Below, one piece after another: positions 1 through 64,000 of a stretch of DNA of 64,000 nt (its first letter is position 1; each line of letters starts with the position of its first letter). Made by a program: the position numbers and the translations under genes. Source of the stretch: a candidate division WOR-3 bacterium (lineage in GTDB: Bacteria > Hydrothermota > Tepidihabitantia > Tepidihabitantales > CAIPLT01); NCBI GenBank assembly GCA_039801505.1, contig JBDRUV010000002.1, positions 1-64,000 on the forward strand, given 5' to 3'. The notes under the pieces are model-generated. The model had not been told where the DNA came from. It saw only the letters and a list, made by a program, of their open reading frames with translations, and searched no databases.

Positions 1-3000
1 ATGAGTTTGAGTTAGAGGTTGTGGTTGGTGCGGTTGATGATTTGGATATTGCTGAGGATTATGTGGTTGGTAGTGGTGCGCATGGTACGACGGTGGTGAC
101 TGGGGCCTTTAGGGTGTATGCGACGGATGCGGCGAACAATCCAGATCCGGATGGTCCTGGTAATACGACCTTATATGGTATTACCTTCCTGGCGCAGGAT
201 TTGCGGGCTGGCGAGTTGGTGATTCCGGCGGCTAATATTTCGTTTGAGCCGGCGGTGATTGACAGTATTGCGCCTGGTCAGTATGTGAGTGTTGTGGTGA
301 GGGTGAATGTGCCTTATGGCACGTATGCTACGACATATGTTGGCAATGTGATTGCGACCAATAATACTGGGACGACTTCTGATGTGGTTGAGGTCCGGTT
401 GACGGTGGAGCCGTCCTACGACTATGATATTTCAGACAACACCGCTAACTTAGTAGAAAATTGGATGACCTTGTCTGGCTTACCAGGAACGATTCAACGA
501 GGTTATTTCGTCGAAGTTAACCCCAACAGTGCTGACCTGAATGTTGATCCGGATCCATTTGGCAATGCTGACCTAAACAATTTATATTGGAGTGTTGGAG
601 ATCTGTTGCATCAAACTAATCCATTAGCTTATATTCCTGCTGCGAATGTTGAATTGTTGGTTTCTAATCCTCATAGTTTACGCTCCGGAGCTTCACTAAA
701 CGTTGGATTAAGGGTGAGTATTCCAAATTATCAATATGCTGGCGTGTATACATCCTGGGTGCGAGTGATTGATGCTAATACAGGAGTTGGAGATTCCTTC
801 CAGTTAAAAGTAATTGTTGAGCCAGTTGAGGATATTGATATTGTGGAGAACTTGATAACTCAAACAGTCGGTGCGGGTGATACTTTGGTTTATCTTGGAA
901 CATTTACTCTAGTAAATCCTGATACAACCTGGAACCCTGATCCAGATGGACCCAGTAATATAGATCTTTATAATTTAATCTTCAGCAGTGAAAACTTAAT
1001 AGATATTACCAATCCCAATAGATACATAAGCGCGAATAATATCTATATTAGAGTAACTGGCCAATTCGGTCCAACACCAATTTCCTTGGCGAATGTTACT
1101 CAGCTTGCCTTGGGTGAATATGCAACCGTAGAGGTATGGGCATCGATTCCTCGCGGAACATACGCTTCAACATATCGTGGCAGCTTAACCGTTCTTGATG
1201 ATGATGGCTGGCCTTCAGATGCGATTGCTATTCAGATTAATGTTAATCCTTATTATGATTTGGATATTTCGGACAATGAGGCGGGTTTAGTTGGCAATGT
1301 GATGCGGTTATCTGGTGTGATGGGTAGTGTGCAGCGTGGGTATTTTAGGATGGTTAATCCGAACAGTGCGGAGCTTAATGTTGATCCGGATCAGTTTGGA
1401 AATGCTGATTTCAGTGGGTTTACGGTGTCGGTGGAGACATTGCGGTATGTGCCGTATGGTGGAGAGGAGGTTTTGTATTATATACCGCCGAGTGCGGTTA
1501 GTGTGGCGTTGCCAAGTGGTTTGGTATCTGGAGGTAGTTACAATGCGTTAGTGACTGTGAATGTGCCGTATAATACGTTTGCTGGGTTGTATCGGGGTGT
1601 GGTGACGGTGACTGGAGTTCCTGGTAGTCCTGGGACGCCTGCGGACAATTTTGTGTTAGAGGTTGTGGTTGGTCCGGTGGACTATTTGGATATAGATTCG
1701 GTTGCGGTGCATGGTGTTGGAGATCATGGTAGTATTGTTACGACGACGAGCTTTAGGGTGTATTCGCGAGATGGTCAGGGTTATGGTAATACGACGTTAT
1801 ATGGTGTGAGCTTTATTGTGAGTGATTTGGTGGCTGGTAATCGTGTGATTCCGGCGTCTAATGTTTCGGTGGTGCCGGCGTTGATTGAGTCGATACCGCC
1901 GGGTAGTTATCGGACAGCGGTGGTGCGTGTGAATGTGCCGTATGGGACGTATGCGACGACTTATAGTGGACTTGTTACTGCTATTAATAATACCGGAAGC
2001 ACATCAGACACGGTAAGAGTATTTGTCACGGTTAATCCGTCGTATGATTTAGATATCGCGGACAACATAGCAAACTTGGTTCGGAATACAATGACATTAC
2101 AGCTAATACCTAATACTCAAGCTAGTGGCCAGTTCTTATTGGTTAATCCTGATCGCAACGAAAACAATTATGACCCAGATCCCTTCGGCAATAGCAACTT
2201 AACCGGAATCCGATACCGCGTTAGTGAAGTACTCACTTCACCAGATGGTTATACCTTATCCGGTAGCGCGATTACATTTACCAATAATCCAACTAATTTA
2301 GCGTGGGGTGCTTCACAATATGTGACTGTTACTGTAAATATTGAACCGTCCCAGCCGTATGCGACTTACTATGGTACAGTTACTGTCTATGATAGTATCA
2401 ATGAAGCTACGGTTATATCTGATCAGTTTACGTTAGAAGTTATTGTCAGGCCACGAGATGCGTTCAGTTTAGCTGATACCATATATCTTACAGGACATGC
2501 GGGTGAATTTGCAACAACTGAGTTCTTTGTGAAAAACATCGGTAATAAGACCATCGATCGAATTGAGCTCTTCCCGATGACTGATTTGGTGAGTGCTGGT
2601 GGCGTGATGATCAGAAAAGAACGTATACAGTTTGCGCCACCGGTCATTATCGATTCCATCCAGATTGGTGATTCGGTTGAGGTTTCGCTCCGGGTCGAAA
2701 TACCACAAGGGGTGCTGCCAACTCGGTACACAGCTAAAGCTAAAGCAATGCAACAACACGGAGATCCTGCAAAGAACTTTGTGATTGTGCTTGATGTACA
2801 ATATCGGCCAGATATTGATGAAGGAATAGTCGTTAGCGAGAATCCGGTACTCAGCAATTATGTGGATATCGGATACATTGGTGAACCAGGTCAGCCAGTA
2901 AAACTTACAATCATGAACATGGCCGCAGAAATCGTCCATACGAAAGAACTGACCGTGGATCCCGGAACGAATTCTGGAGTTTATCGTTGGTACCTGAAAA

Positions 3001-3119
3001 ACGACAAGGAGCAGAATGTTGCGCCGGGTATCTATGTGATCATTACGCAATTTACCACGACTGAGAACGAACAACCGGTCGAAAAGGTCTTCCGGAAGAA
3101 GATCTTAATAGTAAGATAA
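1..3119 (+). CDS. Repeat-module secreted protein with C-terminal T9SS/FlgD-like domain (5' partial)
   Basis: The reading frame is open to the left window edge (first full codon at base 3), and the residues before the first possible GTG at 21 match the same place in later repeats, so the true start lies upstream. The visible ~1038 residues alternate two beta-rich modules of about 140 residues. One type begins near YDLDISDN and the other near VDDLDI; the order is B-A-B-A-B-A, with shared motifs such as NVPYGTYATTY and DPDPFGNAD. The last ~200 residues hold a conserved non-repeat domain and end in GIYVIITQFTTT...KKILIVR, which resembles FlgD-like/T9SS sorting domains. It is probably exported and surface-bound; the ligand is unknown. 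Bases 1-413 and about 1255-1970 use G/T-ending codons almost exclusively, while the modules between them do not (see findings). The repeat family itself is not one I can name. Confidence 0.8.
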   Translation, partial: EFELEVVVGAVDDLDIAEDYVVGSGAHGTTVVTGAFRVYATDAANNPDPDGPGNTTLYGITFLAQDLRAGELVIPAANISFEPAVIDSIAPGQYVSVVVRVNVPYGTYATTYVGNVIATNNTGTTSDVVEVRLTVEPSYDYDISDNTANLVENWMTLSGLPGTIQRGYFVEVNPNSADLNVDPDPFGNADLNNLYWSVGDLLHQTNPLAYIPAANVELLVSNPHSLRSGASLNVGLRVSIPNYQYAGVYTSWVRVIDANTGVGDSFQLKVIVEPVEDIDIVENLITQTVGAGDTLVYLGTFTLVNPDTTWNPDPDGPSNIDLYNLIFSSENLIDITNPNRYISANNIYIRVTGQFGPTPISLANVTQLALGEYATVEVWASIPRGTYASTYRGSLTVLDDDGWPSDAIAIQINVNPYYDLDISDNEAGLVGNVMRLSGVMGSVQRGYFRMVNPNSAELNVDPDQFGNADFSGFTVSVETLRYVPYGGEEVLYYIPPSAVSVALPSGLVSGGSYNALVTVNVPYNTFAGLYRGVVTVTGVPGSPGTPADNFVLEVVVGPVDYLDIDSVAVHGVGDHGSIVTTTSFRVYSRDGQGYGNTTLYGVSFIVSDLVAGNRVIPASNVSVVPALIESIPPGSYRTAVVRVNVPYGTYATTYSGLVTAINNTGSTSDTVRVFVTVNPSYDLDIADNIANLVRNTMTLQLIPNTQASGQFLLVNPDRNENNYDPDPFGNSNLTGIRYRVSEVLTSPDGYTLSGSAITFTNNPTNLAWGASQYVTVTVNIEPSQPYATYYGTVTVYDSINEATVISDQFTLEVIVRPRDAFSLADTIYLTGHAGEFATTEFFVKNIGNKTIDRIELFPMTDLVSAGGVMIRKERIQFAPPVIIDSIQIGDSVEVSLRVEIPQGVLPTRYTAKAKAMQQHGDPAKNFVIVLDVQYRPDIDEGIVVSENPVLSNYVDIGYIGEPGQPVKLTIMNMAAEIVHTKELTVDPGTNSGVYRWYLKNDKEQNVAPGIYVIITQFTTTENEQPVEKVFRKKILIVR

Positions 3120-3134
3120 CAAAGGAGAAAAAAT

Positions 3135-3191
3135 GGCGGTAGTAAGGACTTCTCAGCAAATTGGTTTAGCTCAGGGGTTCTTGCTACCGCC
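3135..3191 (+). promoter_or_regulatory. Inverted repeat just before the porV/ompA ribosome-binding site
   Basis: GGCGGTAG at 3135-3142 is the exact complement of CTACCGCC at 3184-3191. The arms extend to 12 bp with one G-U pair. The hairpin ends immediately before the GAGGAGG ribosome-binding site of the next gene, and an upstream AAAGGAG plus ATG at 3133 opens an in-frame leader. This could modulate translation or be an RNA-stability element; no function is shown. Confidence 0.45.
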
Positions 3192-3204
3192 AAGAGGAGG
3201 CACT

Positions 3205-4638
3205 ATGAATAAAATAATAAGCAATTTGGTATTGACAACAATGCTATTGGGCATTTCTGTAGCCTATGCTGGTACACCTGGTGAAGCGGTCGTCAGTCCG
3301 TTTGAAATTTCGTTTACAGCTCGCCAAACTGCGGTCGGTGAGGCTTTTACGGCATATGCTGACTGTAATTCCTTCTTATATAACCCGGGAACCCTTTCCC
3401 TGCTTGGTTGTGAGTATCTTACCTTTAGTCATAATCGATGGATTTTCGGGTCATCGCAATCATTTATAAGCGGTGGTATACCATTTAAGTGGGGATTTTT
3501 AGCTGGTGGTCTAATATATTTTAATCAGGGAGAAATCGATTTCTGCTCAAATTGGCAGAACCTGGGGGTTAAGAAGGGTAATTATGATTTAGGATTCGTT
3601 TTAGGATATGGTGGTCGATTCCATCGGTTTTTAGGTGCTGGAGCGAATATTAAAATTCTCTATCGTGATTGGTCGGGATATACGATGGCAGCATACGCAT
3701 TTGATCTTGGAGCCGTGGCTCCGGATATCGAATTGCCTTATGGGATTGGCAAACTTAATGCTGGGCTGGTGTTTCAAAATATTGGTCCCCAGGAACGACT
3801 TAGGTATCTAAACTTTAATCAACCGCTGACATCTAGGCTCGGTATATCAGTTCAATTTCCCTCATGGCGCATGTTAGATTTCGTGCTGCTAAGCGATTTA
3901 GCATATCCGATCTACGACGACGGGATAAGGGCAAACTTTGGTCTAGAGATTTGGGGATATGATATTATAGCCCTCCGTATCGGATACCGTCTAGGGTACG
4001 ATGTCCAGAATGCCAATTTAACCTTGGGGGCTGGCCTGAAGTATAAGAATTTCAATTTCGACTATGCGGTGGTTAACTATGGACCGTATTCCGGGCTTAC
4101 GCATCGTTTTACAATTTGTATGAACTTAAGCGAGATAAAACCTGTCGGTCCGTTCCGAACAGTTGACAGAAAATTAGACGAGCTTAATACCAAGACCGAT
4201 AAATTACAAGCCGATGTTACCGACCTTAAACTTTCAGTCGACGAGGTGAAATCGCTCATTAAGACATCATTAAAAACCACAGTTGATTTATTCTACATTA
4301 GGCACTTTCTTAATGTGCTCTTCCCGTTTGATTCTTATCAGATTCCGAAAACGGAATATTGGAAAATTGATGAAGCCATCCGGTTAATCAACGTCTATTA
4401 TCCAGATCAGACAATTATTCTTGAAGGTCATACCGATGTTGCCGGTTCTGATGCTTATAATATGAGGCTTTCCGAAAAACGGGCCCAGGCGGTTAAGGAT
4501 TATATGGTATCGAAAGGCATTCCGGCCGAGCGAATTATAATTTCACCGCAGGGTGAAAATAAACCACTTAATTATCAGACCGGCCCGGGTGTCAAAGGGA
4601 TGGAAAATCGCCGGGTCGTATTTGTATTAAGCGATTAA
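3205..4638 (+). CDS. PorV/UPF0164-like outer-membrane barrel fused to OmpA C-terminal domain
   Basis: The frame is open from ATG 3133, but I chose ATG 3205 because GAGGAGG lies 5 bases upstream and the protein then begins with a clean signal peptide (MNKIISNLVLTTMLLGISVAYA). Residues ~25-310 resemble PorV/PorQ or UPF0164 barrels: an ARQTAVGEAFTAYADC-type start where a functional-site loop and NPG motif follow, then alternating aromatic beta strands. A short coiled-coil-like stretch (~320-355, LDELNTKTDKLQADV) leads into an OmpA/MotB peptidoglycan-binding domain (~370-477) with LEGHTDVAGSDAYNMRLSEK and ENRRVVFV. In T9SS bacteria PorV shuttles cargo at the outer membrane. Here the location between two proteins with sorting-type C-termini supports a related job, with the OmpA domain tying it to the cell wall. 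The barrel family assignment is by resemblance only. Confidence 0.75.
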   Translation: MNKIISNLVLTTMLLGISVAYAGTPGEAVVSPFEISFTARQTAVGEAFTAYADCNSFLYNPGTLSLLGCEYLTFSHNRWIFGSSQSFISGGIPFKWGFLAGGLIYFNQGEIDFCSNWQNLGVKKGNYDLGFVLGYGGRFHRFLGAGANIKILYRDWSGYTMAAYAFDLGAVAPDIELPYGIGKLNAGLVFQNIGPQERLRYLNFNQPLTSRLGISVQFPSWRMLDFVLLSDLAYPIYDDGIRANFGLEIWGYDIIALRIGYRLGYDVQNANLTLGAGLKYKNFNFDYAVVNYGPYSGLTHRFTICMNLSEIKPVGPFRTVDRKLDELNTKTDKLQADVTDLKLSVDEVKSLIKTSLKTTVDLFYIRHFLNVLFPFDSYQIPKTEYWKIDEAIRLINVYYPDQTIILEGHTDVAGSDAYNMRLSEKRAQAVKDYMVSKGIPAERIIISPQGENKPLNYQTGPGVKGMENRRVVFVLSD

Positions 4639-4681
4639 ACTTAGAGAAAGGAGGGCTTATTTTAATAATCAAACAACAATT

Positions 4682-4710
4682 TTTACAAATTACCATAAAA
4701 ACCATATATA
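4682..4710 (+). promoter_or_regulatory. Candidate promoter for the CARDB repeat protein
   Basis: TTTACA at 4682-4687 and TATATA at 4705-4710 are separated by 17 bases. A strong ribosome-binding site, GAGGAGGT at 4713-4720, lies directly downstream, which would leave only a very short leader, so the true start of transcription may be elsewhere. Confidence 0.35.
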
Positions 4711-4726
4711 CCGAGGAGGTAGTTTT

Positions 4727-7700
4727 ATGAGCAACAAATATATTGCAGTTGTAGCTACGATCATGGCACTATTGACGATCGGATACGCGGATACGCTTCT
4801 TTTGGAAAACTTCGACAGTGTGACACCACCAAATCTTCCTTCAGGTTGGGTTGTGATCGATGATAATAGTGATGGTAAAACCTGGGGTCTAAGCACATCG
4901 CATCCTCATACAGCGCCAAATTGTTTAAGATATGTTTATTCGCGGACAAATAGTGCTAATGACTGGGTTTTCACCCCCGGACTTACTTTAGAAGCTGGTG
5001 TTACTTACACGGTGGAATTCTATTATCGGGCTTCTTCACCATCGATGCCTGAGAAGATGAGGATATATTTAGCTACTGCGCAGGATCCATACGCGATTGT
5101 AGGTTCACCGGTGTGGGATAATAACAATATAACTAACACGATGTATCTCCAGGGCATGGCTGATTTCACAGTCGCTACTAGTGGTACCTACTACCTTGGT
5201 TTTCAATGCTATTCAGATCCCGACCGCTGGAACTTGAGAGTTGATGATATCGCTGTATATAAACAGGTACATGATGTTGGAATCGACACGATCTATTCTC
5301 CGCTACCTGGCGTTTATTCTGTTGGGGCGAGTTTTACACCACGATTCTTAGTGCGAAACTATGGCCAGAATACCGGCGGAGAAATAGTATATGCATACGC
5401 CAAGATAATCCGTTATCCGATTGTTGGCGATCCGGAAACGTTATATACTTATGGCGAGACATTACGAGTTGAAGTTTGCACCCCGGTAGAGGTTACCGGA
5501 CCTACTTGGTATTCGCAATATCCTTGTAATCACAAGTTCGTAGCGTGGACCGAAATTGCCGGTGGCGGCGATATGAATCCTGATAACGATAGTAAAGAAG
5601 TTGAATTTGCCATTGAGTACCGCGATGTTCGACCAATTGCTATTACTGTTCCGCCGAGTTATATGCAATGGTGTTCAGAATCAATTCCGACGGCAACGGT
5701 CAAGAACGAAGGACACCAGACTGAGTCATTCTGGGTTTATTTCAAGTCACTTGATGCCTCTAGTCAACAGGAGTATTTAGATTCGTTTTATGTTACAAAT
5801 CTCGGTGCCGGTCAGCAAACTACAGTTACTTTTGCTAAATGGCATTTCCCAGTGTGCCAGCATACGGCTGTGGTTTGGACAAAACTTGACGGCGATGAGA
5901 ACCCAACCAACGATACTATTACTCAGAGCTACACCGTATATTTAATTGACGCCGAAATTACCCAAGTTATTGCCCCTGATACAGTTATTGCTTGTCAGTA
6001 CTTCCCGGTGACGATAACGGTTCATAATAATGGGCCTCATTATACTCTGCAACCCGGCTGGGATATCGTGGTGGATATTTATGACGATCTAAATAATTTA
6101 GTTGCTGAAGAGATTGTATCTATCTCTGATCCGCTGCCCTACTGTTCAACGCTAACGGTCGCCCCAACACTTCATATCCCGAATCCTTGTATTCACCGAT
6201 TAGTAGTCACGGCCAATTATCCGGATGATCAAGCGCCTAACAATAATACTTATGAAAAGACAATCTATGCAGCAAGTATTGATGCGCATCCGGTGGAGAT
6301 AGTTGCGCCGGAGACGGTGCAGATGGGTGTTGATTTTGGTGTGGCGGTGAAGGTGCACAATAATAGTCAGCATTATGTGTTAGAGCCTGGTTGGCCGGTG
6401 TATTTGGGTGATGGAGTTCGGGTTGATACTGAGTATGTGAATGTTGCGCTTATGCCTTGCGAGACGGTTGAGGTGTACTTTACATGGAATTTTGGTGAGC
6501 CTTGTGAGCATACATTGACTGCGACGACTGACTATCCGGGTGATCAGAATGGAACTAATAATGCGATTCAGAAGTCGATTGTGGTTTATGCGTTAGATGT
6601 TGAGCCGGTCGCGATTAATGCGCCTAGTGTTGTGAAAGTTGGTGAGGCGTTTGATGTTACGGTGACGGTGCATAATAATGGTGAGCATTCGGTGGTGCCT
6701 GGTGGTTGGTATACTTATTTAGCGGTTGGTAATTTAGTGCGCGATTCGGTGCTTGTGACTACGGATTTAGGGTATTGTCAGAATGCTGATGTGACATTTG
6801 AGGATGTGGTGATATCTGAGCCTTGCGATCATGAGATTGTGGTTTGGACGGCGCTGGCTGGGGATCAGCGTCCGGAGAATGATACGACAAGTGTTAATAT
6901 TACGGTACAGTATTATGATTGGGCGGTAACTGAGATTTACAATGTGCCGGATACGGTGACTTATTGTGAGGACATTCATCCGTATATTGTGGTGACCAAT
7001 AATGATGTGCATGTTGCGCCGCGTTCGGCAACGGTGCATTATGCGTTATATCGTAATGATCTGTTAATTACTGATGGTTCGATAGTTACTGATGTGATTG
7101 GTCCTGGTGAGGCGGATACGGTTGACTTTACATATCATCCGGATGAGCCGTGCAATTGGCGGCTGGTGGCAACGGTTGAGGCGACTGATGATCAGAATGC
7201 CAACAACGACATGATGACTAAAGACTTCGTGGTAAGATACTATAATGTGGAAGTTATATCCATACTCAATGTGCCTGATACTGTAGATGTTTGTAACTGG
7301 ATCAATGCTCAAGTTGTAGTTCACAATAATGGTGTTCATGTGCCATCTCAAGAAGGCGATGTTGAATTTAGCATTTTAAGGTCTCATGATGGAATTAATT
7401 ACTATCAAGTCTATACTACATCTACACATGTAACTCTTAATTGGTGTGAGCCAGAAACTCTAACCTTCAGCTGGCATGCGGACAGTGCTTGTTGGCACAA
7501 AGTCGTGGTCTATGCTAACTTTACACCGGATCATAATGTATCCAATAACTCCTTAGAAGAGACATTTGTTGTCCGCTATCAAGATGTTGTTATTGCCAAT
7601 ATAACTGTTCCCGGAGATACCGTTATTAGTTGTAATTCCATTATTCCAGTTGTTGAAGTTATAAATAGCGGTGAACATAATGGGCCAGCTGAATGTACAG

Positions 7701-8674
7701 TTCGTATGAGAATCTGGCGATTTGCAACAAAACTTGATAGTCTCTGCCATATTTCACCTGATACTACTAAAGAGATTGTACTGTATGACACCTTTGTGGT
7801 AACAACAGTGGATCCTGGTGTCAACTTAGTGAACATGCCGCCTATCCATTTCTACCATGCCGATGTGTATTGGGTCGGGCATCATCATCGGATTTCAGCC
7901 ACGATCAGCACAGCCAATGATCAAGATCCTGTCAATAATAGTACCAGCAAGCAATTTATCGTGAAAGCCCACGACCATGATCTACAAGTGGATTATCTGG
8001 GATTGCTCTTTGGTAATCAGGTGATCCCGGATTCAATTATTACTGTTGGTATCTCTTATAACCCAATTTCTGTAATCTCGAACTCACCATTCGGTCCAAC
8101 AGCGAGTTTCCGAACCTGGTATAAGATTACACGCATGAAGGACAACGTTACAGTGTATTCGCGGTATCTTGATCGAACGCTCGCTGCCAGACAATATTCA
8201 TGTCTTTACTTCTATTCCGGTTGGGTACCAACCGATTCCGGTTACTACCGCTGCGAAACTTGGATTGTGGCTCGGCCTGGTGTTGACTTAATAGCTGAAA
8301 ACAGCTTCAGTTCCCGAGTCTATTATGCTCGTCTGACAACTAAACCAACCTTAATCAATGAAGGTAGTATTGCAAGTGAAAATTCCAGCTTGCCACAGGT
8401 CTTTGCTTTGGCGCCCAATTATCCCAACCCAGTATTTGGTATGACAACAATCAAGTGGCAGATTCCAGAGGCAACCCATGTAACCTTGGTGATTTACGAC
8501 GCTACAGGCCGCAAAGTGGCTACCCTAGTCAACGAGACTTATCAACCTGGGTACTATGAAACCATCTGGAACGGTACAGACGCCGAGGGTAGAAAAGTGT
8601 CAGCTGGTATCTACTTCTACGAAATGAAGGCCGGAAGCTACTTGGCACGTCGTAAGATGGTTGTATCTCGTTAA
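4727..8674 (+). CDS. Large secreted CARDB-repeat protein with T9SS type A-like sorting domain
   Basis: GAGGAGGT sits 6 bases before the ATG and the protein starts with a signal peptide ending near TIGYADT. Residues ~24-178 form a choice-of-anchor J / cleaved-adhesin type domain (LLLENFDSVTPPNLPSGW; WNLRVDDIAVY). Residues ~180-1110 hold about nine CARDB-like Ig repeats with recurring VTVHNNG, CxHxxV and DQNxxNN motifs; paired cysteines recur between repeats. A module with YSRYLDR and RPGVDLIAEN (~1110-1210) is shared with the giant protein at 44905. The end (~1228-1315; NYPNPVFGMTTI, IYDATGRKVATL, SAGIYFYEMKAG) is a FlgD-like/T9SS sorting domain. CARDB proteins are usually adhesive or structural exoproteins. 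About 6285-7199 (three repeats) switches sharply to G/T-ending codons. Confidence 0.88.
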   Translation: MSNKYIAVVATIMALLTIGYADTLLLENFDSVTPPNLPSGWVVIDDNSDGKTWGLSTSHPHTAPNCLRYVYSRTNSANDWVFTPGLTLEAGVTYTVEFYYRASSPSMPEKMRIYLATAQDPYAIVGSPVWDNNNITNTMYLQGMADFTVATSGTYYLGFQCYSDPDRWNLRVDDIAVYKQVHDVGIDTIYSPLPGVYSVGASFTPRFLVRNYGQNTGGEIVYAYAKIIRYPIVGDPETLYTYGETLRVEVCTPVEVTGPTWYSQYPCNHKFVAWTEIAGGGDMNPDNDSKEVEFAIEYRDVRPIAITVPPSYMQWCSESIPTATVKNEGHQTESFWVYFKSLDASSQQEYLDSFYVTNLGAGQQTTVTFAKWHFPVCQHTAVVWTKLDGDENPTNDTITQSYTVYLIDAEITQVIAPDTVIACQYFPVTITVHNNGPHYTLQPGWDIVVDIYDDLNNLVAEEIVSISDPLPYCSTLTVAPTLHIPNPCIHRLVVTANYPDDQAPNNNTYEKTIYAASIDAHPVEIVAPETVQMGVDFGVAVKVHNNSQHYVLEPGWPVYLGDGVRVDTEYVNVALMPCETVEVYFTWNFGEPCEHTLTATTDYPGDQNGTNNAIQKSIVVYALDVEPVAINAPSVVKVGEAFDVTVTVHNNGEHSVVPGGWYTYLAVGNLVRDSVLVTTDLGYCQNADVTFEDVVISEPCDHEIVVWTALAGDQRPENDTTSVNITVQYYDWAVTEIYNVPDTVTYCEDIHPYIVVTNNDVHVAPRSATVHYALYRNDLLITDGSIVTDVIGPGEADTVDFTYHPDEPCNWRLVATVEATDDQNANNDMMTKDFVVRYYNVEVISILNVPDTVDVCNWINAQVVVHNNGVHVPSQEGDVEFSILRSHDGINYYQVYTTSTHVTLNWCEPETLTFSWHADSACWHKVVVYANFTPDHNVSNNSLEETFVVRYQDVVIANITVPGDTVISCNSIIPVVEVINSGEHNGPAECTVRMRIWRFATKLDSLCHISPDTTKEIVLYDTFVVTTVDPGVNLVNMPPIHFYHADVYWVGHHHRISATISTANDQDPVNNSTSKQFIVKAHDHDLQVDYLGLLFGNQVIPDSIITVGISYNPISVISNSPFGPTASFRTWYKITRMKDNVTVYSRYLDRTLAARQYSCLYFYSGWVPTDSGYYRCETWIVARPGVDLIAENSFSSRVYYARLTTKPTLINEGSIASENSSLPQVFALAPNYPNPVFGMTTIKWQIPEATHVTLVIYDATGRKVATLVNETYQPGYYETIWNGTDAEGRKVSAGIYFYEMKAGSYLARRKMVVSR

Positions 8675-8697
8675 ATCTAATAAGATATACGGCTTTC

Positions 8698-8728
8698 GGG
8701 GCTTGCGCCGAAGAGCAAGCCCCTTTTT
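8698..8728 (+). terminator. Rho-independent terminator after the CARDB protein
   Basis: GGGGCTTGC (8698-8706) pairs perfectly with GCAAGCCCC (8715-8723) across an 8-base loop and is followed by TTTTTA. It sits 24 bases after the stop codon. The terminator of the giant exoprotein at 52514 uses nearly the same stem, GGGGCTTG/CAAGCCCC. Confidence 0.92.
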
Positions 8729-8977
8729 ATTTTATTATTAAATTCAAGACCCCTCCACTGTCCCTATACGGTCCGGGGGACGGAAATCCTAGTGTAAAAT
8801 TGTAGGTGTTGAGGAAAGATTTGCAATAAATAGCTGATAACGAAACAAATCGACAACCAGGAGTTATGGCCCATAGATTATGGGAATGTGGTTTAAGTAA
8901 TGATAAAATATTATTAGGCGTCGAGGAGAAGCAATTCGGAAATTATAGTCAAAACCCAAGGATACGCGCTTGGCTAG
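8729..8977. other. Intergenic region with G/C-rich motif
   Basis: No convincing gene was found. A motif CCCCTCCACTGTCCC followed by TACGGTCCGG near 8750-8780 recurs in related form in the other large gaps of the window (see findings). The remainder is A/T-rich. A 40-codon frame starting at ATG 8866 runs into the neighbouring gene and was not accepted. Confidence 0.5.
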
Positions 8978-9331
8978 TCAACAAGTAACATGAAAGATAG
9001 CGCACTTAGATTTCTGGGCTTGGTTAAAACTTAAAATTGCCTTGGGCGTCGGCTCGACAATCAGACTAATACCTTGTTCCTGTAAATATTGCACTGCCTC
9101 ATCTGTAATTTTTACTATCCCCATCTGGCCACTGCCGACTACAAAAATCTGGGGTTTAATATCGGGCGTGGCTAAAAGCACTTTTAACACTTCTCGTTTT
9201 TCGATTAAGTGATTATCACCAGAAAAATTTCGGTATCGGTCCTCGACTGTACCGTCCGGGTAAATGATTATGTCGGTATTATAGCGCACGCCGTCAATTT
9301 CAATCCAGCCAAAACCAGTTTGAGTAATCAT
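8978..9331 (-). CDS. Mth938-like (DUF498/AAMDC) domain protein
   Basis: The 117-residue product matches the Mth938-like fold family in length and pattern: an early WGxIEIDG strand, the strand YNTDIIIYPDG, the central hydrophobic strand QIFVVGSGQMG, and the end region with ISLIVEPTPKAILSFNQ. These small proteins are widespread; some are linked to respiratory assembly, but the bacterial role is unclear. I chose ATG at 9331 over the TTG at 9334. No Shine-Dalgarno sequence precedes it. Instead the -10 box of its promoter ends only 7 bases upstream, so the mRNA is probably leaderless. It diverges from the MoxR gene. Confidence 0.8.
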   Translation of the reverse strand: MITQTGFGWIEIDGVRYNTDIIIYPDGTVEDRYRNFSGDNHLIEKREVLKVLLATPDIKPQIFVVGSGQMGIVKITDEAVQYLQEQGISLIVEPTPKAILSFNQAQKSKCAIFHVTC

Positions 9332-9338
9332 CAAAAAA

Positions 9339-9367
9339 ATTTTATATTAAATTTAGTTCCTTGTCAA
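9339..9367 (-). promoter_or_regulatory. Promoter of the Mth938-like gene (leaderless type)
   Basis: On the minus strand TTGACA (9367-9362) and TAAAAT (9344-9339) are separated by 17 bases. Only 7 bases separate the -10 box from the ATG at 9331, so transcription should begin at or within a base or two of the start codon. Confidence 0.8.
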
Positions 9368-9396
9368 TTAAAGAAATCCAGAGGTACGCTCAATCA

Positions 9397-9425
9397 TTGA
9401 CATTATATCATTTATTAAGTAAAAT
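9397..9425 (+). promoter_or_regulatory. Promoter of the MoxR gene
   Basis: A consensus TTGACA (9397-9402) and TAAAAT (9420-9425) have 17-base spacing. The gene begins 41 bases further on, behind a GAGGT ribosome-binding site, so this one is a normal leadered transcript. Confidence 0.8.
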
Positions 9426-9466
9426 GATAAGATAAATTCGAAAAGCAAAACATAAACGAGGTAATA

Positions 9467-10474
9467 ATGGCAGAACGAACAGTAACTGAACAAGATGATG
9501 TAAAGGCTGTAGAGATTTTATCCGAGGCGCGCAACAAGATCTTAAAAGAGATTGAAAAGGTCATTATAGGCCAAAAACAAGTAATTGACGAAATATTAAT
9601 TTGTATATTGTCCGGCGGGCATGGATTAATTATTGGTGTGCCGGGTTTGGCTAAGACTCTAATGGTAAATACCTTGGCCAATGTTTTAGATCTTTCCTTT
9701 AATCGCATTCAATTTACTCCGGATCTAATGCCCTCAGACATTACCGGGACCGAAATTATCGAAGAAGACCCGGTGACCCATAAGCGTACATTTCGATTTA
9801 TCAAGGGACCAATCTTTGCCAATATTGTTTTAGCTGACGAGGTTAATCGAACCCCGCCCAAAACGCAAGCAGCATTGCTTCAAGCAATGCAAGAACACAA
9901 AGTCACCATATCGGGGGTTACCCACCCATTACCGGAACCGTTTTTTGTGTTAGCAACCCAGAATCCGATTGAACAAGAAGGCACCTATCCTTTGCCTGAG
10001 GCCCAACTAGACCGATTTATGTTAAGTATCTACATTGATTACCCCTCGTTTAACGAAGAATTAGAAATTGTAAAAAATACCACCTCAGCTTATGCGCCGA
10101 CACTTAATAAGGTTTTAAGCAGTCAAGAGATCTTAGAACTACAAAAACTAGTTCGACGGGTCCCGGTAGCTGATGATGTGATAAAATATGCCGTCAGACT
10201 TGTTACTTTAACAAGGCCCAATAACAATAACGAACTTAAATTCGTTAAAGAATGGGTCAGTTGGGGTGCTGGACCCCGAGCGTCGCAATATCTGATCTTA
10301 GGTGCCAAGGCCCGCGCAATTCTAGATGGCCGATATACACCAACCCGAGATGATATTCGTCAAGTAGCAAAGAGCGTCTTACGACACAGAATTATCACCA
10401 ATTTTAATGCCGAAGCTGAAGGCATAAAAGCCGAAGATATAATTGAACGGCTTTTTTCAGCAATAAAAGATTAA
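9467..10474 (+). CDS. MoxR-family AAA+ ATPase
   Basis: This 335-residue protein has the full MoxR/AAA_3 architecture: Walker A GVPGLAKT at ~57-64, the QFTPDLMPSDITGTE segment, Walker B VLADEVNRTPP at ~121-131, sensor 1 FVLATQNPIEQEGTYPLPEAQ, and a C-terminal lid with ASQYLILGAKARA. MoxR ATPases act as chaperones for assembly or metal insertion, normally together with a DUF58 and a von Willebrand A protein. Those partners do not follow here; a DUF177 gene comes next after 11 bases. GAGGTAAT precedes the ATG. Confidence 0.95.
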   Translation: MAERTVTEQDDVKAVEILSEARNKILKEIEKVIIGQKQVIDEILICILSGGHGLIIGVPGLAKTLMVNTLANVLDLSFNRIQFTPDLMPSDITGTEIIEEDPVTHKRTFRFIKGPIFANIVLADEVNRTPPKTQAALLQAMQEHKVTISGVTHPLPEPFFVLATQNPIEQEGTYPLPEAQLDRFMLSIYIDYPSFNEELEIVKNTTSAYAPTLNKVLSSQEILELQKLVRRVPVADDVIKYAVRLVTLTRPNNNNELKFVKEWVSWGAGPRASQYLILGAKARAILDGRYTPTRDDIRQVAKSVLRHRIITNFNAEAEGIKAEDIIERLFSAIKD

Positions 10475-10485
10475 AAGAAGTAAAA

Positions 10486-10926
10486 ATGGTTTCCGTCAAA
10501 AATAGTAAACTTTTAGTTAATGTTAATGCTCTGCCTGATGGTGTAAGCAAAATAATCAAAGAACTTAATGCCAGCGATTTAGAGCTTACACACCTTGAAT
10601 TCTGCGGTCCAATAAAGGTTGATTTAGAACTTACTAAGAGCGCCAGTAATGTTCGAGTTAAAGGCACAGTGAATTTTTGTCTTAAGCTACTGTGTGTAAA
10701 TTGCTTAGAAAAGTTCGAAAAGCAATTTTCGGAAAAAATCTACCAAGAGTATATTCATACCGGAACTAAGAAAATACCTTTTGCAGAACAATTAGAAGAG
10801 ATTGACTTTATTCGAGAATACTATACTACCGATGTTTTTGATTTGGGGCCGTTGATTCATGATACTGTAATTTTGGCAATACCCTTAGCTCCATGGTGCC
10901 GAGCAGATTGCAAGGGAGTGGAATAA
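10486..10926 (+). CDS. DUF177/YceD family protein
   Basis: The 146-residue protein shows the DUF177 signature: a central CVNCLEKFE motif, an acidic DFIREYYTTDVFDLGPLIHDTVILAIP stretch (shown in part), and a C-terminal cysteine pair in PWCRADCKG. In E. coli YceD influences 23S rRNA accumulation. In most genomes this gene precedes rpmF (ribosomal protein L32). Here it is followed by a PEGA protein, so that usual linkage is broken. It follows the MoxR gene closely and may be co-transcribed with it. Confidence 0.85.
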   Translation: MVSVKNSKLLVNVNALPDGVSKIIKELNASDLELTHLEFCGPIKVDLELTKSASNVRVKGTVNFCLKLLCVNCLEKFEKQFSEKIYQEYIHTGTKKIPFAEQLEEIDFIREYYTTDVFDLGPLIHDTVILAIPLAPWCRADCKGVE

Positions 10927-10946
10927 AACTAATGGGGAGGGGAACG

Positions 10947-11396
10947 ATGCGACAGGTAATTTTTATAATTGTAGGGTTTCTGTTAATAAATACTGGTTTT
11001 GCAAATACTGCTAAGGGATATTTAACAGTTAATAGTGCCCCAATAGGGAAAGCAGTTTATCTAGATGGCGACTCAATCGGCATAACGCCGATTATTAATT
11101 ATCCGTTGGCAATTGGTGAATATACCGTTAGCCTTTATCCTTCACACCGGATTGAGGGTGAATACTGGCGACTGGCTCAAGAAAATCTGTGTAATAAATT
11201 TTCGGCACTTTGGGAATTAACCAGAATAGGTGCAGCAACTAAGCGGGTAAAAATTACCGAAAATGAAGTTACTGAGGTTTTTTTCTCGAGTAAAAAAATC
11301 AACTGTGCTCCGACCAAAGCTAAGCTCGCGATTGGTGGTGTATCGGTTGTTGGGTTTGTAATCCCTTTTATTTTAGGATATCTACTAGCTCGCTAG
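10947..11396 (+). CDS. PEGA-domain exported or membrane protein
   Basis: The frame opens at 10893, inside the previous gene, but ATG 10947 is preceded by GGGGAGGGG and gives a clean signal sequence (MRQVIFIIVGFLLINTGFANT). Residues ~25-65 form a PEGA domain, with GYLTVNSAPIGKAVYLDGDS and the usual G-Y/I-TP turn (SIGITPI). The C-terminus (~128-149) is a transmembrane helix (AIGGVSVVGFVIPFILGYLLA). PEGA proteins are generally extracytoplasmic and bind surface structures; the partner is unknown. It lies in a same-strand run with the radical SAM gene, 21 bases downstream. Confidence 0.8.
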   Translation: MRQVIFIIVGFLLINTGFANTAKGYLTVNSAPIGKAVYLDGDSIGITPIINYPLAIGEYTVSLYPSHRIEGEYWRLAQENLCNKFSALWELTRIGAATKRVKITENEVTEVFFSSKKINCAPTKAKLAIGGVSVVGFVIPFILGYLLAR

Positions 11397-11417
11397 AAAA
11401 TAACGATTCGAAAACGA

Positions 11418-12506
11418 ATGCGAAGCACCTTAATAGTTGCGATTATTATGATACTAATTATTGGAATCATGGAGGCCCAGAGCAATCGAACTAAATCAAA
11501 TTACCGTGAGGCGATGTTTTATCGAAAATTGGATAATAAAAAGGTTGTATGTGAGCTTTGCCCAAGATATTGTATAATCCCTGATGGCAAACGAGGTTTT
11601 TGCCGAAATCGCGAAAATATCGGTGGCACTTTGTATTCGGTAGTCTATAACCGACCGGTCTCGATTGGTTTGGAACCTATCGAGAAGGCGCCGTTCTATC
11701 ACTTTTTACCCGGCGCCATGCGGCTTACTTTAGCCACGGTCAGTTGTAATCAACGGTGTAAATACTGTCAGAACTGGGAAATTTCTCAGCGGTCTGTAGA
11801 AGAAGTAGAAAATTATTATGCAACACCAGAAGATATAATTAAATTGGCGAAAGAAAAGAAGACTAATGTTATTTGTTTTACGTATACTGAGCCGATCGTA
11901 TTTTACGAATATATGTACGATATTGCAAAGCGGGCTCGCCAGGAAGGTTTAAAAAGCGTTGTTGTTACCGGAGGGTATATTAATCCCCAACCCATGGAAG
12001 AATTAACTAAGGTGGTCGATGCGATAAAAATTGACCTAAAAGGTTTTAATGAGCAGTTTTATCATGAAGTCTGTGGTTCTGAGTTAGCACCGGTTCTAGA
12101 GGCAATCAAGATTGTCAAGAACTCAGGTGTTCATTTGGAAATCGTTAATTTAGTGGTTCCAGGCTTAAATGATGATACAAACGAAATACGAAAGATGTGC
12201 CTTTGGCTTAGAGAGAACATAGGTAGTGATATTCCCATTCATTTTTCGCGCTTTTTTCCACAATATAAATTGCAGAGATTACCGCCTACTCCAATTACTA
12301 CGTTAGAGCGCTGTGCTCAAATTGCCAAACAAGTTGGCCTGAAATATGTATATCTTGGGAATGTGTTCGGTCACGATTTGGAGAATACTTATTGTCCACA
12401 GTGCCACAGGCTGCTTATTAAACGGCAAGGTTATTCAGTGCTTGAGAATAATATAAATAAAGGACGATGTAAATTATGCGGCGAAAAAATCTACGGAGTT
12501 TTCTAG
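11418..12506 (+). CDS. amrS: AmmeMemoRadiSam system radical SAM enzyme, with N-terminal hydrophobic segment
   Basis: The protein matches the radical SAM member of the AmmeMemoRadiSam set: an N-terminal CELCPRYC plus GFCRNREN cysteine motif, the radical SAM cluster CNQRCKYC with NWEISQ, the TYTEP motif, and KIDLKGF in the barrel. A C-terminal zinc-ribbon-like pair (CPQCHRLL, CKLCGEK) completes it. Unusually, the frame adds about 25 hydrophobic residues at the start (MRSTLIVAIIMILIIGIMEA) that look like a signal or membrane anchor. A shorter start near residue 18 or 32 would give the usual cytosolic length. AMMECR1 and Memo partners are not in the window; a DUF362 ferredoxin-like gene follows after 9 bases. 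Confidence 0.88.
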   Translation: MRSTLIVAIIMILIIGIMEAQSNRTKSNYREAMFYRKLDNKKVVCELCPRYCIIPDGKRGFCRNRENIGGTLYSVVYNRPVSIGLEPIEKAPFYHFLPGAMRLTLATVSCNQRCKYCQNWEISQRSVEEVENYYATPEDIIKLAKEKKTNVICFTYTEPIVFYEYMYDIAKRARQEGLKSVVVTGGYINPQPMEELTKVVDAIKIDLKGFNEQFYHEVCGSELAPVLEAIKIVKNSGVHLEIVNLVVPGLNDDTNEIRKMCLWLRENIGSDIPIHFSRFFPQYKLQRLPPTPITTLERCAQIAKQVGLKYVYLGNVFGHDLENTYCPQCHRLLIKRQGYSVLENNINKGRCKLCGEKIYGVF

Positions 12507-12515
12507 GACCCAAAA

Positions 12516-13547
12516 ATGTCGTCTGAGGTATACTTTATTGCGCCCTATAACATTAATTCGAAAACACTTCAAGATGTTTTTACTCATACAGATTTTTTTA
12601 ATAAAGTTACTCTAAAAGCCCAATTAGCCCTTAAAGTTCATTTTGGAGAAAAAAATAATTACAATTATCTATCACCTGAGTATGTTAAGACCGTAATCGA
12701 GATAATAAAAAAATATGGTTTTTCGGTTACAGTTGTAGAGACCTGCTCACTATATCGGGGAGCTCGTCAAAATCGCACTTCACATTTAAAATTAGCTGCG
12801 GAGCATGGATTTTCCGAAACTTATTTAGGTGCCCCAATTGAGATTTTAGATGGGGAACGTGGCGAAGATTACCTAGAAATTCCAACACCATGTTTCAACG
12901 TAAAGAAAGCAAAAATTGCGGCGGGTCTAAGACGATTTTCTGGTATTGTTAATCTGGCTCACTTCAAAGGACATTTTGTGGTAGGTTTTGGGGGCGCCTT
13001 AAAAAATATTGCTATGGGACTTGCTGCTAAAGGAGGCAAATTAGAGATGCATTCTGAGACTAAGCTTTTAATTAATGAAAAGAAGTGCCAAAAATGTAGA
13101 AAGTGTCTTGAAATTTGTCCTGTAGGTGCCATTGTAATTACTGATGATGTTTCTCAAATATCAACAAGTTGTATTGGTTGCGCTTGCTGTGTAGAAATTT
13201 GCCCTAATGGGGCAATAAAAATCAATTGGGATGCTGCGTCTGAGAAAACTCAAATCAGAATGGCTGAATATGCATGGGCTATTCTTCATAATCGTCCGGC
13301 ATTACATTTCAACTTTGCATTAAAAATTACACCTAATTGCGATTGTATGGATTTTACAGAAAAACCGATGATGCCAGATTTGGGAGTTTTCGTGTCGTTA
13401 GATCCGGTAGCATGTGATAATGCGGTTTGGGAGCGAGTTCAGGATAAAGTTAGAGAGTTATATCCTCAACTTAACCCAGAAATTCTTTTAGACTACAGTG
13501 AAAAGATCGGGTTAGGTAAAAGAACATATCAGTTGATTGAAATATAA
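12516..13547 (+). CDS. DUF362 domain protein with two 4Fe-4S ferredoxin motifs
   Basis: The 343-residue protein has the DUF362 layout: an N-terminal nucleoside-like half (ALKVHFGEKNNYNYLSPEYV, ETCSLYRGARQNRTSHL), a conserved NLAHFKGHFVVGFGGALKN segment, then two CxxCxxCxxxCP motifs (CQKCRKCLEICP at ~190-205 and CIGCACCVEICP at ~220-235). Such proteins are presumed iron-sulfur redox proteins; substrates are not established. It sits between the radical SAM gene and scpA with short gaps, so it may supply electrons to the former. That is inference from proximity. Confidence 0.88.
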   Translation: MSSEVYFIAPYNINSKTLQDVFTHTDFFNKVTLKAQLALKVHFGEKNNYNYLSPEYVKTVIEIIKKYGFSVTVVETCSLYRGARQNRTSHLKLAAEHGFSETYLGAPIEILDGERGEDYLEIPTPCFNVKKAKIAAGLRRFSGIVNLAHFKGHFVVGFGGALKNIAMGLAAKGGKLEMHSETKLLINEKKCQKCRKCLEICPVGAIVITDDVSQISTSCIGCACCVEICPNGAIKINWDAASEKTQIRMAEYAWAILHNRPALHFNFALKITPNCDCMDFTEKPMMPDLGVFVSLDPVACDNAVWERVQDKVRELYPQLNPEILLDYSEKIGLGKRTYQLIEI

Positions 13548-14243
13548 ATGATGATGGATAATATAGAAATTCAGACTGAAGTATTTTCTGGCCCAATCGA
13601 ATTATTAGTTTATCTGGTCCGAAAAAATGCGATAGATGTTTTAGAAATCCCATTAGCTCGAATTACCGATGAATACTTAAGCTATTTACGAACGGCAAAA
13701 AACCTAAACCTCGAGCTAGGAATAGAATTTATCCTAATGGCTACTGTATTAATTCGATTAAAAATTATAAACCTCTTACCGCAAACATCGCCTTGTGAAG
13801 AAATACCTGAAACTAAAATAAGCTTAGACGAGATAGTTGCCGAATATAGAAAATATGCTCAAATTGCCGACTTACTTCGGCAATTTGAGAACAAACGAAT
13901 GTTATTTTTCCCACGAAGGGCTAATTTTAAAGATGAAATTTTAGAAAGACAAAATGACATTTATTCGTTAATTCTAATACTCAAAAATTTATTAGCTAAA
14001 AATAAGGAGAGTCCCTCATTAGATATTTCAGTCCCTGAAATTAAACTAGAAGACAAACTTATTGAATTAAAAAAAATCTTGGAAAAACAGGAATTGATTA
14101 CATTTTCAGCTTTAATTAGTCAGGCTACAAGCATTACCGAGGTTATTCTAATTTTTATCGCACTATTAGAGTTAGTTCGTTTAGGGGAGATAAAGGTCAG
14201 CCAAAATCAGGAATTTTCTGAAATTTTTTTAGAAAAATATTGA
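13548..14243 (+). CDS. scpA: Segregation and condensation protein A
   Basis: ScpA is the kleisin subunit that bridges SMC heads and recruits ScpB in chromosome condensation. The 231 residues begin with the hallmark FSGPIELLVYLVRKNAIDVLEIPLARIT and carry EFILMATVLIRLKIINLLPQ, then end in a winged-helix part (~165-231). The length is normal. ATG 13548 directly follows the stop of the DUF362 gene; ATG 13554 is an equally possible start. No scpB is adjacent; tRNA-Ser follows. Confidence 0.9.
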   Translation: MMMDNIEIQTEVFSGPIELLVYLVRKNAIDVLEIPLARITDEYLSYLRTAKNLNLELGIEFILMATVLIRLKIINLLPQTSPCEEIPETKISLDEIVAEYRKYAQIADLLRQFENKRMLFFPRRANFKDEILERQNDIYSLILILKNLLAKNKESPSLDISVPEIKLEDKLIELKKILEKQELITFSALISQATSITEVILIFIALLELVRLGEIKVSQNQEFSEIFLEKY

Positions 14244-14268
14244 CCAAAATAAAAAATCCTGCTAATAT
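14240..14268 (+). promoter_or_regulatory. Promoter of tRNA-Ser
   Basis: TTGACC (14240-14245), overlapping the scpA stop codon, and TAATAT (14263-14268) are spaced by 17 bases. The tRNA begins 11 bases later. Confidence 0.7.
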
Positions 14269-14279
14269 GTAAAAATCAA

Positions 14280-14369
14280 GGAGAGGTGTCCGAGTGGACG
14301 AAGGAGCACGATTGGAAATCGTGTGTACCGTGATGAGCGGTACCGCGGGTTCGAATCCCGCCCTCTCCG
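14280..14369 (+). tRNA. tRNA-Ser (GGA)
   Basis: GGAGAGG (14280-14286) pairs with CCTCTCC (14362-14368). The anticodon stem CACGATT/AATCGTG frames anticodon GGA, a long variable arm typical of tRNA-Ser follows, and the T arm reads GCGGGTTCGAATCCCGC. The discriminator is G. The CCA end is not encoded. Confidence 0.96.
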
Positions 14370-14396
14370 GCTAAAATCTTGAATTATTAATCTGTT

Positions 14397-15659
14397 ATGG
14401 ACAAATTAGTTATTTATGGTGGCCAGCGATTAAAAGGAACAATTAAAGCGTCTCGTGCTAAGAATGCTACTTTACCAATAATGGCAGCGGCACTTCTCAC
14501 TACAAAACCGGTAAGAATTCGAAACGTCCCTAAGGTTCAGGATGTGAAGACAATGGCAGAGTTGTTGAGTTCATTAGGAGCAAGGGTTAATTTTACTGGA
14601 AATGATGTAATTATCGAAGCCCAAAACGATCTTTCTTTAGAAGCACCTTATGATATTGTTCGGAAAATGCGTGCTTCATACTACGTATTGGGGCCACTTT
14701 TGGCACGGTTCCGTAAAGCCAAAGTGTATTTACCGGGTGGTTGTGCAATTGGTCCACGTCCTGTGGATTTACATATTAAAGGGCTAGAAGCACTAGGTGC
14801 TCATATCAAAATTCGTCACGGTTATATAGCCGCCCAAGCAAAATTACTTAAAGGACAAGAAATATTATTAGAGGGAAAGGCTGGCCCAAGTGTTGGTGCG
14901 ACTGCTAATGTGATGATGGCCGCCACCCTAGCTAAGGGAATTACAAAGATCATCGGTGCCGCCCTAGAACCGGAAATAGTCGACTTAGCGAATTTTCTAA
15001 ATTCTTTAGGGGCTAAAATTAAAGGTCATGGAACTTCAACAATTACTGTAGAGGGTGTTAAAGAATTACACGGAGGCGAGTGGATACCAATTCCTGACCG
15101 AATAGAGGTGGGGACCTATTTGTGTTCAGCGATTGCAACCCGTGGCGAAATTACAATTGAAGATTGTGAACCTAAACACTTAGATACGGTACTTTTAATT
15201 TTTAAGCAGCTTGGATGCGAATTAACCGTCGGGAGCAATACAATAAAATTAAAAGCACCAGCGCGTCCTAAAGCGATTTCAGTGGTTACTGCTCCTTATC
15301 CGGGTTTTCCAACTGACTTGCAAGCCCAGATGATGGCCGTTTTGGCAACAGCTTCTGGGGTTAGTTATATTACTGAGAATGTTTTTAAAGCCAGATTTCT
15401 TCATGCGCTAGAACTTAATCGGATGGGCGCAGATATCAAAATTGAAGACAACGTAGCTATTATAACAGGGGTTGAACGACTCAGTGGTGCAAAAGTAATG
15501 GCGTCAGATTTGCGAGCCTCAGCTGCACTAGTGATAGCTGGTCTATGTGCTGAAGATAAAACAGAAATCTCTCGAATTTACCATTTAGATCGAGGATACG
15601 AGGCATTGGAACAAAAGTTAACTGAATTGGGTGCACGGCTTGAACGTATAAAATCGTAA
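14397..15659 (+). CDS. murA: UDP-N-acetylglucosamine 1-carboxyvinyltransferase
   Basis: MurA transfers enolpyruvate from PEP to UDP-GlcNAc, the first committed step of peptidoglycan synthesis. The 420-residue length is standard. It has the KNATLPIMAAAL start (the family consensus is KNA), the active-site loop LPGGCAIGPRPVDLH with catalytic Cys at residue 116 (so likely fosfomycin sensitive), and PGFPTDLQAQMMA and DLRASAALVIAGL near the end. No Shine-Dalgarno sequence is visible; the gene starts 27 bases after tRNA-Ser and may share its transcript. ispG follows with its start within 10 bases. Confidence 0.97.
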   Translation: MDKLVIYGGQRLKGTIKASRAKNATLPIMAAALLTTKPVRIRNVPKVQDVKTMAELLSSLGARVNFTGNDVIIEAQNDLSLEAPYDIVRKMRASYYVLGPLLARFRKAKVYLPGGCAIGPRPVDLHIKGLEALGAHIKIRHGYIAAQAKLLKGQEILLEGKAGPSVGATANVMMAATLAKGITKIIGAALEPEIVDLANFLNSLGAKIKGHGTSTITVEGVKELHGGEWIPIPDRIEVGTYLCSAIATRGEITIEDCEPKHLDTVLLIFKQLGCELTVGSNTIKLKAPARPKAISVVTAPYPGFPTDLQAQMMAVLATASGVSYITENVFKARFLHALELNRMGADIKIEDNVAIITGVERLSGAKVMASDLRASAALVIAGLCAEDKTEISRIYHLDRGYEALEQKLTELGARLERIKS

Positions 15660-15668
15660 TTGGTCTTT

Positions 15669-16712
15669 ATGTCAAAATTTTCAGTATTTGTTGGTAACGT
15701 TCAAATTGGAGGGGGTGCGCCAGTTCGTATTCAATCGATGGCTAAGTGTCCAACCGAAAAAATTTCGCAGCTTTTAAGGGAGATTAGAACTTTAGAAAAG
15801 GCCGGCTGTGAAATCGTTAGAATAGCTATACCAAGTTCTGGGGCGCTTGAAAGTATACCGTTGCTTAAAACAAAAATTTCGATACCAATTGTTGCCGATA
15901 TTCATTTTGATTATCGGCTAGCAATCGGGGCAATTAAAAAGGGTGCAGATAAAATCAGAATTAATCCCGGTAATATAGGTAGTAAATGGAAAGTCGAAGA
16001 AGTTATTTCAGTGGCAAAAGATTTTGGAGTGCCAATACGGATTGGCGTAAACGCAGGTTCTTTACCCAAGAAAATTCTTAATAAGTATCGTCAACCGACG
16101 ACACAAGCACTGATTTTTAGTTTAGAGGAACATTTGGAAATATTTGAGAAGAAAAATTTTTATAATTTAGTTCTTTCAGCAAAAACGGCCAACTTTCAAG
16201 AAACAATTGAAGTTTATGAAAATTTAGCCCAAAAATATCCGTATCCGCTACATATTGGCGTTACAGAATCAGGACTACCGCTTCAAGGCACAATACGCTC
16301 AATTTCGGCATTAGCGGTTTTACTGAATAAAGGGATTGGCGATACGATACGGATATCGTTAACTGGCCCTGCAGTTTTAGAAGTCACCGTAGCTAAAGAA
16401 CTCTTGCAAAACCTCGGATTAAGAAAATTTGGTCCTCAGCTTATTTCCTGTCCTGTATGCGGGCGCTGTAAAGTAAATTTAGTAAAAATAGCCAGGCAGA
16501 TTCAAAGAAAACTTCAAGCAGTAAAAGATCCGATAAAAATTGCTGTGATGGGGTGTGTCGTAAATGGTCCTGGTGAAGCACGGTTTGCTGATTATGGAAT
16601 TGCGTGCGGAAAAAATGCCGGAGTAATTTTTAGAAGGGGGCGAGTGATCAAAAAATGTTCTGAAAAAGAGTTAGTACCAGAATTACTTACAATTATAAAA
16701 AAAGATTTATGA
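15669..16712 (+). CDS. ispG: 4-hydroxy-3-methylbut-2-en-1-yl diphosphate synthase (GcpE)
   Basis: IspG reduces MEcPP to HMBPP in the MEP isoprenoid pathway using a 4Fe-4S cluster. Cluster cysteines are in CPVCGRC and in MGCVVNGPGEA near the C-terminus. The N-terminus VFVGNVQIGGGAPVRIQSMA and VADIHFDYRLA are classic. The length of 347 residues fits the short bacterial form without the plant/Chlamydia insert. I prefer ATG 15669 over TTG 15660, because family members begin right before VxVGxVxIGG. It overlaps the next gene by 4 bases (ATGA), which indicates translational coupling. Confidence 0.96.
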   Translation: MSKFSVFVGNVQIGGGAPVRIQSMAKCPTEKISQLLREIRTLEKAGCEIVRIAIPSSGALESIPLLKTKISIPIVADIHFDYRLAIGAIKKGADKIRINPGNIGSKWKVEEVISVAKDFGVPIRIGVNAGSLPKKILNKYRQPTTQALIFSLEEHLEIFEKKNFYNLVLSAKTANFQETIEVYENLAQKYPYPLHIGVTESGLPLQGTIRSISALAVLLNKGIGDTIRISLTGPAVLEVTVAKELLQNLGLRKFGPQLISCPVCGRCKVNLVKIARQIQRKLQAVKDPIKIAVMGCVVNGPGEARFADYGIACGKNAGVIFRRGRVIKKCSEKELVPELLTIIKKDL

Positions 16713-18280
16713 TCCCAATCGTTCGAAACGAAGAAATGCGTAAATTGGATCTGGCAGTGAGTAAAAAGCTTAAAGTTCCACTAATTTTACTTATGGAAAA
16801 TGCCGGCCGAGAGGTTTCTGAATGTGTTGTTTCAGTGATAAACGAACAAAGAATTGGTTATCCTAAAATTTTAATTGTTTGCGGCCCTGGCAATAATGGC
16901 GGAGATGGAATTGTTTGTGCACGTCATTTATTAAGTCGCTTAAAACACGGTGAACTGCTAATTTTAATCCTAAAGGCTAAACCGTATGTTAGTGATACAT
17001 ATATAAATTACCAAATCATAAAAGAAATAATCAAAAACGATACTCGAATAAAAATTGTCGAAAACAATTTAAAGAATATTAAGAAGTTTCAACCAAATGT
17101 TATAGTTGACGCAATATTTGGGACAGGCTTCACCGGCAGTCCTAAAGGAATTTTTCGCAATGCAATTGAACTAATTAACAAAATACCAAGTTACAAAATA
17201 GCAGTTGATATTGCATCCGGGGTAAATGGCGATAATGGCGAAGTTAGTGATGTCGCAGTGCGAGCTAACAAAACAGTTACAATGGGATTACTAAAACCTG
17301 GATTAATACTTTATCCGGGTCGAAAGTACTGTCAAGATATAGAAATTGCCAATTTAGGAATTGATTACAGAAAGTTGTTTAAGCCTAATACCTATCTTTT
17401 AGAACCGTCAGATATTAAGATGATATTACCTACTCGTCCACCCAACGGGCATAAAGGGTATTTTGGTTCTGTATTAGTAGTTGCTGGAGGTAATGGATAT
17501 TCCGGAGCTGCTTGCCTTTGTAGTCTGGGGGCATTAAAGGTAGGTGCTGGAATTGTAAGATTAGCATTTCCTAAAAGTTTGCGAGGCATAATTGAGAAAA
17601 AAATAAACGATGTGATAAAAATCCCTTTGCCAACAACAGATGAAGAAAGTCTTTCCCTTGAAGGGTATTCGACGATTATAAGCTTTGCTAACAAATCCAA
17701 GGCAGTCGCAATTGGCCCTGGTTTAACGGTTAATTCAGAAACTAGACGTTTAGTTCAAAAAATCATTAAAAATGTAAACTTACCAATGGTAATAGATGCT
17801 GACGGGTTGAACAATTTAACTAAAGAATTCTTAGAAACGCTGCCGGTGCGAAAAAGAAAAAATCTTATTATTACACCCCATCCCGGGGAATTTGAACGGT
17901 TGGTAGGCGTTAGTGTAAATGAAATTAACCAGAACCGAATTGAAGTCGCCCGGATTTGGGCAAAAAAGCTTTCAATAATAATAGTCCTTAAGGGACGTCC
18001 TACTGTAATCGGTCTACCGGATGGCGTCGTATATGTTAATCCTACCGGGAATTCTGGGCTTGCTAAAGGTGGCAGCGGCGATGTGTTAACTGGTATGATA
18101 TCAGGGTTTTTAGCCCAGGGGGTGGGGTTATTAAATGCCTGTTTGTTAGGGGTTTACCTGCATGGACTTTGTGCCGATATTGGAGCACAGGAAAAAACAG
18201 AATATTCCCTTTTAGCCAGTGATTTACTAGAATTAATACCAAAAGCAATTAAAGAAATTCTTAAATGTCCTAGGAGTTAA
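16709..18280 (+). CDS. nnr: Bifunctional NAD(P)HX epimerase / ADP-dependent dehydratase
   Basis: This enzyme repairs hydrated NAD(P)H: the N-terminal domain epimerises and the C-terminal kinase-like domain dehydrates S-NADHX. Residues ~1-215 hold the YjeF_N motifs (LMENAGREV, VCGPGNNGGDGIVCARHL, DAIFGTGF). Residues ~225-523 hold the carbohydrate-kinase-like motifs (GHKGYFGSVLVVAGG, ITPHPGEFERLVG, GNSGLAKGGSGDVLTGMI). The 523-residue fused length is normal. It overlaps ispG by 4 bases and is followed 2 bases later by queF. Confidence 0.95.
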   Translation: MIPIVRNEEMRKLDLAVSKKLKVPLILLMENAGREVSECVVSVINEQRIGYPKILIVCGPGNNGGDGIVCARHLLSRLKHGELLILILKAKPYVSDTYINYQIIKEIIKNDTRIKIVENNLKNIKKFQPNVIVDAIFGTGFTGSPKGIFRNAIELINKIPSYKIAVDIASGVNGDNGEVSDVAVRANKTVTMGLLKPGLILYPGRKYCQDIEIANLGIDYRKLFKPNTYLLEPSDIKMILPTRPPNGHKGYFGSVLVVAGGNGYSGAACLCSLGALKVGAGIVRLAFPKSLRGIIEKKINDVIKIPLPTTDEESLSLEGYSTIISFANKSKAVAIGPGLTVNSETRRLVQKIIKNVNLPMVIDADGLNNLTKEFLETLPVRKRKNLIITPHPGEFERLVGVSVNEINQNRIEVARIWAKKLSIIIVLKGRPTVIGLPDGVVYVNPTGNSGLAKGGSGDVLTGMISGFLAQGVGLLNACLLGVYLHGLCADIGAQEKTEYSLLASDLLELIPKAIKEILKCPRS

Positions 18281-18282
18281 AA

Positions 18283-18678
18283 ATGAAAAGCACTAAATTG
18301 GGATATACCCAAGAACACGCACGCTCTGGTCTCAAAGAATCACTGGCGCCAATTGAGGTTTGGCCTAATCAGTTTAAGAATTACATGATTACTATCGAAA
18401 TTCCGGAATTTACTTCAGTGTGTCCAAAAACCAACTTGCCAGATTTTGGTAAAATTACAATTTCCTATATGCCTGATAAATGGTGCTGCGAGTTGAAATC
18501 TCTAAAATACTATATTCTTGGATATCGAAATCTGGGTATTTTTTACGAAAATGCTGTCAACCGCATTGCTCAAGATTTTTTTACTGCCGTGAAACCACGA
18601 TGGGTAAAGGTACGCGGCGAATTTAACATTCGGGGTGGAATGCGAAGCATTATTGAGGTGGAAAAAAGGAAAACGTGA
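18283..18678 (+). CDS. queF: NADPH-dependent 7-cyano-7-deazaguanine reductase, short type
   Basis: QueF reduces preQ0 to preQ1 in queuosine biosynthesis. The 131-residue length fits the unimodular type I enzymes. Key motifs are EFTSVCPKTNLPDFG with the thioimide-forming Cys, the ELKSLKYYILGYRNLGIFYE NADPH/QueF motif (shown in part), and FNIRGGMRS near the end. Other queuosine genes (queC, queD, queE) are not in the window. It ends the run that starts at murA. Confidence 0.95.
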   Translation: MKSTKLGYTQEHARSGLKESLAPIEVWPNQFKNYMITIEIPEFTSVCPKTNLPDFGKITISYMPDKWCCELKSLKYYILGYRNLGIFYENAVNRIAQDFFTAVKPRWVKVRGEFNIRGGMRSIIEVEKRKT

Positions 18679-18723
18679 TAAAATTTGTTATTGTCTCTTA
18701 TAACCCATTTTGTTTAGAAAAAA

Positions 18724-18752
18724 TTGACTTATGAGAAATTTTAGATTAATAT
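18724..18752 (+). promoter_or_regulatory. Promoter of the MBL-fold/fumarase gene run
   Basis: TTGACT (18724-18729) and TAATAT (18747-18752) are spaced by 17 bases, with AAGGAGTG as ribosome-binding site before ATG 18784. It probably drives the MBL hydrolase and possibly the fumarase/fumarate-reductase genes behind it. Confidence 0.7.
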
Positions 18753-18783
18753 ATTTAACGAATTTTAAAAGGAGTGTGTAACT

Positions 18784-19443
18784 ATGAAAATTAGATTTCT
18801 TGGGCATGCAGCATTTTTAATAACCTCAAAAGAAGGAACAAAAATTATAACCGATCCGTATAAACCTGGTTGCTTTAACAACGCCCTACGATATCAGCCG
18901 ATAAAAGAAGCAGCCGATGTTATTCTAATCAGCCATGATCATGACGACCACAATTACACAAAAGATATAATAGGTCAGCCCACGATTATTAAAAAAAGTG
19001 GCAACTTCACTTTCAAAGACATAAAGATAAAAGCTGTAAGTAGTTATCATGATACTCAACAGGGTAAGGCTAGAGGGATCAATTTAATTTTTGCTGTAGA
19101 CATTGATGGGCTTCGAGTGGTGCACCTGGGAGATTTAGGTCACGATTTAGATCCCGCGATTTCTACAGAGATCGGTCCGGTTAATGTGCTTTTGGCACCG
19201 GTCGGTGGATATTTTACAATTGACGCGAAAGTGGCTACCAATATTTTTAATCATATAAAGCCTAACATTATGATTCCTATGCATTATAAAACATCGGCGA
19301 TTGATTTTCCTATAGCAAAGGTCGAAGACTTTTTAAAGAATAAGGCAAATATTAAAATGATTTCTGGTTCAGAAATAGTTATAGATACAAATACTTTGCC
19401 CGTAGAACCAGAAATTTGGGTTTTAAAAATGGCTAATGAATAG
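18784..19443 (+). CDS. UPF0173-like MBL-fold metal-dependent hydrolase
   Basis: The 219-residue protein starts MKIRFLGHAAFLI, typical of UPF0173/YtkL hydrolases. It has the metal motif SHDHDDHN (HxHxDH), HLGDLGH, and the late MIPMHYKT histidine. It should be a cytosolic zinc hydrolase with unknown substrate. AAGGAGTG precedes the ATG. Its stop lies 13 bases before the GTG chosen for the fumarase alpha gene, so it may be the first gene of that operon, but I see no functional link. Confidence 0.9.
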   Translation: MKIRFLGHAAFLITSKEGTKIITDPYKPGCFNNALRYQPIKEAADVILISHDHDDHNYTKDIIGQPTIIKKSGNFTFKDIKIKAVSSYHDTQQGKARGINLIFAVDIDGLRVVHLGDLGHDLDPAISTEIGPVNVLLAPVGGYFTIDAKVATNIFNHIKPNIMIPMHYKTSAIDFPIAKVEDFLKNKANIKMISGSEIVIDTNTLPVEPEIWVLKMANE

Positions 19444-19456
19444 AAAAGGAGGAAAA

Positions 19457-20299
19457 GTGCGAGAAATAAAATATCAAGATATTGTCGATACAGTTGCTAG
19501 ACTTTGCATCGAAGCTAATTGCATAATTGGCGAAGATGTTGTTGATGCTTTTAAGAGAGCACTACAACTTGAAGAATCACCTACTGGCCGAGACATTTTA
19601 AAGCAGCTGATAGAAAATACCGAAATTGCTAAAAACGAGATGATTCCAGCGTGTCAAGATACCGGTACCGCAGTAGTTTTTGTCGAGCTGGGATCTGATG
19701 TTAGGATTACTGGAGGTGAACTTTTTGATGCAATAAACAAAGGCGTAGCCAAAGGATATACTGAAGGGTACTTACGCAAATCAATCGTAGCCGATCCGCT
19801 CAGGCGTAAAAATACCGGTGATAATACTCCAGCTGTTATCCATACCGAAATAGTTAGTGGCGACCGCTTAAAAATTACTGTGGCCCCTAAGGGTGGTGGT
19901 AGTGAAAATATGTCTGAAGTAAAAATGCTGACCCCAGCTCATGGATGGGAAGGTATAAAAAAATTTGTTGTGGATCGAGTTTTGCGTTCTAAAGCCAATC
20001 CCTGTCCACCGATTATCGTAGGGGTAGGTATTGGTGGCAATTTTGAAAAAGTGGCTTATCTGGCTAAAAAAGCATTATTGCGCGAAATCGGATCGGTTCA
20101 TCCTGATCCATTTTATGCCGAAAAAGAAAAAGAGCTTTTAGAAGAAATAAACAAAACAGGCATAGGTCCGCAGGGTTTCGGGGGTCGAATGACTGCATTG
20201 GCGGTGTTTATTGAGACTTATCCATGTCATATTGCCAGCATGCCCGTAGCCGTGAACATTAATTGTCATGCCGCAAGGCACAAAACAGCAGTTTTATAA
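19457..20299 (+). CDS. Class I fumarate hydratase, alpha (N-terminal) subunit
   Basis: This is the iron-sulfur half of a two-subunit class I fumarase/tartrate dehydratase-type enzyme, which interconverts fumarate and malate. Cluster ligands appear in PACQDTG, NPCPPIIVGVGIGGN and INCHAARH. I chose GTG 19457 because AAGGAGG lies 4 bases before it; the in-frame ATG at 19436 overlaps the preceding gene and has no ribosome-binding site. The beta subunit follows after 22 bases, then a fumarate reductase, so malate to succinate conversion is the likely role rather than tartrate metabolism. Confidence 0.93.
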   Translation: MREIKYQDIVDTVARLCIEANCIIGEDVVDAFKRALQLEESPTGRDILKQLIENTEIAKNEMIPACQDTGTAVVFVELGSDVRITGGELFDAINKGVAKGYTEGYLRKSIVADPLRRKNTGDNTPAVIHTEIVSGDRLKITVAPKGGGSENMSEVKMLTPAHGWEGIKKFVVDRVLRSKANPCPPIIVGVGIGGNFEKVAYLAKKALLREIGSVHPDPFYAEKEKELLEEINKTGIGPQGFGGRMTALAVFIETYPCHIASMPVAVNINCHAARHKTAVL

Positions 20300-20321
20300 C
20301 TCTAAGGGAGGTATAAGGATT

Positions 20322-20870
20322 ATGAAAAGAATCACAACGCCGTTAACTGATGAAATTGTTAAAGATTTAAAAGCGGGTGATTCGGTATTAATTACTGGTG
20401 TAATTTATACTGGACGGGATTTAGCCCATAAACGTTTGGTTGAAGCAATAAATAATAATCAGCCGCTTCCAGTGGATTTAAAAGGGCAGATTATCTATTA
20501 TGTCGGGCCGGCTCCGGCTAAACCCGGTTATCCAATTGGCCCGGCTGGTCCGACAACTTCTGAACGGATGGATCCCTATACACCTACGTTATTAGCTTAT
20601 GGGATGAAGGGTATGATTGGCAAAGGAAATCGGAGTCCTGAGGTAATCGAAGCCCTTAAGAAATATACCGGAGTATATTTTGCGGCTGTCGGTGGAGCTG
20701 CAGCCTTAATTGCCAAACGGATAAAAAAAGCCGAAGTCGTAGCCTACGAGGATTTAGGACCAGAAGCGATCATGCGACTGGAAGTCGAGGACTTTCCGGT
20801 AGTGGTTGTAAATGACTGTTACGGTAATGATTTATATGAAGAAGGCATGAAAAAATATACTCGACTTTAA
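20322..20870 (+). CDS. Class I fumarate hydratase, beta (C-terminal) subunit
   Basis: The 182-residue protein matches the Fe-S hydro-lyase C-terminal domain: LTGxxYTGRDLAHKR-type start (ITGVIYTGRDLAHKRL), VGPAPAKPGYPIGPAGPTTS, and GMIGKG with the catalytic loop. The frame opens at 20268 inside the alpha gene, but ATG 20322 has AAGGGAGGT in front and begins at the conserved RITTPLTDE. It works as an alpha/beta complex. Confidence 0.94.
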   Translation: MKRITTPLTDEIVKDLKAGDSVLITGVIYTGRDLAHKRLVEAINNNQPLPVDLKGQIIYYVGPAPAKPGYPIGPAGPTTSERMDPYTPTLLAYGMKGMIGKGNRSPEVIEALKKYTGVYFAAVGGAAALIAKRIKKAEVVAYEDLGPEAIMRLEVEDFPVVVVNDCYGNDLYEEGMKKYTRL

Positions 20871-20876
20871 TAAACT

Positions 20877-21551
20877 ATGGCAGATCTGGCACGAATTTAC
20901 ATAATGGGAAAGGAGTATAAGGTTCCTAAACATCTTACAATCTTACAAGCCATCGAGTATGCTGGGTTTCTGTTTGTGCGAGGATGTGGATGTCGTGGGG
21001 GATTTTGTGGAGCTTGTGCCACGGTTTATCGAACCCGTGATTCTTACAAATTGAAGGTGGCGCTAGCCTGTCAAACAAAAATCGAAGACGGCATGTATTT
21101 GGCCCAAATTCCATTCTATCCTGGTAATAAGGCTCAACATAACATTTCTTCGATAAATCCCACGACCGAAACCTTGTGTATGCTATACCCTGAGATCATG
21201 CGATGTATTTCCTGCGGTAGTTGCACGAAAGTTTGCCCACAGGACCTTAAAGTCATGGATTATATTAATGCGGCAATTCGAGGTGACTATAAAAAGGTTG
21301 TGGAGCTTTCATTTGACTGCATCATGTGTGGTTTATGCGCGACTCGTTGTCCGGCTGAAATTGTGCATTATTATGTTGCTCTGGCTGCAAGAAGAATTTA
21401 TGGCGCTCATATACTACCGAAGGCACCCCATTTAAATAAACGGTTGCTTGAGATGAAAGAGAAAAAATTCGAATCTGAGCTTGAAAAATTGATGAGTTGT
21501 TCGGTCGAGGAGCTTAAAAAATTATATGCGGCAAGAGATATCGAACCATAA
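20877..21551 (+). CDS. frdB: Succinate dehydrogenase/fumarate reductase iron-sulfur subunit
   Basis: The 224-residue subunit should relay electrons to the flavoprotein encoded next. The N-terminal 2Fe-2S domain has GCGCRGGFCGAC (~37-48) and a later LACQT cysteine. Two further cysteine sets, CISCGSCTKVCP (~113-124) and CIMCGLCATRCPAE (~149-162), bind the other clusters. No SdhC/D membrane anchor gene is adjacent. This arrangement resembles soluble thiol:fumarate reductase or related anaerobic enzymes, and the electron donor is unknown. Confidence 0.88.
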   Translation: MADLARIYIMGKEYKVPKHLTILQAIEYAGFLFVRGCGCRGGFCGACATVYRTRDSYKLKVALACQTKIEDGMYLAQIPFYPGNKAQHNISSINPTTETLCMLYPEIMRCISCGSCTKVCPQDLKVMDYINAAIRGDYKKVVELSFDCIMCGLCATRCPAEIVHYYVALAARRIYGAHILPKAPHLNKRLLEMKEKKFESELEKLMSCSVEELKKLYAARDIEP

Positions 21552-21562
21552 AAGGAGATCCA

Positions 21563-23203
21563 ATGTATCCACAAGAATTTTTTGAATCACTAAAAAGAGT
21601 TGAAGCCACACGAAAAGAAAGGCTAAACCAGACTTATCCTCGCCTCAGTATGGAGGAACGCGCAGCTCTGTTAGAGAAATTTCATCCTGATTATAAAAAA
21701 GAGACGATGCGCGAAATATTAGTTGGCGTAAGTAAGGGCGAAAAAACACCCCACGAATTTGCTGACCTACTAGAGGCTTATTCTTATCTTGATCCTGAAA
21801 GATTTGTTATTCCGGCTCCTAAATACGAAGTTGATGTGCTAATTATCGGCGGCGGTGGGGCCGGAGTAGCTGCCGCGCTGATGGCTTCTGAAGCAGGGGC
21901 TAATGTGCTTCTGGTGACAAAATTACGAATTGGCGATGCTAATACCACAATGGCCCAGGGGGGTATTCAGGCGGCTGATAAAGAGAATGACTCGCCTGCG
22001 ATTCATTATTTAGACATTATGGGCGGTGGCGGATTTAAAAATATTCCGGAACTGGTTCGGGCGTTAGTAAATGATGGTCCAGAAGTAATACGTTGGCTTG
22101 AAGAATTAGGAGTAATTTTCGATAAGGCTGAGGATGGGACGATGCTTTCGATTCACGGTGGCGGCACTTCCCGAAAGCGCATGCATCCATGTCGCGACTA
22201 CACCGGGGCTGAAATTATGCGGTGCCTTAAAGACGAGTTTTTAGACCGGAAGATAAAACACATTGAATATGTTGCTGCTATTGAGCTTTTAAAAGACCGT
22301 GGGGGGGACTGTGTAGGGGCGGTATTAGTAAATATGGAAACCGGTGAGGTATTTACGATAAAGTCAAAGACGACAATTTTAGCAACTGGTGGTGCCGGAC
22401 GACTTCATATTCAAGGTTTTCCTACTTCTAATCATTATGGGGCAACTGCAGATGGAATTGTTTTAGGATATCGGGCTGGAGCTAAGCTAATTTACTTAGA
22501 TACGATACAATACCACCCAACCGGTGTAGCGTTTCCTGAGCAAATTTTAGGTCAGTTGATTACGGAAAAAGTAAGAGGTCTAGGTGCCCAGTTAGTAAAT
22601 GCCATGGGTGAACAGTTCATTTATGAATTAGAAACACGCGATGTTGTTGCTTCAGCAATTATCCGGGAAGTTCAAGAACGAAAAAAGGGAATTACTACCC
22701 CAACCGGCGGTGGTGTTTGGCTTGATACCCCGCTTATTGAAATGAAGCTTGGCAAGGGTACGATACAGAAGCAACTTCCTGCAATGTATCGGCAATTTAT
22801 TAAGTTTGGCATAGACATGACTCGCGAGCCGGTACTCACTTATCCAACTCAGCATTATCAAAATGGCGGCATTTTATGTAATGAATATGGCGAAACCAAT
22901 GTTCCTAATCTTTATGTTGCTGGCGAGGTATCAGGTGGTGTCCATGGACGTAATCGGCTGATGGGCAATTCGCTGCTTGATGTTTTAGTTTTTGGACGAC
23001 GAGCTGGTAGACACGCCGCCGAGAAATCTAAAACTATGGGAGCATTAGGAGAACCTACATTATTACATCTAGTGGAGTATCATAACGAACTTAAGAAACT
23101 AGGAGTTCCTGAAACTCGGCGTTCGCCGATGATTCTTCCTGATTACCGGCCCAGTGAATTTCGAGGCAAATTTCATTTTTTGACTAGGATACTAAGTGAT
23201 TGA
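21563..23203 (+). CDS. frdA: Fumarate reductase/succinate dehydrogenase flavoprotein subunit
   Basis: The FAD-binding motif VLIIGGGGAGVAAALMA lies at ~93-109, after an unusual ~85-residue N-terminal extension. The segment TTMAQGGIQAA lacks the histidine that binds FAD covalently in membrane SdhA/FrdA, so FAD is probably non-covalent, as in L-aspartate oxidase and soluble fumarate reductases. Catalytic-type motifs include HGGGTSRKRMHPCRDYTG, IQYHPTGVAFPE and EVSGGVHGRNRLMGNSLLD. An AAAGGAG ribosome-binding site precedes ATG. The context (fumarase, FrdB) favours fumarate reduction over aspartate oxidation, but NadB-like activity is the alternative; nadC lies elsewhere in the window. Confidence 0.88.
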   Translation: MYPQEFFESLKRVEATRKERLNQTYPRLSMEERAALLEKFHPDYKKETMREILVGVSKGEKTPHEFADLLEAYSYLDPERFVIPAPKYEVDVLIIGGGGAGVAAALMASEAGANVLLVTKLRIGDANTTMAQGGIQAADKENDSPAIHYLDIMGGGGFKNIPELVRALVNDGPEVIRWLEELGVIFDKAEDGTMLSIHGGGTSRKRMHPCRDYTGAEIMRCLKDEFLDRKIKHIEYVAAIELLKDRGGDCVGAVLVNMETGEVFTIKSKTTILATGGAGRLHIQGFPTSNHYGATADGIVLGYRAGAKLIYLDTIQYHPTGVAFPEQILGQLITEKVRGLGAQLVNAMGEQFIYELETRDVVASAIIREVQERKKGITTPTGGGVWLDTPLIEMKLGKGTIQKQLPAMYRQFIKFGIDMTREPVLTYPTQHYQNGGILCNEYGETNVPNLYVAGEVSGGVHGRNRLMGNSLLDVLVFGRRAGRHAAEKSKTMGALGEPTLLHLVEYHNELKKLGVPETRRSPMILPDYRPSEFRGKFHFLTRILSD

Positions 23204-23775
23204 TGCTTGAAGGTATAACATACGATGATATTAAAGACCCGCAAGTAAAAATTTATTTGCGGCCCCTTAAAATCAGTGATGCCTTAGATGTATATCATCA
23301 TATAAAGAGTCGTCGGGTTCGCGAGTACATGTTGTCGATACCTAATCCTTATCGATACCAGGATGCGTTGTTTTTTATACGGCGTGCCCAACGAGAAAGA
23401 AAAAAAGGTTTATCCTATACTTTCGGGATTATTCATCAAGAAACCGACTCCTTAATTGGGGTTATTTCTCTTTCCAAAATTGATCGAAAAAATAAAAACT
23501 GCGAACTTGGTTATTGGTTAACTGATAAATATTGGAACCGCGGTATTATGACCCGTGCGGTGCAAATGGTGCTAGAATATGCGTTTGAAAAACTCAAACT
23601 GCACCGCATATCTGCTAAAAGTCTTGCCGATAATGCAGGGTCGCTTCGGGTTTTAGAAAAAAATCATTTTAGGCTAGAAGGCGTTTTGTACGACGCTGTA
23701 TATCGTAATAGATATTGGCATAACCTGTTTGTATATGGGATCCTAAAAAGTGATTACGAAAGGTTTTTTAAATGA
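23203..23775 (+). CDS. GNAT-family N-acetyltransferase, RimJ/RimL type
   Basis: The 190-residue protein has the acetyltransferase_3 pattern: YLRPLKISDALDVYHH, GVISLSKIDRKNKNCELGYWL, WNRGIMTRAVQMVLEYAF (acetyl-CoA site), and RISAKSLADNAGSLRVLEKNHF. Such enzymes acetylate protein N-termini, as RimJ does, or small molecules. ATG 23203 overlaps the frdA stop by one base, so it is translationally coupled. I see no role in fumarate metabolism. Confidence 0.9.
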   Translation: MLEGITYDDIKDPQVKIYLRPLKISDALDVYHHIKSRRVREYMLSIPNPYRYQDALFFIRRAQRERKKGLSYTFGIIHQETDSLIGVISLSKIDRKNKNCELGYWLTDKYWNRGIMTRAVQMVLEYAFEKLKLHRISAKSLADNAGSLRVLEKNHFRLEGVLYDAVYRNRYWHNLFVYGILKSDYERFFK

Positions 23776-23788
23776 ACACATAACTTGC

Positions 23789-23817
23789 TTGACAATGTTT
23801 AATTTGATAATTATAAT
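23789..23817 (+). promoter_or_regulatory. Consensus promoter of the Tol-Pal cluster
   Basis: TTGACA (23789-23794) and TATAAT (23812-23817), both perfect consensus, have 17-base spacing. The pal gene begins 32 bases later behind AAAGGAGG. Confidence 0.9.
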
Positions 23818-23849
23818 AAAGTCAAAACAAAAGGAAAGGAGGCTGTAAA

Positions 23850-24335
23850 ATGTATAGCCGGAATTCTAAGCTAAATTTAATACATGTAATTTTGTTGCCG
23901 ATAATCATAATTATAATCGGATGCCCTAAAAAGGCCGTGAAACCACAAATAATACCGCCACCGCCAATTGAAGAAGAAAAGAAAGAAGTATTAAAAGAAG
24001 TTCCCAAAATAGAGAAATTACAAACCATTTATTTCGATTTTGATAAATCAGACATTCGGCCGGATGCAGCTGAGATTCTGAAGAAAAACGCCCAAATACT
24101 AAAAGACAATCCTGACATAAATATAATAATCGAAGGTCACTGCTGTCCAATTGGTACTGCAGAATATAATATGGCCCTTGGTTGGCGACGGGCAAATGCT
24201 GCTTTTAATTATTTATTAAAACTGGGGATCGCCAGGGAGCGCATGACCACAATTAGTTATGGCGAAGAACGGCTCGTGACCGAAAATCCAAACGAATACT
24301 ATAAAAATCGCCGGTGTGAATTTGTCGTAAAATAG
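23850..24335 (+). CDS. pal: Peptidoglycan-associated lipoprotein (OmpA domain)
   Basis: Pal anchors the outer membrane to peptidoglycan. The N-terminal signal ends in a lipobox (IIIIGC, Cys ~30), then comes a proline/lysine/glutamate linker, then an OmpA domain (~55-161) with YFDFDKSDIRPDA, IIIEGHCCPIGTAEYNMALG and NRRCEF. The family GHTDxxG motif is GHCCPIG here, with C in place of the usual T/D positions, as in some Pal proteins (GHCDERGT). It is the first gene of the cluster, whereas it is usually near the end. Confidence 0.93.
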   Translation: MYSRNSKLNLIHVILLPIIIIIIGCPKKAVKPQIIPPPPIEEEKKEVLKEVPKIEKLQTIYFDFDKSDIRPDAAEILKKNAQILKDNPDINIIIEGHCCPIGTAEYNMALGWRRANAAFNYLLKLGIARERMTTISYGEERLVTENPNEYYKNRRCEFVVK

Positions 24336-24345
24336 AGCCCCGTAA

Positions 24346-24410
24346 ATGGCTGGGAGCAATACTTGTAAGAAAAAATTTTATGTAACGATAATAGCATTGC
24401 TCCCAGCCAT
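24346..24410 (+). promoter_or_regulatory. 15-bp perfect inverted repeat covering the cpoB start codon
   Basis: ATGGCTGGGAGCAAT (24346-24360) is the exact reverse complement of ATTGCTCCCAGCCAT (24396-24410), with a 35-base loop. The first three bases of the left arm are the start codon of the next gene, and no Shine-Dalgarno sequence precedes it. In RNA this would bury the start codon in a stable stem, so translational control or coupling is likely. Confidence 0.7.
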
Positions 24411-25098
24411 GTTTATATTACAATTTAGCGGTTGTAGTCCATTTTGGCAGTGGGTTCGTAATGGTTTAGATCTTAATACTATAGAAAAACAAGTAAGTAG
24501 AATTGACAGTTCGGCTACCAGACAACGCCAAATGCTTTTGGAACTTAATGCTGATTTAATTACCGAAATCGAAAATATTAAACAAAAACTCTGGGAACTA
24601 TCTGCAAAGGTCGATGATACACAAAGTGAAGTACGTCGATTATCTCAAAAATTAGGTGTTAGCTCTCCAGCTTATAGGGTTTATCCAGACAGTATTTTAA
24701 GTAAACATAGACGTGATAGCACTATAAATTATGAAGAACTATACAATAGTGCCTACCTAGATTATACCAGAGGGAACTTCGACCAAGCACTCGTCGGATT
24801 TAAAAATTATTTGCAGCAATTTCCTGACACTCATCTTTCTGATAACGCACAATATTGGATTGGAGAATGCTATTATTCTAAAAAAATGTATTCCGAAGCA
24901 ATTGCTGAATTTGAAAAAGTTATTGATAATTATCCTGATGGTAATAAAGTTGTTGCGGCACTATATAAAATTGGGTTGTGCTATGAAGCCTTAGGCGATT
25001 ACAAAAAATCACGATATTATTACCAAAAGGTATTTTCCGAATATCCGAATACTCAAGAAGCCAAGCTTGCCGAAGAGCGCTATAAGAAATTATATTAA
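24346..25098 (+). CDS. cpoB: CpoB/YbgF-like Tol-Pal cell-division coordinator (lipoprotein form)
   Basis: After a signal segment with a lipobox (LQFSGC, Cys ~30), residues ~45-105 form a coiled coil (LELNADLITEIENIKQKLWE), and ~125-250 contain tandem TPR units (YNSAYLDYTRGNFDQALVGF, NAQYWIGECYYSKKMYSEAI, GLCYEALGDYKKSRYYYQKV). CpoB links peptidoglycan synthesis with outer-membrane constriction; the classical form is periplasmic and not lipidated. ATG 24408 is another possible start but would leave a very short signal. A perfect inverted repeat spans the first 65 bases. Confidence 0.85.
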   Translation: MAGSNTCKKKFYVTIIALLPAMFILQFSGCSPFWQWVRNGLDLNTIEKQVSRIDSSATRQRQMLLELNADLITEIENIKQKLWELSAKVDDTQSEVRRLSQKLGVSSPAYRVYPDSILSKHRRDSTINYEELYNSAYLDYTRGNFDQALVGFKNYLQQFPDTHLSDNAQYWIGECYYSKKMYSEAIAEFEKVIDNYPDGNKVVAALYKIGLCYEALGDYKKSRYYYQKVFSEYPNTQEAKLAEERYKKLY

Positions 25099-25814
25099 TG
25101 GAACCATATCTCCCCCCATCAAACCAAGGCGTTTTCTCAATATTTTGGAATTTAGGACTATTTGCCAAATTTATTGTTATAACACTTGTGGTGTTTTCAG
25201 TCATTTCCTGGGCAATTATTATAAAGAAATTTTTTGATTTCAGAAAAGTAAAGAAAAGTAATGATGCTTTACGAGCAATTTTCAACTCCCGAACATGTGT
25301 CACTGAGCTTTTCAGTATTGTTCAAGAATTCCCCAATAGTCCATTGGCCAGACTTCTAACAGCCGCTAAAAAAGAACACACACTGCTTTTAAATCTTAAT
25401 AATCCTAATGAACATAACCTCGTATTGTTAAACGCTTCAGAATCGATATCGAAAGAGATTGATATAATATTAGAAGAACTTGAAGAAAAATTAGGGTTTT
25501 TAGCCACTTGCGGAAGTGTCGCGCCATTTCTTGGACTCTTAGGTACAGTGTGGGGGATACTTTCAGCATTTTTAAATGTAAGGCATGTTCCAATTGTTAC
25601 CCTGCAAACGATTGCTCCTGGCATTGCTGATGCACTTGTTACTACAGTTGTTGGATTGCTGGTCGCGATACCAGCGGTTATTGCATATAATTATTTCATA
25701 GGGCAAATTAAAAGGTTTAATACTGAAATGGATGTCTGGCAAACTGAAATCATGAATGACTTAAGACAAATATTATTTTCGAATTCAGTTAATACTAGCT
25801 TTTTGAATAAATAA
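25098..25814 (+). CDS. tolQ: TolQ/ExbB-type proton channel subunit
   Basis: The 238-residue inner-membrane protein has the MotA/TolQ/ExbB pattern: an N-terminal helix (~20-45), a cytoplasmic helical part, then CGSVAPFLGLLGTVWGILSAF (~140-160, shown in part) and IADALVTTVVGLLVAIPAVIAYNYF (~177-200), with the conserved TxxG-type pore residues. With TolR it converts proton flow into movement of TolA. Its ATG overlaps the cpoB stop (TAATG). Confidence 0.93.
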   Translation: MEPYLPPSNQGVFSIFWNLGLFAKFIVITLVVFSVISWAIIIKKFFDFRKVKKSNDALRAIFNSRTCVTELFSIVQEFPNSPLARLLTAAKKEHTLLLNLNNPNEHNLVLLNASESISKEIDIILEELEEKLGFLATCGSVAPFLGLLGTVWGILSAFLNVRHVPIVTLQTIAPGIADALVTTVVGLLVAIPAVIAYNYFIGQIKRFNTEMDVWQTEIMNDLRQILFSNSVNTSFLNK

Positions 25815-25828
25815 CACGCTATAAATTA

Positions 25829-26263
25829 ATGGCTACCAAGTATTCCAAAGGTAGACAACTTCGATATTTATCTGAAATAAATATTACTTCATTAGCTGAT
25901 GTTGCAATCAATCTAATGATCATTTTTCTTATTGCCGGAATAAGTGTCGCATTATCGCGGACTGCCATATCGGTTGCACTCCCTAAAAGTTCAGCTGCTA
26001 CGATACAACGTAGTGAAGGCATATCGGTTACAATTACTAAGGATAAAAAAATTTTAATCGAAAACAAGATTATAAATTTAGAAGCCCTTCCACGCGAGTT
26101 TGCACAAATCCAAGCTCAAAAAGGCTTTTCTAGGGTATACCTTATTGCCGATACAGAAGTTGATTATGGGACCATCATTGCTGTGATTACTGCCATAAAA
26201 AGCCAAGGAATTGAACATATCGGATTAGTAGTTAGCCCGGAAGTTTTATCGAAAAAAAAGTAA
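25829..26263 (+). CDS. tolR: TolR/ExbD-type biopolymer transport protein
   Basis: The 144-residue protein starts with a cytoplasmic stretch and one transmembrane helix (~24-46, SLADVAINLMIIFLIAGISV) in which the conserved aspartate of the ExbD/TolR family (ADVAINL) faces the proton channel. The periplasmic domain follows (ISVTITKDKKILIENKII, VYLIADTEVDYGTII). It is encoded 14 bases after tolQ. Confidence 0.92.
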   Translation: MATKYSKGRQLRYLSEINITSLADVAINLMIIFLIAGISVALSRTAISVALPKSSAATIQRSEGISVTITKDKKILIENKIINLEALPREFAQIQAQKGFSRVYLIADTEVDYGTIIAVITAIKSQGIEHIGLVVSPEVLSKKK

Positions 26264-26323
26264 TTCTTTTCCAACAAAACACTTGATAATTTTTTAATTT
26301 TTATTTTAATAAATATAAATACA

Positions 26324-26914
26324 ATGACTAAAGAATTAATGATATCATTTGTTGGGCATATACTGGTTATCGGTTCGTTTGTTGTATTTTCAACGGCATT
26401 TGTTAAAGAAACCATGCGCCCAATATTTCATGAAATTTACTGGATACAAATAGAACCATTAGTTGAGAACAATTCGCAAGAAGCCTCAGGTATTACTACG
26501 GCGCCCGTACTAAAAATTGCAAAACGAACCGAAAAAAAAGAAAAAACTACTGTTAAATCACAACAGAATATAAATAGTCTAGCCAAGATACCTGGTTCAA
26601 TAGGGATTAAGCTTTCAGACAAAATTGGTAAGGAGTCTTATTATATCGAACTTATGTTAAAAAAAATTGCAAATAATTGGGAAAACCCACTACGAAACCT
26701 GGGAGTTTCATTGCAAGCCACAGTATGTTTTGTGATTAAAAAGACTGGCGAAATATCTTGTGTGAAACTTGAAAAGTCCTCAGGCAATTCAATTTTTGAT
26801 TATAGTGTGGAACGGGCGGTTATTAATACCAAAATATTACCGCCGCTTGACGGGGAATTTCCCCACTTAGAATCACTTATTGTTCATTTAGAATTCGAAC
26901 AAAAACAACAATAG
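26324..26914 (+). CDS. tolA: TolA/TonB-family energy transducer
   Basis: A single N-terminal transmembrane helix (~8-27) precedes a basic, repetitive spacer (~60-85, KRTEKKEKTTVKSQQN) and a TonB/TolA-type C-terminal domain (~105-196; YYIELMLKKIANNWENPL, TVCFVIKKTGEISCVKLEKSSG). The position after tolQR argues for TolA rather than TonB. TolB is not encoded nearby. A weak promoter-like TTGATA/TTAATA (26283-26311) lies just upstream. Confidence 0.8.
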   Translation: MTKELMISFVGHILVIGSFVVFSTAFVKETMRPIFHEIYWIQIEPLVENNSQEASGITTAPVLKIAKRTEKKEKTTVKSQQNINSLAKIPGSIGIKLSDKIGKESYYIELMLKKIANNWENPLRNLGVSLQATVCFVIKKTGEISCVKLEKSSGNSIFDYSVERAVINTKILPPLDGEFPHLESLIVHLEFEQKQQ

Positions 26915-26919
26915 AAGTT

Positions 26920-29900
26920 ATGTCGAAAGATTTTGTTCATCTACATGTTCACACAGAATATAGCCTGCTAGACGGTGCAATCCGAATTTCTGAACTTGTA
27001 AAAAAGGCCGAAATCTGTAAAATGCCCGCTGTGGCAATTACTGATCACGGGAATCTGTTTGGAGCAATAACGTTTTACAAAGAGTGTAAAAAAGCAGGGA
27101 TTAAACCAATAATTGGCGCTGAAGTTTATGTAGCTTCTAGTTCCCAAGAGATTCAGCAGGGTGGACGTGAGTCTTTCGAGGGCAACTTTCACTTAACGCT
27201 TTTATGTAAGGATAGCATTGGTTATCATAATTTAATAAAATTGGTTTCTCTCGCTTACTTCGAAGGATTTTATTATAGACCCAGGGTTAACAAAAAATTA
27301 TTAGCACAGTATAATCAAGGTATTATTGCACTGTCGGGTTGTTTAAAAGGCGAGATTAATCATTATATTTTAAAGGACGACATTAGCAAAGCCCAAAAAA
27401 GTTTAGCGACCTATCTTGAGATTTTTGGTAAAGACAATTTTTATTTAGAACTAATGGATCACGGAACAAATGAATCTCAAAAAACTATTAATGAATTATT
27501 AAAACTAGCCTCGAAAAACAACCTTAAAGTAGTAGCAACAAATGATGCACATTATCTAGATGCTACCGATGCTAAACCTCACGATGTTCTATTATGTATT
27601 CAGACAAATAAAAAAATTAACGAAAAAAGGCGACTTAAGTTTTCATCTAATGAGGTTTACTTTAAGACCCCCGAAGAAATGAGAGAAATTTTTAAAGGCA
27701 TACCAGAGGCCCTAACAAATACTTTGGAGATTACCGAACAATGCAATTTAGAATTAGAGGTTGGTACAAAAAAGTTCAATCTTCCTTCATATCGCTTACC
27801 AGATTCAAAGTTCAAAAACGATTTTGAATATTTGCAATATTTAACCTACGAAGGAGTAAAACAAAGATATTCGACAGTAACCAATGAAATTAAAAGCCGG
27901 CTAGAATTAGAGCTAAAAATTATTAACCAAATGGGTTACGCAGGATATTTTCTAATAATAAAAGATATTATTGATTTTGCTAAACAACGTAAAATTCCAG
28001 TAGGTCCTGGACGGGGGTCTGCGGTATCAAGTCTTGTATTATATGTATTGGGTATAACCGATATCGATCCTTTAAGATACGGATTAATATTAGAACGATT
28101 TTTAAATCCCGAACGTGTGACTTTACCGGACATCGATATTGATTTTGCGGATTATGCGCGCGAGGATGTTATAAATTTTATAAAACAAAAATATGGTAAA
28201 GATTCTGTAGCCCAAATTATTACATTTGGAACCATGGCATCACGCGCTGTAATCCGCGATGTTGGCCGGGCACTAGATATTCCTTTGGGCGAAATAGATA
28301 GAATCGCCAAATTAATTCCACAAAAAGCAAGTCTAAGAGAGGCAATTGAAACCGTTAATGAATTATCGGTAGTTATTAACTCAAATCCTAAATATAATGA
28401 ATTAGTTGAAATTGCGTTGAGACTTGAAAATCTTGCACGTCATGCATCAATCCATGCTTCTGGAATTGTTATTGCTCCCAAACCGTTAATTGAACTTGTG
28501 CCTTTATATAAAACCTCAGAAAACGAAATTTGCACGCAATACGACATGGATTCTTTAGCAGATGTGGGGTTGTTAAAAATGGATATATTGGGGCTTAAAA
28601 CATTAACGTTGATAGAAAGTACGATTAAATTGTGTAAGCAATCCAATATAACACTCGAAAAAGACAAAATACCGTTTAGTGATGCAAAAACCTATAAACT
28701 GTTGCAAAACGCAGATACTACTGGAGTTTTCCAATTAGAAAGTTCTGGAATGCGAAAAGTTTTACAGCAAGCCAAACCCGAAAAACTAGAGGACTTGTGT
28801 GCAATTATAGCGTTATTTCGTCCTGGTCCGATGGCCAAAGTGGATGATTATATTAAGAGAAAACGCGGTGGATTACCTATTACTTATATTAATGATGCAA
28901 TAAAACCTGTCCTTGAGGAAACCTATGGGATTATTGTTTATCAAGAACAAGTGATGCAAATAGCCAAAATTATAGCTGGTTTTAGTCCTAATCAGTATGA
29001 CCGTTTACGAGTTGCGATGTCAAAAAAAATTCGTAGCGAAATGGAAGCAATGCGGGAAATTTTTATTGAAGGTGCTGTTAAGAACAATATTTCGAAAAAA
29101 GACGCCGAGAAGATTTTCAGCGAGATCGCACCATTCGCTGGTTACGGTTTCAATAAATCACATTCGGTCGGTTATGCTCATCTTTCGTATCTTACGGCAT
29201 ACCTCAAAGCGAATTTTCCCTTGCAATTTATTACCGCGTTATTAAATGTAGAAATTAATAACACCGACGAGTTAAAAAAGATTATAGACGAATGCAAAAA
29301 TAACGGATCAATAAAAATTTTACCTCCAGACATTAATTCTAGTCGCTATGAATTTGTAATCGAAAACAGCGCGATAAGATATGGCTTGGGAGCCTTAAAA
29401 CACCTTGGTGAAAATATTTGCCGGGCAATTATCGAAGAACGAGATAATCGCGGGAGTTTTAAATCGTTTCGCGATTTTCTGGTTCGGTGCTCCAAAAGCA
29501 TTAACCGAAAAGGAGTAGAAATATTAATAAAAGCTGGTGCTTTTGACTCTTTTGGAAACGATCGAACGGCGCTTTTAAAGGGACTTGACAAAGAGTTGCA
29601 ATGGGTATCGTCTTCAAAAAAACAAAAGAGTCTGTTTGATGGGAATGATAATACCAACAAGCAGGAAAAAACTGAAATTGCAGACGATTGGCTTGAATCA
29701 AAAATGACACACGAAAAAGATGCTTTTGGGTTTTATTTCTCGTGCCATCCACTTGAGAAATATCGCAAAGAATACGATAGCATTTATTTTGTTAAATTAA
29801 ACGAACTTAAAGACATTAATGTCTCTAAACTTTCTCAAAACAATATTGTACATATCGCTGGCGTAATAACAAAGGTAAAAAAAGCACGGGATCGCAACAA

Positions 29901-30342
29901 CCAGGAATATGCGAGAATTACCGTCGAGGATTTTACAGGTGCAGCAGAGATATTAATTTTCAATAATGTATATCAAAGATATCGTACTTACATTGAGCAA
30001 GACAATATAGTTATCATAAAAGCCAGCTTAAAACATTTTAATGAAGCTCAATTACTGATTGAGGCTCAATTGATAATTAATTTTTCGGAGTGGAACTCTT
30101 ACTTTAATATGTTGGTTGTTTTCCAGAATTCTAATGACTCTGAAAGTGAAATTATAAGAAAATTACAAACAATTTTAAATAAATTTCCAGGTTCAGCCTC
30201 AGTTGTTGTTCAATGCAAATCAAAAGCTGGTCAACGGCGTATTGTATCACTTCCCAATTTGAGTGTAAATTTATCATCTGAGCTAATTTCTGAGCTGTCT
30301 AAAACAATAGGCGAAAAATCGTTTAAGATCACCCGTTGTTAA
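26920..30342 (+). CDS. dnaE: DNA polymerase III subunit alpha
   Basis: This is the replicative polymerase catalytic subunit. The 1140-residue protein has an N-terminal PHP domain (HLHVHTEYSLLDGAI, AITDHGNLFG), the palm with GPGRGSAVSSLVLYVLG and catalytic aspartates in TLPDIDIDFADYARED, the finger/tau-binding region with FQLESSGMRKVL and ALFRPGP, a helix-hairpin-helix part, and a C-terminal OB fold (IAGVITKVKKARDRNNQEYA). It is DnaE type, as PolC would have an internal exonuclease. It follows tolA by 5 bases, so it is probably read from the Tol transcript. Confidence 0.97.
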   Translation: MSKDFVHLHVHTEYSLLDGAIRISELVKKAEICKMPAVAITDHGNLFGAITFYKECKKAGIKPIIGAEVYVASSSQEIQQGGRESFEGNFHLTLLCKDSIGYHNLIKLVSLAYFEGFYYRPRVNKKLLAQYNQGIIALSGCLKGEINHYILKDDISKAQKSLATYLEIFGKDNFYLELMDHGTNESQKTINELLKLASKNNLKVVATNDAHYLDATDAKPHDVLLCIQTNKKINEKRRLKFSSNEVYFKTPEEMREIFKGIPEALTNTLEITEQCNLELEVGTKKFNLPSYRLPDSKFKNDFEYLQYLTYEGVKQRYSTVTNEIKSRLELELKIINQMGYAGYFLIIKDIIDFAKQRKIPVGPGRGSAVSSLVLYVLGITDIDPLRYGLILERFLNPERVTLPDIDIDFADYAREDVINFIKQKYGKDSVAQIITFGTMASRAVIRDVGRALDIPLGEIDRIAKLIPQKASLREAIETVNELSVVINSNPKYNELVEIALRLENLARHASIHASGIVIAPKPLIELVPLYKTSENEICTQYDMDSLADVGLLKMDILGLKTLTLIESTIKLCKQSNITLEKDKIPFSDAKTYKLLQNADTTGVFQLESSGMRKVLQQAKPEKLEDLCAIIALFRPGPMAKVDDYIKRKRGGLPITYINDAIKPVLEETYGIIVYQEQVMQIAKIIAGFSPNQYDRLRVAMSKKIRSEMEAMREIFIEGAVKNNISKKDAEKIFSEIAPFAGYGFNKSHSVGYAHLSYLTAYLKANFPLQFITALLNVEINNTDELKKIIDECKNNGSIKILPPDINSSRYEFVIENSAIRYGLGALKHLGENICRAIIEERDNRGSFKSFRDFLVRCSKSINRKGVEILIKAGAFDSFGNDRTALLKGLDKELQWVSSSKKQKSLFDGNDNTNKQEKTEIADDWLESKMTHEKDAFGFYFSCHPLEKYRKEYDSIYFVKLNELKDINVSKLSQNNIVHIAGVITKVKKARDRNNQEYARITVEDFTGAAEILIFNNVYQRYRTYIEQDNIVIIKASLKHFNEAQLLIEAQLIINFSEWNSYFNMLVVFQNSNDSESEIIRKLQTILNKFPGSASVVVQCKSKAGQRRIVSLPNLSVNLSSELISELSKTIGEKSFKITRC

Positions 30343-30472
30343 AAACCCCGGTACATAGCACAAAAGCAGCGCGCCAGTTGAGCCGAGAAAATATTTTATT
30401 TATCATCTAAGTATTATTAAGATATTAATTTATACTTATCATTTATTAATTATTTAATTTGGCTTTTAATAC
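30343..30472. other. Intergenic A/T-rich gap between dnaE and topA
   Basis: No open frame, hairpin followed by a T-run or RNA gene was seen here; only the topA promoter lies at its right end. Confidence 0.5.
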
Positions 30473-30501
30473 TTGATTTTGTAGAAAATATAATATATTA
30501 T
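30473..30501 (+). promoter_or_regulatory. Promoter of topA (leaderless type)
   Basis: TTGATT (30473-30478) and TATTAT (30496-30501) are spaced by 17 bases. Only 8 bases separate the -10 box from the ATG at 30510, and there is no Shine-Dalgarno sequence. Confidence 0.65.
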
Positions 30502-30509
30502 ACAATTCT

Positions 30510-32618
30510 ATGAAGTTAGTAATTGTGGAATCGCCCACGAAAGCGCATACGATTAAGAAGTTACTAGGAAGAGGCTATACTGTTTTATCAACTCGAGGGC
30601 ACATAAAGGATTTACCCAAATCACGTTTAGGGGTGGATATTGACAACGGGTTTATTCCATATTACATAACGATTCGCGGAAAAGGTAAAATTATCGCAGA
30701 AATAAAGAAATTAGCCCAAAAATGCAAGGAAATTTATATTGGGACCGATCCGGACCGAGAAGGTGAAGCGATAGCCTATCACGTAATGAACGTAGTGTCA
30801 AACGGTACACAACCGAAGCGCGTTCTCTTTTATGAGATAACCCGTCAAGGCATAAATAAAGGACTCGAGAATCCGACAACGGTCGACCAAAATAAAGTAA
30901 ATGCGCATATCGCAAGAAGAGTTTTGGACCGATTAGTGGGTTACTTGGTTTCGCCTATTTTGTGGAAAACGATAAAATCTGGACTCTCGGCTGGACGTGT
31001 TCAAACTGTTGCCCTACGATTAATTGTTGAACGGGAACGCGAGATTGAACGGTTTGTCGCAAAAGAATTTTGGCTAGTTTACGGTGACTTCACCACCTCC
31101 AACAATGAAGAATTTCGTGCATTGCTAAAAAAAATAGATAATGATGAAGTTGAAATAACTAACGAAGCCCAAGCGCAACAAGTAAAAAATGAGCTTGAAG
31201 CAATTGGTGATTACCGGGTCTCGAAATTGATTGTATATGACAGAATCTATAAGCCACCGCAACCACTGATTACTGCGACTCTTCAGCAAGAAGCTGCAAA
31301 AATTCTTAAATTTAGTGCCGCTAAGACGATGTATATTGCGCAGCAATTATTTGAAGGCGTCAAAATCAACAACGAAGTTACCGGATTAATTACCTACCCT
31401 CGCACCGATTCTTTGCGAATTGCCGAGGAATTTATACAGATTGCGCGGCAATTTATCGAAGAAAGATTTGGCAGGGAATATCTACCCCCAGAGGCCCCAC
31501 GGTATCGGGACCGTACCCTAGTCCAGGGTGCCCATGAAGCAATTCGACCTACGAATGTTATGCTAGAACCCGCGAACATTAAAACTTATTTAACCTCAGA
31601 TCAGTATAAACTTTACGAACTAATTTATTTCCGGTTTTTAGCATCACAAATGGCTCCAGCCATCTATGAGATTACCGAACTTGAAATAAAAGGTGGTAGA
31701 TACACTTTCGTTACTCAAGGGATAAGAAAAAAATTTGATGGATTTGAGAAAATCTACAAACAGAACATTGTTGAGAAAAATCTTCCGGTGTTAAGTATAG
31801 ATGAACGAACGGTCTTAAAAAATATAACCCTCAATCAGAAATTTACAGAACCTCCAGCTCGCTATTCAGAAGCCAGTTTAATTAAAAAACTTCAAATTAA
31901 TGGTATTGGACGGCCATCAACATATGCCACAATTGTCTCTACAATCTTAGAAAGACGATATGTTGTGAAAAAAGGTGGGCGTCTTTACCCAACAAAATTA
32001 GGTATTTTAGTTAACGACATATTAATTAATAACTTTAGTAATATTTTTGAGGTTAATTTTACTAAAAAAATGGAAGCCGAACTTGACTTGGTTGAGACCA
32101 ACCAACAAAGCTGGCAACAAGTTGTTCAAGAGTTTTATTCATACTTTAAAGAAGACCTTGAAAAAATCCAACAGGATATTGATAAAATTCGAAAGGAATG
32201 CACCGAAATAACCAACGAAGCATGCCCTAATTGCTCTAGCCCGCTAGTTAAAAAATGGGGACGATACGGAGAATTTTTAGCATGTTCTCGATATCCTGAC
32301 TGTAAATACATTAAGAAAGAACCGTTAAAACTTCTTTCCCAAAAATGTCCAAGGTGTGGTAATTTTTTAGTAGAACGTGAAAGTAAACGTGGCAAATTTA
32401 TTGGGTGTTCGTCTTACCCGGCATGCGAATATGTTCAATTTTCAGAAGACGAAAAAGTACTAGATGAGAAATGTCCCAATTGTCAGAATCTATTAGTGGA
32501 ACGGGCAGGAAAGTTTATAAGATGTTCCGGATATCCTAAATGTCGATATAGACGATCGGTTGATAATAAATGCGACGCCGAGAGTTTAAGCAATAAGGAC
32601 CGCGATAATTCCGACTAA
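30510..32618 (+). CDS. topA: DNA topoisomerase I with three C-terminal zinc ribbons
   Basis: TopA relaxes negative supercoils. The TOPRIM domain is at ~1-115 (LVIVESPTKAHTIKKLLG, GTDPDREGEAIAYHV), the catalytic Tyr is at ~295 in GLITYPRTDSLRIA, and IGRPSTYATIVSTILERRYV is the typical late core motif. Three four-cysteine ribbons follow (~573-700: CPNCSSPLVKKWGRYGEFLA, CPRCGNFLVERE, CPNCQNLLVERAG). The length of 702 is normal. The last 33 bases overlap the convergent DUF1614 gene. Start is predicted leaderless. Confidence 0.97.
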   Translation: MKLVIVESPTKAHTIKKLLGRGYTVLSTRGHIKDLPKSRLGVDIDNGFIPYYITIRGKGKIIAEIKKLAQKCKEIYIGTDPDREGEAIAYHVMNVVSNGTQPKRVLFYEITRQGINKGLENPTTVDQNKVNAHIARRVLDRLVGYLVSPILWKTIKSGLSAGRVQTVALRLIVEREREIERFVAKEFWLVYGDFTTSNNEEFRALLKKIDNDEVEITNEAQAQQVKNELEAIGDYRVSKLIVYDRIYKPPQPLITATLQQEAAKILKFSAAKTMYIAQQLFEGVKINNEVTGLITYPRTDSLRIAEEFIQIARQFIEERFGREYLPPEAPRYRDRTLVQGAHEAIRPTNVMLEPANIKTYLTSDQYKLYELIYFRFLASQMAPAIYEITELEIKGGRYTFVTQGIRKKFDGFEKIYKQNIVEKNLPVLSIDERTVLKNITLNQKFTEPPARYSEASLIKKLQINGIGRPSTYATIVSTILERRYVVKKGGRLYPTKLGILVNDILINNFSNIFEVNFTKKMEAELDLVETNQQSWQQVVQEFYSYFKEDLEKIQQDIDKIRKECTEITNEACPNCSSPLVKKWGRYGEFLACSRYPDCKYIKKEPLKLLSQKCPRCGNFLVERESKRGKFIGCSSYPACEYVQFSEDEKVLDEKCPNCQNLLVERAGKFIRCSGYPKCRYRRSVDNKCDAESLSNKDRDNSD

Positions 32619-33251
32619 AAAAATCCCATCAAAAACTCCAGCACCCCCGATACTCATAACTCCGTAGCCGAATTTTTTAATTATCCCAAGGTTTAGAAGG
32701 TCGGCACCTATTAAAACGCCCAGTACCCCAGAAATATAAGCCACCGCCGGTGCATTAGCCCGACCTGCTAAAAGAACTGCTAAAATTGCAGCAACAATGG
32801 GCGGGATAAATGCTGGAATTGCGATTCCGATGCCCGGCGTTGGGCGGGCCAAGATTTTACATAAAATTATCATTATTAGAGTACAGATTATTACCGGCCT
32901 TATCGGGGTCCGAAAGAACAGAAATAACGCCAGCAGTAAAGGTAAAATACACCCTCCAACGTTTACCGCTAACACTTGTTGATTAAGAAATTCGGGACGA
33001 ATATTAAACAAGAAACGATGTAAACTCGGAATTTCGAACGAGAAAAGTTCGTCAACATGTTTTTTGTATATAGGAATATTAATAACGCTACTGGCTAGTG
33101 AGACCAAATAAAATAGCATTCCAATTTGTGGCGGAATTCCTAACTTAGAAAATGCAAAACCAATTACATTTGTTGAAAAAAGCACAAAAATTACAGGCAA
33201 TAGTAAAATAAAAACAAGAAAGATAACTAGTGAAAACGGAAGAAAAAACAT
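32586..33251 (-). CDS. DUF1614 membrane protein
   Basis: The 221-residue protein is highly hydrophobic, with six or more predicted helices. It matches DUF1614 by NVGGCILPLLLALFLF, RPTPGIGIAIPAFIPP, and the end with GVLIGADLLNLG and SIGGAGVFDGIFLVGI. Its function is unknown. The 3' end overlaps topA by 33 bases in convergent orientation, so each C-terminal coding sequence constrains the other. The start lacks a ribosome-binding site and lies 9 bases from a -10 box. Confidence 0.85.
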   Translation of the reverse strand: MFFLPFSLVIFLVFILLLPVIFVLFSTNVIGFAFSKLGIPPQIGMLFYLVSLASSVINIPIYKKHVDELFSFEIPSLHRFLFNIRPEFLNQQVLAVNVGGCILPLLLALFLFFRTPIRPVIICTLIMIILCKILARPTPGIGIAIPAFIPPIVAAILAVLLAGRANAPAVAYISGVLGVLIGADLLNLGIIKKFGYGVMSIGGAGVFDGIFLVGIIAVLIA

Positions 33252-33260
33252 AACGCTTTT

Positions 33261-33289
33261 AGTATAAAGATAACACTTGAGTTTGTCAA
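33261..33289 (-). promoter_or_regulatory. Promoter of the DUF1614 gene (leaderless type)
   Basis: On the minus strand TTGACA (33289-33284) and TATACT (33266-33261) are separated by 17 bases. The -10 box ends 9 bases before the ATG at 33251. Confidence 0.8.
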
Positions 33290-33293
33290 CCGA

Positions 33294-35981
33294 TTAGCTT
33301 TTTTGTTTTTCCGATAGCGCAGCTTGTGCCGCTGCGATTCGAGCAGTCGGAATCCGGTGGGGCGAACAACTTACATAGTCAATTCCAATTTGATGAAAGA
33401 AAACAATTGACTCGGCATCGCCTCCATGTTCGCCACAGACTCCGATTTTTATTTTGGGATTAGCCCGGCGTGCCAATTTAATTACAGTTTTAATTAAACT
33501 CCCCACTCCTTCGCGATCAACTGTTTGAAATGGGTTGTGTTCAAGAATTTTTAGTTCTAAATACTGGGGCAAAAAATTTCCAATATCATCCCGGGAATAT
33601 CCAAAAACGGTTTGGGTTAAATCATTGGTACCTAGTGAAAAGAAATCGGCATGTTTGGCTAATTTATCAGCAATTACTGCAGCACGGGGTACTTCAATCA
33701 TTGTGCCGACTAGATAATTAACTTTAATTTGATATTTTGCCATAACCAGATTAGCAACGCGATCGATTATTTGTTTTTGGTGGATAAATTCCTTCTCAGA
33801 ACCTACTAAAGGAACCATAACTTCCGGTAAGACTTTTATGCCTTGTTTGATAGCTTCACAGGCAGCCTCAAATATTGCTCGAGCCTGCATTTCGGTGATT
33901 TCGGGATATATAATTCCAAGCCGACAGCCCCGAAAACCAAGCATCGGGTTATCCTCTTGGAGCTGACTAATGGTTTGCTTTACCTTGTCGATAGGTAGCT
34001 TCATCGACTGAGCCAATTTTTTTATCTGCGCCTCATCTTTGGGGAGAAACTCGTGAAGTGGGGGGTCGAGAGTTCTTATGGCCACGGGGAGGCCATCCAT
34101 AGCCTTAAATATCTCAAAAAAGTCTTGTTTTTGGAGTGGTAATATTTTTTCTAAAGCTTTTTTACGTTGTTCTGGGGTCGGAGCAAGAATCATTTCCCGC
34201 ATTGCTTGGATTCGTTTTGGGCCAAAAAACATATGCTCCGTACGACAGAGTCCAATTCCTTCAGCGCCAAATTTTCGGGCCAGCGAAGCATCTTTTGGGG
34301 TATCAGCGTTGGTTCGCACGTTCAGTTTTCGAATACTATCAGCCCACCTAAGAATTGCCAAGAACTCCTTTGAAAATTCAGATTCTTTGGTAGGCAAGGC
34401 CCCCAAATAAACATTACCAGTCGAGCCGTCGATGGTGATAACCATGCCCTCTTTTATGGGCTGGGAACCCAAAAGGGCCTTCTTAGCTTGTTCGTCAATA
34501 TATAAATTCGCACAACCGACAACGCAAGGTTTGCCTAGTCCTCGAGCCACTACAGCTGCATGTGATGTCATGCCACCTGTGGCCGTGAGAAATCCTACCG
34601 CGTGTGCCATGCCTCCGACATCTTCGGCTGAAGTTTTCGTCCGGACCAAAATTATTTTTTTGCCACGCTTGGCAAGCTTGATCGCCTTGCTGCTATTAAA
34701 AACGACTTCCCCCGATACGGCACCCGGGGAGGCAGGAAGTCCTTTGGCAACTGGTAAAACTTTAACCGATTCTTCAAGCTTGGGATGAAGCAATGCTTCT
34801 ACTTCTTTAGCCGAAATTCGTAAGATAGCCTCTTCTTTTGAGATTAGTCCTTCCTTATGCATGTCGTAGGCAATCTTTACTGCAGCTTGAGGGGTTCTTT
34901 TAGCACGCCGGGATTGTAAGATCCATAAACGGTTATCTTCAATCGTAAATTCTACATCCTGAACATCTCGGTAATGTCTTTCTAATTTTTTTAAAATCTT
35001 TAGGAGCTGGGCGTAATTTTTCGGGTGTGTAGCCTTAAGCCACTCAATTGGCTGCGGCGTTCTAATGCCTGCCACAATATCTTCGCCTTGCGCATTAATT
35101 AAAAATTCTCCGTAGGGTTCATTTGAGCCGTCGGCTGGATTACGGGAAAACACTACGCCAGTTGCTGAAGTTTCGCCCATATTTCCAAAAACCATGGCCT
35201 GAACATTTACCGCGGTGCCGAGATTTTCTGGTATATTATAAATTCTCCGATATTCAACTGCCCGTTCGTTATTCCAAGATTTAAACACCGCACTAATTGT
35301 TTGCCAAAGCTGCTCGTAAGGGTCCTGGGGAAATGGTTTTTTTATGATTTGTAAAACTTTCTCTTTGTAGCGTTTAATGATTCTTTGTAAAGAATTTTCG
35401 GTAAATTCTTGACAACTAATCTGGTTTTGATATTTTATCGCCTTTGGAACTTTAATTTTTTCTAAAGTTTTCTTTTCTTCCTCTAAAATTTTTTCAAATT
35501 CCTCACGGGGGATTTGTAATACAACCTCCCCGAACATTTCAATAAATCTGCGATAACTGTCATAGGCAAAATAACGATTATTAGTAAGTCGGGCTAGGCC
35601 TTCAACTGTTTCGTCATTGAGACCTAAATTTAATACGGAATCAAGCATTCCAGGCATCGATACCTTTGCGCCGGAGCGAACCGATAAGAGAAGCGGGCGG
35701 TCAGGATTACCAAATTTTCTTCCAGTAACTTCTTCAATGAATTTCATACCTTCTTTAACTTCTTGTAAGAGTCTTTTAGGATATTTTCCCGTTTTTAGAA
35801 AGCGAATACAAAGCTCGGCACTTATTGTAAAACCCGGTGGCACCGGAATACCAATATTAGTCATCTCAGCTAGACCGGCACCTTTGCCTCCCAAAATTGC
35901 TGACATTCGCGCCGAACCATCGGCGCGGGCCAGTCGGCCTTTGCCGTAGTAGTAATTACCAAACCGATAAACGTAGCGCAT
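33294..35981 (-). CDS. ppdK: Pyruvate, phosphate dikinase
   Basis: PPDK interconverts pyruvate, ATP and Pi with PEP, AMP and PPi, either for gluconeogenesis or PPi-based glycolysis. The 895-residue length is standard. It begins with YRFGNYYYGKG and the ATP-grasp part (GGKGAGLAEMTNIGIPVPPG). The phosphohistidine domain has GGMTSHAAVVARGLGKPCVVG (shown as 20 in part) with the swinging His. The C-terminal PEP/pyruvate barrel ends in GVCGEHGGDAESI and SCSPHRIPTARI. It follows the DUF2007 gene by 1 base and is presumably read from that promoter. Confidence 0.97.
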   Translation of the reverse strand: MRYVYRFGNYYYGKGRLARADGSARMSAILGGKGAGLAEMTNIGIPVPPGFTISAELCIRFLKTGKYPKRLLQEVKEGMKFIEEVTGRKFGNPDRPLLLSVRSGAKVSMPGMLDSVLNLGLNDETVEGLARLTNNRYFAYDSYRRFIEMFGEVVLQIPREEFEKILEEEKKTLEKIKVPKAIKYQNQISCQEFTENSLQRIIKRYKEKVLQIIKKPFPQDPYEQLWQTISAVFKSWNNERAVEYRRIYNIPENLGTAVNVQAMVFGNMGETSATGVVFSRNPADGSNEPYGEFLINAQGEDIVAGIRTPQPIEWLKATHPKNYAQLLKILKKLERHYRDVQDVEFTIEDNRLWILQSRRAKRTPQAAVKIAYDMHKEGLISKEEAILRISAKEVEALLHPKLEESVKVLPVAKGLPASPGAVSGEVVFNSSKAIKLAKRGKKIILVRTKTSAEDVGGMAHAVGFLTATGGMTSHAAVVARGLGKPCVVGCANLYIDEQAKKALLGSQPIKEGMVITIDGSTGNVYLGALPTKESEFSKEFLAILRWADSIRKLNVRTNADTPKDASLARKFGAEGIGLCRTEHMFFGPKRIQAMREMILAPTPEQRKKALEKILPLQKQDFFEIFKAMDGLPVAIRTLDPPLHEFLPKDEAQIKKLAQSMKLPIDKVKQTISQLQEDNPMLGFRGCRLGIIYPEITEMQARAIFEAACEAIKQGIKVLPEVMVPLVGSEKEFIHQKQIIDRVANLVMAKYQIKVNYLVGTMIEVPRAAVIADKLAKHADFFSLGTNDLTQTVFGYSRDDIGNFLPQYLELKILEHNPFQTVDREGVGSLIKTVIKLARRANPKIKIGVCGEHGGDAESIVFFHQIGIDYVSCSPHRIPTARIAAAQAALSEKQKS

Positions 35982-35982
35982 A

Positions 35983-36219
35983 TTACTTATTAGACTTTTC
36001 GGCTTCTAAAAAGTTTTCGATTAAATCCTTGGCTTTCGGGTAATCCTCTTCGGAAACTAAAATTTCACCCCAGGCTGGCCGCATCATCTTGGCCAATCCG
36101 TTATACCAAGGTATTTGATAGGATTTAACTAGAACTTTAATTCCAGATTCTTCCAGCAAGGCCTTAAGCGATAAGGCTAATAGCTCGTTTTCCGGCTTAT
36201 AAACAACTTTTAATGACAT
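35983..36219 (-). CDS. DUF2007 small protein
   Basis: The 78-residue protein fits DUF2007 (putative signal-transducing domain): VVYKPENELLALSLKALLEESGIKV, a PII-like beta-alpha-beta, and a late EILVSEEDYPKAKDLIE. Only general function is proposed for this family. As it is the leader gene of a ppdK transcript, a regulatory role is conceivable, but this is inference. Its -10 box ends 6 bases from the ATG and there is no ribosome-binding site. Confidence 0.8.
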   Translation of the reverse strand: MSLKVVYKPENELLALSLKALLEESGIKVLVKSYQIPWYNGLAKMMRPAWGEILVSEEDYPKAKDLIENFLEAEKSNK

Positions 36220-36225
36220 TTGAAT

Positions 36226-36254
36226 ATTATAAATCAGATCTCAATTAAAGTCAA
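36226..36254 (-). promoter_or_regulatory. Promoter of DUF2007-ppdK (leaderless type)
   Basis: On the minus strand TTGACT (36254-36249) and a perfect TATAAT (36231-36226) are spaced by 17 bases. Only 6 bases remain before the ATG at 36219. Confidence 0.85.
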
Positions 36255-36626
36255 TTAAATAATACCAATAATAAAAATGCTCTAATCTTTCAGTTGATAG
36301 TTTTCTAACCATAAAAGTGTACTGCGCAGTTAACATTTTGATTGGCGTAAATTCTTTATAATACATTGATTATCAAGCATAATAGTTTAATTTAGCCAAT
36401 AAGGACTCCACAGTCCCCGCCACGGTATTAGGTTATTATTAGTAAATTTTTAAAAGAATCACCTCAAACTAAAGAAATTTCACCAACATAAGCCTAAAGT
36501 AAGGCGGGTAAGCTTTTTAAAGTTGAGCGGTACGTCATCGGGAAGGATTGCTTTTTAGAATTCCAATCGATATTAGCCGGCAATTAAGTTTGATGTTTAT
36601 TAAGGGTAGATCGGGTAAAATACTGA
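36255..36626. other. Intergenic region between divergent DUF2007 and ftcD
   Basis: No gene is supported. A motif GGACTCCACAGTCCCC with CCACGGTATTAGG near 36405-36435 resembles motifs in the other large gaps. An in-frame upstream extension of ftcD runs through here from 36548 but has no ribosome-binding site. Confidence 0.5.
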
Positions 36627-36654
36627 TTGACAAATTTGAGTTAATTGGTATTAT
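36627..36654 (+). promoter_or_regulatory. Promoter of ftcD
   Basis: TTGACA (36627-36632) and TATTAT (36649-36654) are spaced by 16 bases, with TTGG just before the -10 box. The promoter of the giant exoprotein at 44802 has the same ATTGGTATTATTA context. Confidence 0.75.
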
Positions 36655-36679
36655 TATATTTAACAGAAGGAGCAAGAAT

Positions 36680-38203
36680 ATGAGCAAAATTGTTGAATGT
36701 ATCCCAAATTTTTCTGAAGGACGACGTGTAGAAGTAGTTGAGGAAATTGTAAGGGCAATTCTTTCTGTCGAAGGCGTGGTTCTTTTAGACAAAGAGATGA
36801 ATAGCGACCATAATCGGGCTGTAATTAGTTTTATCGGTGAACCCCAACAAGTTTTAGAAGCCGCATTCCGTGGTTGCAAGCGGGCTTCAGAATTGATTGA
36901 TTTAAATGTTCACCAGGGCGAGCATCCTCGAATAGGAGCAACGGATGTGATCCCGTTTGTACCAATTGCTAATGTCACGATGGAGGAGTGCGTTTATTTA
37001 GCTAAAGAACTGGGTAAACGAATTGCCGAAGAATTAAATATTCCGGTCTATTTATACGAAGAAGCCGCAACTCGACCTGATCGAGTGGATTTGGCGAATA
37101 TTCGCAAAGGTGAATACGAAGGACTAAAGGAAGCGATAAAGACCGATCCGAATCGTTACCCGGATTTTGGCAAGCCAGAACTTCATCCGACCGCGGGTGC
37201 GGTAGTGGTTGGAGCTCGATTTCCCCTGATCGCTTATAATATTAATCTCAATACCACCGATGTCACAATTGCTAAAAAGATTGCCCAGGCAATTCGATTT
37301 CGCGACGGTGGCTATCGATTTGTTAAGGCTTTGGGATTTGAAATTAAAGAGAAGAACTGCGTTCAGGTGTCAATAAACATGACTAATTACTTAAAGACCC
37401 CCTTATATCGTGTATTCGAGACGGTAAAGCGCGAAGCCGAAAGATACGGCGTAACAGTGAAAGAAAGCGAAATCGTGGGATTAGCGCCCCAAAAGGCGTT
37501 AATTGATAGTGCGATTTATTATCTGCAATTGAATGAGTTCAAACCCGATGAGCAAATTTTAGAAACCAAATTGACCTTAAGTAAAGGGAAGGGACTTGAA
37601 GAATTTTTATTTGAGCTAGCCCAGCCAACACCTACTCCCGGTGGTGGTTCGTGCGCCGCATTGGCAGGAGCGGTGGCTACGGCACTCTTATTGATGGTTA
37701 TAAATTTAACGCTGAAAAAGCCCAATACACCAGAGATAGTAAATATCTTGGCGCCGGTGAAAGATCGACTTAACAAACTGCATAAACGTTTTACTGAACT
37801 TATCAAACTTGATAGTGAAGCATTTAACAAGGTGATTGCGGCGTATAAATTACCCAAAGCGACCGAAGAAGAAAAATTACAACGAAGCCAAGCGATTGAA
37901 GGTGCCTTAAAGGCTGCGGTTGCGGTGCCGGAAGAGACGATAGTATTGACCAAAGAAGTCGTTGATTTACTAGCGCCGGTTATCAAACATGGTAATCCCA
38001 ATGCGATTTCTGATGTTGGTGTCGCGCTTTCTTACTTGAGCGCTGCCCACGACGGTGCCAGATTGAATGTATTAATTAATCTAAAGTCAATAAAGGACCA
38101 CAATTATATTGAGGCCAAGAAAATAAAAATGAAAGAATTAGCTGAAGATATTGGTCAGAAACTAAATGAATATCGGGCGAAAGTTGAAGAGCAACTTAAA
38201 TAA
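36680..38203 (+). CDS. ftcD: Bifunctional glutamate formimidoyltransferase / formimidoyl-THF cyclodeaminase
   Basis: The enzyme moves the formimino group from N-formimino-glutamate to tetrahydrofolate and then releases ammonia, the end of histidine degradation. I chose ATG 36680 (AGAAGGAG upstream) over the longer frame from 36548; it begins at the conserved KIVECIPNFSEGRR. Residues ~1-290 are the transferase (GEHPRIGATDVIPFVPI, ADVDLANIRKGEY-like), and ~315-507 the cyclodeaminase (PTPGGGSCAALAGAVATALL). The fusion is common in animals and some bacteria. hutH and hutU are not in the window, so the substrate source is unknown. Confidence 0.94.
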   Translation: MSKIVECIPNFSEGRRVEVVEEIVRAILSVEGVVLLDKEMNSDHNRAVISFIGEPQQVLEAAFRGCKRASELIDLNVHQGEHPRIGATDVIPFVPIANVTMEECVYLAKELGKRIAEELNIPVYLYEEAATRPDRVDLANIRKGEYEGLKEAIKTDPNRYPDFGKPELHPTAGAVVVGARFPLIAYNINLNTTDVTIAKKIAQAIRFRDGGYRFVKALGFEIKEKNCVQVSINMTNYLKTPLYRVFETVKREAERYGVTVKESEIVGLAPQKALIDSAIYYLQLNEFKPDEQILETKLTLSKGKGLEEFLFELAQPTPTPGGGSCAALAGAVATALLLMVINLTLKKPNTPEIVNILAPVKDRLNKLHKRFTELIKLDSEAFNKVIAAYKLPKATEEEKLQRSQAIEGALKAAVAVPEETIVLTKEVVDLLAPVIKHGNPNAISDVGVALSYLSAAHDGARLNVLINLKSIKDHNYIEAKKIKMKELAEDIGQKLNEYRAKVEEQLK

Positions 38204-39060
38204 TGAATTTTTTTAAAAGAATTTTTTGGGCATCCGCAAAGTCTCCTCAATACTGTGATCTGCATATTCATACTACCTATTCAGATGGTCTTTTAACCCC
38301 AGCCCAAGTAGTGGATTTAGCCCGAAAAAGTGGCTTAGATGCCATCGCAATTGTCGATCATGATGCAATTGGAGGCATTGAGCCGGCCGTTGCAGCTGGA
38401 AAAACACTTGGAGTTGAAATTGTACCCGCTGTGGAGTTAAGCTGTTTAATAGGTGAGACCGATGTTCATATAATCGGCTACTATATAGATTACCGTAACA
38501 AAAAACTCATAGGCATTCTTAAAGAAATTCAAGAAAAACGGATTGAACGAGCCAAACTGATGATCGAACGGTTAAGAAAACAGGGCGCTCGGGTGGAACT
38601 GGAGCGAGTATTAGAGTTGGCCGGAGAAGGTACTGTAGGTCGTCCTCATATCGCTCAGGCATTATTAGAAGAGGGTTACATTTCTTCTTATGATGAAGCT
38701 TTTTGGCGTTATATCGGATATCATTGTCCGGCATATGTGCCGAAAGAAAAATTAAAACCGCAAGAGGCGATAAAAATGATTAAGGATTTTGGCGGGATAT
38801 CGGTACTAGCTCACCCAATGAGCTATAATGGTCACACTCAAGTTATTTCTTACTTAATTGAATTAGGAATTCAAGGGCTAGAAGTTTGGCGTTGTGAACA
38901 TACCCCGGATGATGTCAAGTATTTAGAAGAAATTGCCACAAAGCACAGATTACTACGTACTGGTGGCACTGACTGTCATGGTGGTCGCAAAGGCAAGATA
39001 TTAATTGGGGAATTAAAAATTCCTTATGAGATCGTAAAAAGATTAAAAAATGCCCACTAA
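38203..39060 (+). CDS. PHP-domain phosphoesterase (RNase AM/TrpH-like)
   Basis: The 285-residue protein has the PHP metal motifs CDLHIHTTYSDGLL (HxH), IVDHDAIGG, VELSC with GETDVHIIGYY, RPHIAQALLEEG, SVLAHPMSY and TGGTDCHGG. TrpH/RNase AM enzymes trim 5'-phosphorylated nucleotides. Its start overlaps the ftcD stop (TAATG) and its end overlaps the DUF4159 gene by 11 bases, so the three genes form one transcript; no common pathway is evident. Confidence 0.9.
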   Translation: MNFFKRIFWASAKSPQYCDLHIHTTYSDGLLTPAQVVDLARKSGLDAIAIVDHDAIGGIEPAVAAGKTLGVEIVPAVELSCLIGETDVHIIGYYIDYRNKKLIGILKEIQEKRIERAKLMIERLRKQGARVELERVLELAGEGTVGRPHIAQALLEEGYISSYDEAFWRYIGYHCPAYVPKEKLKPQEAIKMIKDFGGISVLAHPMSYNGHTQVISYLIELGIQGLEVWRCEHTPDDVKYLEEIATKHRLLRTGGTDCHGGRKGKILIGELKIPYEIVKRLKNAH

Positions 39061-39700
39061 AATAAAATTAATAGCTCTTTTGGTAAGTCTTGTGATTAAT
39101 TTAGTCATTGCTCAGAACTTTACAATTGCTCGGTTAAAATATCAAGGCGGTGGGGACTGGTATAATGATCCGGATATTATACCCAACTTAGCCCAGGAAT
39201 TAAATCGCCGGACCAATATTAAGACCCTTGTAACGGAAAAAGTGGTATCACTGACCGATGAAGATCTTTTTCGATATCCGTTTCTGTTTATTACCGGTCA
39301 TGGCAATATAAGCTTCTCCGACGAAGAGGCTAAAAGGTTACGGACATATTTAACAACCGGTGGATTTCTGTATGCTGACGACGACTACGGCATGGACGAG
39401 GCCTTTAGACGAGAGATTAAAAAAGTGTTTCCCGAGAATGATTTCGTTGAATTACCCTATGATCATCCAATTTATAATATTGTGTATAAATTGAACAAAC
39501 TACCCCAAATTCACGAACATTACGAAAATGAACCACCTAGAGGGTATGGGCTATTTTATGAGGGGCGGCTAGTAATCTATTATACTTGGAATTCGAATAT
39601 TAGCGACGGCTGGACCGAAACCTATAATGATCCGCCCGAAAAACGCGAGCAGGCTTTTCAGATGGGAATAAATATTATTGCCTACGCCCTTGCTAATTAA
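39050..39700 (+). CDS. DUF4159 exported protein
   Basis: After a signal peptide (IALLVSLVINLVIAQ), the protein matches DUF4159: FTIARLKYQGGGDWYNDPD, FLFITGHGNISFSDEEAKRL, GGFLYADDDYGMDEAFRREI, and YYTWNSNISDGW. The domain has a glutamine-amidotransferase-like fold; proteins of this kind often occur near MoxR/DUF58 clusters, but the window's MoxR gene is 29 kb away. Its role is not known. It is likely periplasmic. Confidence 0.85.
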   Translation: MPTKIKLIALLVSLVINLVIAQNFTIARLKYQGGGDWYNDPDIIPNLAQELNRRTNIKTLVTEKVVSLTDEDLFRYPFLFITGHGNISFSDEEAKRLRTYLTTGGFLYADDDYGMDEAFRREIKKVFPENDFVELPYDHPIYNIVYKLNKLPQIHEHYENEPPRGYGLFYEGRLVIYYTWNSNISDGWTETYNDPPEKREQAFQMGINIIAYALAN

Positions 39701-39713
39701 GTCCTGAATTCTA

Positions 39714-39741
39714 TTGACATTTTAGAAAAATTTAGTAAGAT
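39714..39741 (+). promoter_or_regulatory. Promoter of the PpiD-like gene (leaderless type)
   Basis: TTGACA (39714-39719) and TAAGAT (39736-39741) are spaced by 16 bases. The ATG at 39750 is only 8 bases past the -10 box and has no ribosome-binding site. Confidence 0.75.
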
Positions 39742-39749
39742 ATATTTCT

Positions 39750-41525
39750 ATGGCAATTGAAAAATTTCGAAGGCTTTCAAAAAGTATTTTTATTATCGTT
39801 GCGGTAGTATTTGTTTTGGGATTCTTATTAGGTGAACTCTGGCAAATTCTAAGACGAGAAAGGACTACTGGTCAAAGTCTTTTAGCCAAGGGTATTCTAG
39901 CTAAAGTGGGTGATAAAAAAATTACAATTCAAGAATATCAAAGTGTTCTTAACTATCTTCGAGAAAAAAATAAGTTCGAAAAAAAACTTAAAGAGCTCTC
40001 GCCGCAGGACGAAGATCGCATAAAGCAAGAAGCTTGGCAATATTTGACCACCGCTAAAGTCTGGGAGGATATCTTAAAGAAAAGTAAAATAAAGGTAACC
40101 GAACAAGAAATAATCGAGATTATTAGGGCCAATCCACCTCAGGAACTTAGAAACAATCCGGAATTTCAGACCGCAGATGGGAAATTTGACTATGAGAAAT
40201 ATCAAAATTATATCTTTGCCCCTGAGAATCGGGCCCAGCTTGTGTTTTATGCCCAGGAGTTAATCGACGGGCTGCCGCGCGAGAAATTCCGACTAGATGT
40301 TATTAATGCTTATCGGGTTACTAGTAACGAAATTACCGATGCTAAATTAAAAGATCACACCTATATTAAGGCCAGCTATCTTTATATTGGCCCCAGAATT
40401 TTTGGCGCCAATAGGATTACGATAGACGAAAAAGAACTAAAAGACTATTATCAAAAAAATCGTAAAAAGTATTCTAAAGAAAAGCGATATCGGCTGCGGT
40501 ATATTTATTTCCCTCTAAGAATTACGGCTCGGGATTCTAATGAGTATCGGCGAGAAATCGAAGAAATTTATAAATATACCCAAAACGAAAGCTTTACATC
40601 TTTAATAAAAGAATTTTCCGACATACCAACCGATACTGTTGCCTACTGGGTAAAATTAAAAGATCTAGATTCCATAACCCGCGTTTCGATCCTTGCCCTA
40701 AAGAACGATTCAATAACTGAACCATTTTTAGTTGGCAATACTTTTAAGATTATAAAGGTTGATAAAAAGGCCAAAGACAGTGTTCTGATTAGGAAAATCA
40801 TGAGGACAATTCAGGTTACGCAAGAAAGTGAAGGGCTTCTTTTAGATAGTATTCGAGAATTTTTGTCGAAGGCCAAAACTAATGAGCTGGATTCTGTTTG
40901 TCAAGAATATGGTTTTTTACTCAGAGACTTGCCACCTTGGACCAAGGAGCGAATAAATTTCCCGGCATTATACAACCAATATCAACTTAAAGAATTTGCC
41001 CTTCATTCTAAACCTAAGGCAATAAGCGAACCCTTAAAGGCCCGTAACGGATATTATGTTTTCCAGTTGGCTGAAATTGAACCGGCCGGTTTTGAGCCGT
41101 TTGATAAAGTTAAATCAAATATCGAATGGACACTGCGCCGGGAAAAAGAAAAAGAATTGATGAAAAATTACGCCGAACAGATAATGAACAAAGTGACGGC
41201 TCGAAAATCTCTGGAAGAAATTGCTCAGGAGGATACACTAATAGAGCTTCATGTTGAGGAGTTTAACAGTTTCCGAGAGTGTCGAAATCGCAAGGGATCA
41301 GAGTTTGCTGGGGCACTGTATGCTTTAGACCCTGGAGAAATTTATGGGGTTTTAGCAACTGATATTGGTAGTTTCATTATCCGCTGTGACCAGAAACAAG
41401 TTAAAGACGAGTTTGACGAGCTTATTTTTAGAGAAAACCGTCGAACTGAAATTGGCAATCGAATCTTTCAAGATGCTACGAAACAACCGGAAATAATCGA
41501 TTACCGTGATGAGCGGTTTTTCTAA
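39750..41525 (+). CDS. SurA/PpiD-like periplasmic folding chaperone with peptidyl-prolyl isomerase domains
   Basis: An N-terminal membrane anchor (~14-32, SIFIIVAVVFVLGFLLGEL) precedes a SurA_N_3-like helical domain (GILAKVGDKKITIQEYQSVL, ~50-170). Residues ~215-470 contain two parvulin-like regions (QYQLKEFALHSKPKAISEPL and NGYYVFQLAEIEPAGFEPFD). The catalytic parvulin motifs are poorly conserved, so it may be mainly a chaperone for exported proteins. It fits an organism that secretes many large beta-rich proteins. It is a strong leaderless candidate. Confidence 0.85.
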   Translation: MAIEKFRRLSKSIFIIVAVVFVLGFLLGELWQILRRERTTGQSLLAKGILAKVGDKKITIQEYQSVLNYLREKNKFEKKLKELSPQDEDRIKQEAWQYLTTAKVWEDILKKSKIKVTEQEIIEIIRANPPQELRNNPEFQTADGKFDYEKYQNYIFAPENRAQLVFYAQELIDGLPREKFRLDVINAYRVTSNEITDAKLKDHTYIKASYLYIGPRIFGANRITIDEKELKDYYQKNRKKYSKEKRYRLRYIYFPLRITARDSNEYRREIEEIYKYTQNESFTSLIKEFSDIPTDTVAYWVKLKDLDSITRVSILALKNDSITEPFLVGNTFKIIKVDKKAKDSVLIRKIMRTIQVTQESEGLLLDSIREFLSKAKTNELDSVCQEYGFLLRDLPPWTKERINFPALYNQYQLKEFALHSKPKAISEPLKARNGYYVFQLAEIEPAGFEPFDKVKSNIEWTLRREKEKELMKNYAEQIMNKVTARKSLEEIAQEDTLIELHVEEFNSFRECRNRKGSEFAGALYALDPGEIYGVLATDIGSFIIRCDQKQVKDEFDELIFRENRRTEIGNRIFQDATKQPEIIDYRDERFF

Positions 41526-41532
41526 AAATTTC

Positions 41533-41561
41533 TTGACAATTAGTAAATTTTTAGGTATTTT
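41533..41561 (+). promoter_or_regulatory. Promoter of the tRNA cluster
   Basis: TTGACA (41533-41538) and TATTTT (41556-41561) are spaced by 17 bases. The first tRNA begins 8 bases later. Confidence 0.75.
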
Positions 41562-41569
41562 ATAAGGGT

Positions 41570-41641
41570 GGTCCTATCGTCTAGTGGTTAGGACATCACT
41601 CTTTCAAGGTGAAGACACGGGTTCGACTCCCGTTAGGACCA
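41570..41641 (+). tRNA. tRNA-Glu (TTC)
   Basis: GGTCCTA pairs with TAGGACC; the anticodon loop CTTTCAA gives TTC, and the T arm reads ACGGGTTCGACTCCCGT. Discriminator A; CCA not encoded. Confidence 0.97.
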
Positions 41642-41655
41642 TTAAGACAGAAGAT

Positions 41656-41728
41656 GCGGGAGTAGCTCAGCTGGTAGAGCATCACCTTGCCAAGGTGAGG
41701 GTCGCGAGTTCAAATCTCGTCTCCCGCT
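41656..41728 (+). tRNA. tRNA-Gly (GCC)
   Basis: GCGGGAG pairs with CTCCCGC; the anticodon stem CACCT/AGGTG frames TTGCCAA, anticodon GCC. Discriminator T; CCA not encoded. Confidence 0.97.
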
Positions 41729-41740
41729 TTAATGTATAAC

Positions 41741-41813
41741 GGCGGCATAGCCAAGCAGCGAAGGCGGCGGTCTGCAAAACCGCTATTCATGGGTGCAAAT
41801 CCCATTGCCGCCT
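41741..41813 (+). tRNA. tRNA-Cys (GCA)
   Basis: GGCGGCA pairs with TGCCGCC; the anticodon loop CTGCAAA gives GCA. Discriminator T; CCA not encoded. Confidence 0.97.
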
Positions 41814-41821
41814 TTTTATTT

Positions 41822-41910
41822 GCCGGGATGGCGGAATATGGTAGACGCAAGGGACTTAAAATCCCTCGTCCTCTTAAAAGGACATGCCGGTTCGATTCCG
41901 GCTCCCGGCA
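41822..41910 (+). tRNA. tRNA-Leu (TAA)
   Basis: GCCGGGA pairs with TCCCGGC; the anticodon loop CTTAAAA gives TAA, and a long variable arm is present, as expected for tRNA-Leu. Discriminator A; CCA not encoded. Confidence 0.97.
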
Positions 41911-41925
41911 TCCGGTTTAGTTGAT

Positions 41926-41999
41926 GGGTCGTTAGCTCAGGCTGGCAGAGCACCGGATTTTTAATCCGGTGGCCGCAGGTTCGAGTCCTGCACGACCCA
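41926..41999 (+). tRNA. tRNA-Lys (TTT)
   Basis: GGGTCGT pairs with ACGACCC; the anticodon stem CCGGA/TCCGG frames TTTTTAA, anticodon TTT. Discriminator A; CCA not encoded. It is the last of the five-tRNA cluster. Confidence 0.97.
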
Positions 42000-42027
42000 T
42001 TTATTTTTTAATCCAGGGAGGTAGTGC

Positions 42028-42510
42028 ATGGAGATTAAAATCGTAAAAATTGTTAAACCTGAAGAAATAAATATTATTATTGGCCAGGCCCATTTTATCA
42101 AAACCGTTGAGGATCTATATGAGGTTTTAATAACTTCGGTGCCGACAATTAAATTTGGTATTGCATTTTGTGAATCGTCTGGGCCTTGCTTAATCCGTAG
42201 TGATGGCAACGACGAAGAGCTTATAAAATTAGCCGAACAGAACGCTTATGCGTTAAGCTGCGGTCATGTGTTTTTTGTGGCAATAAAAAACGCTTTTCCA
42301 ATAAACATTCTCAATCAAATAAAGATGATTCCTGAAGTTTGTTCGATTTATTGTGCCACAGCTAACCCCGTCGAAGTAGTTGTATGTGAGTCAGAACAAG
42401 GCCGCGGTATTATTGGGATAATCGACGGTCTAAAATCAAAAGGCATTGAGACCGAAAAGGACAAAGCAGAGCGTCATACGTTTTTACGTCGCATTGGCTA
42501 TAAAAAATAA
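42028..42510 (+). CDS. Adenosine-specific kinase (DUF355 family)
   Basis: The 160-residue protein matches the adenosine-specific kinase family first described in archaea: NIIIGQAHFIKTVEDLYEVL, KFGIAFCESSGPCLIRSDGN, GHVFFVAIKNAFPINILNQI, IYCATANPVEVVV, and RGIIGIIDG. It is common in thermophilic archaea and some bacteria, so its occurrence could reflect transfer; I infer this only from known distribution. AGGGAGGT precedes ATG. It lies 28 bases after tRNA-Lys and may share the tRNA transcript. Confidence 0.92.
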   Translation: MEIKIVKIVKPEEINIIIGQAHFIKTVEDLYEVLITSVPTIKFGIAFCESSGPCLIRSDGNDEELIKLAEQNAYALSCGHVFFVAIKNAFPINILNQIKMIPEVCSIYCATANPVEVVVCESEQGRGIIGIIDGLKSKGIETEKDKAERHTFLRRIGYKK

Positions 42511-42513
42511 GTT

Positions 42514-43983
42514 TTACCGTCGGACTACAAAGGGCTTAGCGCGGTAAAAATTACCATTAATCTTAGTAACTATCCAGTAAATTCCATTGGAGATGTTTTT
42601 TAGTGGCACAGCTAGTGTCATAGTTGTTGCCGGACTCTTGTTAATTGTTAGTAATTTCTGCCCAAGAGAGTTAACTACATAGAGCGTTGTCTGTGATAGA
42701 TCGATATCTGCCGGTAGACTCAAGAAAAGATACTCTTGGGCTGGATTAGGAAAAAGTGTAAGCTCAGAAGTACGTGAGTTATGGGCATTAATCCTAATTC
42801 CACCGGCAATGTACTCTTCAGCTTCATAAACTGCGGCATTACCAGCGATTGCGATTTCTAAATTAGTTGGACGATGTCGATTCACATCACCAATAACTAT
42901 ACCAAATGTCGAGCCGCCAATGGTGAAAATGGAATCAGTAGTCCAGGTATCACCAGCTCCGTAGATCACTCGCACTACATAAGGTGGATTTAAGGAGTTG
43001 GCAAAGACAATTTCTTCGCCCGGATTTCCAGTCATCACGTCGCCGATCGCCAGCCCCCAGGCATTATTAGAGGCCGGCGGAATATATAACGGCCGAGCTT
43101 GCCAGGAGGTGTCGCTACCTAAAACTGCAATAACGGCACCACGAGCCAAGCTACCCGGTCCTAAACCGTTAGCCACAGCAATTTCTTTTCCTGGATGGGT
43201 GCTGTCAAAATCACCAATGGCCACATTGGTGAGTGAGGTGCTGTCTTTTTTCCAAAGAGTTAAAGTATCCCATCCCGAAGCACTAAAGCGGATTCGGATC
43301 ACCCGGCCGCCATCGGCATAAGAACCGGCTGTTACCGCAACGATTTCGTTACTGTCACCATTGGCACTATCAAAGTCGCCAATCGCCACGCCCTGAATTG
43401 TTCGACCGTCACCAGCCCAGATAACCTCAGTCTGCCAAGCCGTGCCGGTCCAATAGGTGCGATAGAGTCGGCTATTCGCTGTGACTCCGGCACTATAGAT
43501 AATGTCATCATTCCAGCCGTTATTGTCGGCATCGCCGATGGCTAAGGCCCAGTTAGCCCCGGTTAAGGTAGCTAAGGTTTCTAATTGCCAGGTATTAGTG
43601 CTATCATTCCAAAATCTTCTAAAAAGATAGTAAGGTGATGAAAATCGACAATAGATTAAGTCATTTTTACCATCGCGGTCAACATCTCCGATCCCGGCAC
43701 CATAATAGCCGCTTGGCGACACCTCTAAAGTTTCAACTCGCCACGCCATCGGTAAAGTGGTGGCAGTATCAGTAAAAAGCAGTACCAGTCTTGGGGCAGC
43801 TGATTGGACCGTAAAAAGCCGAAAAGTATCATCGAGCGGTCCTTTTAAGTGATTGCCTAGAGCAATTTGCCTTAAGGTTGCCGAGCCATACCATATAGGA
43901 TTAACGACCCACGAGACTTGAGCCAGCATAATATTTAAAGATAAGACCCCAATTACTAATAATATTACAGTGAGGCGGCCCAT
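42514..43983 (-). CDS. Exported FG-GAP/VCBS-repeat propeller protein with T9SS-like sorting domain
   Basis: A signal peptide (MGRLTVILLVIGVLSLNIMLAQ) is followed by about six FG-GAP/VCBS-like repeats with aspartate-rich calcium-type motifs (GIGDVDRDGKNDLIY, IGDADNNGWNDDII, AIGDFDSTHPGKEIAVA, IGDVNRHRPTNLEIAIAG), which likely form a beta-propeller. The last ~85 residues (ELTLFPNPAQEYLFLSLP, TLYVVNSLGQKLLTI, NGIYWIVTKINGN) are a T9SS type A-like sorting domain. A strong AAAGGAGG precedes ATG. It begins 20 bases after the tmRNA gene on the same strand with no visible terminator in between. Confidence 0.88.
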   Translation of the reverse strand: MGRLTVILLVIGVLSLNIMLAQVSWVVNPIWYGSATLRQIALGNHLKGPLDDTFRLFTVQSAAPRLVLLFTDTATTLPMAWRVETLEVSPSGYYGAGIGDVDRDGKNDLIYCRFSSPYYLFRRFWNDSTNTWQLETLATLTGANWALAIGDADNNGWNDDIIYSAGVTANSRLYRTYWTGTAWQTEVIWAGDGRTIQGVAIGDFDSANGDSNEIVAVTAGSYADGGRVIRIRFSASGWDTLTLWKKDSTSLTNVAIGDFDSTHPGKEIAVANGLGPGSLARGAVIAVLGSDTSWQARPLYIPPASNNAWGLAIGDVMTGNPGEEIVFANSLNPPYVVRVIYGAGDTWTTDSIFTIGGSTFGIVIGDVNRHRPTNLEIAIAGNAAVYEAEEYIAGGIRINAHNSRTSELTLFPNPAQEYLFLSLPADIDLSQTTLYVVNSLGQKLLTINKSPATTMTLAVPLKNISNGIYWIVTKINGNFYRAKPFVVRR

Positions 43984-44003
43984 AGTATCCTCCTTTTTAT
44001 TAA

Positions 44004-44354
44004 TGGAGGCGGCGGGAATCGAACCCGCGTCCGGAGCGTTCGAGGTTTAAAGTTCTACATAGTTAGTTGTTCTATGGATCTCGTCGGTTCTTTAACCGAA
44101 CAACAGGTGAGAACCGACCAGTCCTGGTTGAAGATCTGGTTTCAACCCCAGGACCCGGTTGAAACCTTAATCACCCTACTAGACCCTTAACCAATCCCGG
44201 GTGAAAGGATTGGTAAGAGTGGCTGCTTCTAATTATGCAGCCAGAGCGTAGCTGTTCGTGGCAGCTGTTTTTTCTTCGGGTTTTTAACGAGGGCCCGAAG
44301 CACCTCGCTATGCCTTTAAACCTCTCAGTCACTCCGTCAAAACCGTTCGCCCCC
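44004..44354 (-). ncRNA. ssrA: Transfer-messenger RNA (one-piece)
   Basis: The minus strand begins GGGGGCGAACGGTTTTGACG and ends with a T arm (CGGGTTCGATTCCCG) plus CGCCTCC; 5' GGGGGCG pairs with 3' CGCCTCC (one G-U). The tag region ends GCC ACG AAC AGC TAC GCT CTG GCT GCA TAA, giving a tag ending ATNSYALAA; by alignment with E. coli the resume codon is GCC, or the GCT before it. Pseudoknot-type pairs such as GGTTGAAACC/GGTTTCAACC are visible. Length is about 351 nt; CCA is not encoded. tmRNA rescues stalled ribosomes. Confidence 0.97.
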
Positions 44355-44364
44355 ATATATAAAA

Positions 44365-44392
44365 ATTATAACTGCTAATAAAGTTTTGTCAA
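44365..44392 (-). promoter_or_regulatory. Promoter of ssrA
   Basis: On the minus strand TTGACA (44392-44387) and a perfect TATAAT (44370-44365) are spaced by 16 bases. The mature tmRNA starts 10 bases later. Confidence 0.85.
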
Positions 44393-44801
44393 TATTATTG
44401 TTCTAGAACGTGCGAAAGACTTTTAACTGGTGTCAGGTTAATTAAATGAATTTTCGGGTCCGATGATCAGAGCTAAATTTAGAGTCGCAAGAAAGCTCGA
44501 GTAATTATTTTCTGAGATATGTAGTTATGAATTAACTTACGCCTTGTATGACTTATCGATTGACTTTATAAGTTATATCTCCTACGACTTAAGTATTGGG
44601 TATTACTAAGTTAAACCGAGTTAGAATTTGTGTGCCGTATCCCAGACCCTGTAGGCCCAGCCCCTCCACAGTGGAGCTCTTTTAGGATCTTATGACCAAC
44701 ATACTTTATACTAGTTTTGTGGCAACAATTTTTATATACATATGATAGATCCATATGCGAGGAGATTTTGGGGAAAATTTTTTAAGAATTATAAAAACCT
44801 C
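44393..44801. other. Intergenic region upstream of the giant exoprotein
   Basis: About 400 bases without a supported gene on either strand. It holds the palindrome CTCCACAGTGGAG inside CCCCTCCACAGTGGAGC near 44658-44675, related to motifs in other gaps, and otherwise A/T-rich sequence. Confidence 0.5.
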
Positions 44802-44829
44802 TTGACAAGTTTCTAATTATTGGTATTAT
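44802..44829 (+). promoter_or_regulatory. Promoter of the giant exoprotein gene
   Basis: TTGACA (44802-44807) and TATTAT (44824-44829) are spaced by 16 bases. A 75-base leader with AAAGGAGGT before ATG 44905 follows. The TTGGTATTATTA context is shared with the ftcD promoter. Confidence 0.8.
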
Positions 44830-44904
44830 TAAGAAGGACATAAATGTTGGTAATTAGCAATTTTTATTTTTTAATAAACTTAACCTACTGAAAGGAGGTC
44901 TTTA

Positions 44905-47900
44905 ATGACCACTTATCGTATTAAAAAACTTATCGGGGTGTGTATATTATTAGGCGCAATGTTTTTTAGCACCCCACTAATGAGCCAGGCTATTACTGAT
45001 TACAGATTTTTCTCCTCAATGGGTACTTTTACGCCTCTAACTGGTGCTATTGTACCACCATTGTCTGGCGGTTCCTTAGACGATGGTTATTATAATAATA
45101 TTCCCATCGGTTTTACCTTTAATTATTTAGGGGTCGACTATACCATGCTTTCGGCCACGACTAACGGTTGTGTTGTTTTAGGCCAAACTCTGACTTCCTC
45201 ACTTATCACTAATAATCTTACCTCGGGCACCCCAAGACCGATCTTAGCACCACTGTGGGACGATTTAGATCAAGAAGCGTTTGGCACATTTTCTTATAAG
45301 ACCGAAGGCGCCGCGCCGAATCGGGTATTTACAGCTGAATGGTTAAATTTTGCTTGGAATTATACAGCAACCGAGCCGGTAATTTCCTTTCAATTAAAAC
45401 TTTATGAGGCTAATGGCAAGATTGAATTTATCTATCGCCAAGAACCTGGTGCGGTAGTAAATGGTAGCGCTTCCATTGGCATTACTGCAGTGGGTACCGG
45501 ACCGGGTAATTTTCTCTCGTTAGATGGCACCGGACCGGCTCCAAATGTTAGCAGTGAAATTGAGACCAATACTATCAATACCAAGCCAGCAACTGGTCAA
45601 ATATATGCTTTTGTTATTATTCCTTATCCGAGAATTTCTCATACGCCACTGACAAGTGATACTACAACCGGGCCACGATTAGTGCGGGCTATTATCACCA
45701 GCGCTATCGGTATCGCACCACCCCCTAACGGGCCTCGGCTGTATTATCGAACTTCGCCCGGCGCCTATACCAGTGTCCCAATGAGTAATGTGGGTGGCGA
45801 TACTTGGCAGGCTACAATCCCTGGGCAACCTCAAGGCACATTTGTAGAATACTATATTGCGGCTCAAGATACATCTAGTCCACCATTAGTTACAACGGCA
45901 CCACCTGGGGGGAGTGGTGCTAATCCTCCGGGCACGACTCCACCACCGGTGCCTTATTCTTATTATGTGCAACGGACAATTTCGGGCATAAAATATATCG
46001 TAAGTGGTGTTACTGCCCAGGACACTTATCCTTCATTTACGGCAGCAATTGAGGACTTAAATTCCAGCTTAGTTGCTCCGGGTGGGGTCATATTTAATGT
46101 GCCCGGTGATCAGACATTCATTGAGATTTTACCACCCATTACCGCCACCGGTGATCCAAATTCTCCGATTATCTTTCAAAAGATTGGAACTCGAGCTAAT
46201 CCCGTAGTAAGAAGAACCGATGCTGGGACGATTAGTACTTCTGTGCTTGGTGGCCAAGGTGATGCGGTAATTACCATTGATGGTGGCGACTATATAACCT
46301 TTGACGGCATTAATGTTGAAGCCACAGATCCCGGAATTGAGTATGGCTATTATTTGCGCAAACGTAACTCCGACGATGGTTGTAAAAATGTTACGATAAA
46401 GAATGCTAAGATCACCATGAACAAGGGCACAAGTCAGTACGTTGTTGGGATCTATGCTTCAAACAATGATTTGACATCATCACCAAGTTCGGCGACTGGT
46501 ATTACAATAACTTCTGATGGCGGCCGAACTGAAAATCTTAAGCTCTTGGGCAATGATATTCAAAATGTCTTTACGGGCATAATTTTACGAGGAAATTCTA
46601 CTTATCCAGATTTATATCCAATAGTTGGCGATTCTGGTATGGGTAACTCGATTACCAACTATGCCGGTAATGTTGCAGCCACAGCATATGGTGTCTATAT
46701 GATTTATCAGATTATGCCTAAGGTCAGCTATAATTATATTTCAAATACCGCTAATGGTGGTTCGAATTTCACCTCGATCGGTTATGGAATTATGAATTCG
46801 ACAACAACTAATGGTGGCGGTATAATTACTAATAATGTAATCGATATCACAACCAACACTGGTCAGCTTTCGGGTATTTATTCCACAACTGGTGGCACCA
46901 ATCCTTTGGTGCATGCCAATAACTCCTTAAAACTTTCGGCCACGGGTGGAAGTGGCGTGGTATATTTCCAATATGTTAGCGGCACTTATCCTTCAATAAC
47001 TATTACTAATAATGTCTTCATGACTAACGGTATTACCTCAACCGGCAGTTGTTATTTAATTTACAACTCGACGCCTACTCAGAATGTTTTAGTGAGTAAT
47101 AATGTCACAAGCGGGATATTTAACCGCACAGCAGCCTCTGGAACATTTTATGGATACTATAATTATGGCTCGCCGGCAGGTGGCACTGAATATCTTTTAA
47201 ACAACAACTTTTCCAATATTAATTTAGCCGGTAGTTCAGCTTTCTATGGGATATACTCTAATACTGCAACAGCTCATAATCGGGTTGCTTCGGGTAATGT
47301 GATTTCTAACATCTACGGTGGTTCTGGGACCATGTATGGAATTTCTTGTGTTTCGACAACTTCTAATCAAGTTTATAATAACATAATTGACAGTATAATT
47401 GGGGGCGGCACAGTTTATGGCTTAAATGTTACTGGCACGAATCCTTCGGTTTATAATAACATTGTGAGAAAATTGAAGACTACTGGAACAACTCTTTATG
47501 GAATCTATCTCGGTGGTTCTGGAACAACCAATTGTTATAAAAACCAAATTTATACCTTAACAAGCACGACCACAAGCACACCGGCTGTTGACGGAATCTA
47601 TGTGGGTACTGGTCTTACAGTTAACATTTATAATAACTTTATTTCCGACTTGAACGCTCCATCAGGGAATTCCGCAACTGCGATTGCAGGGATCTATGTC
47701 GCAGTTGGTACCAGCGGTGCCGTTGTGAATCTTTACTATAATAGTATCTATATTAACGCTACCAGCACTGGTGCCACTTTTGGAACCATTGGCGTTTATG
47801 CTTCAACAACACCAACAGTTGATATGCGTAATAATGTAATTGTTAACACATCGACACCTAACGGCACCGGTTTAACTGTGGCTTATCGGCGAAGTTCAAC

Positions 47901-50900
47901 AACCCTTACTACTTATGCCAGCACTTCGAATAATAACTGTTTTTACGCCGGCACACCATCAGCATCACGGTTAATCTTTTATGATGGCACTAACGCTGAC
48001 CAAACTTTGGCCCAATACAAAGCTCGGGTAGCACCGAGAGATTGGTATTCAGTTACTGAAGCCGTGGACTTTGTAAGCGCAACGGATCTCCATATTAATC
48101 CGACAACACCCACAAGACTTGAATCTGGTGCTCAGCCGATTTCCTGGATTACTACGGATATCGACGGGCAACCACGAGTTGGTTCAACTGAGATTAATAC
48201 CAATGTGATGTCTGATATTGGTGCTGATGAATTTAGTGGAACCCCAATTGACGAGTTTGGCCCGGTAATTACTTATACGCCACTACCATATACTAGTTCG
48301 ACCGGTAATCGAACCCTTACTGCCACCATTATCGATTTAATTTCTGGTGTTTCTGTAGAACCCGGGCGTCGACCGACTCTTTATTACAATAAAAACCGTG
48401 GGCCATGGTTCTGTGATTCGCTTATAGCACCGCCCTGGATATTTACAATAAATGTTGCAAATTTAGGCGGCGTGACTGTTGGCGATACGGTGTTCTATTA
48501 TGTTAGCGCCTATGACTCTTCAGGCAATCAGTCAGTAAATCCGATTACTGCTCCAGCCATACCAAACTTCTATATCATTACCCAGGCACCGCTTTCTGGT
48601 AACTATACCGTAGGGCTAGCGATGTTTAACGAACTAACCGGACGGAATATTTATTTTGAAAAAACAGTCCGAAAAGTAATTCGGGAAGTTCGAGAGCCGA
48701 TAGTCAAATCAACAACATCTTTAACTGGAGCCAAAAACGAACCAATTTCCGATGATGTAGAACTTCCGATAGAGAGTAAATTAGTAGAAGCTGAAGAAGA
48801 AATCTGGATTCCGATGGAAAATGGTAAACCATACCTTGGTGAACTATATGTCAAGAAATCAGAAAATCCAGAAATAAGATTTCCTGAAGGTATTGAGGGC
48901 GTTTACGCCACGATAACTGCGGCAATTGCTGATCTAAATTTACGTGGTGTGAACGGGCCTACAAATTTCCTCTTAGTTGATTCATCTTATCCTAATGAAA
49001 CTTATCCCTTAAGCATCGATGTGCTAAACGAATATAAACCGACAGCGGTAAACAAGGTAACAATTAAACCCGCTAGTGGCGTTGTAGCTACTATTTCTGG
49101 TTCAGCTGCTGGTACGCCGATCTTTCGGATAATTTCCAGTTACATTACAATCGATGGTTCTAACTCCGGGGGCACCGATCGCAGCTTAACTATCCAAAAT
49201 ACTAACGCATCTTCACCTCAAGTAATTGCAATTGCGCCAGCAACAACCACACCTACTATTGGGGTTACCATAAAGAACTGTATTATAATTAATGGCAGCA
49301 ATACAGCCAGTGCCGTTGTGGTTGGAAATCCTGGCTACTTTAATGATATTACTATCCAGAATAATAGCATTCAGTTGGCTTATATTGGTATCTACGTGCG
49401 AGCCGATCCTCCAACTGGTAGCAACGGGAGTGCTGTGCGAATTATTGGTAATGATCTTAATACCTCCGGCACCAATGCTATTCGATTAGTTGGAGTATAT
49501 TTCCAGGGAATTCAGCGTTCGCAAGTTGCTAATAACAACATCGGCAACTTTACGACCCAAGATGCTTCAAACATCACCGGAATTTGGTTTGCGTCAGATA
49601 CCCGGACCAGTTCTATTGTGAATAATACGATCGGCCCGATTGTCTCCACTACCGGCGCGCCTCGTGGAATTGCCATTTCTTCAGGCCTGGCTAACACTAA
49701 TATTATTATCTCTAAGAATACAATTACTGGAATTTCTACTAGCTACAGCAGTGCGCCTTACGGAATCTATATTTTCTCAACCACCACAGGAGTCACAGTG
49801 GAAAAGAATAATGTTACTGGAATTTATAATACCAATACCGGTGGCTACGGAGCACGGGGTATTCATGTTAATACTGGTATTTCGGCAAGTAATATTCTTA
49901 TTAAGAACAATTTTGTCTCAGACGTCAAAGCTACATCTGACGTGTCAACAACATACTGGGGCATTGGCATCGGTATTGAAGGAGCTACAGGCAGTGTTAA
50001 GGTCTATAATAATAGTGTTTATTTGTCAGGCACAATGGCCGGCTATAGTGCAGCAACTGTTCATGCCGCATTTGCGGTGATTACTTCTACGGCCACCGAT
50101 TTAGATGTTCGAAATAATATCTTTGTAAACACTTTTGATAATACGAACAGCACAACCGATAAAAGCTACGCCATCAACAGTCAAGCACCGGCCACAGTAT
50201 TCACAAGCATTAATTACAACGATTACTATGTAGGCGGCCCAGCTGGCATTTTAGGTTATCTTAATAGCGACCGACTGACACTCGACGCCTGGCGGTTGGC
50301 AACTGGTCAGGACTTGAATTCAATTTCGGCTGATCCATTATTTACTAGCACTACTGATTTGCATATTCCTCGTAATGTTATTTCGCCGATAAACCGCAAA
50401 GCAACCCCAATTGCTTTAGTGTCCGATGATTTTGATGACGAGACGCGACATCCGACTTATCCGGATATTGGTGCCGACGAATACACCCCCTATCCACCTC
50501 AAGAGTTTACCCTGGTAAGTCCTCTTAATGGTGCGATAACTCAACCATTAGTTGGTCAACTGATCTGGCGTAAAGCCGAGTTGGCTGAATTTTATAATGT
50601 TTATTTAAGTATTGATTCACCACCTTCAACATTGGTTAGCACCCAAACAGATACTGTTTATCAATATAATTTGTCGCCGAACCAAACATACTATTGGCAG
50701 GTGGTTGCCTTGAACGATACTCAACAAGTTACCGAAGGTGCAACTTATTCTGAAATTTGGAAATTCCGGACCGAAATTTGGGATGTAGGTGCAGTTTCCA
50801 TTATTCGTCCCGGACCGATTGGATTTGCAGGTAATGTGATTATTCCCAAGGTGAAAGTGAAGAATTTTGGCGATGTTCCTCAGAGTTTTACTGTTACTAT

Positions 50901-52500
50901 GCACATTGGTTCAATTTATACTGACACCAAAACAGTTAATAATCTCTTACCTCAGGAGACTTTGATGGTTGATTTTGAACCTTGGACTGCAGTGTTGGGG
51001 ACTTACAATCTTTTGGCTTACACAACATTAATGCAAGATAATAACCCGGCTAACGACACCGTGTGTGGCATTACTGAAATCCAACCTCCAGCACATGATG
51101 TTGGCGTACTTGAGATTTTATCGCCAACCGCCGAGACAACTCTTGCCGGAACCAACATTGTACCACAAGTGCGAATAAAGAATTTTGGTGCCTTCACGGA
51201 GACTTTTAACGTGCGTCTTACAATAGGTGATATATATAATGAGATAGTTTATATTAGTAACTTTGAATCTGGGGCTGAAAGTACGATTACTTTCCCATCC
51301 TGGATTAGTTTGCCTTGTAATTATACCCTAAAATGCTCAACCGAGCTCGATATTGATCAACTACCAGAAAATGATGTAGCATACAAAACACTTACTGTGC
51401 AGTATTATGATGTTGGTGTAACCGGAATCTTAATTCCTCAAGATACGGTATTTGTCAATACTGAATATTGGCCGGCATTTATAGCAACAAATAATAGCGT
51501 TCATGTCTCGGGTCCTATTCCAGTGACTATTAAATTAACCATTCGTCGTTATCCAGTAAAGATGATTTCATACTGTTCGATTGGACGAAGTGAAAATCCT
51601 GAGCTAGTTAAAGAATGTGAATGGTCTACGGAAATACCGGTTGGTACATGTACGATAATTTCTCCAGAAGACTGGAAGCCGATTTTATGGGATATCTGTT
51701 GGATAAGCGAACCAACCTATCATGAGGTAATCGTCGAGATTACAGCTCCCAACGATATGGAGCCTACCAACAATAGATTATCAAAACCAGTGACAGTTCG
51801 ATGTGATGTTGCTGATTTACAGATGAGTTGGACAGGTTTACTCATAGGATATACGCCGCAATATTCAGAGACCCTTTCATTTAGAGCCTATAATGTTGCA
51901 TCTGTTGTTACAAGTGGACCTTATGAATTATCATCAATACCATTCCGAGCTAAAATTCGAATTTTCCGAGAGAGCGACAACGCGTTAGTCTACTCAAGGT
52001 ATTTAGATCGAGAAATTTTACGAATGTCATATCTCTGTTTGCCATTCCAATCCAGCTTTACACCATCAACGCCGGGTTGGTATAGAATTAAATCATGGCT
52101 TGAAACTCGGCCGGGAATCGATTTGATTGCCGAAAACAATGTTTGTGAACGGCGGTATTACTTTATGGATCTGCTGCCAACAGGTACATCAAGCAATATT
52201 ACTCAAGCTGCTCAGAGCAGCGCTAGCGAGAAGATAAACACCTTATCGTTATTAATTGAACCTAATCCAATGGCGCATCGGGCAAAGATTTCGTGGCAAT
52301 TGCCGATTGCGGGAGATGTAGCTATTAGAATTTATGATGTTAACGGACGACTAGTTAGCACGGTATTTAACGGTACTTGTGGTATTGGTCTACACGAAAT
52401 TAATTGGGTTCCAACTAATCAGATATCATATGGCATTTACTTCTGCGAACTAACTACCGAAAATCAGCGAATACGCCAGAAACTTGTAATAACGAAATAA
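44905..52500 (+). CDS. Giant secreted beta-helix/CARDB protein with T9SS-like sorting domain
   Basis: The 2531-residue protein starts with a signal peptide (LIGVCILLGAMFFSTPLMSQA) behind a near-perfect Shine-Dalgarno sequence. In order it shows a jelly-roll domain (~35-225), an Ig/Fn3-like domain (~240-320), a right-handed beta-helix rich in N-N-x-I and YNN turns (~355-1110), an Ig-like domain (~1115-1220), a charged linker (~1245-1310, KTVRKVIREVREPIVK), a second beta-helix (~1315-1855), an Fn3-like domain (QLIWRKAELAEFYNVYLS), three to four CARDB repeats (~1955-2330), the YSRYLDR/RPGIDLIAEN module also found in the protein at 4727, and the sorting domain (~2450-2531; SYGIYFCELTTEN). Beta-helix exoproteins are often adhesins or polysaccharide-degrading; no catalytic residues were recognised. 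Confidence 0.9.
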   Translation: MTTYRIKKLIGVCILLGAMFFSTPLMSQAITDYRFFSSMGTFTPLTGAIVPPLSGGSLDDGYYNNIPIGFTFNYLGVDYTMLSATTNGCVVLGQTLTSSLITNNLTSGTPRPILAPLWDDLDQEAFGTFSYKTEGAAPNRVFTAEWLNFAWNYTATEPVISFQLKLYEANGKIEFIYRQEPGAVVNGSASIGITAVGTGPGNFLSLDGTGPAPNVSSEIETNTINTKPATGQIYAFVIIPYPRISHTPLTSDTTTGPRLVRAIITSAIGIAPPPNGPRLYYRTSPGAYTSVPMSNVGGDTWQATIPGQPQGTFVEYYIAAQDTSSPPLVTTAPPGGSGANPPGTTPPPVPYSYYVQRTISGIKYIVSGVTAQDTYPSFTAAIEDLNSSLVAPGGVIFNVPGDQTFIEILPPITATGDPNSPIIFQKIGTRANPVVRRTDAGTISTSVLGGQGDAVITIDGGDYITFDGINVEATDPGIEYGYYLRKRNSDDGCKNVTIKNAKITMNKGTSQYVVGIYASNNDLTSSPSSATGITITSDGGRTENLKLLGNDIQNVFTGIILRGNSTYPDLYPIVGDSGMGNSITNYAGNVAATAYGVYMIYQIMPKVSYNYISNTANGGSNFTSIGYGIMNSTTTNGGGIITNNVIDITTNTGQLSGIYSTTGGTNPLVHANNSLKLSATGGSGVVYFQYVSGTYPSITITNNVFMTNGITSTGSCYLIYNSTPTQNVLVSNNVTSGIFNRTAASGTFYGYYNYGSPAGGTEYLLNNNFSNINLAGSSAFYGIYSNTATAHNRVASGNVISNIYGGSGTMYGISCVSTTSNQVYNNIIDSIIGGGTVYGLNVTGTNPSVYNNIVRKLKTTGTTLYGIYLGGSGTTNCYKNQIYTLTSTTTSTPAVDGIYVGTGLTVNIYNNFISDLNAPSGNSATAIAGIYVAVGTSGAVVNLYYNSIYINATSTGATFGTIGVYASTTPTVDMRNNVIVNTSTPNGTGLTVAYRRSSTTLTTYASTSNNNCFYAGTPSASRLIFYDGTNADQTLAQYKARVAPRDWYSVTEAVDFVSATDLHINPTTPTRLESGAQPISWITTDIDGQPRVGSTEINTNVMSDIGADEFSGTPIDEFGPVITYTPLPYTSSTGNRTLTATIIDLISGVSVEPGRRPTLYYNKNRGPWFCDSLIAPPWIFTINVANLGGVTVGDTVFYYVSAYDSSGNQSVNPITAPAIPNFYIITQAPLSGNYTVGLAMFNELTGRNIYFEKTVRKVIREVREPIVKSTTSLTGAKNEPISDDVELPIESKLVEAEEEIWIPMENGKPYLGELYVKKSENPEIRFPEGIEGVYATITAAIADLNLRGVNGPTNFLLVDSSYPNETYPLSIDVLNEYKPTAVNKVTIKPASGVVATISGSAAGTPIFRIISSYITIDGSNSGGTDRSLTIQNTNASSPQVIAIAPATTTPTIGVTIKNCIIINGSNTASAVVVGNPGYFNDITIQNNSIQLAYIGIYVRADPPTGSNGSAVRIIGNDLNTSGTNAIRLVGVYFQGIQRSQVANNNIGNFTTQDASNITGIWFASDTRTSSIVNNTIGPIVSTTGAPRGIAISSGLANTNIIISKNTITGISTSYSSAPYGIYIFSTTTGVTVEKNNVTGIYNTNTGGYGARGIHVNTGISASNILIKNNFVSDVKATSDVSTTYWGIGIGIEGATGSVKVYNNSVYLSGTMAGYSAATVHAAFAVITSTATDLDVRNNIFVNTFDNTNSTTDKSYAINSQAPATVFTSINYNDYYVGGPAGILGYLNSDRLTLDAWRLATGQDLNSISADPLFTSTTDLHIPRNVISPINRKATPIALVSDDFDDETRHPTYPDIGADEYTPYPPQEFTLVSPLNGAITQPLVGQLIWRKAELAEFYNVYLSIDSPPSTLVSTQTDTVYQYNLSPNQTYYWQVVALNDTQQVTEGATYSEIWKFRTEIWDVGAVSIIRPGPIGFAGNVIIPKVKVKNFGDVPQSFTVTMHIGSIYTDTKTVNNLLPQETLMVDFEPWTAVLGTYNLLAYTTLMQDNNPANDTVCGITEIQPPAHDVGVLEILSPTAETTLAGTNIVPQVRIKNFGAFTETFNVRLTIGDIYNEIVYISNFESGAESTITFPSWISLPCNYTLKCSTELDIDQLPENDVAYKTLTVQYYDVGVTGILIPQDTVFVNTEYWPAFIATNNSVHVSGPIPVTIKLTIRRYPVKMISYCSIGRSENPELVKECEWSTEIPVGTCTIISPEDWKPILWDICWISEPTYHEVIVEITAPNDMEPTNNRLSKPVTVRCDVADLQMSWTGLLIGYTPQYSETLSFRAYNVASVVTSGPYELSSIPFRAKIRIFRESDNALVYSRYLDREILRMSYLCLPFQSSFTPSTPGWYRIKSWLETRPGIDLIAENNVCERRYYFMDLLPTGTSSNITQAAQSSASEKINTLSLLIEPNPMAHRAKISWQLPIAGDVAIRIYDVNGRLVSTVFNGTCGIGLHEINWVPTNQISYGIYFCELTTENQRIRQKLVITK

Positions 52501-52513
52501 CCTTACAAAAACC

Positions 52514-52550
52514 ATGGGGCTTGAGGTAAAATCCTCAAGCCCCATTTTTT
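52514..52550. terminator. Strong terminator, likely bidirectional
   Basis: ATGGGGCTTGAGG (52514-52526) pairs perfectly with CCTCAAGCCCCAT (52533-52545) over a 6-base loop, and T residues follow on the plus strand. The gene at 52567 converges on it and an A-rich stretch precedes the stem, so it may also end that transcript. Confidence 0.93.
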
Positions 52551-52566
52551 ATTTTAATAAGCTGTT

Positions 52567-53046
52567 TTATTTATTAGTTGGCTTAAAGTAAAGAATATCG
52601 TTAATCGATCCTTCACGCTCTGGTTGAGGCTTTAGGACTGCGCAAACCCTCATTCCAAAACATAGTTCTTCAACCGAGCATTCGCCTAATTTATGTACAA
52701 TACATGTGCTTGAGCCATCCAGATTAATTAGTCCGACAATTATTGGTTTTTCTAATGGTTGCCCCTTAAGATCAAAATATATCGTTGTAAATGATTCTAA
52801 AGTGCCACACTCCGACACCTCTATATATTCTTTTAATTCATTAAAACACCGTTCACAATATATTCTGGGTGGGACATACACAATCTCGCATTTTGGGCAT
52901 CTTATTCCTAAGAATTTACCATTATCTTTTATATGACGGAAGAACTTTTCACCAGCAACTCCTACGGTGTATATACTCTCGACTGGCAATTCACCGTACC
53001 ATTGGTGCACAATGTGCGGTTTGTCGATACGTTCCTTAAATGCCAT
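52567..53046 (-). CDS. DUF35 zinc-ribbon/OB-fold protein, copy 1
   Basis: The 159-residue protein has the rubredoxin-like zinc ribbon CPKCEIVYVPPRIYCERC (~51-68) and a DUF35 OB fold (LESFTTIYFDLKGQPLEKP, VGLINLDGSSTCIVHKLG, GMRVCAVLKPQ). DUF35 proteins form complexes with thiolases or HMG-CoA synthase and shuttle acyl-CoA, and two thiolase-like genes are encoded just upstream. The start overlaps the next DUF35 gene by 11 bases. Confidence 0.9.
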   Translation of the reverse strand: MAFKERIDKPHIVHQWYGELPVESIYTVGVAGEKFFRHIKDNGKFLGIRCPKCEIVYVPPRIYCERCFNELKEYIEVSECGTLESFTTIYFDLKGQPLEKPIIVGLINLDGSSTCIVHKLGECSVEELCFGMRVCAVLKPQPEREGSINDILYFKPTNK

Positions 53047-53566
53047 TTTTCCCCTCCAAATTTATTGGTTGCCAATATAAAATATCAGTAATAGCCCCCT
53101 CGCGGTCCTTTTCTGGTTTCCAAACCGCTTTTACTTTCATTCCCACATAGATTTTATGCGGATCGACACCACCAATAAGATGTAATATTCCCATACCTTT
53201 TGAAGCACCGTCAATTTCAATTACCGCAGGAATTTGTGGTTCTTTTATTCGTCGTACGTCCCAAGTCACATAGCAGATTGAAAAGGTATTTACTGTACCA
53301 GTATCTGAAAGCTTAATCCACTCGTCTATTGGACGAAAACACCATTCACAGAAAGCCCGAGGTGGGACCATTATACGCTGGCACCGATAGCACTTTACCC
53401 CCCAAATTATCCCGTCCTTAAGACCAGCTAGGTATTTGCCAATCGCAATGCCGCTATCCCAAAGATATTTCGCGTCAGCTGTCCAACGGGTAGTAAGAAC
53501 TTTCCTATTTTTTATGTCTTCATCAGATATTGAAGTAGCCCGGAAATTTAATTTATTATCTTGCAT
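53036..53566 (-). CDS. DUF35 zinc-ribbon/OB-fold protein, copy 2
   Basis: An open frame extends back to 53767 inside the thiolase gene, but ATG 53566 with AGGAGGA upstream is the real start. The 176-residue product has the zinc ribbon CYRCQRIMVPPRAFCEWC and the OB fold (TVNTFSICYVTWDVRR, AVIEIDGASKGMGILHLIGG, GMKVKAVWKPEKDREGAI). It is longer at the N-terminus than copy 1. Two different DUF35 subunits paired with two different thiolase-like subunits suggest a four-part complex. Confidence 0.9.
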   Translation of the reverse strand: MQDNKLNFRATSISDEDIKNRKVLTTRWTADAKYLWDSGIAIGKYLAGLKDGIIWGVKCYRCQRIMVPPRAFCEWCFRPIDEWIKLSDTGTVNTFSICYVTWDVRRIKEPQIPAVIEIDGASKGMGILHLIGGVDPHKIYVGMKVKAVWKPEKDREGAITDILYWQPINLEGKNGI

Positions 53567-53574
53567 AGTTCCTC

Positions 53575-54735
53575 CTAAATTCCAACTACCACAACTGTCC
53601 CTACTTGCATTAGATCGCCCCAGGCTTGGGCGACACCTCGTTTTACTTTTCTTGCCACTTGGCGTTTTCCAGCTTCGCCTCGTAATTGCCAGAATAACTC
53701 CGCAACCTTCATCAAACCAGCGGCCGCGATTGGATTTCCAACTCCCAGAAGTCCACCAGATGGGCATACCGGGAGTTCGCCGTCCCGTTGCGTAACACCG
53801 TCAACAGTTAGTTGTGGCGCTTCACCGCGACCACAAAGCATTAATCCCTCTAAGTGATGAAGCTCTTTATAATCAAATGGATCATATGGTTCAGCGATAT
53901 GAATCTGGTGGCGCGGATCAGTTATACCTGCCATCTTATATGCCATGCGCGCTGCTTCTTCAACATATCTCGGATAACATAAATCACGGTTGGTCCAATA
54001 GGCCGTATCTAAACACCAGCCAACACCTTCAATCCAGACTGGTTTATCGGTCACACGTCGTGCAATTGACGCATTGGTTAGAACCAAAGCCACAGCACCA
54101 TCAGATACCGGGCTTACATCAAGTCGTTGCACTGGCCAGGCTAAAACTTCAGATTTGAGAATATCTTCTACTGTGACTCGTGAGGCAATTTGAGCGCACG
54201 GGTGGTCTAGGGCGTTATTTTTATTTTTTACCGCTACCAAAGCGATATCTTCTTTTCGTAAGCCATAAGTTTGCATATAGCGATTCATCTCTAAGGCGAA
54301 GATCCATAACAAATTGGGTTTGAGTGGTCTTTCAGTAGTATGATCGAAAATTGTCAGAAATGCCCCTTGAGGATGTGGTTGATACGAAGACATTTTTTCT
54401 TCGCAAACCACTAAACATGTGTCAATTATTCCCGATGCTATATGATACCACCCTTGAATTACTGCAAATACCCCGGTTCCGCCACCAACATAACAACGCA
54501 TATATGGTTTACCCCAAGCACCAGCGCCATCTGAAAGATATTCGCCTTTCATATGGACACCATCAAAGGTATCCGGAGCGGAACCTAATACCACGGCATC
54601 AATTTGGTCTAGATTCATACCGCAGGAATCCAGAGCCATTTTAGCAGCTAGATAGGCTAGTTCTTTACCCGTTTCTTGGGCTCGCCGGACAAATTTGGTC
54701 ATGCCGGCCCCAACAATTGCTACTCTATTGCCCAT
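53575..54735 (-). CDS. Thiolase-like acyl-CoA protein, Cys retained
   Basis: The 386-residue protein has a thiolase fold: RVAIVGAGMTKFVRR, then RCYVGGGTGVFAVIQGW, where the Cys aligns with the acyl-accepting Cys of SCP2/archaeal thiolases, then SDGAVALVLTN and LPVCPSGGLLGVGNPIAAAGL. The usual GHP histidine is GNP and the usual NPSGG asparagine is Cys, so catalysis is doubtful or altered. GGAGG precedes the ATG. Next to DUF35 genes, it may act in acetyl/acetoacetyl-CoA or ketone/steroid-like chemistry. Confidence 0.86.
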   Translation of the reverse strand: MGNRVAIVGAGMTKFVRRAQETGKELAYLAAKMALDSCGMNLDQIDAVVLGSAPDTFDGVHMKGEYLSDGAGAWGKPYMRCYVGGGTGVFAVIQGWYHIASGIIDTCLVVCEEKMSSYQPHPQGAFLTIFDHTTERPLKPNLLWIFALEMNRYMQTYGLRKEDIALVAVKNKNNALDHPCAQIASRVTVEDILKSEVLAWPVQRLDVSPVSDGAVALVLTNASIARRVTDKPVWIEGVGWCLDTAYWTNRDLCYPRYVEEAARMAYKMAGITDPRHQIHIAEPYDPFDYKELHHLEGLMLCGRGEAPQLTVDGVTQRDGELPVCPSGGLLGVGNPIAAAGLMKVAELFWQLRGEAGKRQVARKVKRGVAQAWGDLMQVGTVVVVGI

Positions 54736-54744
54736 CAGAACCTC

Positions 54745-55896
54745 CTAAGCTTCTAGAATTAATACTACAGAACTTGTAGTTGGTAATCCTCGCCAGCTTT
54801 GAACTACAGCCGATTTTACATTCTTTATCTGGTTTTTGCCGGCTTGGTTACGGAGTTGCTCAACCGCACAATAAAGTCGCGCCAGACCTGTTGCTTCGTA
54901 TAGATAACCCATTCCTAAGGCACCACCTGAGGGATTTACCGGAAAACTGCCGTCAATTTCTGTCACGCCACTAGTTACTGCACCTTCAATCTCATAATTA
55001 TTAAAAAGACTTAAGGCCAGTAAATGCTGGAGCTCCTTATAAGAAAACCGGTCGTCGATTTCGGCAAAACTGAGATACTTTTTAGGATCAGTGATGTTAG
55101 CCATTTTATAGGCCATACTACCGGCCTTTTTTACATAGTCTAGTTCTACCCAATTTCGGGAGTCAAGATTCGGCGTTGAATTACACCAACCAATACCGGT
55201 AATCCAGATTGGCGTTTTACGCAAGGCACGGGCTACACTTTCTGAGGCCAAAACGATATTGATTGCGCCGTCAACCGGTTGAGCAATATCTAACTCGGTT
55301 AATGGACTTGCGACCATTTTTGCGGACCGAAAATCTTCGAAAGTTAGCATCGCAGCTCGGCCGGCAATAGGATTTCCTAAGGCATTTTTGCGATTTTTTA
55401 TTACTACCCGAGCACAGGTTTCAAAATCAATGCCGTATTCAAAGCAGAATCGATTCATCTCTAGGCCGGCAATAAAATAAGAATTAAGGCCTAATGGTCT
55501 AGTATAAACTGGATCCTGCGCGCACGCTTCTACGCCGTCAATTGTTAGGATATTTGATGGTTTGCAATGAGCTTCCACTACGGCAATGTCAAACTCCCCG
55601 GTCATAAGTTGAAGACAGGCGGCTACAATACCGTGCAGCCCATCGCCACTGATAGTATGGGTCGGTCTTAAAGCAGCGCCAATCTGATCTGGGACATACT
55701 CGTCAAAGATCGAAGTGCCTTCAATGTAATCTTCAGAACATGAGATGAAAGTGTCAACATCTTTTCGTGGGTCAATGCCAGCATCTTGATAAGCTTTTAC
55801 GGCGGCTTCAAACATTAACTCCTTGTAAGAGAGATCCGAAGACAGACTCCGAAATTGGGTAGCCCCGATACCAATAATAGCGACGCGCTTATTCAT
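54745..55896 (-). CDS. Thiolase-like protein, catalytic residues degenerate
   Basis: The 383-residue paralog begins RVAIIGIGATQFRSL and has PSGGALGMGYLYEATGL near the end. At the catalytic Cys position it has HTISGDGLHGIVAA (Thr aligned with Cys), and the GHP histidine is replaced by GYL. It is therefore probably a structural or non-catalytic partner of the downstream thiolase-like protein. AGAGGAGGT precedes the ATG. Assignment of lost residues is by eye. Confidence 0.84.
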   Translation of the reverse strand: MNKRVAIIGIGATQFRSLSSDLSYKELMFEAAVKAYQDAGIDPRKDVDTFISCSEDYIEGTSIFDEYVPDQIGAALRPTHTISGDGLHGIVAACLQLMTGEFDIAVVEAHCKPSNILTIDGVEACAQDPVYTRPLGLNSYFIAGLEMNRFCFEYGIDFETCARVVIKNRKNALGNPIAGRAAMLTFEDFRSAKMVASPLTELDIAQPVDGAINIVLASESVARALRKTPIWITGIGWCNSTPNLDSRNWVELDYVKKAGSMAYKMANITDPKKYLSFAEIDDRFSYKELQHLLALSLFNNYEIEGAVTSGVTEIDGSFPVNPSGGALGMGYLYEATGLARLYCAVEQLRNQAGKNQIKNVKSAVVQSWRGLPTTSSVVLILEA

Positions 55897-55955
55897 TCAA
55901 CCTCCTCTGTTTTAGTTTATATGGCATATTGCTAAGTGTTAGCGCAACAAGAATT

Positions 55956-55983
55956 ATATTAACTAAAAGTTTTTGTCTGTCAA
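55956..55983 (-). promoter_or_regulatory. Promoter of the thiolase/DUF35 operon
   Basis: On the minus strand TTGACA (55983-55978) and TAATAT (55961-55956) are spaced by 16 bases, followed by a leader of about 55 bases with AGAGGAGGT before ATG 55896. Confidence 0.75.
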
Positions 55984-56344
55984 GAAAGATTTACAATGTT
56001 TACTAACTTTTGCCCCAAGGTCTTTTTTTAAGCATCTATATATAGAGAAGTAAATAAAAAACTTACGAGTAAGAAAAAATAATATTTGTCGGGGGGACTG
56101 TGGAGGGGCTGTCTCGCTACGGTCCGGTATACGGCCCGGTTACAACGTTATTGGGAACCCTTAGGCTACTTTTGGTACTAATAGTTGGGTGTGTAAGGGC
56201 TACTCTCTAATAACTCATAGTGCAAAATTTTTTATCTGGATTATTTGGGCGTGACTACTGAAAACCTGAGAACTATTTTAGTGGTTTAGTTAAGTCCAAT
56301 TATTTAGGGGATCCGATGATGGTAATAACCGGGCAATAAAATTT
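55984..56344. other. Intergenic region with G/C-rich motif
   Basis: No gene is supported. Near 56090-56160 the plus strand reads GGGGGGACTGTGGAGGGGCTG, followed by CTACGGTCCGGTATACGGCC. Its complement contains CCCCTCCACAGTCCCC, which matches motifs in three other gaps. The rest is A/T-rich. Confidence 0.5.
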
Positions 56345-56923
56345 TTATAACCTTTCTTTTGGCTGAGATCTAAGAGCCAATAGATACATTGAGAGATAAT
56401 AGAAAAAAGACGCCGCAATTAAAATACAGATGATAATGGTTATTAAATCTTTAATGACCAAAGGTTTTATTTCTAAAATATACACCAGCATAAGAAGGGC
56501 GAAGAAAAAGCCGGCAAGTTTTCCTAAAATATTCGACGAATATAAGAATTTTCTCTTTCTGATTAAGATTATGCTGCCGATAATAATCAAGGTGTCGCGC
56601 GCAATAATCAGCCCAGCCAGCCAGAACGGAAACCGTTTCGTTAAAACCAACACCACAAAAATTGAGCCAACGGAAACCTTATCGACTAAATGGTCAAGGA
56701 TTTTACCAATATTAGTTACCTGATTGGTCCGCCGCGCAATATAACCGTCTAAGGCATCAGTGATCCAAGAAAGCAGCAAGAAAGCTGTAGCTGAATAGTA
56801 GTTACCGGTCGCTAAAAAAAATAAAATAATTGGCAAAAGAAAAAGCCGTGACAAACTTAAAAGATTGGGAAGAGTAGCAATTTTACCTAATTCTAATTTA
56901 TTGGTAGTATTAAGCTCCTCCAT
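56345..56923 (-). CDS. pgsA: CDP-alcohol phosphatidyltransferase (PgsA-like)
   Basis: The 192-residue membrane enzyme carries the CDP-alcohol transferase motif DGYIARRTNQVTNIGKILDH followed by LVD (residues ~59-81; D-G-AR-G-D-D pattern). It is most like phosphatidylglycerophosphate synthase, which makes PGP from CDP-diacylglycerol and glycerol-3-phosphate; other head groups are possible. Its ATG overlaps the nadK stop. Confidence 0.85.
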   Translation of the reverse strand: MEELNTTNKLELGKIATLPNLLSLSRLFLLPIILFFLATGNYYSATAFLLLSWITDALDGYIARRTNQVTNIGKILDHLVDKVSVGSIFVVLVLTKRFPFWLAGLIIARDTLIIIGSIILIRKRKFLYSSNILGKLAGFFFALLMLVYILEIKPLVIKDLITIIICILIAASFFYYLSMYLLALRSQPKERL

Positions 56924-57771
56924 TAGCTACCTTCCCGTTCGGCCCATTTCATTTTCGTGCGCAAGATTTCATAATAAGATCGGCCAGTTGGTGTTACTAG
57001 CTGAATATCAAAATTAGCTTTGGTTATCCCAAGTTCCTGATTAGGATATAGACGCCTTTTTATTTGGCCATCAACAGTTAACATTGCATATTCATTATGC
57101 GAGCCAAGTTTTATAAATAAATGTTCCGTGCCCGGAATAACAATTGAGCGACTTGAGAGAATGTGCGGTGAGATTGGAGTAATAACCATTACTTCTAAAG
57201 CCGGAAAGATTATTGGACCACCACAAGATAAAGAATAGGCTGTGGAACCAGTTGGTGTCGCCACTACTACACCATCACCGACTAGCCGGCAGATATAAGA
57301 TTGACCACTGAATAGAGTTAGTTCAATGACTCGACAAGACGGCCCCATATTAATTGCACAGTCGTTGAGGGCATAGAACTTTTCTCGGCCAAGTGTGACT
57401 TCTAGAACCATTCGTTTTTCGATTCGGCACTGATTATTTAGAAAAGCCTCGATTGCTTTTTCGGCTTCCTCAGGAGTAAATAGGGTAAGAAAACCCAAAC
57501 TACCCAAATTGATACCCAAAAGCGGTATTCTGTGATGTTTTACTATATGAGCTGCTTTTAATAAAGTGCCATCACCACCCAGGGCAATAATTAACGTCGC
57601 TTGTTTTAAAATAGTTGACTTGGTAGCTGAATACTTACTGAATCCTAACTTTGCTGCCCCGGTTTTTTCAACTAAAGGAACGATCTTTTTGGCCTTGAAA
57701 TAACCAATGAGTGCTGCTAAGGTTTTTTGGGCACTAGGTTTATTATAGTTAACAATAATCCCGATTTTCAC
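56923..57771 (-). CDS. nadK: NAD kinase
   Basis: The enzyme phosphorylates NAD to NADP. The GGDGT motif lies at ~65-69 (ALGGDGTLLKAAHI), followed by GINLGSLGFLTLF, the ALNDCAINMGPSCRV segment, and VATPTGSTAYSLSCGGPI with its conserved TGSTAYS. The length of 282 is normal. It lies between prmC and pgsA with minimal spacing. Confidence 0.96.
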   Translation of the reverse strand: MKIGIIVNYNKPSAQKTLAALIGYFKAKKIVPLVEKTGAAKLGFSKYSATKSTILKQATLIIALGGDGTLLKAAHIVKHHRIPLLGINLGSLGFLTLFTPEEAEKAIEAFLNNQCRIEKRMVLEVTLGREKFYALNDCAINMGPSCRVIELTLFSGQSYICRLVGDGVVVATPTGSTAYSLSCGGPIIFPALEVMVITPISPHILSSRSIVIPGTEHLFIKLGSHNEYAMLTVDGQIKRRLYPNQELGITKANFDIQLVTPTGRSYYEILRTKMKWAEREGS

Positions 57772-57780
57772 GATTAGCCC

Positions 57781-58632
57781 TCACTTATAATAAACAAAAG
57801 CATACCGAATGTTGCCTCGGAGGTCGTGCTCAAATTCAATTGAGGCATTTCTTACGGTACCGGTTATTAAATTGACCTGGCGCGGATCAATTTCTAAGGC
57901 GAGAAATCCTGAGGGTTTTAAATAATCTTGGGCAGTTATCAAAAGTTTTTTAATTATTTCAAAGCCATCTTGGCCGCCATCCAATGCCAGCCTCGGTTCA
58001 TAATTACGCACTGAGATAGGCAGTTGAGCTAACTCATCAGTTGGAATATAGGGAGGATTAGAGATAATGACGTCAAATCTAGAATTACTGGTCTTAAATT
58101 CTTCTGGTAAACTAGATTTTGCAAACTCCAACAAATTGCAATTTATCAAGGCAACTCTTTTTTCTAAGTGGTATTTTTTAACATTATAACTTGCTACCTG
58201 TAAGGCCTCATGCGAAATATCCGTTGCGATAATCCGGACCATTGGTAACAAATTAGCTAAAGCAATAGCGATATTTCCCGAACCCGTACCAACATCAAGG
58301 ATTAACCGGGGGTTGCGCCTGTAAAATTTAATGCGCGATACAGTTTTTACCACCAGTTCCTCAGTTTCGAATCGCGGAATCATCACACACTGATCAACAT
58401 ATAACTCATAGTCGAGAAAATAAGCGGTATGCACCAGATATTGGACTGGGGCACCGTCACGACATTTTTGGACTAGATGGGTAATTCGATCATACAAACC
58501 CTGTGGAACACATTCATTAGAGGAATACAACTCTAAAAGATTTTTTCGGGATAATGTCTGAAGAAGATACTCCGCATCAGCCCGGCCGATTTGTTTTACC
58601 GTGTTGCGGATTAATCGCTGATAGGTTATCAT
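57781..58632 (-). CDS. prmC: Peptide chain release factor N5-glutamine methyltransferase
   Basis: PrmC methylates the GGQ glutamine of release factors. It has an N-terminal helical domain, the SAM motif DVGTGSGNIAIA (~113-124), and the catalytic NPPY at ~192-195. The start overlaps the prfA stop by 4 bases, giving the well-known prfA-prmC pair. Confidence 0.96.
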   Translation of the reverse strand: MITYQRLIRNTVKQIGRADAEYLLQTLSRKNLLELYSSNECVPQGLYDRITHLVQKCRDGAPVQYLVHTAYFLDYELYVDQCVMIPRFETEELVVKTVSRIKFYRRNPRLILDVGTGSGNIAIALANLLPMVRIIATDISHEALQVASYNVKKYHLEKRVALINCNLLEFAKSSLPEEFKTSNSRFDVIISNPPYIPTDELAQLPISVRNYEPRLALDGGQDGFEIIKKLLITAQDYLKPSGFLALEIDPRQVNLITGTVRNASIEFEHDLRGNIRYAFVYYK

Positions 58633-59732
58633 TTTTTGATTTCAAAGAATTTTAATATCTCTGCCATTTCTAAGGGTTCAATAATGTAATCTAACTCACC
58701 TTCCATAATTTCATCTAAATTGTAAACCGTAAGTCCGATTCGATGATCCGTAACTCGGTTTTGGGGAAAGTTATATGTACGAATTTTTTCCGCTCGGTCT
58801 CCGGTACCGATTTGGCTTCTTCGTTGCGCGCCAATTTTTTCTTCCTCTTCCTTCTTTTTTGCTTCTAATATACGGGCGCGCAATATTTTCATAGCTTTGG
58901 CTCGATTCTTTATTTGACTTCGTTCGTCTTGGCAAGAAACTACAATACCAGTTGGAATATGGGTAATCCGGACGGCAGAATCTGTCACATTGACATGCTG
59001 ACCACCATGGCCGCTAGCTCGAAAGACCTCAATTTTTAACTCCTGGGGATCTATTTTTAATTCAATCTCGGTTGGTTCGGGTAAAACCGCCACTGTTACC
59101 GTCGAGGTGTGAAGTCGTCCCGACGCCTCGGTAACCGGCACCCGTTGAACTCGATGCACGCCACTTTCAAATCGAAAGTACCGGAAAGCCTCGTTTCCTT
59201 CAACGGCAAAAATTATTTCCTTAAAACCAGAAAGATCAGAAGGTCGTGAAGAAAGGATTTCGTAATTGAGACGTTTTTTTTCAATATACTTCGTATACAT
59301 ACGAAATAAATCTAAAGCAAATAATGCGGATTCTTCGCCACCGGCTGCGGCCCGGATTTCAACTATGCAGTTCCCTTGCCATTCAGCTCGCTTCGGCATT
59401 AATTGGTAAAGAATATTATGTTCTAAATCAACTATCCGTTTTTGCAGTCGGGCGATTTCTTTTTCTGCCAACTCTCGTAATTCTTCATCCGATGAAGTTC
59501 GGAGAAGTTCTTGGGTATTAGTGAGTTCTTGTTTGGTGGCTTTATAGGCATCGAAACTTTGTAAAAGTTCTGTAATTTCTTTGTATTCTTTGGTTAGTTC
59601 TAATGTTTTATTGGCATCGGTCAAAATTTCCGGATTAATTAACAAGTTTTCTAACTCTTCTTTACGTTTAAGTATTGATGGTAGCCGTTTTCCGATTTCT
59701 TCTAAAAGATCAAACTCAACCACACTGCCCAT
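58629..59732 (-). CDS. prfA: Peptide chain release factor 1
   Basis: RF1 ends translation at UAA and UAG. The GGQ motif lies at ~243-245 in SGHGGQHVNVTDSAVRITH, and the codon-recognition PVT tripeptide appears in VQRVPVTEASGRLHTS. Domain ends with RTYNFPQNRVTDHRIG. The 367-residue length is normal and the reading frame has no RF2-type frameshift. Confidence 0.97.
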   Translation of the reverse strand: MGSVVEFDLLEEIGKRLPSILKRKEELENLLINPEILTDANKTLELTKEYKEITELLQSFDAYKATKQELTNTQELLRTSSDEELRELAEKEIARLQKRIVDLEHNILYQLMPKRAEWQGNCIVEIRAAAGGEESALFALDLFRMYTKYIEKKRLNYEILSSRPSDLSGFKEIIFAVEGNEAFRYFRFESGVHRVQRVPVTEASGRLHTSTVTVAVLPEPTEIELKIDPQELKIEVFRASGHGGQHVNVTDSAVRITHIPTGIVVSCQDERSQIKNRAKAMKILRARILEAKKKEEEEKIGAQRRSQIGTGDRAEKIRTYNFPQNRVTDHRIGLTVYNLDEIMEGELDYIIEPLEMAEILKFFEIKK

Positions 59733-59733
59733 G

Positions 59734-60201
59734 TTATTTCAAGCTTTCAACGAAGGTCTTAATTTTTTCGGGAAACTTTTTGGAATCAAAATCCTTAGCA
59801 GAGAGTGCTAAAGTTGCAACTGGTGTTTTATTGGCAATTTGTTCAAGCTCTTTAAAAGTACCCTGAGAATTCGAACTGTGATAAGTACAGAAAAACGCAA
59901 TCCTGTTAATCTGTGGTGCATAATAGTTAAGATAGGTTCTAACTGCTGGAACAGGCATTCCTGCCCAAATTGGAGTACCAATAATTACGATGTCAAAGTT
60001 TGCCGGATTAAATTGTATTGGAGAGATCTGCGTAGTTTTCTTAAACCGAGCGTCAAAAATTGCAGATATAAAGCCGACAATACCACTACGTTTTTTATTG
60101 TCAATTAATTCTTCAAGATTGGCATTTAAAATTTCTTTAAGCCTCTCGGCAACCAATTTGGTTTTTCCGGTTTGTGAATAAAAGGCAATTAAAACTTTCA
60201 T
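59734..60201 (-). CDS. Flavodoxin-family protein
   Basis: The 155-residue protein begins KVLIAFYSQTGKTKLVAERL, with the FMN phosphate loop SQTGKT, and has DIVIIGTPIWAGMPVPAVRT as the second loop (Trp stacking on FMN). It fits flavodoxin_5 or protoporphyrinogen oxidase HemG-like small flavodoxins; which partner it serves is unknown. It is the first gene of the run through prfA-prmC-nadK-pgsA and has its own leaderless-type promoter. Confidence 0.88.
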   Translation of the reverse strand: MKVLIAFYSQTGKTKLVAERLKEILNANLEELIDNKKRSGIVGFISAIFDARFKKTTQISPIQFNPANFDIVIIGTPIWAGMPVPAVRTYLNYYAPQINRIAFFCTYHSSNSQGTFKELEQIANKTPVATLALSAKDFDSKKFPEKIKTFVESLK

Positions 60202-60207
60202 TTATTT

Positions 60208-60235
60208 AGTATAAATAGTATTAGTAGAATGTCAA
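60208..60235 (-). promoter_or_regulatory. Promoter of the flavodoxin-prfA run (leaderless type)
   Basis: On the minus strand TTGACA (60235-60230) and TATACT (60213-60208) are spaced by 16 bases. The -10 box ends 6 bases before the ATG at 60201, with no ribosome-binding site. Confidence 0.8.
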
Positions 60236-60249
60236 GGAAAATGAAAATT

Positions 60250-61107
60250 CTAAGTGATTTTCATTGAAATATCAATTATCGGCGCTGAGTGGGTAAGCAT
60301 TCCCACAGATATAAAATCTACGCCGGTTTTAGCAATTTTTCGCACATTGTTAAGATTAATGCCGCCAGAGGCTTCCAGTTGAGCCTTACCGTGTGATAAT
60401 TTTACTGCCATTCTGATATCCTTCAGACTAAAATTATCAAGCATAATTAATGGCACCCCACAATATAGAGCTTCTTTTAACTCCCTTAAGTTTTTAACTT
60501 CAACTTCGTATAGTATATTATTTTTTCGGTACTTGCTCAGTAATTTTTTTACCGCGTTAGCAATACTTCCGGCTAATTTTATATGATTATCTTTTATTAA
60601 AATCATATCATAAAGTCCCATCCGGTGGTTTTGACCACCGCCGATCATTACGGCGTATTTTTCAAAAAGACGGAAATTAGGGGTGGTTTTTCTGGTATCG
60701 AGAATTATAGCTTTTGTGTCCGACACCCGATCAACGAACTTTCTGGTTAAAGTAGCAATACCAGATAGGCGGCATAAAATGTTGAGAGCAGTCCGTTCGC
60801 CGCTTAAGATTTTTCGGGCATTACCTCGAATAATTGCGATGGTATCTCCCTTTTTAATTATATCTCCATCATGTTTTATTAAGCGAACCTTAATTGATGA
60901 GTCAAGAAGCTTAAACAGTCGCTTTACAAAAACACCTCCAGCCAGGACGCCTTTTCCCCTAGTAATGATTTGGGCAGTAGCTGTTTGATTTTGATCAATA
61001 ATTGTGTTTGAAGTGATATCTCCAGTTCCAATGTCTTCTTTTAGAGCATCTAACAAAATTTTGTCGACTTGTAATCGTTTTTTTTTAATATAATAAGGTT
61101 GTTTCAT
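60250..61107 (-). CDS. nadC: Nicotinate-nucleotide pyrophosphorylase (carboxylating)
   Basis: NadC makes nicotinate mononucleotide from quinolinate and PRPP. Motifs: LKEDIGTGDITSNTII, RTALNILCRLSGIATLT, ILDTRKTTPNFRLFEKYAV, GGGQNHRMGLYDMILIKDNH, and ASGGINLNNV with ISVGMLTHSA near the end. The length of 285 is normal. It overlaps the DUF503 gene by 23 bases. Confidence 0.96.
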   Translation of the reverse strand: MKQPYYIKKKRLQVDKILLDALKEDIGTGDITSNTIIDQNQTATAQIITRGKGVLAGGVFVKRLFKLLDSSIKVRLIKHDGDIIKKGDTIAIIRGNARKILSGERTALNILCRLSGIATLTRKFVDRVSDTKAIILDTRKTTPNFRLFEKYAVMIGGGQNHRMGLYDMILIKDNHIKLAGSIANAVKKLLSKYRKNNILYEVEVKNLRELKEALYCGVPLIMLDNFSLKDIRMAVKLSHGKAQLEASGGINLNNVRKIAKTGVDFISVGMLTHSAPIIDISMKIT

Positions 61108-61369
61108 AATTAAGTACTCTTAATCGCGGATCTTTTTGAATAAATTCAATAATTTTTTCGTAGTTACGTTCGATTTCTTTGTAATTGGTATTAACAAGTG
61201 CGATTGACAATTCAGTTCGCTGCCACAAATTTTGATAATTGGTTTCAGCGATGGACACATTAAAATTTTCTCTTAGTTTTTTAGTCAAGGCCAATAGCAC
61301 ACGTCGTTTATCTTTAAGGGAATAGCCGGTTGCTATGTGGCAGTCGACAACTAAAAGGCCCACCGACAT
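61085..61369 (-). CDS. DUF503 (YlxP-like) protein
   Basis: The 94-residue protein has the family pattern VGLLVVDCHIATGYSLKDKR, a KLRENFNVSIAETNYQNLWQ segment and IEFIQKDPRLRVLNYE. Genes of this family usually follow infB, as here, often between infB and rbfA; rbfA is not present and nadC comes next. Its function is not established. Confidence 0.9.
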   Translation of the reverse strand: MSVGLLVVDCHIATGYSLKDKRRVLLALTKKLRENFNVSIAETNYQNLWQRTELSIALVNTNYKEIERNYEKIIEFIQKDPRLRVLNYETTLLY

Positions 61370-61377
61370 GTTTTTAT

Positions 61378-63582
61378 CTATGAAGCATTGTCACGCACAG
61401 AAGCATCACGGGCAACTTTCTCTATACTATAAAATTCTAAAATGTCACCTACTTTAAGATCAGAAGCATTTTCAATGCCGATTCCACATTCAAACCCCAT
61501 TTCTACTTCTTTGACATCATCCTTAAATCTTTTAAGAGAAATAATTTTACTTTTTAAAATATCTTTGTTGTCCCGAATAATTTTGACTATAGCATTACGG
61601 GTTACCTTGCCTTCGGTAATATACGCCCCGGCCACTGGTCCAACTTTAGGAATCATAAATACCTGGCGGATTTCGGCTTTTCCAATTAACACTTCTTTTT
61701 CTTCAGGTTCTAGTAATCCAAGCATAGCGGATCGAATATCATCAATAGCTGAATAGATAATTCGATAAAGCCGAATTTCTACCCCATGTTGTTCGGCAAT
61801 CCTTTGAGCCTCCGAAAGTGCATTGACATGATAACCAATAACAATCGCCTGGGAACTTTCCGCCAAAAGCACATCGGAGGTGGTAATTTGCCCAATACCA
61901 GCATGAATTACTCGAACGCGGACCTCTTCAAGGGAGAGTCCTTCTAATGCTTCTTTTAATGCTTCAGCAGAGCCAAATGTGTCCGCTTTAAGAACAATTT
62001 TAAGTTCTTTAACTAGGCCTTCTTGAATCTTTTGCTGTAATTCTACTAAACCTAATTTATTAGCTGCAAGCTGCTTTAATTTTGTATCACGTTTAAGTAG
62101 TGCTCGACGCGTTGCAATTTCTCGGGCTGTGCGTTCATCAGCGACCACCTCGAAACGTTCCCCAGGTTCAGGGAGTCCTGATGACCCCAAGACCTGAACC
62201 GGTATCGAAGGGGTTGCTTCTTCTAGCCGCTCAAAATTCTCGTTTAGTAAATCTCGCACTCGGCCGTAGTATGACCCACATACAAATGCGTCGCCTTTTC
62301 TTAAGGTACCTTGTTGGACCAACAAGGTAATGATATTCCCTCGACCCCGATCCCGACGGCTTTCAATTACAACGCCCTTGGCTGGCCCATCATAAACTGC
62401 ACTTATTTTGAGTTCTTCTGCTAAAAGCAAAATTGCTTCCAGTAAATCTTCTATGCCCATACCGGTTCTTACAGAGGTTAATACGCATAGGGTATCCCCA
62501 CCGTACCCCTCAACCCGTAAACCGTGTTGGGCTAATTGACTTTTTACCATTTCTGGATTTGCCGTGGCTAGGTCACATTTTGTGATTGCAACAATAATTG
62601 GTACCCCAGCAGCCCGGGCGTGATTTATCGCCTCAATAGTTTGGGGCATAACTCCGTCATCAGCCGCAACTACAAGCACTGCAATATCGGTAACTTGAGC
62701 ACCGCGAGCGCGCATTGCTGTAAATGCCTCATGACCTGGGGTATCAAGAAAAGTAATTTTTTTATCTTTATAATGGACCAAATATGCACCAGTATGCTGA
62801 GTAATTCTTCCGTACTCTTTTTCGGCAACTTTAGTTTTTCTTATATAATCAAGCAGAGAGGTTTTTCCATGGTCAACATGCCCCATTACTACAACAACAG
62901 GTGGACGTTCTTTAGGTTCTCCGGTTACAGTAGTAGGGGCAATAATCTCTTCTTCAATTTCCACTTCAAGCTTGAATTCGTCAGCCAAGAGCAAAATAGT
63001 CTCGGTGTCAAGCCTTTGATTTACCGTAGCTAAAAGCCCGATGTTTAAACATTTTTTGATAATTTCGGCTACGGAAACCCCAAAAAGACTAGCTAATTCG
63101 GCAACACTAACATAAGGGGGAACTTTAATTTTTTTACTTACTTCAACCGGCTTTTGCTCTCGCTCTCGATGTTTTTCTGGACGAGGTCTTGGTCGCGGTT
63201 GTGGAGTAATTATTTTAGGGCTAACCAATTTAGGAGCTGAATTAAATTTAGGTGGTTGAGGTGATGCCGGTATTTGAAGTTTCTTTTTTAATGACTCTTT
63301 AACTACAAATTTCTCTTGCTTAACCCGCGCTTTAACTTTTTCAAATTCTTCTTGGGTAATGCGAGCCGTAAAACCCCGCGGTGGATAACCTAGTTCTTTT
63401 AAAATACTAACAAAGGCCTCACAAGAAAGATTTAGGTATTTAGCTGCAACAAATAACTTTAATCCCTTGCTCTCTTTTTCTTTACTTTTTGTTTGTGTTT
63501 TTGGTTTTTCGCTTTTAGCGGCATTGGTTGGTTGGTCTTTAGAATTCGAGAGATCCTTATGCGGTTCTTTTATTTCTTCCAT
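61378..63582 (-). CDS. infB: Translation initiation factor IF-2
   Basis: IF-2 positions initiator tRNA on the ribosome. The N-terminal part (~1-150) is charged and low-complexity with a helical IF2_N-like domain (LKLFVAAKYLNLSCEAFVSI), and a second IF2_N segment follows (VSVAELASLFGVSVAEIIKK). The GTPase domain has G1 GHVDHGKTS, G3 DTPGHEAF and G4 TKCD (the usual NKxD has Thr here). Domains II-IV follow to residue 734. It overlaps the nusA stop by 13 bases. Confidence 0.97.
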   Translation of the reverse strand: MEEIKEPHKDLSNSKDQPTNAAKSEKPKTQTKSKEKESKGLKLFVAAKYLNLSCEAFVSILKELGYPPRGFTARITQEEFEKVKARVKQEKFVVKESLKKKLQIPASPQPPKFNSAPKLVSPKIITPQPRPRPRPEKHREREQKPVEVSKKIKVPPYVSVAELASLFGVSVAEIIKKCLNIGLLATVNQRLDTETILLLADEFKLEVEIEEEIIAPTTVTGEPKERPPVVVVMGHVDHGKTSLLDYIRKTKVAEKEYGRITQHTGAYLVHYKDKKITFLDTPGHEAFTAMRARGAQVTDIAVLVVAADDGVMPQTIEAINHARAAGVPIIVAITKCDLATANPEMVKSQLAQHGLRVEGYGGDTLCVLTSVRTGMGIEDLLEAILLLAEELKISAVYDGPAKGVVIESRRDRGRGNIITLLVQQGTLRKGDAFVCGSYYGRVRDLLNENFERLEEATPSIPVQVLGSSGLPEPGERFEVVADERTAREIATRRALLKRDTKLKQLAANKLGLVELQQKIQEGLVKELKIVLKADTFGSAEALKEALEGLSLEEVRVRVIHAGIGQITTSDVLLAESSQAIVIGYHVNALSEAQRIAEQHGVEIRLYRIIYSAIDDIRSAMLGLLEPEEKEVLIGKAEIRQVFMIPKVGPVAGAYITEGKVTRNAIVKIIRDNKDILKSKIISLKRFKDDVKEVEMGFECGIGIENASDLKVGDILEFYSIEKVARDASVRDNAS

Positions 63583-64000
63583 AAGGCTTCTTTTATCGTC
63601 TGTTTGATTTCTTCAATTTTTTCTGGCGCGTAATTTGTTCTTTCCGCCAGCTGTTCGGTCGGAACCGATAAAACATCAAAAGCCGTAAAAATTTCAGCAT
63701 CGTTTAATTTTGCAACTACTTCTTCGTCTAAATTTAAGTCTTTAATTTTTACTGTTCGACCCTTATCCGTTAAAAGTTTATCTTCGTATGACGATGCCTT
63801 TAATACTTCTAATTCTACTCCAACAAGTTTGCCAGCCAAAGTAACATTTTGTCCTTTCTTGCCAATTGCCACCGATAAATCTTCATCTGGAACAATTACA
63901 AAATATTTGTCGTTTTCCTTAAAGATTTCTTTAATTGAAGCTGGAGCTAATGCTCGACTGATAAAGGTTGCAATGTCTTTAGAATAAAGAACAATGTCAA
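63570..64000 (-). CDS. nusA: Transcription termination/antitermination factor NusA (C-terminal part)
   Basis: The frame runs to the window edge; the start is outside. Visible are the second KH domain (DIVLYSKDIATFISRALAPA, then VAIGKKGQNVTLAGKLVG with the GxxG-type loop GKKG) and a short C-terminal helix-hairpin-helix region (LNLDEEVVAKLNDAEIFTAF). No long acidic repeats follow, so it is the short bacterial form. NusA-infB adjacency is typical. Confidence 0.95.
   Translation of the reverse strand, partial: DIVLYSKDIATFISRALAPASIKEIFKENDKYFVIVPDEDLSVAIGKKGQNVTLAGKLVGVELEVLKASSYEDKLLTDKGRTVKIKDLNLDEEVVAKLNDAEIFTAFDVLSVPTEQLAERTNYAPEKIEEIKQTIKEALWKK

What the first reader, a model, noticed from the sequence alone, without database searches (positions are those of the whole stretch)
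1..1975. Alternating codon-composition blocks along protein repeats
In the first secreted protein, bases 1-413 and about 1255-1970 have third codon positions that are nearly all G or T. The modules at about 414-1254 and after 1975 have ordinary mixed codons. The switch points are sharp, and the blocks coincide with whole A-B module pairs of about 840 bases. This suggests that repeat units have been exchanged with a source of different codon usage, such as a paralog or an outside donor, rather than gradual drift. An assembly join between related repeats is the main alternative.
Basis: partly seen in the sequence, partly recalled or inferred. Interest (0 to 1): 0.68.

Follow-up and report, generated by a model that had tools for sequence, protein, structure and literature searches.

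The report
G/T-only codon blocks inside genes
Two neighbouring secreted-protein genes of a WOR-3-type bacterium contain sharply bounded blocks whose codons nearly all end in G or T; the same kind of block recurs in related genomes and, across distant phyla, in the elongation factor Tu gene, often exactly where DNA is kept identical between gene copies, which points to an unrecognised strand-biased recombination footprint.

Summary
Third positions are 89% G/T at bases 3-413 and ~1191-1991, against 53% in the rest of gene 1 (p=9e-35).

It is not a recent import. The sister species G001 has the gene-2 block with the same edges within about one codon. Flanking synonymous sites are saturated, yet inside the block G and T keep exchanging while A and C stay excluded. 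The composition is held in place.

Related genomes carry such blocks in secreted-protein cassettes. Where copies exist (own genome C5/C36; G028), the block edge is the edge of near-identity between genes that differ upstream.

A scan of 84,980 species found the same dialect in EF-Tu genes of WOR-3, Acidimicrobiia, Hydrogenophilus, Rhodothermus and deltaproteobacteria (GT3 up to 0.99, neighbours mostly ordinary). In one genome two tuf copies are 100% identical between unrelated flanks.

Best reading (0.42): a strand-polar footprint of recurrent recombination or gene conversion; the chemical cause is unproven. Against it: the gene-2 block is single-copy today. Transcription-linked mutation and selection on codons remain rivals. 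Assembly artefact is rejected; simple donor import is unlikely.

The parts
3..3119 (+). Gene 1: secreted modular protein (tandem A-B modules, NPCBM-associated/NEW3-type domains), 5' end cut off by the contig start
3..413 (+). G/T third-position block 1 (GT3 ~0.88)
414..1190 (+). ordinary-codon module pair between the two blocks (the module pair itself runs to ~1254)
1191..1991 (+). G/T third-position block 2 (GT3 ~0.87-0.89); strongest from ~1218
1992..3119 (+). ordinary-codon C-terminal part; third positions locally G-poor (0-0.07) at about 2100-2280
3133..4638 (+). OmpA-domain protein between the two block-bearing genes, ordinary composition
4727..8674 (+). Gene 2: secreted protein with cleaved-adhesin, CARDB and marginal type IX C-terminal sorting domains
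6275..7198 (+). G/T third-position block 3 (GT3 0.887), conserved with the same edges in sister species G001, absent in G002

Best explanation
The blocks are in-place footprints of recurrent, strand-polar homologous recombination (gene conversion) acting on particular coding segments: exchangeable modules and C-terminal cassettes of secreted proteins here, duplicated tuf genes elsewhere. Shown: sharp edges; maintenance of the G/T restriction over species divergence; coincidence of block edge and identity edge in multi-copy cases; pressure reaching first codon positions. Inferred: that recombination itself is the driver, and that the bases are biased because the coding strand is usually the 3'-ended single strand that invades the homologous copy. 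On that strand C-to-T and A-to-G damage, or better tolerance of G.T than A.C mismatches in heteroduplex, or selection for the GT-rich sequence that RecA prefers (from memory, not tested), would each leave mainly G and T at free sites. These three sub-mechanisms are not separated here.
For: Gene 2, G000 vs G001: edges equal to about one codon; four-fold sites 33-34% identical outside, 58% inside, most inside differences G<->T, and among sites where both have G or T 30% differ inside vs 39% outside. First codon position 0.61-0.63 G/T in the block vs 0.505 in block-less G002, flanks equal. G028: three genes share a 97.8-98.4% identical cassette whose start is the block start. Own genome: C36-right and C36-left rise from ~0.4-0.6 to ~1.0 identity with C5 where GT3 rises to ~0.9. 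Scaffold gaps and contig ends cluster at blocks, and in G043 the same G/T-rich stretch ends three separate contigs, as expected of multi-copy DNA. tuf: same dialect in several phyla; two tuf copies 100% identical over CDS + 18 nt between unrelated flanks in OM1 bin76; most G/T-type tuf genes fall to low GT3 in the last ~20 codons, near the end of the homology; tuf is the textbook gene of concerted evolution, reported in 29 orders (PMC6053082).
Against: The gene-2 block has no second copy in G000 or G001, and G031 shows one tuf only, so present-day duplication is not required. E. coli and Salmonella tuf pairs convert yet are not known for G/T-only codons (own knowledge). Break-centred polarity (A/C-rich 3' side) is clear in tuf but weak in secreted proteins (pooled GT3 0.49 over 40 codons downstream vs 0.57 upstream). 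The 98.5% identical C3/C10 tail is not G/T-rich, so shared DNA alone does not suffice. Identity next to contig ends may partly be assembly k-mer overlap.
Confidence: 0.42

Rival explanations
1. Transcription-associated mutation: in the most transcribed genes (tuf, surface proteins, phage structural genes) the exposed coding strand suffers C>T and A>G changes, giving the G+T excess on coding strands known from other systems.
For: Right strand and right bases; tuf, surface proteins and a phage contig (C11: GC skew 0.2-0.57, G/T-rich third positions) are plausible high-transcription genes.
Against: Edges lie inside genes; the S10 operon directly downstream of tuf is ordinary (GT3 0.41-0.5); fusA directly upstream in L177 is ordinary (0.51); block edges coincide with identity edges; GT3 in most tuf genes falls in the last ~20 codons although transcription must continue.
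Confidence: 0.18
2. Selection on codons or mRNA (decoding speed at wobble codons, mRNA structure or stability, secretion) acting on certain domains.
For: One shared codon set in all blocks, with TTA and ATA partly spared; edges near domain borders.
Against: First-position shift and TTG 91% for Leu in GC-rich genomes point to the DNA level; ribosomal genes and fusA do not share the set; homologous domains in G002 do well without it.
Confidence: 0.2
3. Replacement of modules by DNA from a paralog, phage or other organism with G/T-rich codon usage.
For: Blocks match module units; the gene-2 block region is more diverged from G002 (47% aa) than its flanks (61-63%); phage contig C11 has a similar though weaker dialect.
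Against: Composition maintained in place over saturating divergence with fixed edges; no donor homolog in the genome or in viral contigs; the tuf case has one dialect in several phyla and is followed across related genera. An old origin by replacement followed by maintenance remains possible.
Confidence: 0.12
4. Assembly join between related repeats.
For: Position 1 is a contig start and many blocks sit at contig ends or gaps.
Against: Frame and domain order are preserved; same edges in independently assembled species; blocks also occur inside uninterrupted contigs (gene 2; G031 and G033 tuf).
Confidence: 0.02

Closest known systems
Concerted evolution of duplicate tuf genes by gene conversion (PMC6053082; Salmonella model PMC5485169)
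   Same: Copies kept identical between unrelated flanks; tuf is the main gene found here outside secreted proteins
   Different: The terms 'third codon' and 'skew' do not occur in PMC6053082 and no G/T bias was found described; the window's own blocks are single-copy secreted-protein modules
Transcription-associated strand asymmetry (G+T excess on coding strands, known from vertebrates; own knowledge, related paper PMC2927911)
   Same: Excess of G and T on the coding strand
   Different: Far stronger (up to 99% of third positions), with sharp edges inside genes and ordinary neighbours in the same operon
GC-biased gene conversion
   Same: Proposed link between recombination and base composition
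   Different: G and T rise, C and A fall; in the actinobacterial locus L177 GC3 is lower in tuf (0.60) than in fusA (0.80)
Type IX secreted proteins with shared C-terminal domains
   Same: Gene 2 and the C5 peptidase are of this general type (CTD marginal in gene 2; C25 peptidase in C5)
   Different: Nothing in that family predicts third-position G/T blocks; most such proteins in the window lack them

Membership tests
Concerted evolution by gene conversion | Copies within a genome near-identical while flanks are unrelated | tested here: met
   tuf in OM1 bin76; G028 cassettes; own genome C5/C36. These are related loci, not the window blocks themselves
Concerted evolution by gene conversion | A second copy of the window's own block in the same genome | tested here: not met
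   Gene-2 block DNA found once in G000 and once in G001 apart from a 42-nt internal match; no second locus for gene 1 beyond its own 5' part
GC-biased gene conversion | Raises G and C together | tested here: not met
   G and T rise, A and C fall; GC3 lower in G/T-type tuf than in fusA of L177
Transcription-associated mutational asymmetry | G+T excess on the coding strand | tested here: met
Transcription-associated mutational asymmetry | Extends over the whole transcription unit | tested here: not met
   Sharp mid-gene edges; ordinary S10 genes downstream of tuf. Transcript ends themselves are not known
Horizontally imported segment with foreign codon usage | Composition decays towards that of the host after import | tested here: not met
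   G/T restriction maintained between two species with saturated flanks
Type IX secreted protein | C-terminal sorting domain (gene 2) | tested here: inconclusive
   Por_Secre_tail 27.1 bits (cut-off 27), CHU_C 27.5 (cut-off 27), FlgD_ig 36.2 (cut-off 27): marginal and overlapping; gene 1 has no such hit

The most novel reading that the evidence does not exclude
Bacteria of several phyla share an unrecognised strand-polar recombination process that drives free sites of repeatedly converted coding segments to G and T on the invading (coding) strand, so that sub-genic G/T-only blocks mark recombination tracts and their polarity.
Probability: 0.33. Interest if true: 0.9.

Novelty: new variant of a known kind. 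Interest (0 to 1): 0.72.

Why it matters
If such blocks are recombination footprints, conversion tracts and their polarity could be read from a single genome sequence, a new substitution bias would be established, and codon-usage tests for foreign DNA would be known to misfire inside genes. It would also help explain why assemblies of these bacteria break at secreted-protein and tuf genes. Even without the mechanism, a tuf gene with 99% G/T-ending codons beside an ordinary fusA is hard to reconcile with standard models of codon usage.

Tried and rejected
Outside or phage donor: no relative of either window block in viral contigs and no G/T-rich paralog in the own genome. General translational selection on highly expressed genes: ribosomal genes and fusA near G/T-type tuf are ordinary in WOR-3 and Acidimicrobiia; in Hydrogenophilus the ribosomal genes are mildly raised (0.60-0.68). 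Antisense-gene constraint: TTA, an antisense stop in the matching frame, is retained at 26-55% of Leu codons in secreted-protein blocks; long antisense ORFs over tuf in GC-rich genomes are probably a by-product. Low-complexity and GC-rich hits of the pattern scans (own C8 repeat; G024, G029, G034, G051 and others) were set aside. Tuf-motif hits L174 and L187 are chance (GT3 0.53 and 0.58). A break-centred model (A/C-rich 3' side) held for tuf but only weakly for secreted proteins, so it is not claimed in general. Papers: no description of this pattern was found in the held library, which is not proof of absence.

Full report
WHAT IS THERE. ORF 3..3119(+) is open at its 5' end because the window starts at the start of contig C2 of a 57-contig, 1.94 Mb genome. 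Its third positions are almost all G or T (K) at 3-413 and ~1191-1991, and mixed elsewhere. Among degenerate codons the K share is 0.887 in the blocks and 0.532 outside, p=9e-35; shuffled codon orders never come close. The neighbouring gene 4727..8674 carries a third block at ~6275-7198 (0.887 vs 0.553). No other listed ORF in the window shows anything similar, the giant secreted protein 44905..52500 included. Pfam finds an NPCBM-associated NEW3 domain in gene 1; in gene 2 it finds cleaved-adhesin, CARDB and a marginal type IX C-terminal sorting domain.

NOT RECENT, NOT AN ARTEFACT. The same-genus genome G001 has gene 2 (78% aa identity) with the block at the same edges to within about one codon; the more distant G002 lacks the block. 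Outside the block, four-fold degenerate sites of G000 and G001 are 33-34% identical, about saturation. Inside, 58% are identical and most differences are G<->T; among sites where both species have G or T, 30% differ inside and 39% outside. So comparable time has passed, G and T have exchanged freely, and A and C have been kept out. That is what in-place maintenance predicts and what a decaying import does not. In G001 the gene-1 homolog also enters a G/T block right after a GWPS|D motif, as in the window.

DNA-LEVEL PRESSURE. Codon use in the blocks is extreme (GAG 98%, CAG 100%, GCG/CCG/ACG/GGT), with TTA and ATA partly spared. The set is shared by blocks of seven genomes and by tuf genes. 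First codon positions are also shifted to G/T in the gene-2 block (0.61-0.63 vs 0.505 in G002, flanks equal); at columns where G000 and G001 agree and G002 differs the values are 0.65 vs 0.45. Choice among synonymous codons alone does not predict that.

BLOCKS AND SHARED DNA. A scan for long runs of G/T third positions gave hits in 23 of 61 genomes examined, though several are low-complexity. The genuine ones lie mostly in secreted proteins, often at contig ends or beside 100-N scaffold gaps. In G028 three genes share a 97.8-98.4% identical C-terminal cassette; for the two whose upstream parts are visible (C3, C16) these are dissimilar, and the cassette's edge is the block edge. In the window's own genome, C36-right and C36-left step from ~0.4-0.6 to ~1.0 DNA identity with C5 where GT3 steps to ~0.9; part of that shared end may be assembly k-mer overlap.

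TUF. In G031 (one contig) the run of G/T codons is in the EF-Tu gene: GT3 ~0.92 for ~357 codons, then A/C-rich for the last ~25, while the S10 ribosomal operon just downstream is ordinary. Relatives in genus g18, and G033, G053 and G055, share it; the window's own family does not. A motif scan of 84,980 species gave 23 loci, two of which (L174, L187) are chance. The rest are tuf genes from candidate division WOR-3, Acidimicrobiia and other actinobacteria, Rhodothermus, Hydrogenophilus, Desulfobacterales and other deltaproteobacteria, and OM1 bin76, with GT3 from 0.73 to 0.99. In OM1 bin76 two tuf copies are 100% identical over the coding sequence plus 18 nt, with unrelated flanks. Five of the seven G/T-type tuf genes checked in the window's class sit at contig ends or gaps. 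In the Acidimicrobiia group, with GC-rich genomes, Leu is 91% TTG. tuf is the classic case of lasting concerted evolution by gene conversion, reported in 29 orders (PMC6053082), and its conversion has been measured in Salmonella (PMC5485169).

INTERPRETATION. The factor common to the multi-copy cases is repeated recombination of a coding segment, and the base pattern is that of one strand. The most economical account is a strand-polar conversion footprint: the coding strand is usually the invading 3' strand, and deamination there, or better tolerance of G.T than A.C mismatches, or selection for RecA-preferred GT-rich DNA, excludes A and C. The link to recombination rests on correlation, and the choice among the three causes is inference. 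The gene-2 block, single-copy in both species, is the main difficulty; recombination between strains or a lost second copy would be needed. Transcription-associated mutation has the right strand and bases but does not explain mid-gene edges or ordinary downstream genes. Codon-level selection does not explain the identity edges or the first-position shift.

VERDICT. The exchange idea is right that such blocks can be exchange units, at least in related loci, but wrong about a differently biased source. What stands is a robust, unexpected and apparently widespread compositional phenomenon with a plausible but unproven mechanism.

Noticed in passing
L044 and L132 (own genome contig C11): A Mu-like phage contig (terminase, portal, head genes) whose genes are G/T-rich at third positions along most of its length, with GC skew 0.2-0.57 on one strand; similar but weaker dialect to the blocks.
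   Followed up: partly
L131 ~15180-16550 (own genome contig C8, 45178-46551): About 1.4 kb of 81% GC tandem repeat near a contig end in a ~42% GC genome, open on both strands for over 450 codons; possibly contamination.
   Followed up: no
L199:1242-4322 (own genome C2:105242-108322): Another secreted-protein gene on the same contig as the window in which GT3 climbs gradually from ~0.5 to ~0.9 towards the 3' end and drops in the last five codons.
   Followed up: partly
L196:5187-6662 (an Acidimicrobiaceae genome, G066:C11): A non-tuf gene with GT3 of 0.8-1.0 over ~240 codons, declining to ~0.2 at the 3' end, next to ordinary genes.
   Followed up: partly
L176, L181, L183, L191 (actinobacterial tuf loci): Antisense ORFs as long as or longer than tuf overlie the G/T-type tuf genes and could be mis-annotated as genes.
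   Followed up: no
window 1 and L037:1-749 (own genome C4): The 5' end of gene 1, with ordinary codons, appears to lie at the end of contig C4, so C4 and C2 are probably neighbours separated by an unresolved repeat.
   Followed up: partly
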